Of a DNA stretch of 49,960 bases, positions 1 to 49,960 are shown in pieces (position 1 is the first letter of the stretch; each line of letters opens with the position of its first letter). The translations under genes and the position numbers were made by a program. The notes under the pieces were generated by a model. It was not told where the DNA came from and did not search any database. It saw only the letters and a list, made by a program, of their open reading frames with translations. This DNA comes from Xanthomonas arboricola (lineage in GTDB: Bacteria > Pseudomonadota > Gammaproteobacteria > Xanthomonadales > Xanthomonadaceae): contig NZ_QREM01000009.1 in the NCBI RefSeq assembly GCF_003353015.1, forward strand, positions 853,119-903,078. The letters are read 5' to 3'.

Positions 1-28
1 TGCCCGGCAGCCGCCCTCGGACTGCACT

Positions 29-53
29 AAAAAGCCCGGCTGCCAGCCGGGCT
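29..53 (-). terminator. Rho-independent terminator of the murA / EF-hand unit
   Basis: A perfect 9-bp stem (33-41 pairing with 45-53) has a 3-nt loop and, read on the minus strand, is followed by five T residues (the A run at 29-33). It lies about 60 bp past the stop of the minus-strand EF-hand gene and is the clearest intrinsic terminator in the window. Confidence 0.85.
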
Positions 54-112
54 CTTCATTTCAATCAGGCGCGGTGCGGAATCCCTGCAGCAGGCAGAGA
101 CACGCTCACCCC

Positions 113-1962
<1,850 letters not shown>

Positions 1963-2205
1963 TCAGCCTTCCTCAGGCGTCAGGGTCTTCAGCTGCAGCG
2001 CGTGGATCGCCCCGCCCATCAGCTCGCCCAGGGTCGCGTAAACCATGCGATGGCGCGCCAACGGCGCCTTGCCGGCGAATGCGGGGCTGATCACGGTCGC
2101 CTCGAAGTGCACACCGTCGTCGCCGTGCACGTCGACGCGGGCTTCGGGCAAGCCGGATTCGATGAGTTTGCGGATGGTTTCGGCGTCCACGGGGCGTTTC
2201 CTCAT
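1963..2205 (-). CDS. ibaG: BolA/IbaG-family protein
   Basis: This is an 80-residue BolA-fold protein, a family that works with monothiol glutaredoxins in Fe-S cluster handling and stress responses. The conserved pattern includes the HxxHRMVYATLGELM region near residues 50-65, followed by HALQLKTLTPEE at the C terminus. The start at 2205 gives MRKRPVDAETI; an upstream in-frame ATG at 2232 would add nine poorly conserved residues and run further toward the divergent kdsD. Synteny with murA matches the E. coli ibaG-murA pair, favouring IbaG over BolA proper. Confidence 0.88.
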   Translation of the reverse strand: MRKRPVDAETIRKLIESGLPEARVDVHGDDGVHFEATVISPAFAGKAPLARHRMVYATLGELMGGAIHALQLKTLTPEEG

Positions 2206-2243
2206 AAAATGAGCGCACATTCTACTCTTCACCCGAGTCCCGC

Positions 2244-3272
2244 ATGGCCGTCTCGCACCTGCCCTCCGCCACCGTCAGCGACGCCAGCCTGGTCGCCACC
2301 GTCAGCGACGCCAGCCTGGTCGCCAGCGGCCAGCGCGTGCTGGAGATCGAGCGCGAGGCACTGGCCGGCGTGGGCGCGCGGATCGGCAGCGACTTCGCCG
2401 CGGCCTGCCGGCTGGTGCTGGCCTCGCGCGGGCGCGTGGTGGCCACCGGCATGGGCAAGTCCGGGCATATCGCGCGCAAGATCGCCGCCACCCTGGCCTC
2501 CACCGGCACGCCGGCGTTCTTCGTCCATCCGGGCGAGGCCGGGCACGGCGACCTGGGCATGATCACCGAGGCCGACATCGTGCTGGCGCTGTCCTACTCG
2601 GGCGAATCGGACGAGGTGCGTATGCTGCTGCCGGTGCTCAAGCGCCAGGGGAACCCGATCATCGCCATGACCGGGCGCCCGCGCTCTTCGCTGGCCCAGG
2701 CCGCCGACGTGCACCTGGATGTGAGCGTGTCCGCCGAAGCCTGCCCGCTGCATCTGGCGCCCACCTCCAGCACCACCGCCTCGCTGGCGATGGGCGACGC
2801 GCTGGCGGTGGCGCTGCTGGACGCGCGTGGCTTCACCGCCGACGACTTTGCGCGCTCGCATCCGGCCGGCAGCCTGGGCCGGCGCCTGCTGCTGCACATC
2901 ACCGACGTGATGCACGCCGGCGATGACCTGCCGCGCGTGCGCGAGGACGCCAGCCTGAGCGAGGCGCTGATGGAAATGAGCCGCAAGCGCCTGGGCATGA
3001 CCGCGGTGGTCGATGGCCAGGACCGCCTGATCGGCCTGTTCACCGACGGCGACCTGCGCCGCGCGCTGGACAGCGACATCGACGTGCGCAGCGCCGGCAT
3101 TGCCCAGGTGATGACGCGCAACCCCCGCACCATCGGCGCCGACCAGCTGGCCGCCGAAGCCGCGCGGCTGATGGAGGACTACAAGATCAACGGCTTGATC
3201 GTGGTCGACGCCCAGCAGCGCGCGGTCGGCGCATTGAACATTCACGACCTGTTGCGCGCCAAAGTGGTTTAA
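2244..3272 (+). CDS. kdsD: D-arabinose 5-phosphate isomerase KdsD
   Basis: KdsD converts D-ribulose 5-phosphate to D-arabinose 5-phosphate, the first step of Kdo synthesis for lipopolysaccharide. The 342 residues comprise an N-terminal SIS sugar-isomerase domain (with GMGKSGH at 69-75), the family motif ARSHPAGSLGRRLL and two C-terminal CBS domains (about 218-275 and 283-342). The N terminus contains an exact tandem duplication of ATVSDASLV (residues 9-17 and 18-26), so it is nine residues longer than needed. It heads the kdsD-kdsC-lptCAB run and is divergent from ibaG with only 38 bp between starts. Confidence 0.96.
   Translation: MAVSHLPSATVSDASLVATVSDASLVASGQRVLEIEREALAGVGARIGSDFAAACRLVLASRGRVVATGMGKSGHIARKIAATLASTGTPAFFVHPGEAGHGDLGMITEADIVLALSYSGESDEVRMLLPVLKRQGNPIIAMTGRPRSSLAQAADVHLDVSVSAEACPLHLAPTSSTTASLAMGDALAVALLDARGFTADDFARSHPAGSLGRRLLLHITDVMHAGDDLPRVREDASLSEALMEMSRKRLGMTAVVDGQDRLIGLFTDGDLRRALDSDIDVRSAGIAQVMTRNPRTIGADQLAAEAARLMEDYKINGLIVVDAQQRAVGALNIHDLLRAKVV
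2268..2321 (+). repeat. Perfect 27-bp tandem duplication in the 5' end of kdsD
   Basis: Two identical 27-bp units, 2268-2294 and 2295-2321, lie directly head to tail and in frame. They encode ATVSDASLV twice, before the SIS domain begins. The exact identity at the DNA level points to a recent slippage or duplication event. Confidence 0.97.
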
Positions 3273-3321
3273 CAGGTTCAGTTTTCTACCGTTGGAACCC
3301 CGTTCCCACCGATCCGTGCCG

Positions 3322-3870
3322 ATGCCCTACTCCCCTTTGCAGCACCTGTCCGCCGACATCGCCGAGCGCGCCGCGCGTATCCGCCTGGCCTGTTTCGACG
3401 TCGACGGCACCCTGACCGACGGCCGCCTGTACTACGACCACGCCGGCAACGAGAGCAAGGCCTTCAACGTGCTCGACGGCCAGGGACTCAAGCAGCTCGA
3501 CCAGGCCGGCATCCATGTCGCGCTGATCACCGCGCGCGCCAGCCTGTCGGCGGAAAAGCGCGGCCAGGACCTGGGCCTGCACGTGCAGATCGGGGTCAAG
3601 AACAAGCGCCTGGCCGTGCTGGCCCTGTGCCAGGAGCACGGCCTGTCGCTGGACCAGGTGCTGTTCATGGGCGACGACCTGCCCGACCTGCCGGCCCTGC
3701 TGGCGGTCGGCCTGCCGGTCGCACCCGCCAACGCACACCCGTGGATCGCCGAGCGCGTGCAGTGGCATACCCGGGCACGTGGCGGCGACGGTGCCGCGCG
3801 CGAGGTTTGCGATGCGGTGCTGGCCGCGCAGGGCCAGGTCGAGGGCATCATCGAAAGGTTTTCCGCATGA
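3322..3870 (+). CDS. kdsC: 3-deoxy-D-manno-octulosonate 8-phosphate phosphatase KdsC
   Basis: KdsC removes phosphate from Kdo 8-phosphate in the cytoplasm. It is a small HAD-superfamily phosphatase of 182 residues without a large cap. Motif I is FDVDGTLTDG with nucleophile Asp26 and Asp28, motif II is LITAR, and motif IV is GDDLPDLP. An in-frame TTG at 3292 could extend the protein by ten residues, but the ATG at 3322 fits the family better. The stop overlaps the lptC start (ATGA), consistent with coupled translation. Confidence 0.95.
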   Translation: MPYSPLQHLSADIAERAARIRLACFDVDGTLTDGRLYYDHAGNESKAFNVLDGQGLKQLDQAGIHVALITARASLSAEKRGQDLGLHVQIGVKNKRLAVLALCQEHGLSLDQVLFMGDDLPDLPALLAVGLPVAPANAHPWIAERVQWHTRARGGDGAAREVCDAVLAAQGQVEGIIERFSA

Positions 3871-4442
3871 GCTGGAACTGGCGCACCACCCTGGGCGTGA
3901 CGTTGTTCGCCGCGGCAGTGATCTCCGGCTGGTCGGCCTGGCAGCAGCGCGCCCGCCCGGTCGCCGCGGCGGTGGACGATTCGCGCGCCGACTACGTGCT
4001 GCGCGACTTCGAACTGATTGCGCTGGACAAGGAGACCGGCAAGGAATCGATGACGCTGCGTGCGCCGGAAATGCACCGCAACCGCGCCGATCGCACCTCC
4101 GAGGTCACCACCCCGGTGTTCCTGCTGCCCGACAACGCCAATCAGCCGTGGACGCTGCGCTCCAAGACCGGCTGGATCAGCCCCAAGGGCGACGAACTGC
4201 GCCTGCGCGGCGATGTCGAGGGCGACAGCCCCACCGGCGGCGCGACCCCGCCGACCACGTTCCGCACCCAGAGCCTGGACGTGTTCCCGCAGCAGAATCT
4301 CGCCAAGACCGCTGCCCCGGTGAGCATGAGCCGGCCGGGTATCATGCAGAGCGGGGTCGGCTTCGAGGCCGACCTCAAATCACGCCAGTACAAGCTCCTT
4401 TCCCAGGTCAAGACCCGTTATGAACCGAATGCTGCCCGCTAA
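3867..4442 (+). CDS. lptC: LPS export system protein LptC
   Basis: LptC is a bitopic inner-membrane protein that passes LPS from the LptBFG transporter to LptA. The 191-residue product has one N-terminal transmembrane segment (about residues 8-24) followed by a periplasmic beta-jellyroll region with DYVLRDFELIALD and TLRAPEMHRNRADRTSEVTTPVF. Sequence conservation in this family is low, so the call also rests on its position between kdsC and lptA. It overlaps kdsC by 4 bp and lptA by 23 bp. Confidence 0.92.
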   Translation: MSWNWRTTLGVTLFAAAVISGWSAWQQRARPVAAAVDDSRADYVLRDFELIALDKETGKESMTLRAPEMHRNRADRTSEVTTPVFLLPDNANQPWTLRSKTGWISPKGDELRLRGDVEGDSPTGGATPPTTFRTQSLDVFPQQNLAKTAAPVSMSRPGIMQSGVGFEADLKSRQYKLLSQVKTRYEPNAAR

Positions 4443-4979
4443 GCTGGCGTTTGCCGCGCTGCTGCTGCCTGCCCTTGCGATGGCCAAGACCAGCGACCGC
4501 AATCAGCCGATGGCGATCGACTCCAATGCCAACGACTGCAACATGCTCGACGACAGCGGCAAATGCCGCTTCAGCGGCAATGTGGTGATCACCCAGGGCA
4601 CGCTGGAAATCCATGCCGACACCGCCGACATCTTCCAGAAGAACGGCCAGACCGACCGCGTCGTGCTGACCGGCAAGCAGGCCACGCTGAAGCAGCAGAT
4701 GGACGACGGCGCGATGATGAACGGCCAGGCCGACAACATCGAGTACCAGGTCGCCAACGAAGTCATCGTGCTGACCGGCAACTACAAGGTCGACTCGCCC
4801 AAGGGCACCAACGCCGGCCAGCGCATGGTCTACAACACCAAGACCGGCAACATGCAAAGCGGTGGCGACGGCAGCCGCGTGCGCACCATCATCCAGCCGA
4901 AGACGGGGGCGCCGGCCACGGCGGCGCCTGCTCCCGCGCCGGCCGCCAAGCCCGCGACCAAGCCGCAGGGGAAGAAGTA

Positions 4980-4980
<1 letters not shown>
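4420..4980 (+). CDS. lptA: LPS transport periplasmic protein LptA
   Basis: LptA forms the periplasmic bridge that carries LPS from LptC to LptD/E at the outer membrane. The 186-residue protein begins with a Sec signal peptide probably cleaved after AMA near residue 22. It then shows the LptA-fold region containing [24 protein letters not shown]. The C-terminal 25 residues are rich in Ala, Pro and Lys and look disordered. The gene starts inside lptC, and its TAA stop shares an A with the lptB ATG. Confidence 0.95.
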
Positions 4981-5699
<719 letters not shown>

Positions 5700-5739
5700 G
5701 CGCGTCGCCGCGCCATCGATTTTCCCAGTCAGTGCCCGC

Positions 5740-7179
5740 ATGAAAGCCCGGCTCCAGACATCGCTAGGACAGCAGTTGGTCATGACGCCGCAGTTGCGTC
5801 AGGCGATCAAGCTATTGCAGATGTCCACCACCGAGCTGGAACTGGAAATTGCCGAAGCGGTGGAGACCAATCCGCTGCTGGAATGGGCCGACGAGGCCGC
5901 GCATGCGGCCAACGAGCGTCCGGTGGAAGCCTCCTCGGCCGCCTCCACCGACGACACCCCGCGCGAAGAACCGGCCCCGACCGAGCGCGACGACGACTGG
6001 TCGCAGGACGAGTTGCAGTGGACCGGCTCGGGCAGCGGTGGCAGCTTCGACGACGACGAGTCCGGCGATGCCGCCGAGCGCGTGGCCGAATCCGAAACCC
6101 TGGCCGACCACCTGCTGTGGCAGCTGCACCTGTCGCCGCTGTCGCCGCGCGACCGCCAGATCGGCGCGATGCTGATCGATGCGCTGGACGAAGACGGCTA
6201 CCTGCGCGAACCGCTGTCGGCCATCCTGGAAACGCTGGCACTGGGTGCAGCGGTGGACGAGGCCGACGTGCTCACCGTGCTGCACCAGATCCAGCGCTTC
6301 GACCCGGTCGGCGTGGGTGCGCGCACCCTGGGCGAATGCCTGGCACTGCAGCTGGCGGTGCTCGACCCGGCCACCCCGGGGCGCGAGCTGGCGCTGCAGA
6401 TCGTCGCCGGCCCGCTGGAGCGCCTGCCGCGCAGCGGCGTGGCCGGCCTGGCGCACGAACTCAAGCGCTCCACCGCCGATGTCGACCAGGCGGTGCAGCT
6501 GGTGCGCTCGCTGGACCCGCGTCCGGGCAAGCAGATCGGCGACCTGGCGCAGGACAGCTACGTGGTGCCGGACTGCGTGATCTGGCGCCAGCGCGGCGTG
6601 TGGCGGGCCTCGCTGGCCGGCCGCGCCCAGCCCAAGGTCACCATCCACCGCGGCTACGAGAACCTGATCCGCAGCTGCGGCGAGTCCGATGCCGGCTATC
6701 TGCGCGGCCAGCTGCAGGAGGCGCGCTGGCTGCTCAAGAGCCTGGAAGCGCGCGGCGAGACCCTGCTGCGGGTGGTGCGCTGCCTGCTGCAGCACCAGGC
6801 CGGGTTCCTGGAATTCGGCGCGCAGGCCTTGCGCCCGCTGACCCTGCGCGAGATCGCCGGCGAGCTTGGCCTGCACGAATCGACCATTTCCCGCGCGATC
6901 GCCCGCAAGTACGTGCGCACCCCGCGCGGCACCATCGCGCTGCGCTCGTTCTTCGCCTCCGGCATCGACACCGACAGCGGCGGCGAGGCCTCCAGCACCG
7001 CCATCCAGGCCATGATCCGGCGCCTGATCGAGGCGGAAAACCCGCGCAAACCGCTGTCGGACGCCAAGTTGGCCGACCTGCTGAAAACCTCCGGCGTACC
7101 AGTGGCGCGGCGCACCGTTGCGAAGTATCGTGAGGCCATGAACATTTCCGCCTCCCACGAACGCGTCCGTATCGCCTGA
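5740..7179 (+). CDS. rpoN: RNA polymerase sigma-54 factor RpoN
   Basis: RpoN directs RNA polymerase to -24/-12 promoters that need an enhancer-binding ATPase. The 479-residue protein has the Gln/Leu-rich region I (LGQQLVMTPQLRQAIKLLQMS), an acidic linker (about 55-115), the core-binding region, a helix-turn-helix near LHESTISRAI, and the RpoN box ARRTVAKYR at 456-464. Its placement between lptB and hpf is the classic location. Xanthomonas species often carry a second copy near flagellar genes, which is not in this window. Confidence 0.97.
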   Translation: MKARLQTSLGQQLVMTPQLRQAIKLLQMSTTELELEIAEAVETNPLLEWADEAAHAANERPVEASSAASTDDTPREEPAPTERDDDWSQDELQWTGSGSGGSFDDDESGDAAERVAESETLADHLLWQLHLSPLSPRDRQIGAMLIDALDEDGYLREPLSAILETLALGAAVDEADVLTVLHQIQRFDPVGVGARTLGECLALQLAVLDPATPGRELALQIVAGPLERLPRSGVAGLAHELKRSTADVDQAVQLVRSLDPRPGKQIGDLAQDSYVVPDCVIWRQRGVWRASLAGRAQPKVTIHRGYENLIRSCGESDAGYLRGQLQEARWLLKSLEARGETLLRVVRCLLQHQAGFLEFGAQALRPLTLREIAGELGLHESTISRAIARKYVRTPRGTIALRSFFASGIDTDSGGEASSTAIQAMIRRLIEAENPRKPLSDAKLADLLKTSGVPVARRTVAKYREAMNISASHERVRIA

Positions 7180-7265
7180 CGTTGCCCCAGCGCAACGCCG
7201 GCCTGCGCCGGGTTCGTCGGACCACCGGAAAGGTTCATTGGCCCACCGACCAATGGAGGTATCCG

Positions 7266-7583
7266 ATGCGTATCGAGACGTATGGCCACCAGCTTGAAGT
7301 GACCCCCGCGCTGCGGGAGTACGTGGCAAGCAAGCTGCAGCGATTGCAGCGCCATTTCGACCAGCACTGCGAAGTCCGGACCCAGCTGGCCGTCCGCAAG
7401 CCAGACCACCACGTGGTCGCCACCGTCAACCTTCCCGGTCGCACCCTGCACGCCGATGCCAGCGGCTCCACCATGTACGCGGCCATCGACCTGCTGGTCG
7501 ACAAGCTCGACCGCCTGGTGCTCAAGCACAAGGAAAAGAAATGTAACCACCATGCACGCGAGGTGCGCGACAATCCCGCATGA
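7266..7583 (+). CDS. hpf: Ribosome hibernation promoting factor HPF, short form
   Basis: HPF binds the 30S decoding region and promotes dimerisation of idle ribosomes in stationary phase. The 105-residue product is the short gammaproteobacterial type, with no long-HPF C-terminal dimerisation domain. It contains MRIETYGHQLEVTPALREYV and the HADASGSTMYAAIDLLVDKL helix. A strong Shine-Dalgarno (GGAGGT, 7255-7260) sits 5 bp before the ATG at 7266, which decides against the longer in-frame start at 7182. Confidence 0.95.
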   Translation: MRIETYGHQLEVTPALREYVASKLQRLQRHFDQHCEVRTQLAVRKPDHHVVATVNLPGRTLHADASGSTMYAAIDLLVDKLDRLVLKHKEKKCNHHAREVRDNPA

Positions 7584-7604
7584 CGCTTCCCGCTTGATGC
7601 CCTC

Positions 7605-8063
7605 ATGCCTTTAACCGATCTGATGGCGGCCGTGCGCACCGTGGTGTCGCCGGCCGCCGATCGCGACACCGTGCTGCATACCGCCGCCGACCTGCTGTCC
7701 TGCCGCCAGGCCGGTGCCGACGAGCTCTACGCCAACCTGTGCGAGCGCGAGGCGCTGGGCAGCACCGCCATCGGCCACGGCATCGCCATCCCGCATGGGC
7801 GCTGCCCCAATCTCACCGAACCGCGTGGCGCCTTGCTGCGCCTGGATACGCCGGTGGCCTTCGGCGGCGACGAGCCGGTGGACCTGATCTTTGCGATGGC
7901 GGTGCCTGCGCACTACACCCACCAGCACCTGATGCTGCTGTCGGAACTGGCCGAACGGTTTTCCGATGCGCAGTTCCGTCAGCAGCTGCGCGCCGCCCCC
8001 GACGCGGACGCCTTGATGGCGCTGCTCACCGACGCCCCGCCACCACAGGCCAGCGCCGCATGA
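7605..8063 (+). CDS. ptsN: Nitrogen-PTS phosphocarrier EIIA-Ntr
   Basis: EIIA-Ntr is the terminal phosphoacceptor of the nitrogen phosphotransferase chain and regulates targets such as potassium transport by protein contacts. The 152-residue protein has the phospho-histidine His64 in [11 protein letters not shown]. The gene sits in the usual order after rpoN-hpf, and its stop overlaps the hprK start (ATGA). Confidence 0.96.
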
Positions 8064-9010
8064 ATACCAGCATCACCGCACGCGAACTGTTCGACCAGCA
8101 GCGCGACAAGCTGGCGCTGCGCTGGGTCGCCGGCCAGAAGGGCGAGCACCGCGAGATCGAAGCCGGCAGCAACAATGCGCGCCGCCCGTCGCTGGCCGGC
8201 TACCTCAACGTGATCTATCCCAACAAGGTGCAGATCCTGGGCACCGAGGAGCTGGCCTGGCTGGATTCGCTGGATGCGCGCCAGCGCTGGGAAACCATCG
8301 AGAAGATCATCCAGGTGCAGCCGCTGGCGCTGGCGATCAGCAAGAACCAGTCCTGCCCGGAAGACCTGCGCGCGGCCGCGGATGAATCCAACACGCCGCT
8401 GTGGATCTCGCCCAAACGCGGCCATGAGCTGCTCAACCATCTCTCCTACCACCTGGCGCGCACGCTGGCGCCGCGGGTCACGCTGCACGGCGTGTTCATG
8501 GAGATCTATTCGATCGGCGTGCTGATCACCGGCGAGGCCGGCTCGGGCAAGAGCGAGCTGGCGCTGGAACTGCTCAGCCGCGGCCACCGCCTGGTGGCCG
8601 ACGACGCCCCCGAGTTCACCCAGATCGCGCCCGACGTGCTCGACGGCACTTGCCCGGAACTGCTGCAAGACCTGCTGGAAGTGCGCGGCCTGGGCGTGCT
8701 CAACGTGCGCGACATGTTCGGCGACACCGCGGTGAAGAAGAACAAGTACCTGCGCCTGATCGTGCACCTGACCCGCCCGATGACCGAGCCCACCCCGTCC
8801 GGTTACGAGCGCCTGACCGGCGATTCCGGCAGCCGGCATGTGCTGGACCTGGACGTGCCGCTGATCACCCTGCCGGTGATGCCCGGCCGCAACCTGGCAG
8901 TGCTGACCGAGGCGGCCACGCGGCTGCATATCCTGCGCACCAAGGGCATCGACCCGGCGGCGATGTTCATCGCCCGCCACAGCAACCTGCTGGAGCGACG
9001 CACGCCATGA
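8060..9010 (+). CDS. hprK: HPr kinase/phosphorylase HprK
   Basis: HprK phosphorylates and dephosphorylates HPr on Ser46 in response to metabolites. The 316-residue protein has the N-terminal HprK domain, then the kinase domain with [17 protein letters not shown], Walker A GEAGSGKS (158-165) and the family signature [15 protein letters not shown]. The matching HPr serine is present in ptsH within this window. The gene overlaps ptsN and rapZ by 4 bp each, so the three are translationally coupled. Confidence 0.97.
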
Positions 9011-9879
9011 GTACCGCGCCCTCCACGTTGATGATCGTGAGCGGGCTGTCCGGCTCGGGCAAATCGGTCGCGTTGAAGACCTTCGAGGATCTGGACTACT
9101 ACTGCTCGGACAACCTGCCGGTCGAACTGCTGCCGGACTTCGTCAAGAGCCGCCTGCGTGGCAACCCGATCGGCGACCAGCGCCTGGCGGTGGGCATCGA
9201 TGTGCGCAGCCGCAGCGACCTGACCCAGCTGGCGCAATGGCGCCAGGCCGCGCAGGAATACGGCATCGAGGCGCGGCTGCTGTTTTTCGAGGCCAGCGAC
9301 GAGGCGCTGATCAAGCGTTATGCCGATACCCGCCGCCGCCATCCGCTCAGCCATCTTGGCCTGGCCTTGCCGGAAGCGATCACCCGCGAGCGGCAGCTGA
9401 CCGAACCGCTGCGCGCGCAGGCCGATGCCATCATCGACACCAGCGCGCTCAACGTGCACCAGCTGCGTCGCCGGGTGGTCACCGAGTTCGCGCTCGGCAC
9501 CAGCGACCGGCTGTCGCTGCTGTTCGAATCGTTCGCCTACAAGCGCGGCGTGCCGGCCGAGGCCGACTTCGTGTTCGATGCGCGCGTGCTGCCCAACCCG
9601 CACTGGGACCCGGAGCTGCGCCCGCTGACCGGCCGCGATGCCGGCGTGCGCGACTATCTGGACGGGCAACCGGACGTACAGCGCTACAGCGCGCAGATCG
9701 TGGACCTGCTCGATACCTGGCTGCCGCGGTTGCGCAACGACACCCGCAGCTACGTCACCATCGCCTTCGGCTGCACCGGCGGCAAGCATCGCTCGGTGTA
9801 TCTGGCCGAGCGCATGGCGCGGCATGCGCGCGAGCAGGGCTGGCCGGAAGTGGCGACGTTTCATCGCGAGCAGGATTGA
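9007..9879 (+). CDS. rapZ: RNase adapter / nucleotide-binding protein RapZ
   Basis: RapZ-family proteins bind nucleotides and RNA; in enterobacteria RapZ controls the GlmZ small RNA and amino-sugar synthesis. The 290 residues include Walker A GLSGSGKS (13-20), a Walker B-like region, and a C-terminal domain ending in [24 protein letters not shown], the most conserved part of the family. No GlmY/GlmZ homologue is evident here, so the RNA partner in this organism is open. Confidence 0.95.
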
Positions 9880-10189
9880 AGGGCTGGGATTCGGGATTCG
9901 GGAATCGGCAAAGCGGTGCCGTGCGGACTGCAAGCATGCGTGTCATCGGTGCAGGTGCGCGCACATTCTGATCATGCGCGGCCTGCCACTTGCGAACTGC
10001 AGCGCTCGCTTGTGACGTGGTTCGCATCGGAACGCCGGATGTCGCGACCATTGCCACACGACGACCACGCGCGTGTTGCCTTCACTGCGTGCGATCCATT
10101 GCAGCGGTCCTAAACGGCTATTCATTTCGCGACACATCGGTGCCGGCAAACGCTATCGCGCGGTCATGCCGACCTGTTAACGTTTCGGC
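9880..10189. other. Intergenic region between rapZ and the EIIA-Man gene
   Basis: This 310-bp stretch breaks the long plus-strand run. It holds the heptamer repeat at 9886-9908 and presumably a promoter for the EIIA-ptsH-ptsI unit. I found no gene, RNA gene or clear terminator. Confidence 0.5.
9886..9908 (+). repeat. Three tandem GGGATTC-type heptamers
   Basis: The units are GGGATTC, GGGATTC and GGGAATC, followed by GG, starting 7 bp after the rapZ stop. Similar short GGGATTCGGGATT tracts recur between genes in Xanthomonas genomes, from my memory of the genus. Function unknown. Confidence 0.7.
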
Positions 10190-10582
10190 ATGGCCTGTGG
10201 CATTCTCCTCATTACTCATCCCGGCATCGGCGCGGCGTTGTTGAACGTGGCGACGGGGCTGTTGCGGCAGCTGCCGCTGAAGACCGAAGCGTTCGACGTG
10301 CCGCTCGATGCAGACCTGGACGCCTTGTTGCCCCAGGCCTCGTCGGCGATGCGACGGGTCGACAGCGGCGATGGCGTGCTGGTCATGACCGACCTGTACG
10401 GCGCCAGCCCCAGCAATCTCGCCAGCCGGTTGGCAAAGCTCGGCACGCCGGTTCGCCGGGTGTCCGCGCTCAGCCTGCCGATGCTGCTGCGGGTGATGAA
10501 CTACCCCGAACAAGGATTGCAGGAGCTGCCCGCCACCGCGGCGGCAGGCACCCGCAACGGAGCGATCATCGACGATGCTTGA
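10190..10582 (+). CDS. PTS mannose-type EIIA domain protein
   Basis: This is a 130-residue stand-alone EIIA of the mannose family, a cytoplasmic protein that accepts phosphate from HPr. The active-site histidine is His10 in ILLITHPGIG, and the family pattern GDGVLVMTDLYGASPSNLA follows near residues 63-81. No EIIB, EIIC or EIID is encoded nearby, so it is probably regulatory, as in several proteobacteria with HprK. The last 8 bp overlap ptsH. It may be listed as manX or ptsL-like elsewhere. Confidence 0.93.
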   Translation: MACGILLITHPGIGAALLNVATGLLRQLPLKTEAFDVPLDADLDALLPQASSAMRRVDSGDGVLVMTDLYGASPSNLASRLAKLGTPVRRVSALSLPMLLRVMNYPEQGLQELPATAAAGTRNGAIIDDA

Positions 10583-10844
10583 ACGCGAACTCATAGTTTC
10601 CAACCGACTCGGACTGCATGCGCGGGCAACCGCCAAGCTGGTGCAGACGCTGTCGTCCTATCGCAGCAACGCCACCCTGGCGGCCAAGGGCCGCGAGGTA
10701 AACGCCAAGAGCATCATGGGCGTGATGCTGCTGGCCGCAGGCCAGGGCACCAGCGTGGTGGTGCGGCTGGATGGCGAAGACGAAGCGCAGGCCCTGCAGG
10801 CGCTGGTGGACCTGTTCGAGCGTCGTTTCGACGAGGACAGCTGA
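10575..10844 (+). CDS. ptsH: Phosphocarrier protein HPr
   Basis: HPr relays phosphate from enzyme I to EIIA proteins. The 89-residue protein has the catalytic His15 in GLHARATAKLV and the regulatory Ser46 in AKSIMGVM, the HprK target. The retention of Ser46 together with hprK in the same window supports a kinase-controlled switch. It overlaps the EIIA-Man gene and precedes ptsI by 58 bp. Confidence 0.97.
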   Translation: MLERELIVSNRLGLHARATAKLVQTLSSYRSNATLAAKGREVNAKSIMGVMLLAAGQGTSVVVRLDGEDEAQALQALVDLFERRFDEDS

Positions 10845-10902
10845 GCATGCGCGGGGTCGGTGCGGGGCTGACCGACAGGGCGCGGCTGCGCCAGGGGCGC
10901 AC

Positions 10903-12633
10903 ATGAGCCTGCGTCTGCGTGGGCACGCTGCCTCGCGCGGCAATGCACTCGGACGCGCACGCGTGCGCCAGAGCCATACGCTGGAGGTGGCCGAACAACG
11001 CGTGCCCGCCAGCCAGGTGGAAACGCAGCTGCAGCGCCTGCATCTGGCGATCGAGGCGGCACGCACCGAGATGCAGCAGCTGCGCGACCGCCTGCATGGC
11101 GCGCTTGCGCGCGAAGTCGGCGAATTCCTCGAACTGCATGCGCTGCTGCTCGACGACCCGGAGCTGCTGCAGGGCCTGGACGAGTTGATCCGCACCCACC
11201 GCTACAGCGCCGACTACGCCTTGCGCGTGCAGCGCGACCGGCTGGCAGCGGTATTCGACGGCATGGAGGACGCCTACCTCAAGAGCCGCATGGACGACCT
11301 GGATCACGTCATCGGCCGCATCCATGCGTTCCTGCACAAGCGCGCACCCGACCTCAAGGGCGTGGCCGGCGAGATCCTGGTCTGCGACAACGTCGCACCC
11401 TCGGAGCTGGCGCAGCTGCAGGCGCAAGGGGTGGTCGGCATCGTCACCACCGCCGGCAGCGCGTTGTCGCATAGCGCGATCCTGGCGCGCAGCCTGCACC
11501 TGCCGCTGGTGGTGGGAGTAAGCGAGGCGGTGCAGCGGATCGACGATGGCGATGTATTGATCGTCGATGCCGGTTCCGGCCAGGTGATCGTCGATCCCAA
11601 GCCCGAGCACCTGCGCGACTACCGCGAGCGCCTGCGCGCGCTGGCCAAGGAACAGCGCGAACTGGGCCGGCTGCGCTCCAAGCCCACGCGCACGCGCGAC
11701 AACGTCGATATCACGCTGCTGGCCAATGCCGAATCGCTGGAGGACGTGGCCAAGGCGCACGCACTCGGCGCCAGCGGGCTTGGCCTGTATCGCACCGAAT
11801 TCCTGTTCCTGCAGCGCAACGAGCTGCCGGACGAAGAGGAACAGTTCCACACCTATCGCGACACCGTGCTGGGCATGAGCGGGCGACCGGTCACCATCCG
11901 CACCCTGGACCTGGGCGCCGACAAGGCCGACCGTACCGGCCTGACCTTGAGCGACGAAGACAACCCCGCGCTGGGCCTGCGCGGCGTGCGGTTGTCGCTG
12001 GCCCGGCCTGCGGTGGCGCAGGCGCAGTTGCGCGCGATCCTGCGTGCCTCCGGCTACGGGCCGGTGCGCATCCTGGTGCCGATGGTCAGCGGCCGCGAGG
12101 AAGTGCAGCTGCTGCGCCGGCAGATCAAGAAGCTGGCCGCGCAATTGCGCGAACAAGGCCACGAGATCGCCGAGCACATTCCGCTCGGTGCGATGATCGA
12201 AGTGCCGGCCGCAGCGCTGGCGCTGGACTGCTTTATCGACGCTATCGATTTCCTGTCGATCGGCACCAACGATCTGGTGCAGTACCTGCTGGCGGTGGAT
12301 CGCAATAACGAGGCGTTGGGCGAGTTGTATTCGCCGCTGCATCCGGCGGTGTTGCGCCTGATCGCGCAGGTGATCGCCACCGGGCGCGCATATGGCAAGC
12401 CGGTAGCGGTGTGCGGCGAGATCGCCGGCGATCCGCGCTTCGTGCCGATGTTGCTGGCCCTGGGGCTCACCGAGTTCAGCCTGCACCCGGCCACGTTGCT
12501 GGAGGTCCGCCGTGCGGTGCGCGACATCCACCTGGGCGAGTTGCGCGTGCATGGCGAAAAGCTGCTGCGCGCGCGCGACCGCAAGGGGATCGAGAAGTGG
12601 CTGGCCACCGTCGCGCAGGGCCTGGCGCGCTGA
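10903..12633 (+). CDS. ptsI: Phosphoenolpyruvate-protein phosphotransferase, PTS enzyme I
   Basis: Enzyme I autophosphorylates with PEP and passes the phosphate to HPr. The 576-residue protein has the HPr-binding/phosphohistidine domain with His190 in AGSALSHSAILAR and the C-terminal PEP-binding barrel with the active-site Cys504 in VAVCGEIAGDP. The ATG at 10903 gives MSLRLRGHAASRGNALGRA, the expected start; the in-frame extension to 10771 overlaps ptsH and is composition shadow. Confidence 0.97.
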   Translation: MSLRLRGHAASRGNALGRARVRQSHTLEVAEQRVPASQVETQLQRLHLAIEAARTEMQQLRDRLHGALAREVGEFLELHALLLDDPELLQGLDELIRTHRYSADYALRVQRDRLAAVFDGMEDAYLKSRMDDLDHVIGRIHAFLHKRAPDLKGVAGEILVCDNVAPSELAQLQAQGVVGIVTTAGSALSHSAILARSLHLPLVVGVSEAVQRIDDGDVLIVDAGSGQVIVDPKPEHLRDYRERLRALAKEQRELGRLRSKPTRTRDNVDITLLANAESLEDVAKAHALGASGLGLYRTEFLFLQRNELPDEEEQFHTYRDTVLGMSGRPVTIRTLDLGADKADRTGLTLSDEDNPALGLRGVRLSLARPAVAQAQLRAILRASGYGPVRILVPMVSGREEVQLLRRQIKKLAAQLREQGHEIAEHIPLGAMIEVPAAALALDCFIDAIDFLSIGTNDLVQYLLAVDRNNEALGELYSPLHPAVLRLIAQVIATGRAYGKPVAVCGEIAGDPRFVPMLLALGLTEFSLHPATLLEVRRAVRDIHLGELRVHGEKLLRARDRKGIEKWLATVAQGLAR

Positions 12634-12776
12634 GCGATTGCGTCGCCGTGCAGGCGATGTTCGGGCGCATTGCCGGCGGCACTGTATGTTTCGTCACCAT
12701 GCGCAAGCGATAATGCCGTGCTGACTCAGCACCGCGTCTTCCATCGGGACGTGTCCACTCTTCCAGGGAGCCGCGC

Positions 12777-14138
12777 ATGGCCGAAGCCGTCCGCCACGAC
12801 AAGACCGCGCGTCAGCTGCGATTGCTGTCCGATGCGCTGGATAGCGGGCGCTTGGGGCCGGTACGCCGGCTGGTCAACACGCTGGCGCCGGCGGAGATCG
12901 GCAACCTGCTGGAGTCGCTGCCGCCCGGCAAGCGCGAAGTGGTGTGGGGCCTGGTCGACCCGGAAGACGACGGCGAAGTGCTGCTGCATGTCGGCGATGA
13001 AGTGCGCGAAAGCCTGCTGGCCGACATGGACACCGACGAGATCGTCGCCGCGGTCGAAGACCTCGACATCGACGATCTGGCCAACCTGGTCGAAGACCTG
13101 CCCGACACCGTCATCGACGAAGTGCTCAAGTCGATGGACCGCGAGAACCGCGAGCGGCTCGAGCAGGTGCTGTCGTATCCGGAGGACACCGCCGGCCGCC
13201 TGATGAACCCGGACGTGGTGACGGTGCGCGCCGACGTCAATGTCGATGTGGTGCTGCGCTATCTGCGCCTGCGCGGCGAGCTGCCCGACCACACCGATCA
13301 CCTGTACGTGGTAAGCCGGCGCCATCAGTATCTGGGCCGGGTGTCGCTGGCCGCGCTGGTCACCCACGAGGACAGCACGCCGGTCAATCGCCTGATCGAC
13401 GACGAACAACCGGCGATCGACGTGGGCGATGGCTCCGACGAGGTCGCGCGGCGCTTCTCCGACCATGACTGGATCTCCGCGCCGGTGGTGGACGACAACA
13501 ACATCCTGCTCGGCCGCATCACCATCGACGACGTGGTCGACATCATCCGCGAACAGGCCGAACACCAGGCCATGAGCGCGGCCGGCCTGGACGAGGACGA
13601 GGACATGTTCAGCCCGGCGCGGCGCGCATTCCGCCGCCGCCTGATCTGGCTGGGCATCAACCTGTGCACCGCGTTCCTGGCCTCCAGCGTGGTCAGCCGG
13701 TTCGAAGGCACGATCGAGAAGCTGGTGGCACTGGCGGCGCTGATGCCGATCGTTGCCGGCATGGGCGGCAATGCCGGCACCCAGGTGCTGGCGCTGATGG
13801 TCCGCGGCCTGGCGCTGGGCCAGATCGGTTCTTCCAACGTGATGACCTTGCTGAAGAAGGAGCTGACCGTCGCGCTGATCAACGGTGTGGTGCTGGGCGT
13901 GGGCCTGGGCCTGATCGTGCTGGCCTGGTTCCAGCAGCCGATGCTGTCGCTGGTGATCGGCACCGCGCTCACCTTGAACATGCTCACCGCCGCATTCGGC
14001 GGGGTGCTGGTCCCGGTGACGCTGAAACGGCTGGGCTTCGATCCGGCGTTGGCCGGCGGCGTGATCCTGACCACGCTGACCGACGTGATGGGCTTCCTGA
14101 GCTTCCTCGGCCTGGCAACGCTGATCCTGCTGCCGTAA
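12777..14138 (+). CDS. mgtE: Magnesium transporter MgtE
   Basis: MgtE is an inner-membrane magnesium channel gated by cytosolic magnesium. The 453-residue protein has an acidic N-terminal MgtE-N superhelical domain (about 1-130), a CBS pair (about 135-255), an amphipathic plug helix and five C-terminal transmembrane helices from about residue 285. The pore-region aspartate is kept in ILTTLTDVMGFLSFLGLA, and PIVAGMGGNAGTQ is the family signature. A long open frame antisense to this gene is not believed. Confidence 0.97.
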   Translation: MAEAVRHDKTARQLRLLSDALDSGRLGPVRRLVNTLAPAEIGNLLESLPPGKREVVWGLVDPEDDGEVLLHVGDEVRESLLADMDTDEIVAAVEDLDIDDLANLVEDLPDTVIDEVLKSMDRENRERLEQVLSYPEDTAGRLMNPDVVTVRADVNVDVVLRYLRLRGELPDHTDHLYVVSRRHQYLGRVSLAALVTHEDSTPVNRLIDDEQPAIDVGDGSDEVARRFSDHDWISAPVVDDNNILLGRITIDDVVDIIREQAEHQAMSAAGLDEDEDMFSPARRAFRRRLIWLGINLCTAFLASSVVSRFEGTIEKLVALAALMPIVAGMGGNAGTQVLALMVRGLALGQIGSSNVMTLLKKELTVALINGVVLGVGLGLIVLAWFQQPMLSLVIGTALTLNMLTAAFGGVLVPVTLKRLGFDPALAGGVILTTLTDVMGFLSFLGLATLILLP

Positions 14139-14288
14139 GGCGAGATGCCCGGCCATCGCACGGCCCGTTCGTGCGGCCACACCGCGGCGGCAATCGGATG
14201 AATATTCGGCAAAAATCATCGCAGCGCGACACCCCGGCACAGCTGCGTGCAACGATACTGCAGGCATGTCATTGGTCAGGAGGTGGGC

Positions 14289-15086
14289 GTGATCCGTCGT
14301 TGTCTTGTGCTTGCGATCGTTGCGTTGGTGCTGGCCGGTTGTTCCAGCATGGCTGAGCGCCACCATGACGGACGCCGCGGCCATTTCGTCACCCGCACGC
14401 TGGAGCTGGAAGGACGGCTCTACCGCTATCAGGTGTTCGTGCCGGCCTCCCAGGCGCCACAACCGCGCCCGATCGTGCTGTTCCTGCATGGCTCGGGCGA
14501 ACGCGGCGACAACGGACGCGATCAGGCCGAGGTCGGCGTCGGTCCCTACCTGAGCGCACACACCGCCGAGTTCCCTGCCCTGGTGGTGCTGCCGCAGGTG
14601 CCCGACGACGAGGAGTGGCTGGGCATCAATGCACGCATGGCGATCGCCGCGCTGGACGCGGCCAGTGCCGAATTCGGTGCCGACCCGCAGCGCACCTATC
14701 TCACCGGCATCTCGATGGGCGGCTATGGCGCCTGGGAAATCGGGCTGATGCAGCCGCAGCGCTTCGCCGCGATCGTGCCGATCTGCGGTGCGCTCAAGGC
14801 ACCGCGCGACGAGCGTCGTACGCTCTACGTCAGCCTGGTGGCCAAGGAAGCCGACCCGTACACCGCTGCAGTCACCCAGCTCAGGCACGTGCCGATCTGG
14901 ATGTTCCATGGCGCCAAGGACACCTCGGTGCCGCCACACGACGACCGGGCGCTGTACCGTGCCGCCAAGGGCGTCGGCGCCAATGTGCGCTACAGCGAGT
15001 ATCCGGACGGTAACCACAACGCCTGGGACGCGACCTACGCGGACCCGGCGATGTGGGAGTGGATGTTCAGGCAGCACCTGCGCTGA
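14289..15086 (+). CDS. Lipoprotein alpha/beta-hydrolase esterase
   Basis: The 265-residue protein starts with a lipoprotein signal ending in LAG-Cys18, so it is probably anchored in the outer membrane. The fold markers are LHGSGERGDNG near residues 67-77 (oxyanion region), the nucleophile Ser142 in GISMGG, an aspartate in GAKDTSVP and the histidine in DGNHNAW. It resembles the predicted peptidase / carboxylesterase group of alpha/beta hydrolases. The GTG start at 14289 is preceded by AGGAGG (14278-14283), preferred over the GTG at 14247. The substrate is unknown. Confidence 0.88.
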   Translation: MIRRCLVLAIVALVLAGCSSMAERHHDGRRGHFVTRTLELEGRLYRYQVFVPASQAPQPRPIVLFLHGSGERGDNGRDQAEVGVGPYLSAHTAEFPALVVLPQVPDDEEWLGINARMAIAALDAASAEFGADPQRTYLTGISMGGYGAWEIGLMQPQRFAAIVPICGALKAPRDERRTLYVSLVAKEADPYTAAVTQLRHVPIWMFHGAKDTSVPPHDDRALYRAAKGVGANVRYSEYPDGNHNAWDATYADPAMWEWMFRQHLR

Positions 15087-15094
15087 GCGCGCGG

Positions 15095-15114
15095 CGCGCG
15101 GCGCGCCGCGCGCG
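15095..15114. terminator. 20-bp perfect GC palindrome between convergent genes
   Basis: A perfectly self-complementary 20-bp sequence made only of G and C lies 8 bp after the esterase stop and 15 bp from the end of cydB. Its place between convergent stops suggests a bidirectional transcription barrier, although it has no loop and no U tract. Confidence 0.5.
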
Positions 15115-15129
15115 GGCGTCTGCGCTCGA

Positions 15130-16149
15130 TCAATGGTGGTACCCGGTGTCCGCGGTGATCTTGCCGCGGAACACGCGATACGACCACACCGTGTATCCCA
15201 GGATCAGCGGCAGCAGCACCACCAGGCCGACCAGCGCGAACAACTGCGACGACGGCGGCGCAGCGGCCTGCCAGAGGGTGTAGACCGGCGGCACCAGATA
15301 CGGCCACATGCCCAGCACCAGGCCGAGAAAGCCGAGCACGAACAGGCCCATCGCCAGCAGGAAGGGAGGTGTATCCGGCCGCCCGGCCTCGGTGGCACGC
15401 CAGAGCGCGAACCCCACGATCGCGACCAGCACCGGCACCGGCATCAGCCACAGGTAATGGGCATCGCTGAACCAGCGGTCCATCACATGCGACTGCAGCG
15501 ACGGCAACCATGCGCTGACCAGGCCGATGAAGATCAACACGCTGATCGTCAATGGCCGGCTCAACTGGCGCGCCAGCTGTTGCACGTGGCCTTCGGTCTT
15601 GAGGATCAGCCAGGTGCTGCCGAGCAAGGCGTAGCCGAACACCAGTGCGGCGCCGGTCAGCATCGCGAAGGGACTGAACCAGCCCCAGATGCCGCCGACA
15701 TAGCGGTCGTTTTCGATCGGCAGGCCCTGCACCAGCGCGCCCAGGATCACGCCCTGCGCAAATGTCGCCAGGATCGAGCCGGCAGCGAAGGCATTGCTCC
15801 ACAGCCGCCGCGAGCGATGCGCCTTGAAGCGGAACTCGAACGCCACGCCGCGGAACACCAGCGCCATCACCATCAGCAACACCGGCAGGTACAGCGCCGA
15901 CAGGATCACCGCATACGCCTTGGGAAACGCTGCCAGCAGCCCTGCCCCGCCCAGCACCAGCCAGGTCTCGTTGCCGTCCCAGATCGGCGCGGCGGTGTTC
16001 ATCATCAGGTCCAGCTGCGCCTCGTCCTTGCGGAACGGCGCCAGGATGCCGATGCCGAGCACGAAGCCATCCAGCACCACGTACATCAGCACCCCGAAGC
16101 CGATCACCGCAAACCACGCCACCGGCAATACGCTGCTCATGTCCATCAT
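15130..16149 (-). CDS. cydB: Cytochrome bd-type quinol oxidase subunit II
   Basis: CydB is the second membrane subunit of the bd oxidase. The 339-residue protein is highly hydrophobic with about eight transmembrane helices. It begins with helix 1 (VAWFAVIGFGVLMYVVLDGFVLGIG), where GFVLGIG is the expected CydB pattern, followed by WDGNETWLVLGGAGLLAAFP. Two adjacent ATG codons (16149 and 16146) are possible starts. It overlaps the cydA stop by 4 bp, so the two subunits are made together. Confidence 0.96.
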   Translation of the reverse strand: MMDMSSVLPVAWFAVIGFGVLMYVVLDGFVLGIGILAPFRKDEAQLDLMMNTAAPIWDGNETWLVLGGAGLLAAFPKAYAVILSALYLPVLLMVMALVFRGVAFEFRFKAHRSRRLWSNAFAAGSILATFAQGVILGALVQGLPIENDRYVGGIWGWFSPFAMLTGAALVFGYALLGSTWLILKTEGHVQQLARQLSRPLTISVLIFIGLVSAWLPSLQSHVMDRWFSDAHYLWLMPVPVLVAIVGFALWRATEAGRPDTPPFLLAMGLFVLGFLGLVLGMWPYLVPPVYTLWQAAAPPSSQLFALVGLVVLLPLILGYTVWSYRVFRGKITADTGYHH

Positions 16150-17543
16150 GCGGCTCCGTCGATCGGTTCATCGGCCGCCGACAGCGGCCGTGCCGGCGTG
16201 TGCTCGCCGTGGTCCAGCTGCGGCGCGTCATGCGGGGTCGGCCCGATCTTGCCGATCTTGACCAGGTACCAGATGCCCCAGCCGAACACGAAGGCATAGC
16301 CGAGCACGTACACCGCCAGCGAGATCGCGGTCATCAACGTCGACTGCGGGCCCACCGCATCGGCAGTGCGCAACAGCCCGTACACCACATACGGCTGCCG
16401 CCCCATCTCAGTGACGAACCAGCCCGAGACCAGCGCGATGAAGCCACTGGGCAGCATCCAGCGCCAGGCCGCCAACAGCCAGCGCCACTGCAATAACTTG
16501 CCGCGCCACCAGGCGAACGCCGAGACCCAGGCCACCAGCAGCATCAACGAGCCCAGCCCGACCATGATGCGGAAGGCGAAGAACACCGGCATCACCGGCG
16601 GGCGATCGGCGGCCGGCACCGAGGTCAACGGCTTGATGCTGCCTTCCAGACTGTGGGTCAGGATCAGGCTGCCCAGGCGCGGGATCGCCACCTCGTAATC
16701 GTTGCGCTCGGCCTGCGCGTTGGGCAAGGCGAACAGCACCAGCGGGAAGCCCTTGTCCTGGCCCTCGTCATGCCAGTGCGCTTCCATCGCCGCGATCTTC
16801 ATCGGCTGGTGCTTGAGCGTGTTCAGGCCATGCATGTCGCCGACGAAGATCTGCAGCGGCACGGTGATCGCCGCGAACGCTACCGCCAGCTTGAGCATGC
16901 GCAGCCCGGCCTCGCGATGCACGCCGCGATGCAGATACCACGCCCCCACCGCGCCGACCACGAAGCAGGTGGTGATGAACGAGCCCAGCGCCATGTGCGC
17001 AAGCCGGTACGGGAACGAGGGGTTGAAGATGATCTTCAGCCACGCCACCGGATGCACGATGCCGTCGACCACCTCATAGCCGGCCGGGGTCTGCAGCCAG
17101 CTGTTGGACGACAGGATCCAGAACGTGGAAAACAGCGTGCCCAGCGCCACCATGCAGGTCGCCAGGAAATGCAGGCGCTCGGAAATGCGCCCCCAGCCGA
17201 ACATCATCACGCCCAGGAAACTGGCTTCGAGGAAGAACGCGGTCAGCACCTCGTAGCTCAGCAACGGGCCGATCACGCTGCCGGCGATCCGGCTCAGCTC
17301 CGGCCAGTTGGCACCGAACTGGAAGGCCATCACGATGCCGCTGACCACGCCCATGCCGAAAGACACCGCGAAGATCTTCTGCCAGAAGAAATACAGCTCG
17401 CGCCACACCGGCAGCCGGGTGCGCAGCCAGCGCCATTCGAGAAATGCCAGCAGGCTGGACAGCCCGATGGTGAAGGCGGGAAACAGCACGTGGAATGCGA
17501 TGACGAATCCGAACTGGATCCGCGATAACAGCAAGGCATCCAT
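16146..17543 (-). CDS. cydA: Cytochrome bd-type quinol oxidase subunit I, cyanide-insensitive type
   Basis: CydA oxidises quinol and reduces oxygen to water without proton pumping. The 465 residues are shorter than the roughly 520 of E. coli CydA because the Q-loop is short, which marks the CioA-type cyanide-insensitive oxidase. Heme ligand His18 (IAFHVLFPAF), the second ligand region RLAHMALGSF, the quinol-site region QPMKIAAMEAHW and the GRQPYVVYG motif are all present. A GGAGG ribosome site lies 8 bp upstream. CioA would be an equally good name. Confidence 0.96.
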   Translation of the reverse strand: MDALLLSRIQFGFVIAFHVLFPAFTIGLSSLLAFLEWRWLRTRLPVWRELYFFWQKIFAVSFGMGVVSGIVMAFQFGANWPELSRIAGSVIGPLLSYEVLTAFFLEASFLGVMMFGWGRISERLHFLATCMVALGTLFSTFWILSSNSWLQTPAGYEVVDGIVHPVAWLKIIFNPSFPYRLAHMALGSFITTCFVVGAVGAWYLHRGVHREAGLRMLKLAVAFAAITVPLQIFVGDMHGLNTLKHQPMKIAAMEAHWHDEGQDKGFPLVLFALPNAQAERNDYEVAIPRLGSLILTHSLEGSIKPLTSVPAADRPPVMPVFFAFRIMVGLGSLMLLVAWVSAFAWWRGKLLQWRWLLAAWRWMLPSGFIALVSGWFVTEMGRQPYVVYGLLRTADAVGPQSTLMTAISLAVYVLGYAFVFGWGIWYLVKIGKIGPTPHDAPQLDHGEHTPARPLSAADEPIDGAA

Positions 17544-17673
17544 GGAGAGTCCTCCAGGAAAATGGGGAGACCGCAGCGCACCGGGTGCAGAGCGATCGCC
17601 CAGACTCGCTGCGGTGGTCGATCGCGACCGCCTGCGCTACCGGATCATGATAGGGACGCTCGGGCACGTTCCC

Positions 17674-17694
17674 GATGCGACACGGGGTCGCATC
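17674..17694 (-). terminator. Hairpin between the permease stop and cydA
   Basis: An 8-bp perfect stem (17674-17681 with 17687-17694) surrounds a 5-nt loop. It lies about 60 bp beyond the stop of the minus-strand permease and 130 bp before cydA. It could terminate the permease transcript or act as an operator for cydAB; no T tract follows. Confidence 0.4.
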
Positions 17695-17756
17695 TGCGTC
17701 AAACCGTCACGCCCGCCCTGCCGCCAGAGGGGACGCCTGCAACGCGCTGCGGCAGG

Positions 17757-19145
17757 CTAGGCCGCGCTGCGCGTGCGCCGGGCAAGTTCGCTGATCACCG
17801 CGATGGCGGCGGTCAGCCCGACCATCGACAGGAATTGCGCGCGGGTGTCCGCCGACGACGCCAGCAGCACGAAGATCACCGCCAGGATCGCCAGGGCCAG
17901 CAAGGTCAGAAACGGGTACCCCCGCATGCGGAACGGCAACGCGATGCCGGCGCGGTCGGCGCGTGCGCGCAGGATCAGCTGCGACAGCAACGAGATCGTC
18001 CATACCAGCAGGCAGGTGGCACCGACGATGTTGAGCAGCATCGGCAACACCTTGTTGGGGTACAGCAGTTCCAGCGCGGCGGCGGCAAACCCGAACAGCA
18101 CGCTGGCGATCACCGCCACCAGCGGCACCTGCTCGCCGCTGGTCCTGCCGAGCAGCCGCGGTGCTTCGCCGCGCTGCGCCAGCGAGAAGATCATCCGCGA
18201 GGCGCCGTACAGGTTGGCGTTGAGCGCCGACAGCAAGGCCACCACGGCGACCAGGGTGATGGCGGTGGCCGCGCCGGGAATGCGCGCCACCTCCAGCACC
18301 GCCGCAAACGGCGAGCTGAGCGCGGCGCTGGTCCACGGCACCACCGCCACGATCACGCTGATCGAGCCGATGTAGAACACCAGGATGCGCCAGGCCACGG
18401 TGCGAATGGTACGTGCCAGGCTGCGGCCCGGGTCGGCGGTTTCCGCGGCGGCCACCGCCACGATCTCGGTGCCACCGAAGGCGAACACCACCACCAGCAA
18501 GGCCGAGCCGATGCCGGCCAGCCCCTTGGGCGCGAATCCGCCGTTCTGGGTGAAGTTGGATAGCCCCGGCGAGGCCACACCGGGTAACCAGCCGGCCAGC
18601 AACGCCACGCCGATCAGCAGGAACACGATGATCGCCACGACCTTGAGGATGGCGAACCAGAATTCAAACTCGCCGAAATTGCGCACGCCCAGCAGGTTGA
18701 TCGCCGTGAAGGTGGCCATGAACACCACCGCCAGCAACGGCACCGACAACGCCGGCCACACCGAGGCGAGCAGGCCCGCCGCGCCGACCGCTTCGGCCGC
18801 GATCACCACCACGATCTGCAGCCACCACAACCAGCCCACCGTCGCACCGGCGGTCGGCCCCATCGCATCGGCCGCGTACACCGAAAACGCACCGCTGGCC
18901 GGCTTGGACGCGGCCATTTCGCCCAGCGCGTTCATCACGATGATCACCAGCGCTCCGGCGATCAGGTAGGACACCAGCACTGCCGGGCCCGCCGCGTGGA
19001 TTCCCACGCCCGAACCCAGGAACAGCCCGGCGCCGATTGCCGTGCCCAGGCCCATCATCATCAATTGCCGCGGTTTCAGCGCATGGCGCAACGCGGGCGT
19101 GGCGGACGGAGCGTGCTCGGCAACGGGATCGGTCGGAAGCGGCAT
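17757..19145 (-). CDS. Amino-acid permease of the APC superfamily (AAT type)
   Basis: The 462-residue protein has about twelve transmembrane helices. The N-terminal motif LMMMGLGTAIGAGLFLGSG is the substrate-binding unwound helix of the amino-acid transporter (AAT) family, and ALGEMAASKPASGAFSVYA with GWLWWLQ is its second signature, as in AroP/GabP/AnsP-type carriers. The start at 19145 (MPLPTDP) fits family length; the open frame runs 68 codons further upstream but is non-conserved in character. The substrate cannot be deduced. Confidence 0.92.
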   Translation of the reverse strand: MPLPTDPVAEHAPSATPALRHALKPRQLMMMGLGTAIGAGLFLGSGVGIHAAGPAVLVSYLIAGALVIIVMNALGEMAASKPASGAFSVYAADAMGPTAGATVGWLWWLQIVVVIAAEAVGAAGLLASVWPALSVPLLAVVFMATFTAINLLGVRNFGEFEFWFAILKVVAIIVFLLIGVALLAGWLPGVASPGLSNFTQNGGFAPKGLAGIGSALLVVVFAFGGTEIVAVAAAETADPGRSLARTIRTVAWRILVFYIGSISVIVAVVPWTSAALSSPFAAVLEVARIPGAATAITLVAVVALLSALNANLYGASRMIFSLAQRGEAPRLLGRTSGEQVPLVAVIASVLFGFAAAALELLYPNKVLPMLLNIVGATCLLVWTISLLSQLILRARADRAGIALPFRMRGYPFLTLLALAILAVIFVLLASSADTRAQFLSMVGLTAAIAVISELARRTRSAA

Positions 19146-19345
19146 GGACGGGTTTGGATGGATGGGATCGCGACACGATACCGCGTCGCGGTGCCTGCCG
19201 CGCCTCTTGACGCCGGCCCCGCAGCTGGATCGGCCCGCAAGGGCGCCTGCGCGCCTCCGCCGCCCTGGGTACACCGCCGCGCACGCCCCCCGTGTCCGCG
19301 ATGCCTGGCTGCAACCCGGCGATGCGACGCTGCCCTGCCCCGCAG

Positions 19346-19378
19346 GCACCGATCCCCGGACGGGCCGGGGATCGGTGC
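19346..19378 (-). terminator. Strong hairpin downstream of the pectate lyase gene
   Basis: A 14-bp perfect stem (19346-19359 with 19365-19378) encloses a 5-nt loop and begins 20 bp past the pectate lyase stop. There is no T tract on the minus strand, but stem length and position fit a terminator. Confidence 0.65.
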
Positions 19379-19397
19379 GACTGCACGCCGTTGCCGC

Positions 19398-20459
19398 TTA
19401 CTCGGCCAGGTTGGTGCCTGCGCCGGCGGTGGCGATCACCTTGGCCTTGACCTGGGCGGCCGGGGTGATGCTGTAGGTGTAGCCCAGCGGTTCGGGAAAC
19501 ACCTTGGTGGTGATCCAGTTGGTGGCGTTGGCATACGGCTTGCTGCCGTCCGGGGTGCTCCAGGTGATGCCGCTGCCGACGTAGTTGTTGATCAGGTCCC
19601 AGTAGCCGATCTCGCTGCTGTCGCGCGAGGTCACCGGGTTCTTGATGTTCTCGAAGTAGTTGGACTCGATCTTGGCCACCCCGCCCATGCGCACGTTGAT
19701 GCCCGAGGTGGTGACGTTGTTGAAGTAGTTGTTGTAGATGTGGCTCAGCCCGCGACGTTGCAGTGGCACGCGCGATTCGACGTTCTCGAAGCGGTTGTGG
19801 TGATAGGTGGTGCGTGCGGCCGAATTCTTGGTGTCGCTGTCGCTGAATCCGTTGAGCGCGACCTTCTGGTAGTTGTAGACGTGGTTGTAGGACACGGTGA
19901 CATGGTGGGTGCCCTTCTTCATGTCGATGCCGCCATCGAAAGACGCATCGCCGGCGCCCGAGCACTTGGTCAAGGAGGCGAATACGGTGTTGTGATCGAC
20001 CCAGATCCTGGACGGCGATCCGCTGGAATTACCTTCCAGCGAAATCGAATCGGCATCTTCGCCGCCCTGCAGCAGCCCGATGGTCATGTTCTGGATGATG
20101 ACGTTGCTGGAGTTGCCCACCACCCAGAGCCCGAAGTTGGCCGACGAGCCGTTGGCCCCCTTGATGGTGATGTTGCTCTTGTTCTTGATCTGCACCGTCT
20201 TGGCCGGCAACTTCCACTGGGCGCAGACGTCCTTGATGCTGCTGAAGTCGAACTTGCCGGTGTAGTTGAGCACCAGCCCGCCGCTGCCGGAGTAACTGTC
20301 GATGGCGGCCTGCATCGCCTCGAAGGTGGCCACGTTGACCGGTGTCTTGTTGCCGCCGCCGGTGGTGGCGGCACCGTACCCGACCGGGCCGGCGATGGCG
20401 CCCGCAGCGCAAGCGGACAGTGCAAGCGCCAGTGCGCCCTGGAATGTCGTGGTAATCAT
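19398..20459 (-). CDS. pel: Secreted pectate lyase, polysaccharide lyase family 1
   Basis: Pectate lyase cleaves plant cell-wall polygalacturonate by calcium-dependent beta-elimination. The 353-residue protein has a signal peptide probably cleaved after AIA (residue 23), which fits export through Sec and a type II secretion system. The right-handed beta-helix family motifs are present: IWVDHNTV (152-159), VTVSYNHVYNYQKVALNG, and the catalytic arginine region ESRVPLQRRG with Arg230. Calcium-binding aspartates lie around 175-180. It is monocistronic, with a hairpin downstream. Several PL1 paralogues occur in Xanthomonas, so I give only the general symbol. Confidence 0.96.
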   Translation of the reverse strand: MITTTFQGALALALSACAAGAIAGPVGYGAATTGGGNKTPVNVATFEAMQAAIDSYSGSGGLVLNYTGKFDFSSIKDVCAQWKLPAKTVQIKNKSNITIKGANGSSANFGLWVVGNSSNVIIQNMTIGLLQGGEDADSISLEGNSSGSPSRIWVDHNTVFASLTKCSGAGDASFDGGIDMKKGTHHVTVSYNHVYNYQKVALNGFSDSDTKNSAARTTYHHNRFENVESRVPLQRRGLSHIYNNYFNNVTTSGINVRMGGVAKIESNYFENIKNPVTSRDSSEIGYWDLINNYVGSGITWSTPDGSKPYANATNWITTKVFPEPLGYTYSITPAAQVKAKVIATAGAGTNLAE

Positions 20460-21268
20460 GCAGCCTCTCCCAAAGAATGTGGAAAAGCGATGCGTGCTGC
20501 CTGCGCCAGAGCGACGACAACAGCAAAGCGGTGCGTGGGGGCCGCATTCTTCGCGCGATTTAAAACATAAAACAATTATCCATCACTGAAACTTTGACGC
20601 ACCACGGTGTTCTCCTTGCAGGACATGCAAAAGGGACAGCAAGAGACACCCGGGACAGGACACGCCCGCGTCGCACGCGCAGTTTCGTCCGTATGCGGAT
20701 GTGGGTTTCATGCATGCAAACGCAGGCCGATGCTGGTTTGCTCACGCGCGCTTTCGGGCGCAGCCGGTCGCGGCAGATGCGCTTTCAAGCATCCACATGC
20801 ACGCGCGACGCTGCGCAGCGGCAACTGCACACGGACGCGTGCTGCAGCTGTCATCGGTGGGTCGCGGCAGCGCCATCGCAGGGGCGCGTGGCTGGTGCGG
20901 CATCACATGCCGCTGCACCGAACACGGCGCGTGATTGCGCCTGCCCGGATCAATCGCGACCGTGGGCGAGCGCGGGCGCCACGCTGCCTGGTGCGACACT
21001 ACCGGGCCGCTTCGGCCCGACCAGGTGGCGCCCCGTATCGCGTGCGGCCGCAGTGCGGCGATCCGCGTTGGATGCGCCGGTTCGGTTACTGGTCCAGGTG
21101 CACCTGCGTGCCTGGATACCACGCCGCTTCACGGCTGCCCTGCGAACACTGCTTGCACCGACGCAGGCGACCCGCCGCGCAGGTCAGGCATCAATCACGC
21201 TGCGGCGCAGTAGCGCGTCGCAGGCCGCGCACGCCCGGATCGGCGCGCTTACGCCCCGCCCCATCCGC
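20460..21268. other. 809-bp stretch without a supported gene
   Basis: The first 150 bp on the pectate lyase side are locally AT-rich around 20560-20600 and probably hold its promoter (GATAAT-like hexamer on the minus strand at 20580-20575, with no matching -35). Beyond this, open frames on both strands are Arg/Ala/His/Pro-rich with no domain, signal or ribosome site. I see no RNA gene. Confidence 0.6.
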
Positions 21269-22210
21269 TCACACCGCGCGGCTGGCTAGCGTGGACGCAT
21301 GCGCCAGTTCCGCGCCGGGCCACGGCGTGTGGTCGTCGAGGAAGTTGCCGACCAGGCGCATGCATGCCGGGCGTTCTTCCACGTGCGGCATATGGCTGGA
21401 ATTGGCGAACACATGCCACCGCGCGTCCGGGATCAGGCGCGCGTACGGCTCCACCGTTTCCGGCGTGGCTTCGTCGTACTTGCCCGACAGCACCAGGGTG
21501 GGCACGCTGATGCGATGCAGGCGCTCGATGATGCTCCAGTTGCGCAGGCTGCCGACCACGTGGAATTCGGTCGGGCCATTCATGGCGTGGTACACGGTCG
21601 GGTCGGCGTCGATGGCGGCGAAGGTGCGCGCCACGTCGGCAGGCCACGGCAGCACGCGGCAGACGTGCTGGGCGTAGAACACCTGACTTGCGGCGCGATA
21701 GGCCGGATCGTCCAGGGTGCCGGCCGCTTCGTGCGCGTCCAGCACCGCCTGGATATCCTCGGGCAGCTGCGCGCGCAACCGTAGCGCGGCAGCACGCCAC
21801 AGGCCCATCGACGCCGGCGAGTTGGCAACCACCAACGCACGCAGGCCGGCCGGCCGGCGTACCGCATGCTCGGCCGCCAGCATCCCGCCCCAGGACTGCC
21901 CCAGCAAGGCGTACTGCGACAGCCCCAGGTGCGTGATCAAGGCCTGCAACTCGTCCAGAAACAGCCCTACCGTCCAGAAACCGGGATCGGCATCGGGGAG
22001 ATGGGTGGACTTGCCATTGCCGAGCTGGTCGTAATGAATCACTGCGCGGCCATTGCCCGCCAGGTCCTTGAAGCTGTCCACGTAGTCATGGGTGCAGCCG
22101 GGGCCGCCGTGCAGCACGATCAGCGGACAGGCGTCGCTGCGCAGGTCGCCGGTGATGCGGTACCAGGTGCGGTACCCACGGAATTGGACGTAACCTTCGA
22201 TGGACTGCAT
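21269..22210 (-). CDS. pip: Proline iminopeptidase-type alpha/beta hydrolase
   Basis: The 313-residue protein belongs to the proline iminopeptidase family, which removes N-terminal proline from peptides. Family markers are [12 protein letters not shown] (oxyanion loop), [10 protein letters not shown], the nucleophile elbow GQSWGGM with its serine, an acidic residue in [10 protein letters not shown] and the histidine in [11 protein letters not shown]. No signal peptide is seen. It lies directly downstream of a LuxR solo in the same direction, the layout known for XccR/OryR/XagR loci of Xanthomonas, where pip is induced in planta. A lux-box-like element lies 63 bp upstream of the start. Confidence 0.93.
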
Positions 22211-22272
22211 GACCTGCGCCTGCTGACGGCAAAGAGTGAGCGCCGAGCCTAGCGGGCCAACCGCCGCGCGTT

Positions 22273-22292
22273 AACTGGCAAAACTCCCAGGT
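22273..22292 (-). promoter_or_regulatory. Lux-box-like operator upstream of pip
   Basis: This 20-bp imperfect inverted repeat contains CTGG, an 8-nt centre and CCAG, so it fits the CT-N12-AG pattern of lux boxes. It lies 63 bp upstream of the pip start, between pip and the LuxR-solo gene. Binding by the neighbouring regulator is inferred. Confidence 0.65.
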
Positions 22293-22470
22293 TCGCGGCG
22301 CCTTCCGAGCCCAGCACCCGACACCTGCGCAGTGCGATCCAGCCCAGCGCCCGATTGGCCACCCGCAAGCGCATCGACCGCTGCAGCGATCGTGTTTGCC
22401 GATCGCGAAGTTACGACATCAGTCAGTCAGCTATCGCGGCCAGCCCTCGCAGGCACCGGCCACCCGGTGC

Positions 22471-23235
22471 TTACGGTTCCAGCAATCGATAATGCATGCC
22501 GCGCACGACGGCCTCGACGCGATTGCGCGCGCCCAGCTTGCGTGCTGCCGAGTTCAGATGCAGGTTCACCGTGGCGGTGGAACGGTTGAGCGCAGCGGCG
22601 ATGCTCTTGGCTGTCAGCCCCCGGGCCGAGTACTGCAGGCATTCGCGCTCGCGGCGGGTCAATGCGATGTGGTGGCAGCGACGTTCCTGCGGATCGAGCA
22701 GTTCCTGCGCACGTGCCTGGAAGGCATGCGCCAGCAGCAGGAAGGGCGACAGCTGCGCTTCGGCCAGCCGTGGCGCCTCGGCCGGGACCGCGTCCACTGC
22801 GCCGCTGAAGGTGGCAAACGCGCCGCCAGGCAGATGCAAGGGCACGGTGACACCGGTTCCCATGCCGCTATCGCACAGGTAGCGCGTGACCTGCCGGTGC
22901 TGGCTGCCGACGTATTCCACGCCGTCCCTGTCGCCGTCGCTGCGATAGGACCACACGAATGGCGTGGTGCGCCGCGTCGCCCGCTGCTGCACCGGGTCGT
23001 ATTGGTAATAGCCGTGCTCGCACCAGACATGCTGCATGTCGCCGGGCGCATTGCGCTGCATGAAGACCGACGGCGTGATCAAGGCACCTTCCAGGCTCAG
23101 TGGGACCGGTGCGTAGTCATACACCAGCGACTGGAAGCCCAGCCCGCAGACGTCGGCAAACACCCGGTCCAGGCAGGCGTTGAGCGTGTGCAGCGCCTGC
23201 AGATCGCGGCCCAGGCTGGCCAGAGTGTCGAACAT
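22471..23235 (-). CDS. Plant-responsive LuxR solo (XccR/OryR/XagR type)
   Basis: The 254-residue regulator has an N-terminal autoinducer-binding-like domain and a C-terminal LuxR helix-turn-helix (LTRRERECLQYSARGLTAKSIAAALNRS). In TraR numbering the ligand pocket keeps Asp70, Pro71 and Trp85 (here 80, 81 and 95), but positions 57 and 61 are Met and Trp (here 67 and 71) instead of Trp and Tyr. That pair defines the subfamily of plant-associated solos that respond to plant compounds rather than acyl-homoserine lactones. No luxI-type synthase is in the window. It is called XccR, OryR or XagR in different species. Confidence 0.93.
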   Translation of the reverse strand: MFDTLASLGRDLQALHTLNACLDRVFADVCGLGFQSLVYDYAPVPLSLEGALITPSVFMQRNAPGDMQHVWCEHGYYQYDPVQQRATRRTTPFVWSYRSDGDRDGVEYVGSQHRQVTRYLCDSGMGTGVTVPLHLPGGAFATFSGAVDAVPAEAPRLAEAQLSPFLLLAHAFQARAQELLDPQERRCHHIALTRRERECLQYSARGLTAKSIAAALNRSTATVNLHLNSAARKLGARNRVEAVVRGMHYRLLEP

Positions 23236-23429
23236 GGTGGGTCCTTCGGTGTCGACGTGCGCCGCTGGATGACGTCCGGCATGGAAAACCTAGCATTTTT
23301 ACCAATGGATGGGCTTGGCGGCCACATTATCGTCACAATGCCCGTCGGACAGCTGCCCTGCAGCATCGACGTTCAGGCGCTTCCAGCGCGCCTGCGTCGC
23401 GCCCGGCATTCCTTTCAGCGGACACCTGC

Positions 23430-24815
23430 ATGACCGACACCCCCCGCCGCGACGACGCGGCCGCGCTGGAACGCTTTGGCTATACCCAGGAACTCAAGCG
23501 GCAGCTCACGCTCAAGGATCTGCTGATCTACGGGCTGGTGTTCATGGTGCCGACCGCGCCGTTTTCCATTTTCGGCGGCGTGTTCGACATCAGTGCCGGG
23601 ATGGTGCCGCTGACCTACCTGGTCGGCTTCGTGGCGATGCTGTTCACCGCGTTGAGCTACCAGCAGATGTCGCAGGCGTTCCCGGTCGCCGGCTCGGTGT
23701 ACGCATACGTGGGACGTGGCTTGAGCAGCGGCACCGGCTTTCTGGCCGGCTGGGCGATCCTGCTGGATTATCTGCTGGTGCCGACCCTGCTCTACGTGGT
23801 CGGCGCCAACGCCATGCACAACGTATTGCCGGCGGTGCCGCAGCCGGCGTGGATCGCCTTCTTCGTGGTGCTCAACACGCTGGTCAACCTGCGCGGCATC
23901 GAAACCACCGCGCGTGCCAATCGCTTCTTCCTCTACGCGCAGCTGGTGGTGCTGGCGGTGTTCGTGGTGCTGGCCACCTTGGCGATCCAGCGTGGCGTCA
24001 ATGGCGCACACTGGAACCTGCGTCCGTTCTACAACCCGCAGGCCTTTTCGCCGCAGCTGATCTTCAGCGCCTTGTCGGTGGCGGTGGTGTCGTTCCTGGG
24101 CTTCGATGCGATCTCCACGCTGTCCGAAGAAGCCCGTGGCGGCAACCGCGTGGTCGGGCGCGCGACCCTGCTGGCGCTGTTGCTGGTGGCCGGCCTGTTC
24201 GTGCTGCAGACCTGGCTGGCCGCGCTGCTGCAGCCCAGCCTGCAACGCTATCCCAGCGCGCAGGCCTCCAACGATGCCTTCTTCGAGATCGGGCGCCTGA
24301 TCGCCGGGCCATGGTTGCAGGTCGTCATTGCGCTCACGGTGGCGATCAGTGCGGCGATCGCCAATTCGCTGGTGGCGCAGGCCGCCACCTCGCGCCTGTT
24401 GTTCGCCATGGCGCGCGACCGCCAGCTACCGGCCTTTCTGCGCTACATCCATCCACGCACCGGCGTGCCGCAGCGCGCCATCCTGCTGGTGGCGGGTTTG
24501 AGCATGGTGCTGGGCGAAGTCTTCGTCGGCCAGATCGCGCTGCTGTCCTCGCTGTGCAATGTCGGCGCACTGACTGCCTTCATCCTGTTGCACGTGGCGG
24601 TGCTGTGGCATTTCCGCGGGCGGGGCCGCAGCGTGCTGTTGCATGTCGCGACGCCGTTGATCGGCATCGTGATCCTGGCCTATGTGCTGATCAATGCCGA
24701 CCAGCACGCGCAACTTGGCGGCACCGCCTGGATGGTGGTCGGGCTTGCAGTCCTGGGGTTTTTGAAAGCCAGTGGTCGCTCGACCGACTTCCGCGCCAGC
24801 GACGCGTTGGAATAA
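23430..24815 (+). CDS. APC-family amino-acid/polyamine permease
   Basis: The 461-residue protein has about twelve transmembrane helices and the APC pattern LTLKDLLIYGLVFMVPTAPFSIFG followed by ALSYQQMSQAFPVAGSVYAYV. It resembles PuuP-like putrescine importers more than AAT amino-acid carriers. It is divergent from the LuxR-solo gene across 194 bp. A permease beside the solo may import the plant signal or a product of Pip, but this is inference; I found no lux-box-like element upstream of it. Confidence 0.9.
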   Translation: MTDTPRRDDAAALERFGYTQELKRQLTLKDLLIYGLVFMVPTAPFSIFGGVFDISAGMVPLTYLVGFVAMLFTALSYQQMSQAFPVAGSVYAYVGRGLSSGTGFLAGWAILLDYLLVPTLLYVVGANAMHNVLPAVPQPAWIAFFVVLNTLVNLRGIETTARANRFFLYAQLVVLAVFVVLATLAIQRGVNGAHWNLRPFYNPQAFSPQLIFSALSVAVVSFLGFDAISTLSEEARGGNRVVGRATLLALLLVAGLFVLQTWLAALLQPSLQRYPSAQASNDAFFEIGRLIAGPWLQVVIALTVAISAAIANSLVAQAATSRLLFAMARDRQLPAFLRYIHPRTGVPQRAILLVAGLSMVLGEVFVGQIALLSSLCNVGALTAFILLHVAVLWHFRGRGRSVLLHVATPLIGIVILAYVLINADQHAQLGGTAWMVVGLAVLGFLKASGRSTDFRASDALE

Positions 24816-25241
24816 CCTGCAGCGCCTTCGCCTACCGGCACTACCCGCGCCGACATCCGGGTAGCGCACGCCACCTTCAGGCCTGCACGGGATAGGGCCG
24901 CAGGCCTTCCACATGCGGCCTGCCCGTATCGCCTGACGACTTGATCCAGGCCTCGCTGCACGATCGTGTTCCCGCCGGCATGGCGGTGTACGTGTTGCAG
25001 ACGCGTCGGGCGCGCTTGCGCTGCGATGCCTCGCGCGTGTGCACGGCGAGATGGCAGCGCGTGTCCGCGCGAAGCTGCGCGCAGAACGCGATTATCGTTT
25101 TATGGACTGCCAATCTCTGAACGAGATTTTCAGCACATATTCAGTTTTAAACATTCGCTAGTCTCGTTCGGCGCCAACGATGGCGCCCGCAGGCGGTGGC
25201 CCCCGCCGCAACCTGCCGTTCCCTGACGAGAAGGACTACCC
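24816..25241. other. Intergenic region before the S1 protease gene
   Basis: This 426-bp region holds a small hairpin at 24841-24864 after the permease, then an AT-richer part (25090-25160) that probably contains the protease promoter. An inverted repeat GAACGAGA (25119-25126) / TCTCGTTC (25162-25169), 35 bp apart, brackets this part. No gene is seen. Confidence 0.5.
24841..24864 (+). terminator. Short hairpin after the permease gene
   Basis: A 7-bp stem CTACCCG/CGGGTAG with a 10-nt loop lies 26 bp past the stop. It is a modest candidate terminator without a T tract. Confidence 0.35.
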
Positions 25242-26639
25242 ATGAATCGCAAGAATGCGTTGTACCTGGCGCTGTTTTCCGCCATTTCCGGCTCCGCACT
25301 GGCAGCGCCGCCGACCGAAATGGACGCAGCGCCGGTGAGCACCGCGCCGCAGGCGGCCAAACTCGGTGCGGCGACATTGCAGTCGGCAAGTCTGCGTGGC
25401 GGCATCCTGCCCACGCGTGTGGTGCAACTCACTGCGCCCACCGGTACCGAGATCGGTCGCGTGCGTGAGCGCCGCATCGCACAGGTCAAGCATGGGCAGC
25501 CCTTGCAGATCGGTTTTTCGCGCACGGTCGCCAAACCCCTGGTGAATCTTGCATCGCTCGATTGGCAGATGGCCAGGGATGGCGCGCGCGTGGCGACCCT
25601 GAAGGTCAGCTCCGCGCAGGCGGCCTCGCTGCGCGCGTCGCTGGTCCTGCGTGGCGCCGGCGCCACCCCGGGCGATCCGTCCAAGGTGACGTTGCGCTTT
25701 GCCGGCGACGACGGCCGGGTGTTCGAGCAATCCGGTGCCAGCTTCGCCGCCAGCGGCGAGGCGATCGGCTGGTCGCCCACCGTCAGCGGTGAGAACCTGC
25801 TGGTGGAACTGTCGCTGCCGGCCGGCCAGTATCCGGAGAACTTCAGCCTCAGCATCCCGCAGCTGTCGCATCTGGATATCAGCCCCACCGCCAGCCCGCG
25901 CGACATGATGACCATTGCCATCGGCGAGAGCGATTCCTGCCAGAACGATGTCGTCTGCCGCGCCAATCCAACCGCCGGCTTCACCAATGCCGCAAAGGCG
26001 GTGGCGCGCATGGTGTTCACCACCAGCCAGGGCTCGTTCCTGTGCACCGGCACGCTGCTCAACAACACCAACTCGCCCAAGCGCAACCTGTTCTGGACCG
26101 CGGCGCACTGCATCAGCACGCAGACGGTCGCCAATACACTGCAGACCTACTGGTTCTACGACGCGGCCAGCTGCAACGGCAACACCGTCAGCTCGCAGGC
26201 CACCACCTTGACCGGCGGTGCGTTCCTGCGCCACGCCAACACCACGCGCGACACCGCATTGCTGGAGTTGAAGACCGCACCGCCGAGCGGCGCGTTCTAC
26301 GCGGCATGGAACAGCGCGGCGATCGGTGCGACCGGAACGTCGATCGTCGGCATCCACCACCCGTCCGGCGACGTCAAGAAGTATTCGCTGGGCTCGGTCA
26401 ATGGGCTGAGCACCAGCATCGACGGCAAGAGCCCGCTGTATCGGGTGGTCTGGAACGATGGCGTCACCGAGGGCGGCTCGTCCGGCTCGGGCCTGTTCAC
26501 CGTCGCCAGCGGTGGCGCGTACCAGCTGCGTGGCGGCCTGTACGGCGGCTACTCGTACTGCACCGCGCAGACCGATCCGGACTACTACTCGCGCTTCTCG
26601 GACGTGTATTCCAGCATCTCCACCTACTTCGGCCAGTAA
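25242..26639 (+). CDS. Secreted trypsin-like serine protease (S1, lysyl-endopeptidase-like)
   Basis: The 465-residue preproprotein has a signal peptide (cleavage after ALA near residue 21), a propeptide of about 200 residues and a C-terminal S1 protease domain. The catalytic triad is visible as His289 (FWTAAHC), Asp337 (TTRDTALLEL) and Ser414 (TEGGSSGSGLF). The GSSGS form of the serine motif and the paired cysteines resemble Achromobacter/Lysobacter lysyl endopeptidases. It is probably exported by type II secretion and may act on host proteins. The trypsin-like cleavage site preference is not proved by what I can see. Confidence 0.92.
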   Translation: MNRKNALYLALFSAISGSALAAPPTEMDAAPVSTAPQAAKLGAATLQSASLRGGILPTRVVQLTAPTGTEIGRVRERRIAQVKHGQPLQIGFSRTVAKPLVNLASLDWQMARDGARVATLKVSSAQAASLRASLVLRGAGATPGDPSKVTLRFAGDDGRVFEQSGASFAASGEAIGWSPTVSGENLLVELSLPAGQYPENFSLSIPQLSHLDISPTASPRDMMTIAIGESDSCQNDVVCRANPTAGFTNAAKAVARMVFTTSQGSFLCTGTLLNNTNSPKRNLFWTAAHCISTQTVANTLQTYWFYDAASCNGNTVSSQATTLTGGAFLRHANTTRDTALLELKTAPPSGAFYAAWNSAAIGATGTSIVGIHHPSGDVKKYSLGSVNGLSTSIDGKSPLYRVVWNDGVTEGGSSGSGLFTVASGGAYQLRGGLYGGYSYCTAQTDPDYYSRFSDVYSSISTYFGQ

Positions 26640-26648
26640 GCGGGTGAT

Positions 26649-26682
26649 GCGCGTGGCAGGCGGTGGTTCGCCTGCCACGTGC
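26649..26682 (+). terminator. Hairpin terminator of the S1 protease gene
   Basis: An 11-bp perfect stem (26652-26662 with 26669-26679), extendable by three further pairs including one G-U, has a 6-nt loop. It begins 10 bp after the protease stop. There is no strong T tract. Confidence 0.65.
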
Positions 26683-26731
26683 GACCGCGCCCGGTCTGGC
26701 CGGACTGCGGTCGATGGAGGCGCCGGCGTGT

Positions 26732-26791
26732 CGATCGTTCTGTGAGGATCGATCTGTAAAGTGCGATCTGTGCGGTTCGATCTGTGCAGGG
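26732..26791 (+). repeat. 14-bp direct repeats with CGATCTGT core
   Basis: Three exact-period 14-bp units start at 26750, 26764 and 26778, each beginning CGATCTGT. A diverged copy starts at 26732, and a TTCTGTGCG remnant follows near 26798. They lie about 120-180 bp upstream of the small exported protein gene and could be an activator-binding array. Confidence 0.8.
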
Positions 26792-26909
26792 GATTTTTCT
26801 GTGCGCTGGTCCCCTGGATGTCAACGGTCACGCGCGTCGCCCGTCACCGGCTTCACCTGCAGCGCCCGGATGATGCAGACTTGGCAGCTCTTCCGTCACC
26901 CGGATCGGC

Positions 26910-27326
26910 ATGCCCGTTCAACGCATTCCTTGTTTCATCGCCGCCGCTGCACTCCTGATGCTGTCGCTGCAGGTCACCGCCAGCGCAGCCGGCAAGCCGG
27001 CCGATCGCAACGATATCAAGGCATACGCGCTGCAGCTGTGCCTGGACAACAACTACGAACGCAGCGGCAAGTACACATCCGACCAGCTGCGCGATCGCTC
27101 GTATCTGCTGACGACCTACGCGCTCGACAATGCCAGGACCGGCGCTACCGACCGCCTGCAGCGCTTCGTGGCCGAACGGACGGCAGACTTCCATCGCGCC
27201 GAGGTGCCGATGAAGGACGAAGCGCGCCGCGGGCCGTTCAACCGGATCTTCGCGCAATGCATGGCGTTCTATCGTTCGCCTGCGTTGAACGACTTCATCG
27301 CACGAGAGTCTGAAGGCAATCGATGA
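26910..27326 (+). CDS. Small exported alpha-helical protein, possibly Tai4-like
   Basis: The 138-residue protein has a signal peptide with probable cleavage after ASA (residue 26). The mature part is helical with two cysteines (Cys44 in LQLCLDNNY and Cys117 in FAQCMAFYRSPALNDFI) that could form a disulfide. The pattern of a Cys near the N terminus and a C-terminal Cys-x-x-(F/L)Y-x-S-x-x-L reminds me of Tai4-type immunity proteins that neutralise type VI amidase effectors. No effector or type VI gene is next to it, so the similarity is tentative. Confidence 0.75.
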   Translation: MPVQRIPCFIAAAALLMLSLQVTASAAGKPADRNDIKAYALQLCLDNNYERSGKYTSDQLRDRSYLLTTYALDNARTGATDRLQRFVAERTADFHRAEVPMKDEARRGPFNRIFAQCMAFYRSPALNDFIARESEGNR

Positions 27327-27631
27327 AGGGCCTGGCGTTCGAAAGCGACGGACGGCGCGACGTGGCCGATTCGGATCGGTCGATCAGACATGCCACCGTG
27401 CACGCTGGGTGTGCCGCAATAGCGGTTGCCTGATCCCTGGCTGCAGCCCGCTGCTGCCGCCATCGGCCCGTTCCGATGATCCCGACCGTTGCCGGCCGCC
27501 GACACACACCGACTGCGCATCCGCCCGCGGCCTTGGATGGCGCAGTCGCACGCCCGGCAGCGTCACGATAGTCTGGCGCAGCGCCGCTCGCCGCCTGGCG
27601 CGTCCTCTCCCATGCTTCAACAGGAGCCGTC
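27327..27631. other. Intergenic region before the MBL-fold hydrolase
   Basis: This 305-bp stretch contains no supported ORF, repeat or hairpin. It presumably holds the promoter of the downstream gene. Confidence 0.5.
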
Positions 27632-28639
27632 ATGTCCGCATCTTCTCCACGCACTTCCCGTCGCCAGGCGCTGTGTCTCGCCTTGGCTGCGGGCACGCTG
27701 GGCGTGGCAGGCCAGCTCGGTGCCGCGCTGCGGCGCGAGCCGAACGACGCCATTGCGTCAGCGGAGCCGGCATCGTCGGCGCCGTTCCCGGCCACCGGCA
27801 GCGTGCTGGTCCTGCTCGGCACCAAGGGCGGCCCCACGCCCTCACCGCTGCGCGCCGCAGCCGCCAACGCGCTGGTCGTCGACGGGCAGCCCTATCTCAT
27901 CGATTGCGGCAACGGCGTTGCGCAGCAACTGGCCAAAGCCGGCATCCAGCTGCCCGCGCTCCGCGACATCTTCCTGACCCATCACCACTCCGATCACAAC
28001 GCCGACCTGCTCAACGTGGTGTGGCTGGCCTGGGCGAGCGGGCTGCAGACGCCGGTGCATCTCTACGGCCCGCCCGGCATCGCCAAAATGGTGGACGCGT
28101 TCGTCGACATGAATGCCATCGACATCGAGGCGCGCATCCGCGAAGAAGGCCGCCCGCCGTTCAGGCAGCTGATCCAGGTGCACGAGTTCGACCAAGCCGG
28201 TACGGTGCTGCAGAACGAGCAGGTGACCGTCACCGCCACGCTGGTGGATCACTACACGCTCAAGCCGGCGTTCGCCTACCGTTTCGCCACGCGCGAGCGC
28301 ACGGTGGTGTTCTCCGGCGATACGCGCTACCTGCCTGCACTGGCCGACTTCGCGAAGGACGCCGACCTCCTGGTGCACGAGGTGATGTACCTGCCTGCGC
28401 TGGAAAAGATGCTCAAGACCAGCGACAACGCACCGACCTTGCTCGACCATCTGCTCAAGAGCCACTCCACCAGCGAGGACGTCGGCAGGATCGCAGCGGC
28501 AGCCAATGCGAAGAGGCTCGTGCTCACTCACTTCGTGCCCGGCGGCGACCCGACCATCACCGATGCCATGTGGAGCGCGGGCGCGCGCAAGCACTACGCC
28601 GGGCCGATCGTGGTGGGCAGGGATTTGATGCGCTTGTAG
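27632..28639 (+). CDS. Exported metallo-beta-lactamase-fold hydrolase
   Basis: The 335-residue protein has an N-terminal SRRQALCLALAAG segment, a twin-arginine-like export signal. The MBL-fold zinc motif is T-H117-H-H119-S-D121-H122, followed by a later histidine in LVDHYT, FSGDTRYLPAL with the bridging aspartate, and LTHFVPGG near the end. This arrangement resembles the RNase Z / arylsulfatase-like subgroup of MBL enzymes rather than antibiotic-hydrolysing lactamases. The substrate is unknown. Folding in the cytoplasm with metal before Tat export would fit. Confidence 0.88.
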   Translation: MSASSPRTSRRQALCLALAAGTLGVAGQLGAALRREPNDAIASAEPASSAPFPATGSVLVLLGTKGGPTPSPLRAAAANALVVDGQPYLIDCGNGVAQQLAKAGIQLPALRDIFLTHHHSDHNADLLNVVWLAWASGLQTPVHLYGPPGIAKMVDAFVDMNAIDIEARIREEGRPPFRQLIQVHEFDQAGTVLQNEQVTVTATLVDHYTLKPAFAYRFATRERTVVFSGDTRYLPALADFAKDADLLVHEVMYLPALEKMLKTSDNAPTLLDHLLKSHSTSEDVGRIAAAANAKRLVLTHFVPGGDPTITDAMWSAGARKHYAGPIVVGRDLMRL

Positions 28640-29111
28640 CGCAGCAGCTTTGCACTGCAGCGATGGATCCGGCTGCGCACGGTCGTCAGCGCACCGGACC
28701 AGTCTCCGGCGCTGATGTCGCGACCGCTATCAAGTGGCACGAAATCACCAGGCATCGTGCAGAGCGGGCACGAAACAGCAGGCGACACGGCCTCTCTGGT
28801 CTCGTGTGTCCAAGAGCGGCTGACACGTTGCAAGCAGTCGTCAGTTGGGCATGGACGGCGCGCCCGGAACCGCGGTGGTAGGCCGCGACGAGGCATTCCC
28901 GGTGACGCTCAATCGCGCGCAAGCGCGCTCCTGCACAGGCCTGCGCCCCGCGCGCGCCGACGACCCGTGCCGGCCTTCCTTGCCGACTGCGGGAGCACGC
29001 TGCCCGTCCCGCATCGCATTGCCGAGCCGGGCCAGGACGTGCTGGCGCCGTGCCGGTTGCGGGCAGCGGCCGCGCCTGCCTGCCGGCGGCGCCCCCGCGT
29101 TGCCAGCCGCT
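28640..29111. other. Intergenic region between convergent MBL and halogenase genes
   Basis: This 472-bp region separates convergent genes and holds the REP-like half element at 28912-28935. I find no supported gene; the open frames here are Arg/Ala-rich shadows. Confidence 0.55.
28912..28935 (-). repeat. Solitary REP-like half element
   Basis: On the minus strand this reads TGCAGGAGCGCGCTTGCGCG and continues to GAT. It matches the arm design of the REP pair at 49878-49944 (GTAGGAGCGC...GCGCGAT). The partner arm is missing or diverged. Confidence 0.6.
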
Positions 29112-30629
29112 CTACGTCACCACCGGACTGCGCAAGCCCCACACGCTTGCCCCGGCCTTGCAATACGCATCGATGAACGCCTGTTGCGACGGCATCTGGT
29201 CCACCGCACGCCGGATCGGCTGCGCAATGCCGTCGAGCAGGCGGTGCAGGTCGCGATCGGACACTGCACGCGCCAGCGGGTGATGCTGCGCAGGCATGAT
29301 GCCCTGCCCCATCAGCACGTGGGTCCAGGAGTCGACGCGGAACAGTTCATCGGCGCCTTGCCAGGCATGCGCGCGTTCGCGCCAGGCGCGCAGGCGCAAG
29401 GCGAGCGATGCGGGCAGTTCCATCTCGCGGCACTGGCGCCACAGCGGCTCGTCGCGTTGGGTGGCGTGGTAATGCAGGATGATGAAATCGCGCACGTGCT
29501 CCATCTCGGCGCGGCTGATGGCGTTGAACAGCTCCACCTGCGAGGGCGCAATGCCGTCTGCCGGGAACAGGGTGATCAGCCGCACCACCGCGGCGATGGT
29601 GAGATGGATGCTGGTGGACTCCAGCGGTTCGATAAAGCCGCTGGCCAGGCCCAGCGACACCACGTTCCTGTTCCAGGCCTTGCGTCGACAACCGGTGCGG
29701 AACGGCACCAGCCAGGGATCCTTCAGCGCGGGCGCGGCCACATCGCGCAGCAGCTTGGCATGCGCTTCGTCGTCGGACAGGTGCTCGCTGGAAAACACCA
29801 GGCCGTTTCCCACACGATGCTGCAATGGAATATGCCAACGCCAACCGGCTTCGTGCGCGATGGCGCGGGTGTACGGCACCGGCGCGCCGAGCGCTTGGGT
29901 CTGCACCGCAACGGCGCGGTCGCACGGCAACCAATGGCTCCAGTCTTCGTAACCGGTGTGCAGCGCCTGTTCGATCAGCAGGCCGCGAAAGCCGCTGCAA
30001 TCGATGAACAGATCGCCCTCGATCAGTTGCCCGTCTTCCAGCACCAGGCTGGCGACATCACCGCTCTCCGGCTGCAGCGTGACCTGCTGGATCCTGCCTT
30101 CGATGCGCCTGACACCGCAGGCCTCGCTGCGCGTGCGCAGGAACCTGGCATACAGCGCGGCATCCAGGTGATAGGCGTAATTGACCGCGGGCTCGCGCAA
30201 CAGCGCGAAACGGTCCGCGCGCGAGGCCACGGTTTCCAGGCAGTAATCGCCAAAGCTGCACGGCATGCCGCGGCGCTGGCTTTCCAGCCATAGATGGTGG
30301 AAGGCGCACACCAGCGTGCTCTGCCCGGTGAGGCCGAACGGATGGATGTAGCGTTCGCCCTGGCGGCGCCAATGCTCGAAGGAGATCGACAGCTTGAAGG
30401 TGCCGGCTACTGCGCGCAGGAATTCCTGCTCGTCGATCTGCAGGAAGCGATGGAAGCTGCGGATCGGCGGCACCGTGGATTCGCCCACGCCCACGGTGCC
30501 GATCTGCTCGGACTCGACCAGGGTGATCTCCAGCAGGTCGCGGAACTGATGCGACAGCGCGCAGGCGGCGATCCAGCCGGCGGTGCCGCCACCGACGATG
30601 ACGACCCTGCGAATCGGACCATGGCTCAC
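29112..30629 (-). CDS. Flavin-dependent tryptophan-halogenase-family protein
   Basis: The 505-residue protein has the FAD-binding GGGTAGW motif (13-19), the catalytic lysine Lys79 in GTFKLSISF (same number as in PrnA), the halogenase signature W263-R-W-H-I-P268 and the PLEST motif with Glu337-Ser338, equivalent to Glu346-Ser347 of PrnA. These residues predict a working FADH2-dependent halogenase that uses HOCl or HOBr. The GTG start at 30629 has an AAAGGAG ribosome site. It lies 181 bp downstream of the JmjC gene in the TonB-receptor unit; homologues in such loci are known in Xanthomonas and Caulobacter, some halogenating indoles in vitro. The natural substrate is unknown. Confidence 0.93.
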   Translation of the reverse strand: MSHGPIRRVVIVGGGTAGWIAACALSHQFRDLLEITLVESEQIGTVGVGESTVPPIRSFHRFLQIDEQEFLRAVAGTFKLSISFEHWRRQGERYIHPFGLTGQSTLVCAFHHLWLESQRRGMPCSFGDYCLETVASRADRFALLREPAVNYAYHLDAALYARFLRTRSEACGVRRIEGRIQQVTLQPESGDVASLVLEDGQLIEGDLFIDCSGFRGLLIEQALHTGYEDWSHWLPCDRAVAVQTQALGAPVPYTRAIAHEAGWRWHIPLQHRVGNGLVFSSEHLSDDEAHAKLLRDVAAPALKDPWLVPFRTGCRRKAWNRNVVSLGLASGFIEPLESTSIHLTIAAVVRLITLFPADGIAPSQVELFNAISRAEMEHVRDFIILHYHATQRDEPLWRQCREMELPASLALRLRAWRERAHAWQGADELFRVDSWTHVLMGQGIMPAQHHPLARAVSDRDLHRLLDGIAQPIRRAVDQMPSQQAFIDAYCKAGASVWGLRSPVVT

Positions 30630-30810
30630 TGCGCGCTCCTTTTGCGTGGATGTCGGTTGCCTGGCACAGCATCGTGCCCGATCGTGTGGGTGACGCAGAA
30701 GCCACGCAGCGACCGCTCGAACGCGGCACATGCGCGTGCGGCACATCGACCGCGACCGCCGGGCAGCTGCACAGGTGTCCGGTCGATGACCTTCAGGCCG
30801 GTCTCGCCCA

Positions 30811-31848
30811 TCAGCGGTTGAGCTTGCCGATCAACAGCGCGCGCAGCTGCCGCGCGAGAGTGGGGTCGATCGGGCCCAGCGCATGCCGCGCCTGCTCGGG
30901 CAGGTGCTCGCCGGCGCGCTCGGCCGGACCGAACACGTAGTAGTCGAACAGGGCGCGCCACGCCGCTTTTTCCGCTGCCGGGCGGTCGCGGATGGACCAC
31001 AGCGCGTGATACAGCGCCGGCGTCGGCGCCGGCAGGTGCGCAGGCACGCTGTTCCACCAGTAGTTGACCAGCACGTTGAATGGCTGCAGCGAGTGCACGT
31101 GATGCCACCACATGCCGGGAATGAACAGGGCATCGCCCGGCTCCAGCACGGTGGTGCACGCCTGCGTCAGCGCCTGGGCGAAACGTGGGTACCGCAGCAG
31201 ATCCGGATTGGCGATATCCACCATGCTCACGACCTGCCCGCCCGGCGTGGGATCCAGCGGGCCGGGGTACAGGTTGCCCACCTGCGCGGGCGGAAACAGC
31301 GTAAAGCGACGTTGCCCTACCGCGCAGCACGCCAGGTTGTTGGGGGCATCATAGTGGCAGGAGGCGATGACCCGATTGCCGATCCAGATGCTCGGCTGCA
31401 CCGCGATGCCGCTGGCGGCCACATCCAGATCGTTGCCGGCGCGCAAGCCCGGCAGGTTGTCGTCGATCGGCAACGACGCCAGGTAGTAGGTGGGCGGCTG
31501 CGGGTCGTCGCGATGCATGGCGATGGCCTCCAGCAAGCTGCTCAGGCTGCCGCGTTGCACATCGAAATTCAGCGCGCTGCAATCGTCGCTGTAGAACGGG
31601 CGGCTGGCGATCTCCGGGCCGCCATGGGAGTACTGCAAGACACGCCCGCCATCGTGCGCGCGCAGCAGCGCCATCGCCTCGTCGGGACCGCGCAGCCCGG
31701 CCTGCACCAGCGACCAGTGGCGTGCGATGCCACGCAGCACCACCGGCTCGGCCGCCTCGCACAGTGCGGCAAGCGGCAGCGCGTCGGGATGGCAATCGCG
31801 GCGCTCGGCGACGGGCGCGATCGAGGAAATGGCTGCGGCGGTCGTCAT
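30811..31848 (-). CDS. Cupin-like JmjC-domain protein (Pass1-related)
   Basis: The 345-residue protein belongs to the cupin_8/JmjC group of Fe(II)/2-oxoglutarate-dependent oxygenases. Metal ligands are His165-x-Asp167 (ASCHYDAPNN) and a distal histidine in GMWWHHVHSL near 249. PSIWIGN and LEPGDALFIPG are typical of the fold. It starts 4 bp after the SapC gene, so the two are co-translated. Such proteins hydroxylate amino-acid side chains or small molecules; the target here is unknown, perhaps SapC, the receptor or the halogenase substrate. Confidence 0.9.
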   Translation of the reverse strand: MTTAAAISSIAPVAERRDCHPDALPLAALCEAAEPVVLRGIARHWSLVQAGLRGPDEAMALLRAHDGGRVLQYSHGGPEIASRPFYSDDCSALNFDVQRGSLSSLLEAIAMHRDDPQPPTYYLASLPIDDNLPGLRAGNDLDVAASGIAVQPSIWIGNRVIASCHYDAPNNLACCAVGQRRFTLFPPAQVGNLYPGPLDPTPGGQVVSMVDIANPDLLRYPRFAQALTQACTTVLEPGDALFIPGMWWHHVHSLQPFNVLVNYWWNSVPAHLPAPTPALYHALWSIRDRPAAEKAAWRALFDYYVFGPAERAGEHLPEQARHALGPIDPTLARQLRALLIGKLNR

Positions 31849-31852
31849 GCGC

Positions 31853-32614
31853 TCAGGCGAACGCGGCGGTTGCAGATGCAGCGTGCACCTGCTGCAGGCG
31901 GCGCTGCTTCTCGGCCATCAGCCGGCGCACGTTGTGCTGCGAGGCAAGCATCAGGAACGCAGCTTCCAGATAGCCGGCCCGGTGCAACTGCTGCAACGAC
32001 GACGCATCGAGTGCGGCAAGCCGCTCGCGGTCGAGGGCGAACAGGCCTTCCAGCGTGGTGGCGTGGGTGGCATCCAGCGCAACATCCAGCTGCACCGGCT
32101 GGATCAGCCCCAAGGTGTCGAAGGCAGCCGCCATCGCCTGGCCGGCATCCACACCGTCGCGAATGCCGCGCAGCACATCGATGACATGCTCCAGGTACGG
32201 GCTGTGGCCGCCCTGCGGCAGGAACACGGCCTCGCCGTCGTGGCGGCTGACGCGTGGATGCTCAAGATCCACATGGATCACCGGCTCCTGCACCAACACG
32301 CCATCGATGCGCTGCTGCTGGAAGCCGATCAGGAATGGCCCCTTGGCGACGATGCCCGGCAGATAGCTGGCAGCCCAACGGCCCTCCTGCAGGAACAGGT
32401 TTTCGTCCTGCGCAAAGCCCAGCAGCGCCACCGACTGGTAGCCGCCGGTAGCAGGATCCTTGCGAAAGAACAGCGGGTACTCGCGCTGCAGCTCGGCGTA
32501 CTCGGTGACGAAGGCCGGCACCAGGCCGAGCGCATCGCCGAACTCGGCACCGAAGCGCAGGATGACGCGCAGATCGTGATGCGCCACGTTGTTGAGCACT
32601 GCGTATCGCGTCAT
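31853..32614 (-). CDS. SapC-family protein
   Basis: The 253-residue protein matches the SapC family named after a Campylobacter surface-layer locus. Visible family features are FRKDPATGGYQSVALLGFAQDENLFL and the C-terminal conserved helix GYLEAAFLMLASQHNVRRLM. No signal peptide is seen, so it is probably cytoplasmic despite the family name. The ATG at 32614 has a GGGAG ribosome site. It recurs with TonB receptors, JmjC proteins and halogenases in Xanthomonas and Caulobacter, where such units respond to plant sugars. The biochemical role is unknown. Confidence 0.88.
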   Translation of the reverse strand: MTRYAVLNNVAHHDLRVILRFGAEFGDALGLVPAFVTEYAELQREYPLFFRKDPATGGYQSVALLGFAQDENLFLQEGRWAASYLPGIVAKGPFLIGFQQQRIDGVLVQEPVIHVDLEHPRVSRHDGEAVFLPQGGHSPYLEHVIDVLRGIRDGVDAGQAMAAAFDTLGLIQPVQLDVALDATHATTLEGLFALDRERLAALDASSLQQLHRAGYLEAAFLMLASQHNVRRLMAEKQRRLQQVHAASATAAFA

Positions 32615-33061
32615 CTGAAACTCCCACGGTGCTCCGCGATGGAGGACCGCATTGCGTGGAATGCGTCGAACGCGCGACCGGGAACGCGCCTGCCTTGGCG
32701 AGCATTGCCAAAAAGCGACGGGCCGGCAAGCGGCACGGCGGCATGGGAACCGGCCGGGCAGCATCCGCGTCGCTGGGCAGCCGCAGCGGCCGTCGGCGGG
32801 CCGCTGTCTACGTGCAAGCCGTCGCAACGCGTGTCGGGCGTAGCGACGGAGACCTCACTGCAGCCGGCTCGACCGCGCAGTTGCGGCCACCGGAGCGCCG
32901 CCATGCAGGCTGAGGACGCGACGCGACCACTCGGCCCAGCCGGCGCGCGATCGCAGGCGGCATTCAACACACGCGCGCCATGAACCGAGCCCGGCCCGCA
33001 GGTCGGCATCTGCCACGCCACGCACGGGCTGCGCCCACCGGAGGCGCGCACAGCCGGGCTG
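32615..33061. other. Intergenic region between the TonB receptor and SapC genes
   Basis: This 447-bp gap lies within an otherwise co-directional unit. I see no gene, clear hairpin or repeat. A separate promoter for SapC may lie here, or the leader may be processed. Confidence 0.45.
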
Positions 33062-36000
33062 TCAGAACGCGTAGCGCACACCCAGCGTGTAGCGCGGCTG
33101 CTGGTCGATCAGGCGAATCATCTGCTTGTCCGAGCGCCCATGCCAACGCACGTCCTCGCCGGTCAGGTTGATCGCCTCAAAGCCCACGGAGAGCTGCTTG
33201 CTGAAGCTGTAGCTGACGCTGAGATCCCACTGCTGATAGGCCTCGACGTAGTAGGGATTGCGGTTGGCGTTGTCCTGGTTGGCGGCGATCAGGTACTCGT
33301 CGCGCCAGTTCCAGGCCAGACGCGCGCTCCAGCCGTACTTCTCGTACATCAGCATCACGTTGGCGGTGTCGCTGAGGCCGAGCAGCGCGAACTGGTCGCG
33401 ATCGATCACGGTATTGTCGAAGCCCACATCGCCTTCGACGATGGTGTAGTTGGCGTAGATGCCGAAGCCGGTGCTGTCGAAGAAGTACTGCCCGCCCAGT
33501 TCCCAGCCGTGGATGTTGGCCTTGTTCTGGTTGACCGGGCGCGACACATCGAACTGATACAGCGGGTCGGAGGCATTGCCGACGATGTCGTAGGCGTTCT
33601 CCAGTGCCAGGCTCTGCGCGGAGCTGCCGTTGTAGGCGGCCAGCCCGCCGGTGGCCGCGGCGTTGCGCAGCAACGCCATCGCCGCAAACAGCGAGGTGTC
33701 GTTGGCCGAGCACGCAGCAGCGACGTCGTTGCCGGAGGCCCCCACTTGCGCTGCGCAGGCGCCGCTCTGCAGGAACGCCAGCGCGGACTGTGCATCCGGG
33801 CCGGAGGTGGGATCGCTCAGCCCGTACAGGGATTCGCGCGAGACCGTATTGCCGATGAAGTTGCTCACGCGCTTGTTCCAGAACGTGGCGGACACGTAGC
33901 TGGCATCGGCGAAGTACCACTCCAGCGCCAGGTCGAGGTTGTCCGATTCCAGCGGATCCAGCTGCGGATTCTGCGAGCTGCCGCCGGCCCGGTTGGACGG
34001 GTTGATCAGGATCGAGCCATTGGGCGTATTCGGCGTCGGGCCGGCGATCAGGTTGTTGTAAGGCGCCCGTGCGATGGTCTGGCCGAACGAGGCGCGCCCC
34101 TTCAGCTGATCGGAGATGTCGATGCTGAAGTCGAGATTGGGCAGGATGTAGTTGTAGCTGGTCTTCTCGCTGAAGGGCTGCTGCTCGGTGGAACGCAACA
34201 GCTGGAAGTCGTTGTTGGCCTGCCACAGCAACGCCGTGGGCGTGGCCACCTGCGAGGTGGATTCCACATCGGTACGCTCGTAGCGCAGGCCCAGCCGGGT
34301 ATTGGTGGTCATGCCGGAGATGTCGCCCTTCAGTTCCAGCTGCACGTAGGCGGCGCGGGTCTTCTCTTCCACTTGGTTATCGGCGCTGTACTGCGGGTTG
34401 TAGCGGGTGGTGGCGCCGTACTGGCTGCCCCCCCACAGCGCCAGCTGGTCGGCATCGCCGCGCCATGCATTGGGCGCGGCGCCGTTGGCGTTGAAGTCCT
34501 TGAACATGCCGGTGATGCTCACCGGCCGCAGCAGTGCCTGCATGCCGGGCTCGTTGCCGGCGTTGGCCACGCCCCAGTCGCCCAGCGTGGAGTTGGTGTC
34601 GCTGGTGAGCCGGTTCATGGTGGTCGTGGCGGTACTCACCCCGAACTGGAAGCGCCCGTCCTCGAAGTCGAAGGTGCCGTCCATGCGGCCTTCCTTGATC
34701 TCGGTGACCTGCGATTGATAGAAGATGCGCAGGACCTGCGAGCCGAGCTCGGCGGGGGTGAAGTCCGGGTTGAGCACGCCGTTGGTGCCGGCCAGGGAAT
34801 CGGCCGCGGTGGGATACCAGGTGCGCGCGCCGATCGGCAGCCCGCCATTGAAGCGCAGCTCCTGCCCCCACTGACCGCCGCAGGACGGGCCATTGCTGCA
34901 GTTGTTGGTGCCGGCGAAACTGAAGTACGTGGCACTGCCGCCGGTGACCGGGTCGTTGGGCAGGCTCTTGGTCTTGGAGTTGTGCGCGTCGAAGGACAAC
35001 TGGAAGCGGTCGTTCACCTGCCAATCGGCATTGAAACCGAGCGAGCCGAGCGTGTACTTCTGTTCGTTGCGCTGCTGCTCCATGCCGAAGTCCTTGGCAC
35101 CGTTGGGCACATCGCGCAGATACACCGGCGTGGCCACCGCCTGGCCGGTATCGAAGGTCAGGTCGGTGAAGCTGTTGGCGCGCTGCAGCCAGATGCCCTG
35201 CTCGCCGCGCTCTTCGCGGATCTCGTTGGACGAATAGGTGTAGTCCAGGGTCAGGGTCAGGCTGTCGCTGGGGGCGAACTGCATCACCGCCTGGCCGTTG
35301 GTGCGCTCGCGCTGGAAGTCGGCGAAGGCATAGCGCAGGTCGTTGGGCATGCCGTACAGCTGGCCGATCGCCGGCGCATTGGTCACCACCGCATCCGGAC
35401 GCAGGGCCGGATCGGTGCCGGTCCAGCGCTGGATGTTCCAGGTGTTTTCGGTGGCCTGCACCGAACCGCCGTGGCGCTTCTGATAGCTGCCGCTCAAGCC
35501 GATCCCGAAGGTCTTGTCGGGATTGGTGTAGCTGAAGATGCCCGACACCTCAGGGGTGAGCGAATCGCCGAACGGCTGCGACCGATCCGACACCATCTTG
35601 GCGCCGGCATTGGCCACCACGCCTTCGTGATTGAACGGCTTGTCGGTCTGGATGTTGATGGTGGCGCCGATCCCGCCGCTGGGCGCGGTGGCGCGGCTGG
35701 TCTTGTAGACCTCGATCCCGGTGATGGCCTCGGAGGCGAGCTGGGCGAAATTGAACGCACGCGTGCCCACATCCACGCCCCCGATCGGGGTCTGGCCGGG
35801 CGCGCCGAACGCATCGGCGCCGGGAATCAGGCGGCCGTTGAGGGTCACCGTATTGAACTGCGGGCCGAAGCCGCGTGCGGTGACCTGCGCGCCCTCGCCG
35901 TCGCGGCGCTCGATCGAGATGCCGGTGATGCGTTGCAGCGACTCGGCCAGGTTGGTGTCGGGAAATTTGCCGATGTCTTCGGCGCTGATCGCATCCACCA

Positions 36001-36220
36001 CGCCGGCAGCGTCGCGCTTGATGCCCATCGACTGGTCCAGGCTACTGCGGATGCCGGTGACAGTGACCGCATCGAGGGTGGTGGCGGTCTGTGCGCTGGA
36101 CTGCGGCGGCGGGGCCTGCTGCGCAGCAACGTCCTGCGCGAAGGCCGGATTGATCACCAACATGCCACCGACGAAGGTGAACATGGCCTTCGACTTCACA
36201 TTGCTCAACGTACGACGCAT
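33062..36220 (-). CDS. Large TonB-dependent outer-membrane receptor
   Basis: The 1052-residue protein has a signal peptide (cleavage after AFA, residue 28), a TonB-box-like LDAVTVTGIR, a plug domain (IGKFPDTNLAESLQRITGISIERRDGEGAQVTARGFGPQFNTVTLNGR) and a 22-strand barrel ending in TLGVRYAF. The length and plug type match the carbohydrate-linked TonB receptors of Xanthomonas. The start at 36220 has a GAGGAT ribosome site. With the SapC/JmjC/halogenase partners and the xyl-box-like site upstream, it may correspond to the xylan-regulated receptor called xytA in X. campestris; that name is from memory and synteny, so I leave the symbol empty. Confidence 0.94.
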   Translation of the reverse strand: MRRTLSNVKSKAMFTFVGGMLVINPAFAQDVAAQQAPPPQSSAQTATTLDAVTVTGIRSSLDQSMGIKRDAAGVVDAISAEDIGKFPDTNLAESLQRITGISIERRDGEGAQVTARGFGPQFNTVTLNGRLIPGADAFGAPGQTPIGGVDVGTRAFNFAQLASEAITGIEVYKTSRATAPSGGIGATINIQTDKPFNHEGVVANAGAKMVSDRSQPFGDSLTPEVSGIFSYTNPDKTFGIGLSGSYQKRHGGSVQATENTWNIQRWTGTDPALRPDAVVTNAPAIGQLYGMPNDLRYAFADFQRERTNGQAVMQFAPSDSLTLTLDYTYSSNEIREERGEQGIWLQRANSFTDLTFDTGQAVATPVYLRDVPNGAKDFGMEQQRNEQKYTLGSLGFNADWQVNDRFQLSFDAHNSKTKSLPNDPVTGGSATYFSFAGTNNCSNGPSCGGQWGQELRFNGGLPIGARTWYPTAADSLAGTNGVLNPDFTPAELGSQVLRIFYQSQVTEIKEGRMDGTFDFEDGRFQFGVSTATTTMNRLTSDTNSTLGDWGVANAGNEPGMQALLRPVSITGMFKDFNANGAAPNAWRGDADQLALWGGSQYGATTRYNPQYSADNQVEEKTRAAYVQLELKGDISGMTTNTRLGLRYERTDVESTSQVATPTALLWQANNDFQLLRSTEQQPFSEKTSYNYILPNLDFSIDISDQLKGRASFGQTIARAPYNNLIAGPTPNTPNGSILINPSNRAGGSSQNPQLDPLESDNLDLALEWYFADASYVSATFWNKRVSNFIGNTVSRESLYGLSDPTSGPDAQSALAFLQSGACAAQVGASGNDVAAACSANDTSLFAAMALLRNAAATGGLAAYNGSSAQSLALENAYDIVGNASDPLYQFDVSRPVNQNKANIHGWELGGQYFFDSTGFGIYANYTIVEGDVGFDNTVIDRDQFALLGLSDTANVMLMYEKYGWSARLAWNWRDEYLIAANQDNANRNPYYVEAYQQWDLSVSYSFSKQLSVGFEAINLTGEDVRWHGRSDKQMIRLIDQQPRYTLGVRYAF

Positions 36221-36525
36221 CGATCTATCCTCGGGTCTGGTGCAACACCCACGGCCGTGGTCGCGGAATGCGACGCGGCGCTTGCCTGGCCACGCACCTT
36301 GGACGGCACGCGACCGGTCTCCCTGCAGCACTTCATTCAATCGGCCGCCTCGAACGCCGGCCGATGCCCCTTGATGCCGACCGTGCGTGTGCCACGTTCC
36401 TGACGAACGCGACCTGCGCCTGGACCTGTACAGCACCTGCGACTGCCTTCCCAATCGGTACGCCTGCGCGCTGCGTGCTGTCGAGCGCCCTGCACCCGAC
36501 CCTGTGCAGGCATGCGGTGCGGCAC

Positions 36526-36539
36526 TGATAGCGCTAACA
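36526..36539. promoter_or_regulatory. LacI-family (xyl-box-like) operator
   Basis: TGATAGCGCTAACA is palindromic apart from positions 3 and 12. It differs at one base (A for G at position 3) from the 14-bp xyl-box TGGTAGCGCTAACA that I recall for the xylan repressor XylR of X. campestris. It lies about 306 bp upstream of the TonB receptor start. Confidence 0.7.
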
Positions 36540-36668
36540 CGCGGCGCAGCCTAGTCACGCGTGCCGGGGCTTGTCACCGTGCGTTGCAGCAAACGCACAG
36601 GGCCACCGCCCGGCACGAAATATTGGATGCGCTTGAGTCCGTAGCACGAATGCAGACGCAGCGTGGCT

Positions 36669-36679
36669 GTAAGCGTTAC
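36669..36679. promoter_or_regulatory. 11-bp palindrome, possible second operator
   Basis: GTAA-GCG-TTAC has perfect 4-bp arms around a 3-bp centre and shares the AGCG core style of LacI-type sites. It is 130 bp further from the receptor gene than the xyl-box-like site. Confidence 0.35.
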
Positions 36680-37010
36680 CAGCGGGCGACCGCGAAAATT
36701 ACGCCGCAATGGCGTTGCCGCATCTCATTGCCGCGCAGCGCGGACACGGCATGGAACCGTTGCGCAAAGCGTCGCGGTGATCTCAACGCGGCAGCCTTCA
36801 GTGGCGATGCGCTCGGCGATGCGTGCACCTGGCAGCTGGCGCCGACGCGCCTGCATCGTGGCGCGTCTGCGCATGACATCGGGCTGCACGCCGCCACGAA
36901 AAACCGCGCAATCGCTGCAATCGATTGCGCCGTTGGCGGCAGTGAAACGCGTGTGGTGCAAGCCTGCGACAGCTGCGCCATTGCAGCGCAGATGCATGCA
37001 TCGGCAGCCG

Positions 37011-39002
37011 CTAGCCGATCGTGTTCACCTGGTTGTCGTCACGCCGGGCATCGGGCAAGACATGCTCCGGGTCCAGCGTCACCTGCAGCACTTTCTGCGT
37101 GGTCGGCAGCGTCAGCCTGGGCGCGGTGGTCTGCAGCCAGGTTTCCACCGGCACGCGGCGGTCCAGATGGCTGCCGTCGGCCAGATCCACCCGCACGGTG
37201 ACCGGCATCACCAGTTTCTGGCTGCTGCGCAGCGTGAGTTGCAGGCCCTTGGCAGGATCGTGATCGATGTAATGGGCCTGGCTGATGCCCATGTCCAGCT
37301 GCCAGTTGTTGAGATACCAACCGCGCCACCACCAGGCCAGATTCTCGCCACTCTCGCTTTCCATCAGCCGGAAGAAATCCGATGGCGTGGGGTGCTTGTA
37401 GGCCCAGGTGGCGATGTATTTGCGAAAGGCCGGATCGAAACGTTCCGGCCCGAGGATCTGCTCGCGCAACAGCACCAGCCCCAGTGCGCCCTTGAAATAG
37501 GTCAGCGAATGCCGGTAGGTCTCGCTGGTGGAATCGGCATTGTCCATCAACGTCGGCGCGCTGGCATCGGCCAGCAACGGCAGGATTTCATCGACCGGGT
37601 TGCCGCCCTTGGGCGCATATTCCGAGTCGCGCTTGGGCGCGTATTCGCCCTTGTTGAAGGCATCGGACGCATAGACATCGATGAAGGTATTGAAGCCTTC
37701 GTCCATGAACGCATGCCGGCGCTCGTTGGAGCCGACGATCATCGGGAACCAGGTGTGGCCGATCTCGTGTGCGGTGATCCAGAACAGCTCCTTGCCGCCA
37801 TCTTCAAAGCCGTCGAAGACGATGCCCGGATACTCCATGCCGGCGCCGTAGCCGCCCAGGTTGATCGCGGCCGGCCACGGATACGGGTACCACTGCGAGA
37901 AATGTTCGATCGCGCCCTTGACGTATTCGGTGGAGCGGTTCCACTTGTCCGCGCCCACGCCTTCCAGCGGGTACACCGACATCGCCAGCGACTGCCTGCC
38001 GCCCGGCAACCTGATGCGTGCGGCATCCCATACAAACGCAGGCGAGGCGGCAAACGCCACATCGCGGGTGTTGTCCATATGGAAGCGCCAGGTACGCGTG
38101 GCGTTCCCCTTCGGCCTGGCAGCGCGCGCGCTCACTTCCTCGGGCGTGCGGATCAGCACCGTGCGATCGCTGCCACGCGCCTGTTGCAGGCGTTGCTGTT
38201 CGGTGCGGCTGAGCACCTCGGCCGGATTGGTCAGTGCGCCGGAGCCGGCCACCAGGAAGCCCTCCGGCACGGTCACCGCATAGTCGAAGTCGCCGTACTC
38301 CAGATAGAACTCCGAGCCCAGGTACGGCTGCGTGTCCCAGCCGCGCAGGTCGTCGTACACGGCCATGCGCGGATACCACTGCGCAATCTCGTAGATCTCG
38401 CCCTGCTTGCTGGCACTGACCGCAGTGCGCCCGCCCCAGGTGCCGGGGATCGTGTAGCGGTAGCGGACATGCACGGTCAGCGCCTTGCCCTGCCCGGCCA
38501 ACGGCTGCGGCAGGTCCACCCGCATGCGGGTGTCGTCGACGACGAAGTGCGCAGGCTGGCGACGCCCGCCGTCGTCGATCTCGACACTGGCGATCTGCAT
38601 GCCGTCGGTGAACTGGGTGCGGCGCGACGGCCGGCTGGCGGCAGCACGCGCATCGGCGCGGTAGATGTTCTGGTCCAGCTGCAGCCACAGCACGTCCAGC
38701 GTGTCCGGGCTGCGGTTGGTGTAGTGGATCGCCGCCTCGCCGGTAAGCGTATGCGTTGCCGGGTCGATGCTGGCGTTGAGGCTGTAGTCGGCACGGTTCT
38801 GCCAGAACAACGGCCCGGGCACGCCGCTGCCGCTGCGGTAGGCGTTGGGTGCGTCGGGCAGTTGCAGCGGTGCGAACAGGGCCAGCGGATCGAACGCGCT
38901 CGCCGGCGCGGCGGCGTTGGCTGCAGGCGCGGCCTGCGCGTAGGCGGTGATGCACGCCAGCGACAGCGCAACGGCGAGCGATCGGCGCAAGGTGGGGAAC
39001 AT
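37011..39002 (-). CDS. Secreted M1-family zinc metallopeptidase
   Basis: The 663-residue protein has a signal peptide (cleavage near AQA, residue 24), an N-terminal beta domain and a gluzincin catalytic domain. The zinc site is H412-E413-x-x-H416 with third ligand Glu435 (HEIGHTW ... MDEGFNTF). The substrate-binding motif is GAGMEYPG, a variant of the usual GxMEN. It is therefore an M1 aminopeptidase-type enzyme, probably periplasmic or outer-surface. The ATG at 39002 gives a clean signal peptide; longer frames upstream are shadows. Confidence 0.93.
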   Translation of the reverse strand: MFPTLRRSLAVALSLACITAYAQAAPAANAAAPASAFDPLALFAPLQLPDAPNAYRSGSGVPGPLFWQNRADYSLNASIDPATHTLTGEAAIHYTNRSPDTLDVLWLQLDQNIYRADARAAASRPSRRTQFTDGMQIASVEIDDGGRRQPAHFVVDDTRMRVDLPQPLAGQGKALTVHVRYRYTIPGTWGGRTAVSASKQGEIYEIAQWYPRMAVYDDLRGWDTQPYLGSEFYLEYGDFDYAVTVPEGFLVAGSGALTNPAEVLSRTEQQRLQQARGSDRTVLIRTPEEVSARAARPKGNATRTWRFHMDNTRDVAFAASPAFVWDAARIRLPGGRQSLAMSVYPLEGVGADKWNRSTEYVKGAIEHFSQWYPYPWPAAINLGGYGAGMEYPGIVFDGFEDGGKELFWITAHEIGHTWFPMIVGSNERRHAFMDEGFNTFIDVYASDAFNKGEYAPKRDSEYAPKGGNPVDEILPLLADASAPTLMDNADSTSETYRHSLTYFKGALGLVLLREQILGPERFDPAFRKYIATWAYKHPTPSDFFRLMESESGENLAWWWRGWYLNNWQLDMGISQAHYIDHDPAKGLQLTLRSSQKLVMPVTVRVDLADGSHLDRRVPVETWLQTTAPRLTLPTTQKVLQVTLDPEHVLPDARRDDNQVNTIG

Positions 39003-39214
39003 GCGTGAGGTCCTGCGGCGGAGGGGGATTCCCATCCTACGGTCGCCTTCGCCCGGCACGGCACTGCCATTGGTCCCGGTTGCGGCTTGAGTCCGGAACG
39101 GCGACAGGCGGATCCGGGGCACTGAAGCGGCGCGGTGGCTGCAGCCCACACGCAACCGGCAGATACCCATCACGCCGAAGCTACCCGCCCGCGGCGCAGC
39201 CCGCACGCGCCATC

Positions 39215-39661
39215 TCAGTCCGCGCCAAGCCGCGACAATCGCAATGCACCATCCCCGTCTTCGGCCAGCGTGTCGCCCGGGTTGCTCAAGCGGCAACGGC
39301 GCAGCGACAGACAGCCGCAGCCGATGCAGTCGGTGAGCTGGTCGCGCAGGGCCTGCAGCTCGGCGATGCGCGCATCCAGCTGGCCACGCCAACGCGCCGA
39401 CATGCGTGCCCATTCCGCACGGGTGGGCGTGCGCTGGTCCGGCAGCACCGAGAACGCGTCCAGCACCTGCTGCAACGGCACGCCGAGCCGTTGCGCCACG
39501 CGGATCACCGCGATGCGTCGCAGCACATCGCGCGCATAGCGGCGTTGATTTCCGGCGGTGCGCAGGCTGCGGATCAGGCCCTTGCGCTCGTAGAAATGCA
39601 ATGCCGACACCGCCACGCCACTACGCCTGGCCACTTCGCCCACCGACAACTCACGCTGCAT
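39215..39661 (-). CDS. soxR: Redox-sensing transcriptional regulator SoxR
   Basis: SoxR is a MerR-family activator that senses redox-cycling compounds through a [2Fe-2S] cluster. The 148-residue protein has the winged helix ([26 protein letters not shown]) and the cluster ligands Cys112, Cys115, Cys117 and Cys123 in [12 protein letters not shown]. The ATG at 39661 is followed upstream by an 18-bp SoxR box starting 8 bp away, so SoxR probably controls itself and the divergent exporter. No soxS is nearby, as is usual outside enterobacteria. Confidence 0.96.
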
Positions 39662-39665
39662 TGCC

Positions 39666-39696
39666 TTGACCTCAACCTTGGTTGAGGCAGGATGCT
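39666..39696 (+). promoter_or_regulatory. Long-spacer promoter of the MFS exporter with SoxR box
   Basis: TTGACC (39666-39671) and GATGCT (39691-39696) are spaced by 19 bp, the overlong spacing typical of MerR-type promoters. The SoxR box 39670-39687 has perfect 8-bp arms CCTCAACC/GGTTGAGG and shares the CCTCAA...TTGAGG outline of E. coli soxS. The -10 is weak by itself. Confidence 0.75.
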
Positions 39697-39762
39697 GCGC
39701 GGCCACGACTGCTGCAAGTACCGGCGTCGTGGCTTTACACACACTGCCGTCCTGGATGTCCG

Positions 39763-41133
39763 ATGCCTACCGATACCGCCCTGCCCGCCGCCTCGTCTGG
39801 CGATACCCGCCCCCCCTCCATCCTGGCCGCTCCGTATCGCGCAGCAACGCTGGGCATGGTGGCACTGGTGTCGCTCAACGCCTTCGAATCGCTGGCGGTG
39901 GCCGCCGCCATGCCCACCGTTGCGCGCGCATTGGACGGCTTGCCGCTGTACGCGCTGGCATTTGGCGGCACCCTGGCGACCAGCGTGGTCGGCATGACGG
40001 CCGCCGGGCGCTGGAGCGACCGGCGCGGCCCGGGCGGCGCGCTGGGTTACGGCCTGCTGTGCTTCGTGATCGGCCTGCTGGTGGCAGGGCTGGCACCGAG
40101 CATGCCCGTGCTGATTGCCGGGCGCCTGCTGCAGGGCCTGGGCGCCGGCGCGTATTCGGTGGCGCTGTACGTGATCGTCGGGCGCCTGTATCCGGACGCC
40201 CTGCGGCCGCGCGTGTTTGCCGCGTTTTCGGCCGGCTGGGTGGTGCCCTCGTTGATCGGCCCAGGGATCAGTGGGTTGATCGTGCAGCACATCGGCTGGC
40301 GCTGGGTGTTCCTGTCGGTGCCGTTGCTGGCGATCCCGGCCGGACTGATGCTGTGGCCGGCCATTCGCGGGCGCGCATGGTCCAGCGACACAGACGGCGC
40401 GTCGAATTCCGCACTGCGCTGGGCGATCGGTGCGGCCCTGGGTGTGCTCGGCGTGTATCTGGGCGGGCAGCTGCACGGCACTAGCGCGTTGCTGGCGATG
40501 CTGCCGGCACTGGCGCTCACCGTGTGCTGCGCCTGGCAGCTGCTGCCGACCGGCACGCTGCGGCTTGCGCGTGGCCTGCCCAGCGTGATCGCGCTGCGCG
40601 GCATTGCGGCGGCCGCCTTCTTCGGGTTCGAGGCATTCCTGCCGTTGCTGCTGTCGCGCGAACGTGGCCTGTCGCCACTGCTGGCCGGCGTGGCGCTGAG
40701 CGTCGGCGCGCTGGGCTGGTTCAGTGGTTCCTGGTACCAGGGCCACAGCCGCGCCGGCTGGTCGCGCCCACGCCTGCTCAAGACCGGTGCGTGCTTCATG
40801 TCGCTGGGCATCGTGATCAGCGCCGGTGCGGTGTGGCCGGTCATCCCGGTGCCGGTGGCGATTGCCGGCTGGGCGCTGACCGGCCTGGGCATGGGCCTGC
40901 TGTATCCGAGCCTGTCGGTATTGACGCTGTCGCTGTCGCCACCGGCGCAACAAGGCAGCAACAGTTCGGCGCTGCAGCTGAGCGAGGCGATTGCGGTGGC
41001 CGGCATGCTGGCGCTGGCCGGCGCCTTGTTCGCCGCACTGCTGGCCTCCGCGACTGCGGCCGCGTACCTGAGCGTGTTTGCGCTGGCGTGGCTGCTCGCC
41101 GTGGCGGGCTTTTTCGTGGCGCGGCGGGTGTGA
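39763..41133 (+). CDS. Major facilitator superfamily exporter under SoxR control
   Basis: The 456-residue protein has about 14 hydrophobic segments and MFS motifs, including [15 protein letters not shown] between helices 2 and 3 and the motif near [13 protein letters not shown]. This type resembles drug:H+ antiporters. The ATG at 39763 fits the family. Its promoter carries the SoxR box, so it may export redox-cycling toxins such as phenazine- or quinone-like compounds; the substrate is not known. Confidence 0.9.
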
Positions 41134-41243
41134 GGGGGTGCGGTGTGCGCACGCTGTCGACGCAGGCGAGCACCGGTCGCGGGCGCTGACGCATTGCGCT
41201 CGATCGATGCGTTTCGCACACCTTAGATGCACCGCGCGTGCGC

Positions 41244-41297
41244 CCTGCACGGCTTGCACGGCTTGCACGGCTTGCACGGCTTGCACGGCTTGCACGA
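41244..41297 (+). repeat. 9-bp tandem repeat CTTGCACGG
   Basis: Five head-to-tail units start at 41253, 41262, 41271, 41280 and 41289; the last ends in A instead of G, and a shortened unit precedes at 41245. The near-perfect identity marks a variable-number tandem repeat candidate. Confidence 0.95.
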
Positions 41298-41487
41298 TGA
41301 GTATGCTCGCCCCGGCGCGCTGGCGCGGTGCACTGCAGGCCGGGGCATCGCAGCGACCAGGGCGCAACCGACTTTGCCGATCCTGCCGGGATCGCTGCGA
41401 TCGAGAGCGAACTACGCAGGTCGCCAGCGACTGGTCATTTTTTCGCCACCCATCTTGACAGCGTTGCAGGCCGGGGCCTGCCGCCAC

Positions 41488-41533
41488 TTGTCCACAGCCT
41501 TGTGCAAGTTCCATCCACAGGGGGTGTGGAAAA
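41488..41533. other. Cluster of three DnaA-box-like 9-mers
   Basis: TTGTCCACA (41488-41496, plus), CCATCCACA (41511-41519, plus) and TTTTCCACA (41525-41533, minus) lie within 46 bp. Only the last fully matches the TTWTNCACA consensus. This is not the chromosomal origin, as no dnaA or dnaN is present. Confidence 0.4.
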
Positions 41534-41697
41534 CCTGCGCTGCCCGGCAGGCCGCGCGGGGCTTGCGCGCCATCGCAGCGTGTGTCAGGCGATGCGCAGC
41601 GGCAGCTGCGCCATGGACCGCGACACCTGGCGTCCGACGCAGCTGCGCCCCAGACCAACCCCACGCATCACCGGAGGCAAGGCGATCGCGGCACACG

Positions 41698-41723
41698 GCA
41701 TCGCCACCTCGCCGTGGCGATGC
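41698..41723 (-). terminator. Hairpin terminator of the yjf operon
   Basis: A perfect 10-bp stem (41698-41707 with 41714-41723) has a 6-nt loop and starts 14 bp past the ATP-grasp gene stop on the minus strand. No T tract follows. Confidence 0.65.
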
Positions 41724-41737
41724 GCCCCCTTGCTGCA

Positions 41738-42904
41738 TCAATCCACGATCACGTGCGGCACGAAGCGCGAGGTGTCGCGGGTGATCGGGCCATCGTCGTC
41801 GCGCATGCCCAGCCCGGCCGGACGATCGGCCACCACCCAGCTGCCGACCAGGGCGTGCCGGCCATCGAACACCGGCAACGGATGGTGCGCCTGCAGGATC
41901 GCCGGCCCGTCCACATACGGGCCGTCGGTGTGCGCCGCCTCGCCCTGCGCGGTGACCACGGAAATATTGGCGCCCTCGCGCGACAGCAGCGGCTTGCGCA
42001 CCCAGCCTGCCGTGGGCGCTTCGCCGGCTTGCGCAAAGCGCGCCGGCAGCAGATTGGGATGGCCCTGATGCCGCTCCCACAGCAGCGGCAGGATGCCCTT
42101 GTTGCTCAGCACCGATTTCCATGCCGGCTCGATCAGACGCACACGGTTGGCAATCAATGCCGGGCCGAAGCGTTCTTCCATCATGAATTCCAGCGGGTAG
42201 AGCTTGAACAGCGTGTGGATCACCCGGTCCTGCTCATCGGTGAACCAGCCATCGGCGCTCAGGCCGATGTCCTCGATGGCCACTTCCTCGGTGCTGATGC
42301 CCACCTGGTGCGCGCAGTCGCGCAGGTAGCGCACCGTGGCGCGGTCTTCCAGCGAGTCGCGCACCGCGGAAAAATGCATCTGCGCACCGAGCGCGCCATC
42401 GGCCGCCAACGCGCCCAGGGTCTCGCACAGCAGGTCCTGGATCAGGTTGTACTGATCGGTGCCCTTGGGCAGCGCACCGGCGGCGATCTGCTGTTCCAGC
42501 CACAGCCACTGGAAATACGCCGATTCGTACAGCGAGGTCGGCGTGTCGTAATTGAGCTCGTACAGCTTGGCCGGGCCGTTGCCGGCGTAGGCCAGGTCCA
42601 TGCGGCCGTAAAGGTGCGGGTCGCGGTCCTTCCACGAGGTGGCGATCCAGTCCCAGTAGAACGGCGGAATCGCCAGCTGCGTCATCAGCTGTTCCGAGCC
42701 CACCACCTCGTCCACCAGCTGCATCGCCATGTCGTGCAGTTCCTGCGTGGGCGCTTCGATGTCGTCCTCGATCTGCTGCAGCGTAAACGCGTAGTACGCG
42801 CTTTCGTCCCAGTACCGCTCGCCGTCGATGGTGTGGAAATGGAAGCCGAGCGATTCGGCCTGCTCGCGCCAGTCCGGGCGCTCGGCGATTGCGATCCGTT
42901 GCAT
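41738..42904 (-). CDS. yjfC: Glutathionylspermidine-synthase-like ATP-grasp protein (YgiC/YjfC)
   Basis: The 388-residue protein matches the ATP-grasp synthetase domain of glutathionylspermidine synthase and E. coli YgiC/YjfC, without the amidase domain. Family features include YELNYDTPTSLYE, FKLYPLEFMMEERF and the ATP-binding WVRKPLLSREGANISV. These enzymes form amide bonds between a carboxylate and an amine, but the substrate of YjfC-type members is not established. The start at 42904 is 1 bp beyond the stop of the DUF1190 lipoprotein gene, so the two are tightly coupled. Confidence 0.92.
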   Translation of the reverse strand: MQRIAIAERPDWREQAESLGFHFHTIDGERYWDESAYYAFTLQQIEDDIEAPTQELHDMAMQLVDEVVGSEQLMTQLAIPPFYWDWIATSWKDRDPHLYGRMDLAYAGNGPAKLYELNYDTPTSLYESAYFQWLWLEQQIAAGALPKGTDQYNLIQDLLCETLGALAADGALGAQMHFSAVRDSLEDRATVRYLRDCAHQVGISTEEVAIEDIGLSADGWFTDEQDRVIHTLFKLYPLEFMMEERFGPALIANRVRLIEPAWKSVLSNKGILPLLWERHQGHPNLLPARFAQAGEAPTAGWVRKPLLSREGANISVVTAQGEAAHTDGPYVDGPAILQAHHPLPVFDGRHALVGSWVVADRPAGLGMRDDDGPITRDTSRFVPHVIVD

Positions 42905-42905
42905 G

Positions 42906-43481
42906 TCAGCCGCCGTATCCGGAGCTGCGTCCGCCGCTGCCGAACGAACTGCGCGCCGCCGCACTGGAGCCGAAACCCGAGCGCGACACGGTGATCGCCC
43001 GCGACGGCATGTCGATCGCGCCACTGCGCCCGCGCACGGTGCCGACGCGGTTGCTGGCCAGATCGCCATTGGGCTTGTAGTACCCGCCGCTGCGGTAATC
43101 GCGGTACAGCGGAATCGAGCCGCCATAGCGGTAACCGCCACCGCCGGTCATGTTGCCCAACGCATAGCCCAGCAGGAACCCGCCCATCGGCGGAATCCAG
43201 CTCTGCTGGCCCTGCGCCGTCTGCACCGCCGTACAGCTGCCGAACTGCTCGTCGCACTCGTAGCGCGTGTTGAAGCGCGGCGCGGCCTGCTGGTGCTTGG
43301 TCACCGCCTCGTCGTAGGCCTTGAGGCACTGCTGGATGTCGCTCTGTTCCTGCTTGATCTGGTAGCAGTCCGAAGCCGACTGCAGCACCACGCCGGTCTC
43401 CGGCTCGGACCCGCAGCCGGTGACGAGGGCGGCCGGCAATGCGGCCATCAGGGTGAGCTTGAGATTGCGTGATCGCTTCAT
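42906..43481 (-). CDS. DUF1190 (YgiB/YjfM-type) lipoprotein with Gly/Ser-rich tail
   Basis: The 191-residue protein has a lipoprotein signal ending LVTG-Cys23, a conserved DUF1190 core (ASDCYQIKQEQSDIQQCLKAYDEAV and RFNTRYECDEQFGSC with several cysteines) and a flexible C-terminal half rich in Gly, Ser, Arg and Tyr that ends GSGGRSSGYGG. The order lipoprotein then ATP-grasp is the same as ygiB-ygiC and yjfM-yjfC in E. coli. The function is unknown; the tail is a candidate substrate for the enzyme downstream. Confidence 0.87.
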   Translation of the reverse strand: MKRSRNLKLTLMAALPAALVTGCGSEPETGVVLQSASDCYQIKQEQSDIQQCLKAYDEAVTKHQQAAPRFNTRYECDEQFGSCTAVQTAQGQQSWIPPMGGFLLGYALGNMTGGGGYRYGGSIPLYRDYRSGGYYKPNGDLASNRVGTVRGRSGAIDMPSRAITVSRSGFGSSAAARSSFGSGGRSSGYGG

Positions 43482-43493
43482 GCCTGCGCTCCG

Positions 43494-43898
43494 TTACGGC
43501 GTGATCGCCGCGGCATTGATCAGCCCGACCGCGATCGACACGCCGGCCGAGAAGATGCCGGCGGCGGTGACGTTGTCGGTGATCTGCCGCGAGATGCGCC
43601 CGGCCACCAGGTTGGCCAGCAGGTACGCCACGATCTGGATGCCGCAGGCGACCGCGCCCCAGATCAGCGCATCGACCAGGCTCACCGAATGGGTGATGGC
43701 CGAATGCAGCGGCAATGCCACACCGATCAGGTTGCCGGCCAGGGCGGTGGCCGCCGCCACGTTGCCCTGCCGCAGCAGGGTGAAATCCTTGTGCGGGGTG
43801 ACCAGGGTCACCAGCACCACCGCCACGATCAACACGCCCAGGCCGGTGCCGAAGTAGGAAAGAAACGCGAGAAAGCTCTGCAGGTTGATCGGGTTCAT
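43494..43898 (-). CDS. yjfL: DUF350 membrane protein (YjfL-type)
   Basis: The 134-residue protein has four predicted transmembrane helices with short loops and a conserved ALIWGAVACGIQIVAYLLANLVAGR segment, typical of DUF350. The ATG at 43898 gives MNPINLQSFLAFLSYFGTG; the frame runs further upstream to 44000 but would add a polar, non-conserved extension. It lies 12 bp before the lipoprotein gene. DUF350 has no known activity. Confidence 0.88.
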   Translation of the reverse strand: MNPINLQSFLAFLSYFGTGLGVLIVAVVLVTLVTPHKDFTLLRQGNVAAATALAGNLIGVALPLHSAITHSVSLVDALIWGAVACGIQIVAYLLANLVAGRISRQITDNVTAAGIFSAGVSIAVGLINAAAITP

Positions 43899-43935
43899 GA
43901 CAGGACCAGGGTAAGTGGAGGACGAGCGCGCACGC

Positions 43936-44607
43936 TCAGGTGATATCCAGATCGGCAACGGTGACATCGATGCCGACTGCATAGGTGACGCAGAATTCAT
44001 TGGGGCCGGAATCCTCGCCGGTGACCAACAGGAATTCCTCGCGCTGCAGCTCCGGCACGTCGCGGCTGTAGAGCATGGCGTAGTGGGTCAGATCGCCATC
44101 GCGGCGCGGCGGCTGATAGCGGTACAGCACCTCGTCGTAGGCGATCGGCGGAATCCGCGCAGCATCGTCGGTGGACTGCGTGGCGCGTTGCCAGCGCTTG
44201 CCGGCGTAGTCGATCTGCGCCGCACCCAGATGCGGATGCTGCATCACGAACTCCTGAAACGCCTGCTTGCTGGGCGGGTTGACCGTCTCGCAATACACGA
44301 ACGCCTTCATCGCCTCCAGATCGCCACCCACGGTGGTGACCTGCAGGAACGCGTCATCGTCCAGGTAGAACCGATGCAGGGCATAGCCATCACCCAGATT
44401 GACGTGGCCGTAGCACGGAATACCTTGATGCCCGCCCGGCAACTCGGCGGTCATGGCCTCCGGTGCCATGCGGTACAACGTGGTGTCGATCTCCACCTGG
44501 CCACCCACACGCAGCCCCAGCGGCAGCGTGTGGCCGATGGCGCCGGTGCCGGTACCGGGCAACGGCGGCGGTTGTGGTTGACCGAACAACTTGCTGAAAA
44601 AACTCAT
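43936..44607 (-). CDS. yjfK: DUF2491 cytoplasmic protein (YjfK-type)
   Basis: The 223-residue protein starts with a short amphipathic-looking MSFFSKLFGQPQPPPLPG and continues with a soluble beta-rich DUF2491 domain (GHTLPLGLRVGGQVEIDTTLYRM, GYALHRFYLDDDAFLQV). It ends in an acidic segment. Its start overlaps the K+ channel stop by 4 bp. The N terminus resembles that of the PspA-like protein in the same operon. The function is unknown. Confidence 0.88.
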   Translation of the reverse strand: MSFFSKLFGQPQPPPLPGTGTGAIGHTLPLGLRVGGQVEIDTTLYRMAPEAMTAELPGGHQGIPCYGHVNLGDGYALHRFYLDDDAFLQVTTVGGDLEAMKAFVYCETVNPPSKQAFQEFVMQHPHLGAAQIDYAGKRWQRATQSTDDAARIPPIAYDEVLYRYQPPRRDGDLTHYAMLYSRDVPELQREEFLLVTGEDSGPNEFCVTYAVGIDVTVADLDIT

Positions 44608-45692
44608 CGTCCTGCACCTTGTGGCGATGGGGAATGGGGAACGGCCGCAGTGCGCAGCGCCTGCCATGCGATGGCCTGCACGGGCACGCGCTGCTCGGCC
44701 AGGTAATACAGCATCGCACCGGCCGGGACAGCGGTGTGTGCTGGCGGGTTCAAGCGCAGCGCACCATCGGGCGCGCGCAGGCCCAGCAGCAGGGCGCCGC
44801 GCTGGCTGAAATCGGTGGCCACGACGCCGTAATCCAGCATTGGCACATCGGCCGGAACCAGCAGGCCGAACTGGGTCGGGCCATCGTCCACCGACAGCAG
44901 CTCGGCGGTGATCGCCGCGCTGCCGGGATCCTGCGCGGCACGGGCCAGGATCTCGGCGGTCATCGGCCGCGTGCATTCGATCGCCGGATAGTGGCAATTG
45001 ACCAGCCGCGCGGCGCTACCCGAATCGAAGTGCGCCACGATGTGCGCACGCGGCGCATGCGCCATCAACGCAAACACCGCCGCCAGGGTCTGGTCGTCGG
45101 ACGGCGGGTTGACGATCACCCGCGCCGCGCCCGCGATGCCGGCACGCAGGTACACCTCGGTGTGCGTGTACGACTCGGCGGCGATGAAGCGCATGTGGTC
45201 GGGCATGGGGTTTTCGGCCACGCCCTCGGCGATCAGCACCACGCCTTCGTCGTCGGTGGCGGTGTCCGACAGCAGCAGCTCCAGCAAGCGCGTGGAGGCG
45301 GCGCCCTGCCAGCCGATCAGGATGGTGTGCCCGTACAGATCGGCGTAAGCCATCTTGCCCATGTAGTGGCGCCTCCAGAAGGTGATCAGCACGCCACTGG
45401 TCTTGGCCAGCACGGTGGCGAACAGCGCCACTGCACCGGGCATCAACACGAACGCGGCGATGTAACGGCCAGCCACCGAGCCAGGCGACAGGTCGCCATA
45501 GCCGATGGTGGTGGCGGTGGTCATGTAGTAATACGGAAACGCGTCCGGGCCAACGAGCGTGTGCTCGCCGGCCAGCAACAACAACGCCCAGCTCACGCCC
45601 ATATGCGCCAGCAGGGCCAGCGCCACCATGCCCCAGCTGACGCGGCGCACGTGGCGCCGCACCACCCGCAACAGCTTTCCGACGATGATCAT
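44604..45692 (-). CDS. Two-helix potassium channel with RCK-like domain
   Basis: The 362-residue protein has two transmembrane helices (about 20-41 and 74-98) flanking a pore loop with selectivity filter TTIGYGD (61-67), so it is a K+-selective channel of the Kch/MthK type. A cytoplasmic RCK/TrkA-N-like Rossmann domain follows from about residue 115 (GHTILIGWQGAAS), with a C-terminal region up to 362. The nucleotide loop reads GWQGAAS, unlike the usual GxGxxG. The gene is inserted between the PspA-like and DUF2491 genes and overlaps the latter by 4 bp. Confidence 0.93.
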   Translation of the reverse strand: MIIVGKLLRVVRRHVRRVSWGMVALALLAHMGVSWALLLLAGEHTLVGPDAFPYYYMTTATTIGYGDLSPGSVAGRYIAAFVLMPGAVALFATVLAKTSGVLITFWRRHYMGKMAYADLYGHTILIGWQGAASTRLLELLLSDTATDDEGVVLIAEGVAENPMPDHMRFIAAESYTHTEVYLRAGIAGAARVIVNPPSDDQTLAAVFALMAHAPRAHIVAHFDSGSAARLVNCHYPAIECTRPMTAEILARAAQDPGSAAITAELLSVDDGPTQFGLLVPADVPMLDYGVVATDFSQRGALLLGLRAPDGALRLNPPAHTAVPAGAMLYYLAEQRVPVQAIAWQALRTAAVPHSPSPQGAGR

Positions 45693-45717
45693 GGCGCGTC
45701 CTGTGCCGTGTGGCCGG

Positions 45718-46488
45718 TCAGCTGTCGCTGCGTGGAACCTGCTGCACGTCGCGCACCTGGCCGATCAGCGGCGCGCTGCCGCCGGCGCTGTCGTGGCCGA
45801 GCTGGGCCGGCTTCTTGAAGCGCGCCAGCACCGCGGCGGCGTTGGACTCGCCCTCCATCAGGCCGGCCGCGGCCAGGCGCCGGTTCAGATCGCCGTCGCC
45901 ACTGGATGCTTCCAGCTCTTCGGCCGATTCGATGCGTGCGGAGGTCTCGGCCTGACGCGCCTTGATCCGCTCCAGCGATTCCAGCGCCGAGCCCATCTTG
46001 CTGCTGGCACCGGAATGGCGCGCGGCAATCGCCGCCTGCGCCTTCTGCACCGCATCGGTGGCCTTGACCGTGTCGATCTGCTGGCGCATGCCGCGCAGCT
46101 GGTTCTCGGTCTTCTGGATGGTGGCCTTGAGCGTCACCACCGACTGGTCCAGCGACGTCTTGGAGGCCTTGTCGCCGGCGTCCTCGCTTTCCAGCGCAGC
46201 CAGTTTGGTCGCCACGTCGTGGGCCAGCGATTCGTCGCCCTTGGCCAGCGCACCTTCGATATAGCGCGTGTATTCGGCCATCTTGCCGGCGCGCGCATCG
46301 ATCTTCTGCTGGGCCAGCTTGCTCTGCGCCATCAGCTTGGTCAGCTCTTCGCGCGAGCGCGTGAGCTGGGCGCCGGCATCGCGCATTTCCTGGTCCAGGA
46401 TGCGCAGCGCGTTGGCGTCGACCGCCTTCTGGCCGGTTTCGTGTGCAGTGCCACGCAGCAGCGTGATCAGCTTTGAAAAGATACTCAT
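45718..46488 (-). CDS. yjfJ: PspA/IM30-family protein (YjfJ-type)
   Basis: The 256-residue protein is almost wholly helical and coiled-coil forming (about 25-190), as in phage-shock protein A. The N terminus MSIFSKLITLLRG is the amphipathic helix that PspA proteins use to bind stressed membranes. The C-terminal 40 residues are less ordered. No pspB, pspC or pspF accompanies it, so regulation differs from the classical Psp system. It is the second gene of the operon, 12 bp after the DUF2170 gene. Confidence 0.93.
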   Translation of the reverse strand: MSIFSKLITLLRGTAHETGQKAVDANALRILDQEMRDAGAQLTRSREELTKLMAQSKLAQQKIDARAGKMAEYTRYIEGALAKGDESLAHDVATKLAALESEDAGDKASKTSLDQSVVTLKATIQKTENQLRGMRQQIDTVKATDAVQKAQAAIAARHSGASSKMGSALESLERIKARQAETSARIESAEELEASSGDGDLNRRLAAAGLMEGESNAAAVLARFKKPAQLGHDSAGGSAPLIGQVRDVQQVPRSDS

Positions 46489-46500
46489 GACGACACGCCT

Positions 46501-46917
46501 TTAGGAAAAGAACGGCTTGAGAGATTCGGCGGCATCCAGCGTATTGGCCGCCAGGGTCTGGATTTCCTCGTCGATCTGGTCCAGCGTGGACGACGCCGAC
46601 AGTTCGCCGAAGACCACGTAGCTGTCCTTGCCATCGACCTGCACCAGGCCCAGGTTGGACAAGGGATTGAGCGGGTTGAGCCGCAGGCAGGCGTCGTTGA
46701 ACGCCGCGCGGTCGCTGACCTGGTCGGCGTTGGCCAGCAATGTGGAAACGAACACCTGCGAGCCGGAGGCGGCGACCTGGATCTGCATGTCGCCATGGTC
46801 GGCCAGGGTGAGGTTGATGGCCGGTTCCAGCCCATCGATCAGCTCGACCTCGATCGGCTGGTCGCGGTAGCGCTCGGCCAGCAGGCCGTGCAGTTCGACA
46901 GTGGTGTACTGCGTCAT
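46501..46917 (-). CDS. yjfI: DUF2170 protein (YjfI-type)
   Basis: This 138-residue acidic cytoplasmic protein is the first gene of the operon. Conserved-looking stretches are INLTLADHGDMQIQVAASGSQVFVSTLL and NPLSNLGLVQVDGKDSYVVFGELSA. No catalytic motif or membrane segment is visible. Its position before a PspA-like gene is the same as yjfI-yjfJ in E. coli. Confidence 0.87.
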   Translation of the reverse strand: MTQYTTVELHGLLAERYRDQPIEVELIDGLEPAINLTLADHGDMQIQVAASGSQVFVSTLLANADQVSDRAAFNDACLRLNPLNPLSNLGLVQVDGKDSYVVFGELSASSTLDQIDEEIQTLAANTLDAAESLKPFFS

Positions 46918-47189
46918 ACGATGTCCTGTCCTTTGGTCATGCAGCGGTGATCAAGCGGCTGCGGGGATGCAGCGATAGCCAAGCAATGGGCGGACATACT
47001 ACAGACTGTCCGCGACCGGCAGAAAGGGCCGGACGTCGGCCGGTCAGGCCAGCTGCAGGTGCAAGCAGACCACCGGTTCAGTCGGCGCGAAGCCGCACGC
47101 CGCATGCGCCGCCTGGGCGCCGTTGTGGTCCAGCCGCGCATCGGAGGTCGGCTCCGTGCAACCCCGATCCCGCCACCCGGCCGGCGTGC
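46918..47189. other. Promoter region of the yjf operon and pdxH 3' flank
   Basis: This 272-bp region contains an inverted repeat CGGACA-N10-TGTCCG at 46991-47012, 74-95 bp upstream of the yjfI start. No gene is seen. No convincing -24/-12 (sigma-54) promoter was found by eye. Confidence 0.5.
46991..47012 (-). promoter_or_regulatory. Operator-like inverted repeat upstream of yjfI
   Basis: Perfect 6-bp arms CGGACA and TGTCCG are separated by 10 bp and lie 74-95 bp upstream of the first gene of the operon. The regulator is unknown. Confidence 0.4.
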
Positions 47190-47789
47190 TCACGGATACA
47201 GCATCCGCTTGCTCCAGTGGCTGGCCGCATCGGCCTCGTACCGCCAGCGCTCGTGCAGGCGGAACCTGGCGCCATACCAGAACTCGAACGCCTGCGGCAC
47301 CACCCGGAACCCGCCCCAGCCTTCCGGGCGCGGCACCGCGCGGCCTTCGAAGGTGGCTTCCACCTTGGCGATGGCCGCGTCGAACTCCTCGCGCGAGCCC
47401 AGCGTCTGCGACTGCAGCGAGGCCCAGGCGCCGATCTGGCTCATGCGCGGGCGCGAGGCGAAGTAGGCATCGGCCTCCTCTGCGCCAACCAGCTGCACGC
47501 CGCCTTCGATGCGCACCTGGATGCCGGCCTCGCGCAGGCTGCGCCACAGGAACAGCAGCGCGGCCTGCGGATGGGTCTGCAGGTCGCGGCCCTTGGCGCT
47601 GTCCAGATGGGTGTAGAACACGAACCCGCGCGCATCGAAGGCCTTGAGCAAGACGGTGCGTGCGCTCGGCCGGCCGTCGACGCTGGCGGTGGCCACGGTC
47701 ATTGCGCTGGCTTCGAGCTCGGCGCCGGCGTGCGCCTCGGCGTACAACGCGGTAAAGGTGGCAAGGGCTTCTGCATACAGATCGGTCAT
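47190..47789 (-). CDS. pdxH: Pyridoxamine 5'-phosphate oxidase PdxH
   Basis: PdxH oxidises pyridoxamine or pyridoxine 5'-phosphate to pyridoxal 5'-phosphate with FMN. The 199-residue protein has the FMN-binding [31 protein letters not shown], the [17 protein letters not shown] region and the C-terminal [18 protein letters not shown] signature. The ATG at 47789 fits the family. It is a single-gene unit, divergent from aroK across 341 bp. Confidence 0.97.
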
Positions 47790-48130
47790 GACGGTGCGAG
47801 GGCAGCAAGATTGGCGCCTATTGTGGGCGCATCGCGCCGGCTTCGCCTATGCGCGGCCGCCGACAGCCGCGTGCCCGCCGCCAGGGGCCGCTGCCGACGC
47901 CGGGAAAGCACGGCGCGCGGCTGCGCTTGGGCGTCTTCGCGCCGCCGACGCCTGGCCGGCAGGCACTGGCCAGGCGTTGCGCGCAGCCGATCCCCCCAGC
48001 CGCCGCGGCCGATCTCCACCCAGCAACGGTGTCGCTGCTGCCGCGCGCAGCCGACGCTCGCCCCGCGGGAATGGTTTCAGTCCATGCCGACCGGCCCGAT
48101 GCGCGGGCCCGAATGCTACGATCCCTGCGC
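47790..48130. other. Intergenic region between pdxH and aroK
   Basis: This 341-bp region carries the divergent promoters of pdxH and aroKB and a 10-bp stem hairpin (47948-47977). I found no gene in it. Confidence 0.5.
47948..47977. other. Stem-loop in the pdxH-aroK intergenic region
   Basis: A perfect 10-bp stem ACGCCTGGCC/GGCCAGGCGT has a 10-nt loop. It could be a leader structure of aroK or an operator; the sequence does not decide. Confidence 0.4.
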
Positions 48131-48673
48131 ATGAACCCCGCTCCCAATCTCGTGATGGTCGGCCCGATGGGCGCCGGAAAAAGCTGCATCGGCCGCCGCC
48201 TGGCCGAGCGCTTCGGGCTGGAGTTCGTCGATGTGGATCAGGCCATCGTCGAGCAGGTCGGCAGCAGCATCCCGGCCATTTTCGAACAGCACGGCGAAGC
48301 GCGATTCCGGCAGCACGAGGTCCAGACCCTGCAGACGCTGCTGGCGCAGGACAACAAGCTGATTTCCACCGGCGGTGGCGCGGTACTGGATCCGCTCAAC
48401 CGCCAGCGCATCCGCGCGCGCGGGTTCGTGGTGTACCTGCACGTCAGCGTGCCGGCACAGCTCACCCGGCTGGCACGCGACCGCAACCGGCCGTTGTTGC
48501 AACGCGCCGACCGCGAGCAGGTGCTGCACGCGATGGCCGCGCAGCGCACCCCGCTGTACCAGGAGGTCGCCGACCTCAGCCTGGAAACCGATCACTTCTC
48601 CCCCGCCGAGGCCACCGCGCAGCTGGTGCTGCGCCTGGCCGCGCAATGGCGCATGTCGAGTCCCCCCGCATGA
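48131..48673 (+). CDS. aroK: Shikimate kinase
   Basis: Shikimate kinase phosphorylates shikimate in the aromatic amino-acid pathway. The 180-residue protein has Walker A GPMGAGKS (11-18), the shikimate-binding DVDQAIVE and RFRQHE regions, STGGGAVL and the lid arginine in DRNRPLL. The start at 48131 fits the family; the frame upstream is a shadow. Its stop overlaps the aroB start (ATGA). Confidence 0.97.
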
Positions 48674-49782
48674 CACTTCCCCGTTCCTCGCGCAGCGTCG
48701 ATGTCGACGGCGCGCAGCCGTACACCATCACCATCGCGCCCGGCCTGCTGGCCGACGGCGCACGCCTGGCCAGCCATGTGCGCGGCCGCCACGTGCTGCT
48801 GCTCAGCGACTCGCAGGTGGCCCCGCAGTACGCCGCCGGCGTGCGCAAGGCGTTGTTGCAGGCGCGCCCGGACCTGCAGCTGGGCGAGCTGGTGATCGCC
48901 GCCGGCGAAGCCTCCAAGACACTGGACAATTTCGGCGCTGCGATTGCGGCACTGGCCGAGCTGGGCGCCACCCGCGACGCCTGCGTGTTCGCGCTCGGCG
49001 GCGGCGTGGTCGGCGACCTGGCCGGGTTTGCTGCTGCCTGCTGGATGCGCGGGGTGGACTGCGTGCAACTGCCCACCAGCCTGCTGGCGATGGTGGATTC
49101 CTCGGTGGGCGGCAAGACCGCGGTGGACATCCCGCAGGGCAAGAACCTGGTCGGCGCGTTCCATCCGCCACGCGCGGTGATCGCCGATACCGACACCTTG
49201 CACACCCTGCCCGCGCGCGAGCTGCGCGCCGGGCTCGCCGAGGTGATCAAGTACGGCGCCATCCGCGACCCGCTGTTCTTCCAGTGGCTGCATGCCGAAC
49301 GCCGGACGTTGCTGGAGGGCGATGCCGACGCCCTGGCGCAGGCGATCGCACGCAGCTGCGAGCACAAGGCCGACATCGTGGCGCGCGATCCGCTGGAAAA
49401 GGGCGAGCGCGCCCTGCTCAACCTGGGCCACACCTTCGGCCATGCGATCGAGACCGAACAAGGCTACGGCGCGCCTGGCAACGACAACCTCAACCATGGC
49501 GAAGCAGTCGCGGTGGGCATGGTGCTGGCCGCGCGGCTGTCGGCTGCGCTGGGCATGAGCGATGCACAGGACACCGAGGCGCTGCGCGCCCTGTTGCGCG
49601 ACTTCGAGCTGCCCACCGAGATCCCGGCCGGCCTGTCGCCACAGGCCTTGCTGGGGCGCATGCGGCTGGACAAGAAAAATATCGCCGGCCGCCTGCGGCT
49701 GGTGCTGTGGCGCGGCATCGGCAAGGCCGAGGTGGTGCCCGACGTCGATGAGGCAGCAGTGCTGGACATCCTCACGGCCTGA
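48670..49782 (+). CDS. aroB: 3-dehydroquinate synthase
   Basis: AroB forms 3-dehydroquinate from DAHP using NAD and a divalent metal. The 370-residue protein has the NAD-binding [35 protein letters not shown] and metal-site residues in [21 protein letters not shown] and [11 protein letters not shown]. It overlaps aroK by 4 bp, the common aroKB pair. A longer in-frame ORF begins far upstream at 47644 but covers aroK out of frame and is not real. Confidence 0.98.
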
Positions 49783-49877
49783 GGCCGGCCGGCAACGCAG
49801 GCACGAAACGCCGGGAGACCGCACAACGCTGGAAGGCCGCACGCAGCTGCCATAGATCACCCCGACGCTCGCTCTCT

Positions 49878-49944
49878 GTAGGAGCGCCCTTGGGCGCGAT
49901 CGGCCTTCCAGATAAATCCCCATCGCGCCCAGGTGCGCTCCTAC
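49878..49944. repeat. REP-type inverted repeat with GTAG heads
   Basis: Two 23-nt arms, 49878-49900 and 49922-49944, are inverted copies with 21 of 23 matches and a 21-nt spacer. Each outer end starts GTAGGAGCG, and the first arm itself contains the palindrome GCGCCCTTGGGCGC. This is the GTAG-headed REP/BIME design common in Xanthomonadaceae. It lies about 95 bp after aroB and may also act as its terminator. Confidence 0.85.
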
Positions 49945-49960
49945 GCAGTGCCTGCCAGCC

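Follow-up and report, generated by a model that had tools for sequence, protein, structure and literature searches.

In Xanthomonas arboricola, the GSP_synth ATP-grasp ligase of a seven-gene operon would probably join a polyamine, most likely spermidine, to the C-terminal carboxylate of the tail of its neighbour, a DUF1190 lipoprotein, before export, and a polyamine-capped lipoprotein would thereby arise in the envelope. This reading is based on the window, i.e., the whole stretch of 49,960 nucleotides that was analyzed (contig NZ_QREM01000009.1, positions 853,119 to 903,078), and on ligase loci collected in two sets, A and B. The original prediction had spoken of a system that modifies a molecule at the envelope; this is supported, the likely acid being the C-terminus of the DUF1190 lipoprotein encoded beside the ligase.

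Translation of the open reading frames and Pfam searches place all seven genes on the minus strand (Table 1), and the curated Pfam cut-offs are exceeded by seven of seven proteins. From the DUF2170 gene to the ligase gene, the gaps are 12, 25, -4 (overlap), 37, 12, and 1 bp. The predicted gene identities and order, the tight operon with a spacing of 1-37 bp or overlap on the minus strand, and the match to the yjfI-J-K-L-M-C order are all borne out; E. coli K-12 yjfIJKLMC has six of the genes in the same order, with the K+ channel absent. A hairpin had been predicted to close the operon, and a perfect 10-bp stem with a 6-nt loop is indeed found past the last stop codon, although without a T-run, and a terminator scan of this strand listed zero sites. 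The 62-nt stretch containing the hairpin folds with -32.9 kcal/mol (z -2.1), and 6 of 200 shuffled sequences fold as well. In the upstream intergenic region, the perfect inverted repeat GCGGACA-N10-TGTCCGC is a possible operator judging from position alone, one match being found where 0.79 are expected by chance (with at most two mismatches).

Table 1. Features of the operon and its surroundings in the window.
Feature	Position	Strand	Basis
GSP_synth ATP-grasp ligase (YjfC/YgiC family), 388 aa	41738..42904	-	Pfam PF03738, 498.9 bits
DUF1190 lipoprotein (YjfM/YgiB family), 191 aa, proposed substrate	42906..43481	-	Pfam PF06693, 108.2 bits
DUF350 membrane protein (YjfL), 134 aa	43494..43898	-	Pfam PF03994, 125.5 bits
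DUF2491 protein (YjfK), beta-rich, 223 aa	43936..44607	-	Pfam PF10679, 219.9 bits
K+ channel, MthK-like cytosolic part, 362 aa	44604..45692	-	Pfam PF07885, 39.5 bits; phmmer to MthK
PspA/IM30 family coiled-coil protein, YjfJ type, 256 aa	45718..46488	-	Pfam PF04012, 138.1 bits
DUF2170 / CesT-Tir-like chaperone fold protein, YjfI/BacA relative, 138 aa	46501..46917	-	Pfam PF09938, 149.9 bits
Hairpin, 10-bp perfect stem, 6-nt loop	41698..41723	-	
Perfect inverted repeat, candidate operator	46990..47013	+	pattern match
Codon of putative lipobox cysteine C23	43413..43415	-	column conserved to at least 90% among 59 sequences
Tail motif R167-S-G-F-G171	42969..42983	-	alignment of 59
C-terminal Gly-Gly, residues 190-191, proposed acceptor carboxylate	42909..42914	-	homologues and set-A tails

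The GSP_synth domain spans residues 12-386 and thus the full length of the ligase, far above the cut-off of 29.3 bits. The ligase scores 430 bits with YgiC and 424 bits with YjfC versus 104 bits with Gss, the nearest solved chains being YgiC 7uk8 and YjfC 7uk6; with the NCBIfam Gss model it reaches 129 bits against a cut-off of 882. Gss (2io7; K-12 gss) shares the GSP_synth domain and the ATP/Mg residues with the ligase, whereas its amidase domain is missing from the latter, and its SAS at 335-337 is replaced by TPT at 121-123. In the alignment, R101, D103, E116, N118, K269, K304, and R368 of the ligase correspond to R316, D318, E330, N332, K498, K533, and R598 of Gss; these are presumably the ATP/Mg and acyl-phosphate residues. 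By its domain, the lack of an amidase part, its closer similarity to YgiC and YjfC, and its catalytic residues, the enzyme belongs to the YgiC/YjfC family. In RefSeq, YjfC and YgiC of E. coli are both annotated as peptide--spermidine ligases, and the title of Pederick et al. 2023 uses the same term, so that the view of the original prediction that the reaction was still unknown is outdated. The window ligase may couple the C-terminus of a peptide to spermidine through an amide bond. Homologues of AdoMetDC and SpeE are encoded in the host genome. Annotation tools still predict YgiC/YjfC-like GSP_synth enzymes as glutathionylspermidine synthases.

The neighbouring protein is a member of the DUF1190 family, with C39, C52, C76, and C83 invariant in 59 sequences, and a bacterial lipoprotein, the lipobox AALVTG-C23 following a signal peptide as seen by eye in the translation. 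Its tail, which has the form R-S-G-F-G ... G-G-COOH, is disordered in the predicted model (block means of 47-61 from residue 161). R167, G169, F170, and G171 are invariant in the 59 DUF1190 proteins, and a GG end is found in 98 of 120 among the homologues listed. The tail is also present in E. coli YjfM and YgiB, which end in RGG[YF]G...GG beside the two RefSeq peptide--spermidine ligases; ygiBC is a bare lipoprotein-ligase pair located after tolC.

The tail was followed across loci with the strict motif [RH]xGF[GTK] near the C-terminus, an adjacent open reading frame (ORF) being one on the same strand within 100 bp of the ligase. The 90 loci of set A comprise 66 with a strict adjacent tail, 8 with the tail elsewhere in the locus, 15 with variants accepted by eye, and 1 with none. 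Set B, which is made up of 80 named loci (the best 80 of 591, with L146 and L172 overlapping set A) and is by design confined to those nearest to the query alignment, has 69 strict adjacent, 9 elsewhere, 1 relaxed adjacent, and 1 that the rule missed; L182 of this set ends in RGGFAS. In set A (89 loci), the motif occurs in 65 of 281 adjacent ORFs versus 25 of 8611 others (Fisher 8e-80), and in set B (78 loci) in 65 of 205 versus 17 of 4436 (Fisher 1e-76), values that ignore the relatedness of the loci and count tail proteins placed elsewhere among the others. The tail persists where a DUF1190 body is no longer recognizable (L111-L121), and 6 of 8 tail proteins scanned by Pfam gave no DUF1190 match at a limit of E 1. 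At 10 fetched loci of bifunctional Gss, an adjacent same-strand tail ORF was found in none, nor at K-12 gss; two of these loci hold three distant chance ORFs matching a looser tail rule. Six DUF1190-like ORFs without a ligase of their own, a small sample including several weak profile matches, all lacked the motif; the tail-bearing DUF1190 protein of L071 was left out of it because the contig ends before a ligase could appear.

The end of the tail is constrained, too. Of 81 distinct set-A tails, 51 (63%) have GG as their last two residues, versus 3.7% of linker dipeptides, and 80 have G, S, or T as the last residue. The 29 tails with a final Ser or Thr, and two tails with a final Glu (L119 and L235), lie outside a plain Gly specificity.

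Taken alone, the bare RxGFG motif lacks specificity. In the genome to which the window belongs, 16 RGGFG/RSGFG sites with a CGN arginine codon were counted versus 18 and 13 for reversed control patterns. Five of the 16 (L245, L251, L253, L254, L256) comply with the strict rule, three of them having a small last residue, and only L254, the DUF1190 gene of the window, adjoins a ligase. Of the other four, L245 ends in G, with letters like those of a non-coding frame, L253 is enzyme-like and ends in A, L251 ends in W, and L256 ends in R. These sites do not show a second substrate, although one may exist.

Since the same G/S-ending tail stands beside the ligase nearly always, the ligase probably caps this tail with a polyamine, e.g., spermidine. 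The ligase would grip the disordered DUF1190 tail via the RxGFG motif, and ATP would phosphorylate the carboxylate of the terminal Gly (or Ser). An amine of the polyamine, most likely of spermidine, would then attack to give the amide, as occurs in Gss with the glycine end of glutathione. Modification would take place before or during Sec export, because the ligase depends on ATP and no export signal is seen in it; subsequently, the lipoprotein would be lipidated, and its strongly cationic end would reach the envelope with it. DUF350 is the usual membrane partner of the ligase-tail pair, and the PspA-chaperone pair would probably station the system at the stressed inner membrane. The sequences themselves show the tail rule, the retained catalytic residues, the linkage of the genes, and the predicted disorder of the tail; we infer the DUF1190 tail as natural acid, the modification as preceding export, and the role as one in the envelope. 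A signal or anchor at the N-terminus of the tail protein places its C-terminus outside the cytosol, whereas ATP for the ligase is inside; modification prior to export is assumed here. A chemical parallel is offered by the SUMO/ubiquitin-spermidine conjugates, in which a spermidine amide, with a mass shift of +127.15 Da, is described on a C-terminal Gly-Gly carboxylate, albeit by eukaryotic E1/E2 chemistry with an enzyme unrelated to the ligase (PMC12270671).

The amine may differ from spermidine: among the acidic residues of the Gss spermidine site, E392 alone has a well-conserved counterpart (84 of 90 ligases, compared with 26 of 90 for E391). With this partly kept pocket, another polyamine, an aminolipid, or a peptidoglycan amine could be used, resulting in a covalent anchor instead of a cationic cap, and unusual amines are made plausible by related operons for which Ravi et al. 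(PMC11237479) report genes of AdoMet decarboxylase and aminopropyltransferase-like type. This alternative is nevertheless rather doubtful: both E. coli enzymes bear the spermidine name in RefSeq, a hydroxyl is retained at the position of Gss Ser337, the residue that keeps the attacking N1 amine in place, with Thr found there in 88 of 90 ligases, and lipid and peptidoglycan amines are outside the presumed compartment of the ligase.

Alternatively, the RxGFG tail could be a docking or regulatory motif that recruits the ligase to a membrane protein, while the real acid is another peptide or a metabolite. That RGGFG varies less than the last residue of the tail (position 3 of the motif is G in 100% and F is kept in 96% of the tails counted) would fit, as would L061, where a tail protein is paired with a ligase copy that has lost catalytic residues, as a binding-only partner might be. 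The same genome, however, contains the L122 ligase, in which these residues are kept, and docking does not account for a constrained final pair of residues when the distance from motif to end varies from 12 to 31 residues; we regard it as unlikely.

On a further reading, the whole operon would serve membrane repair in the manner of Psp, with PspA and the channel as the working parts and the ligase pair in a helper role. DUF2170, PspA, and DUF2491 travel together with the ligase, all three or none being present in the ligase loci examined, and upregulation of E. coli yjfIJKL is reported for heat-evolved strains (PMC12492005). The trio is present in only 17 of 88 set-A and 31 of 80 set-B ligase loci and missing from 71 and 49, respectively, as counted with PspA and channel matches below 30 bits disregarded and in samples drawn around ligase and DUF1190 matches, with 5-kb flanks only for set B. 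DUF350 and DUF1190 accompany the trio every time, and the K+ channel appears only together with it. As the ligase is commoner without the trio, the core would seem to be the ligase-tail pair, with PspA as an addition; the trio is an add-on that is there or missing as a whole, and membrane repair as the main task is improbable. The original prediction had named dispersal of the genes outside close relatives as an outcome that would speak against it; such dispersal was not obtained in these samples. Its proposal that the operon senses membrane damage is one which we infer as a possible role. That the ligase makes a small-molecule polyamine conjugate like Gss, with the lipoprotein as an independent envelope factor, is suggested by the Gss homology and the retained ATP and Mg residues, but is very improbable, for the same tail stays with the ligase where the body is unrecognizable, it is absent next to all ten Gss genes, and YgiC is given as lacking Gsp synthetase activity by a comparison cited in a table of PMC12506659.

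Regarding the remaining proteins, that of the DUF2170 gene matches the NCBIfam BacA model with 101.5 bits, below the cut-off of 300; a P. aeruginosa BacA equivalog was rejected on this score, membership being limited to the same superfamily. A CesT/Tir assignment of DUF2170-type proteins is made in PMC11237479. The coiled-coil protein belongs to the PspA/IM30 superfamily by Pfam, while classical PspA (pspABC) was rejected at 28.4 bits versus an equivalog cut-off of 242.95. The channel is a member of the MthK-like K+ channels, combining a pore with the selectivity filter TIGYGD, as read in the translation, with an RCK part; phmmer matches it to MthK across residues 7-329 (E 4.4e-12). The DUF2491 protein has an AlphaFold2 mean pLDDT of 89.5. 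Matches to the anti-phage defence systems of PADLOC-DB were only weak, the best having E 7e-4 at 17 bits.

By gene content and linkage, the operon belongs to the third CesT/Tir-PspA group of Ravi et al. 2024 (PMC11237479), in which DUF2170, PspA, K+ channel, DUF2491, DUF350, DUF1190, and a GspS-like ATP-grasp enzyme form the same gene set. The passages on this group suggest monitoring of polyamines or aminopropylation and name neither a C-terminal tail nor a ligase substrate. In the P. aeruginosa bac operon, BacA, a relative of the window DUF2170 protein, heads a co-transcribed cluster considered a possible Psp system, and PMC10948618 reports its structure, operon RT-PCR, and biofilm phenotypes; the original description of a locus without established biochemistry overlooks both bodies of work. 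The operon class is thus already published, and the substrate rule, i.e., the tail, is the addition of the present analysis. Among the matches listed from the open-access literature, gathered with no search aimed at the tail letters, the DUF1190 tail is not named as ligase substrate; Pederick et al. 2023 may already have used YgiB/YjfM tails, and priority is uncertain.

Summarizing, a broader proposal, which we consider evenly poised between holding and failing, is that YjfC/YgiC ligases would read a portable RxGFG...[G/S]-COOH tag on a dedicated membrane-anchored protein, which would be exported with a covalent polyamine end in a widespread pathway, the tail and not the DUF1190 body being selected. 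With the tail as unit of selection, substrates are predicted also in genomes without a recognizable lipoprotein homologue. If this is true, bacteria would covalently place polyamines on envelope proteins via a ribosomally encoded tail, a post-translational modification that is seldom looked for. The near-universal, constrained tail in these samples would name the natural substrate of the ligase and turn a vaguely defined envelope operon into one that is testable by mass spectrometry in E. coli K-12.

On the minus strand of the window, the seven operon genes are separated by gaps of 1-37 bp, with one 4-bp overlap, and all of them exceed the cut-offs of their Pfam families, that is, DUF2170, PspA_IM30, Ion_trans_2, DUF2491, DUF350, DUF1190 and GSP_synth. 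The upstream promoter space of 272 bp follows a same-strand gene for a pyridoxamine-phosphate oxidase. A perfect inverted repeat, GCGGACA-N10-TGTCCGC, is found about 73 bp 5' of the first gene and is a possible operator; at up to two mismatches, its count shows no excess over chance. A stable hairpin without a T-run is located past the last stop codon, and a 9-bp repeat, TGCACGGCT, is present in 5.7 perfect copies in the interval that separates the operon from the convergent MFS gene.

Coordinates of the operon and its flanking features in the window
Feature	Coordinates	Strand	Position
Pyridoxamine-phosphate oxidase gene	47789-47190	-	upstream of operon
Inverted repeat	46990-47013		5' of first gene
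Seven-gene operon	46917-41738	-	
9-bp repeat	41246-41296		between operon and MFS gene
MFS gene	39682-41133	+	downstream, convergent to operon

The DUF1190 lipoprotein of this operon ends in ...SRSGFGSSAAARSSFGSGGRSSGYGG. AlphaFold2 ten-residue means are 79-96 for residues 31 to 160, which form the body of the protein (except for 66 at residues 111-120), and 47-61 for the tail. Across 59 aligned DUF1190 proteins, the columns without any variation are those of four cysteines and a proline, plus R167, G169, F170 and G171 in the tail. Among the best 120 of 143 homologues, of which the named close ones (P0002-P0005) are from Xanthomonas, the C-terminal pair is GG in 98, GS in 20 and different in two, despite varying tail length. 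The bifunctional glutathionylspermidine synthetase/amidase Gss couples spermidine to the glycine end of glutathione, according to PMC6272389. Because the conserved glycine C-terminus adjoins a relative of this glycine-using enzyme, the tail is suggested to be the acid substrate of the GSP_synth ligase.

Of 299 genomes sampled from the phylum, 40 have DUF1190, 61 GSP_synth and 20 DUF2491; in the class of genome G187, DUF1190 is found in 35/240. Every DUF1190 place of both scans outside the window, together with every further GSP_synth place above 400 bits and every further DUF2491 place of the phylum sample, gave 96 stretches, the GSP_synth fragments G110:C2 and G236 being left out. Adding the window itself and two loci of E. 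coli K-12 brings the total to 99 sequences, 90 of which contain the ligase (set A). A tail was scored strictly as [RH]xGF[GTK] with 4-45 residues between it and the stop. In 66 of the 90 loci, such an ORF lies on the same strand within 100 bp of the ligase; in another eight the motif is elsewhere in the locus, the DUF1190 gene being on the opposite strand in five and the distance being 110 bp in L061, 2.3 kb in L112 and 240 bp in L116. Variants (SGGFG, FGGFG, RGGYG, RGGLG and similar) were accepted by eye in 15 loci, and the tail is absent from one, L122. L061 and L122 are two ligase copies on different contigs of one genome, G291. The L061 ligase, next to a proper tail protein, is devoid of residues equivalent to E116, N118, K269 and K304; the L122 ligase keeps these four catalytic residues and has no tail neighbour.

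The 81 distinct set-A tails terminate in G (51), S (25), T (4) or E (1), the last two residues being GG in 51, while GG accounts for 3.7% of linker dipeptides at a composition of 32% S, 16% G, 12% A and 11% R; one tail, that of YjfM, was entered as its final 30 residues instead of starting at the motif, with a very slight effect on the linker figures. From the sequences, such constraint on the last two residues would not be expected from a pure docking motif.

A scan of named genomes with the ligase alignment yielded at least 591 places, the best 80 of which form set B, so that this set leans to relatives of the query; two of its loci (L146, L172) overlap set A. Under the strict rule, the tail is adjacent in 69/80 and elsewhere in the locus in 9/80; a relaxed rule adds one, and L182 of Pseudomonas donghuensis is missed because its tail, RGGFAS, is very short. 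In L189 (NVRQ02000169.1, a metagenome-assembled genome), counted as adjacent, the tail frame looks shifted and reads ...LA at its end. L155 (JAHREJ010000011.1), labelled Bacillus subtilis strain SK7B5, encodes a ligase 62% identical to that of the window and ranks among Stenotrophomonas loci; this assembly is probably mislabelled or contaminated. Per ORF, the motif occurs in 65 of 281 adjacent versus 25 of 8611 other ORFs in set A (89 ligases above 300 bits) and in 65/205 versus 17/4436 in set B (78 loci, the two overlaps removed), with Fisher values that are very small but ignore relatedness. Sixteen further DUF1190 loci come from the window's own family, at least three of them possibly shared with set B. 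The ligase is in the same 3.4-kb stretch in 15, and in one of the 16 the contig stops before the tail; the tails read RGGFG, RSGFG or RQGFG in 14/15 and TRGFG in L236, and end in G or S in 14/15 and in E in L235.

With the pattern used, the window's own genome has 16 sites encoding RGGFG or RSGFG, no more than reversed control patterns, so the motif alone is weak evidence. The strict rule holds for five of these sites, three of which, the window gene included, end in G or A. Two other RGGFG frames of this genome run only a short way past the motif: L251 (C20:636693) is rich in glycine and ends in ...ASGSW, and L245 (C12:908012) ends in G and looks non-coding. It is position beside the ligase, rather than the motif, that carries the argument. 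At bifunctional Gss loci, an adjacent same-strand tail ORF was found in 0/10; a looser rule returned three ORFs in two of the ten, all distant and with another ending or strand. The K-12 gss locus has no adjacent tail ORF either.

Judged by sequence, the tail is constant while the body changes. Several families have a ligase neighbour that cannot be recognised as a DUF1190 protein: in L111-L121, small ORFs combine a hydrophobic stretch at the N-terminus and a body that is short or of low complexity with the tail itself or a variant. When eight unrecognisable or borderline tail proteins were scanned against Pfam DUF1190, six had no match listed and two fell below the cut-off. One of those six (L105) and the Pseudomonas-type L107-L109 match our own iterated DUF1190 profile, in which the tail is included, and their bodies may therefore be remotely related. 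Conversely, of six DUF1190-like ORFs that lack a ligase partner of their own (L040, L070, L103, L104 and two in L039), some of them weak profile hits, none has the motif; L071, a tail-bearing DUF1190 gene whose contig stops 172 bases later, was excluded from both counts. The two in L039 (genome G012) are extra short tail-less ORFs, starting 0.9 kb after the ligase of a complete lipoprotein-ligase pair.

Around set-A ligases above 300 bits, DUF1190 is found in 75/88 loci and DUF350 in 64/88. DUF2170, PspA and DUF2491 occur jointly in 17/88 and singly in none, and the channel in 14/88, always with this trio. In set B, viewed with 5-kb flanks only, the trio is found in 31/80, the channel in 17/80 and DUF350 in 40/80. 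From these counts, the core would be the ligase and the tail protein, usually with DUF350, the PspA unit being an add-on. DUF2491 also occurs to some extent independently, since four loci (L123-L126) carry it without the rest of the operon and with no ligase in view, DUF350 adjoining only in L125. The DUF1190-ligase linkage survives rearrangement into two units, as the genes are on opposite strands in nine set-B loci (mostly Sphingomonas, Brevundimonas) and in five of set A.

The nearest solved chains to the window ligase are YgiC and YjfC. By alignment, it retains the equivalents of Gss R316, D318, E330, N332, K498, K533 and R598, which we take to be the ATP/Mg and acyl-phosphate residues. 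Unlike Gss, whose loop Ser335-Ala-Ser337 includes a serine, Ser337, that assists N1 amine attack (PMC6272389), the window ligase has Thr-Pro-Thr, with T121 in 89/90, P122 in 90/90 and T123 in 88/90 ligase sequences. As for the acidic residues at the spermidine site of Gss, the E392 equivalent is kept in 84/90 and that of E391 in 26/90. The amine is therefore likely a polyamine, and may be spermidine. AdoMet decarboxylase and spermidine-synthase homologues are encoded in the window's genome.

The same gene set, potassium channel included, is the third group of CesT/Tir-PspA operons in Ravi et al. 2024 (PMC11237479). BacA of P. aeruginosa, to which the window's DUF2170 protein is related, has a T3SS-chaperone-like fold and heads a co-transcribed cluster (Wallart et al. 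2024, PMC10948618), and expression of E. coli yjfIJKL is up in heat-evolved strains (PMC12492005). The RefSeq names of E. coli K-12 YgiC and YjfC are peptide--spermidine ligases. Such activity was reportedly described for YgiC/YjfC by Pederick et al. in 2023; with the gene set published, neither operon nor reaction class is therefore new. The largest uncertainty as to novelty is that the tails themselves may already figure as peptides in that 2023 report. The accessible literature yielded no statement that tail and ligase stay together while the body differs, or that the few ligase-less bodies lack the tail.

In the proposed mechanism, the ligase would add a polyamine cap to the tail prior to export, and the exported lipoprotein would then display a cationic end in the envelope; export order, amine identity and the physiological effect of capping are what we infer. 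The possibly new part is the generality, namely, that the tail accompanies the ligase across bodies and is missing from the few bodies that lack a ligase.
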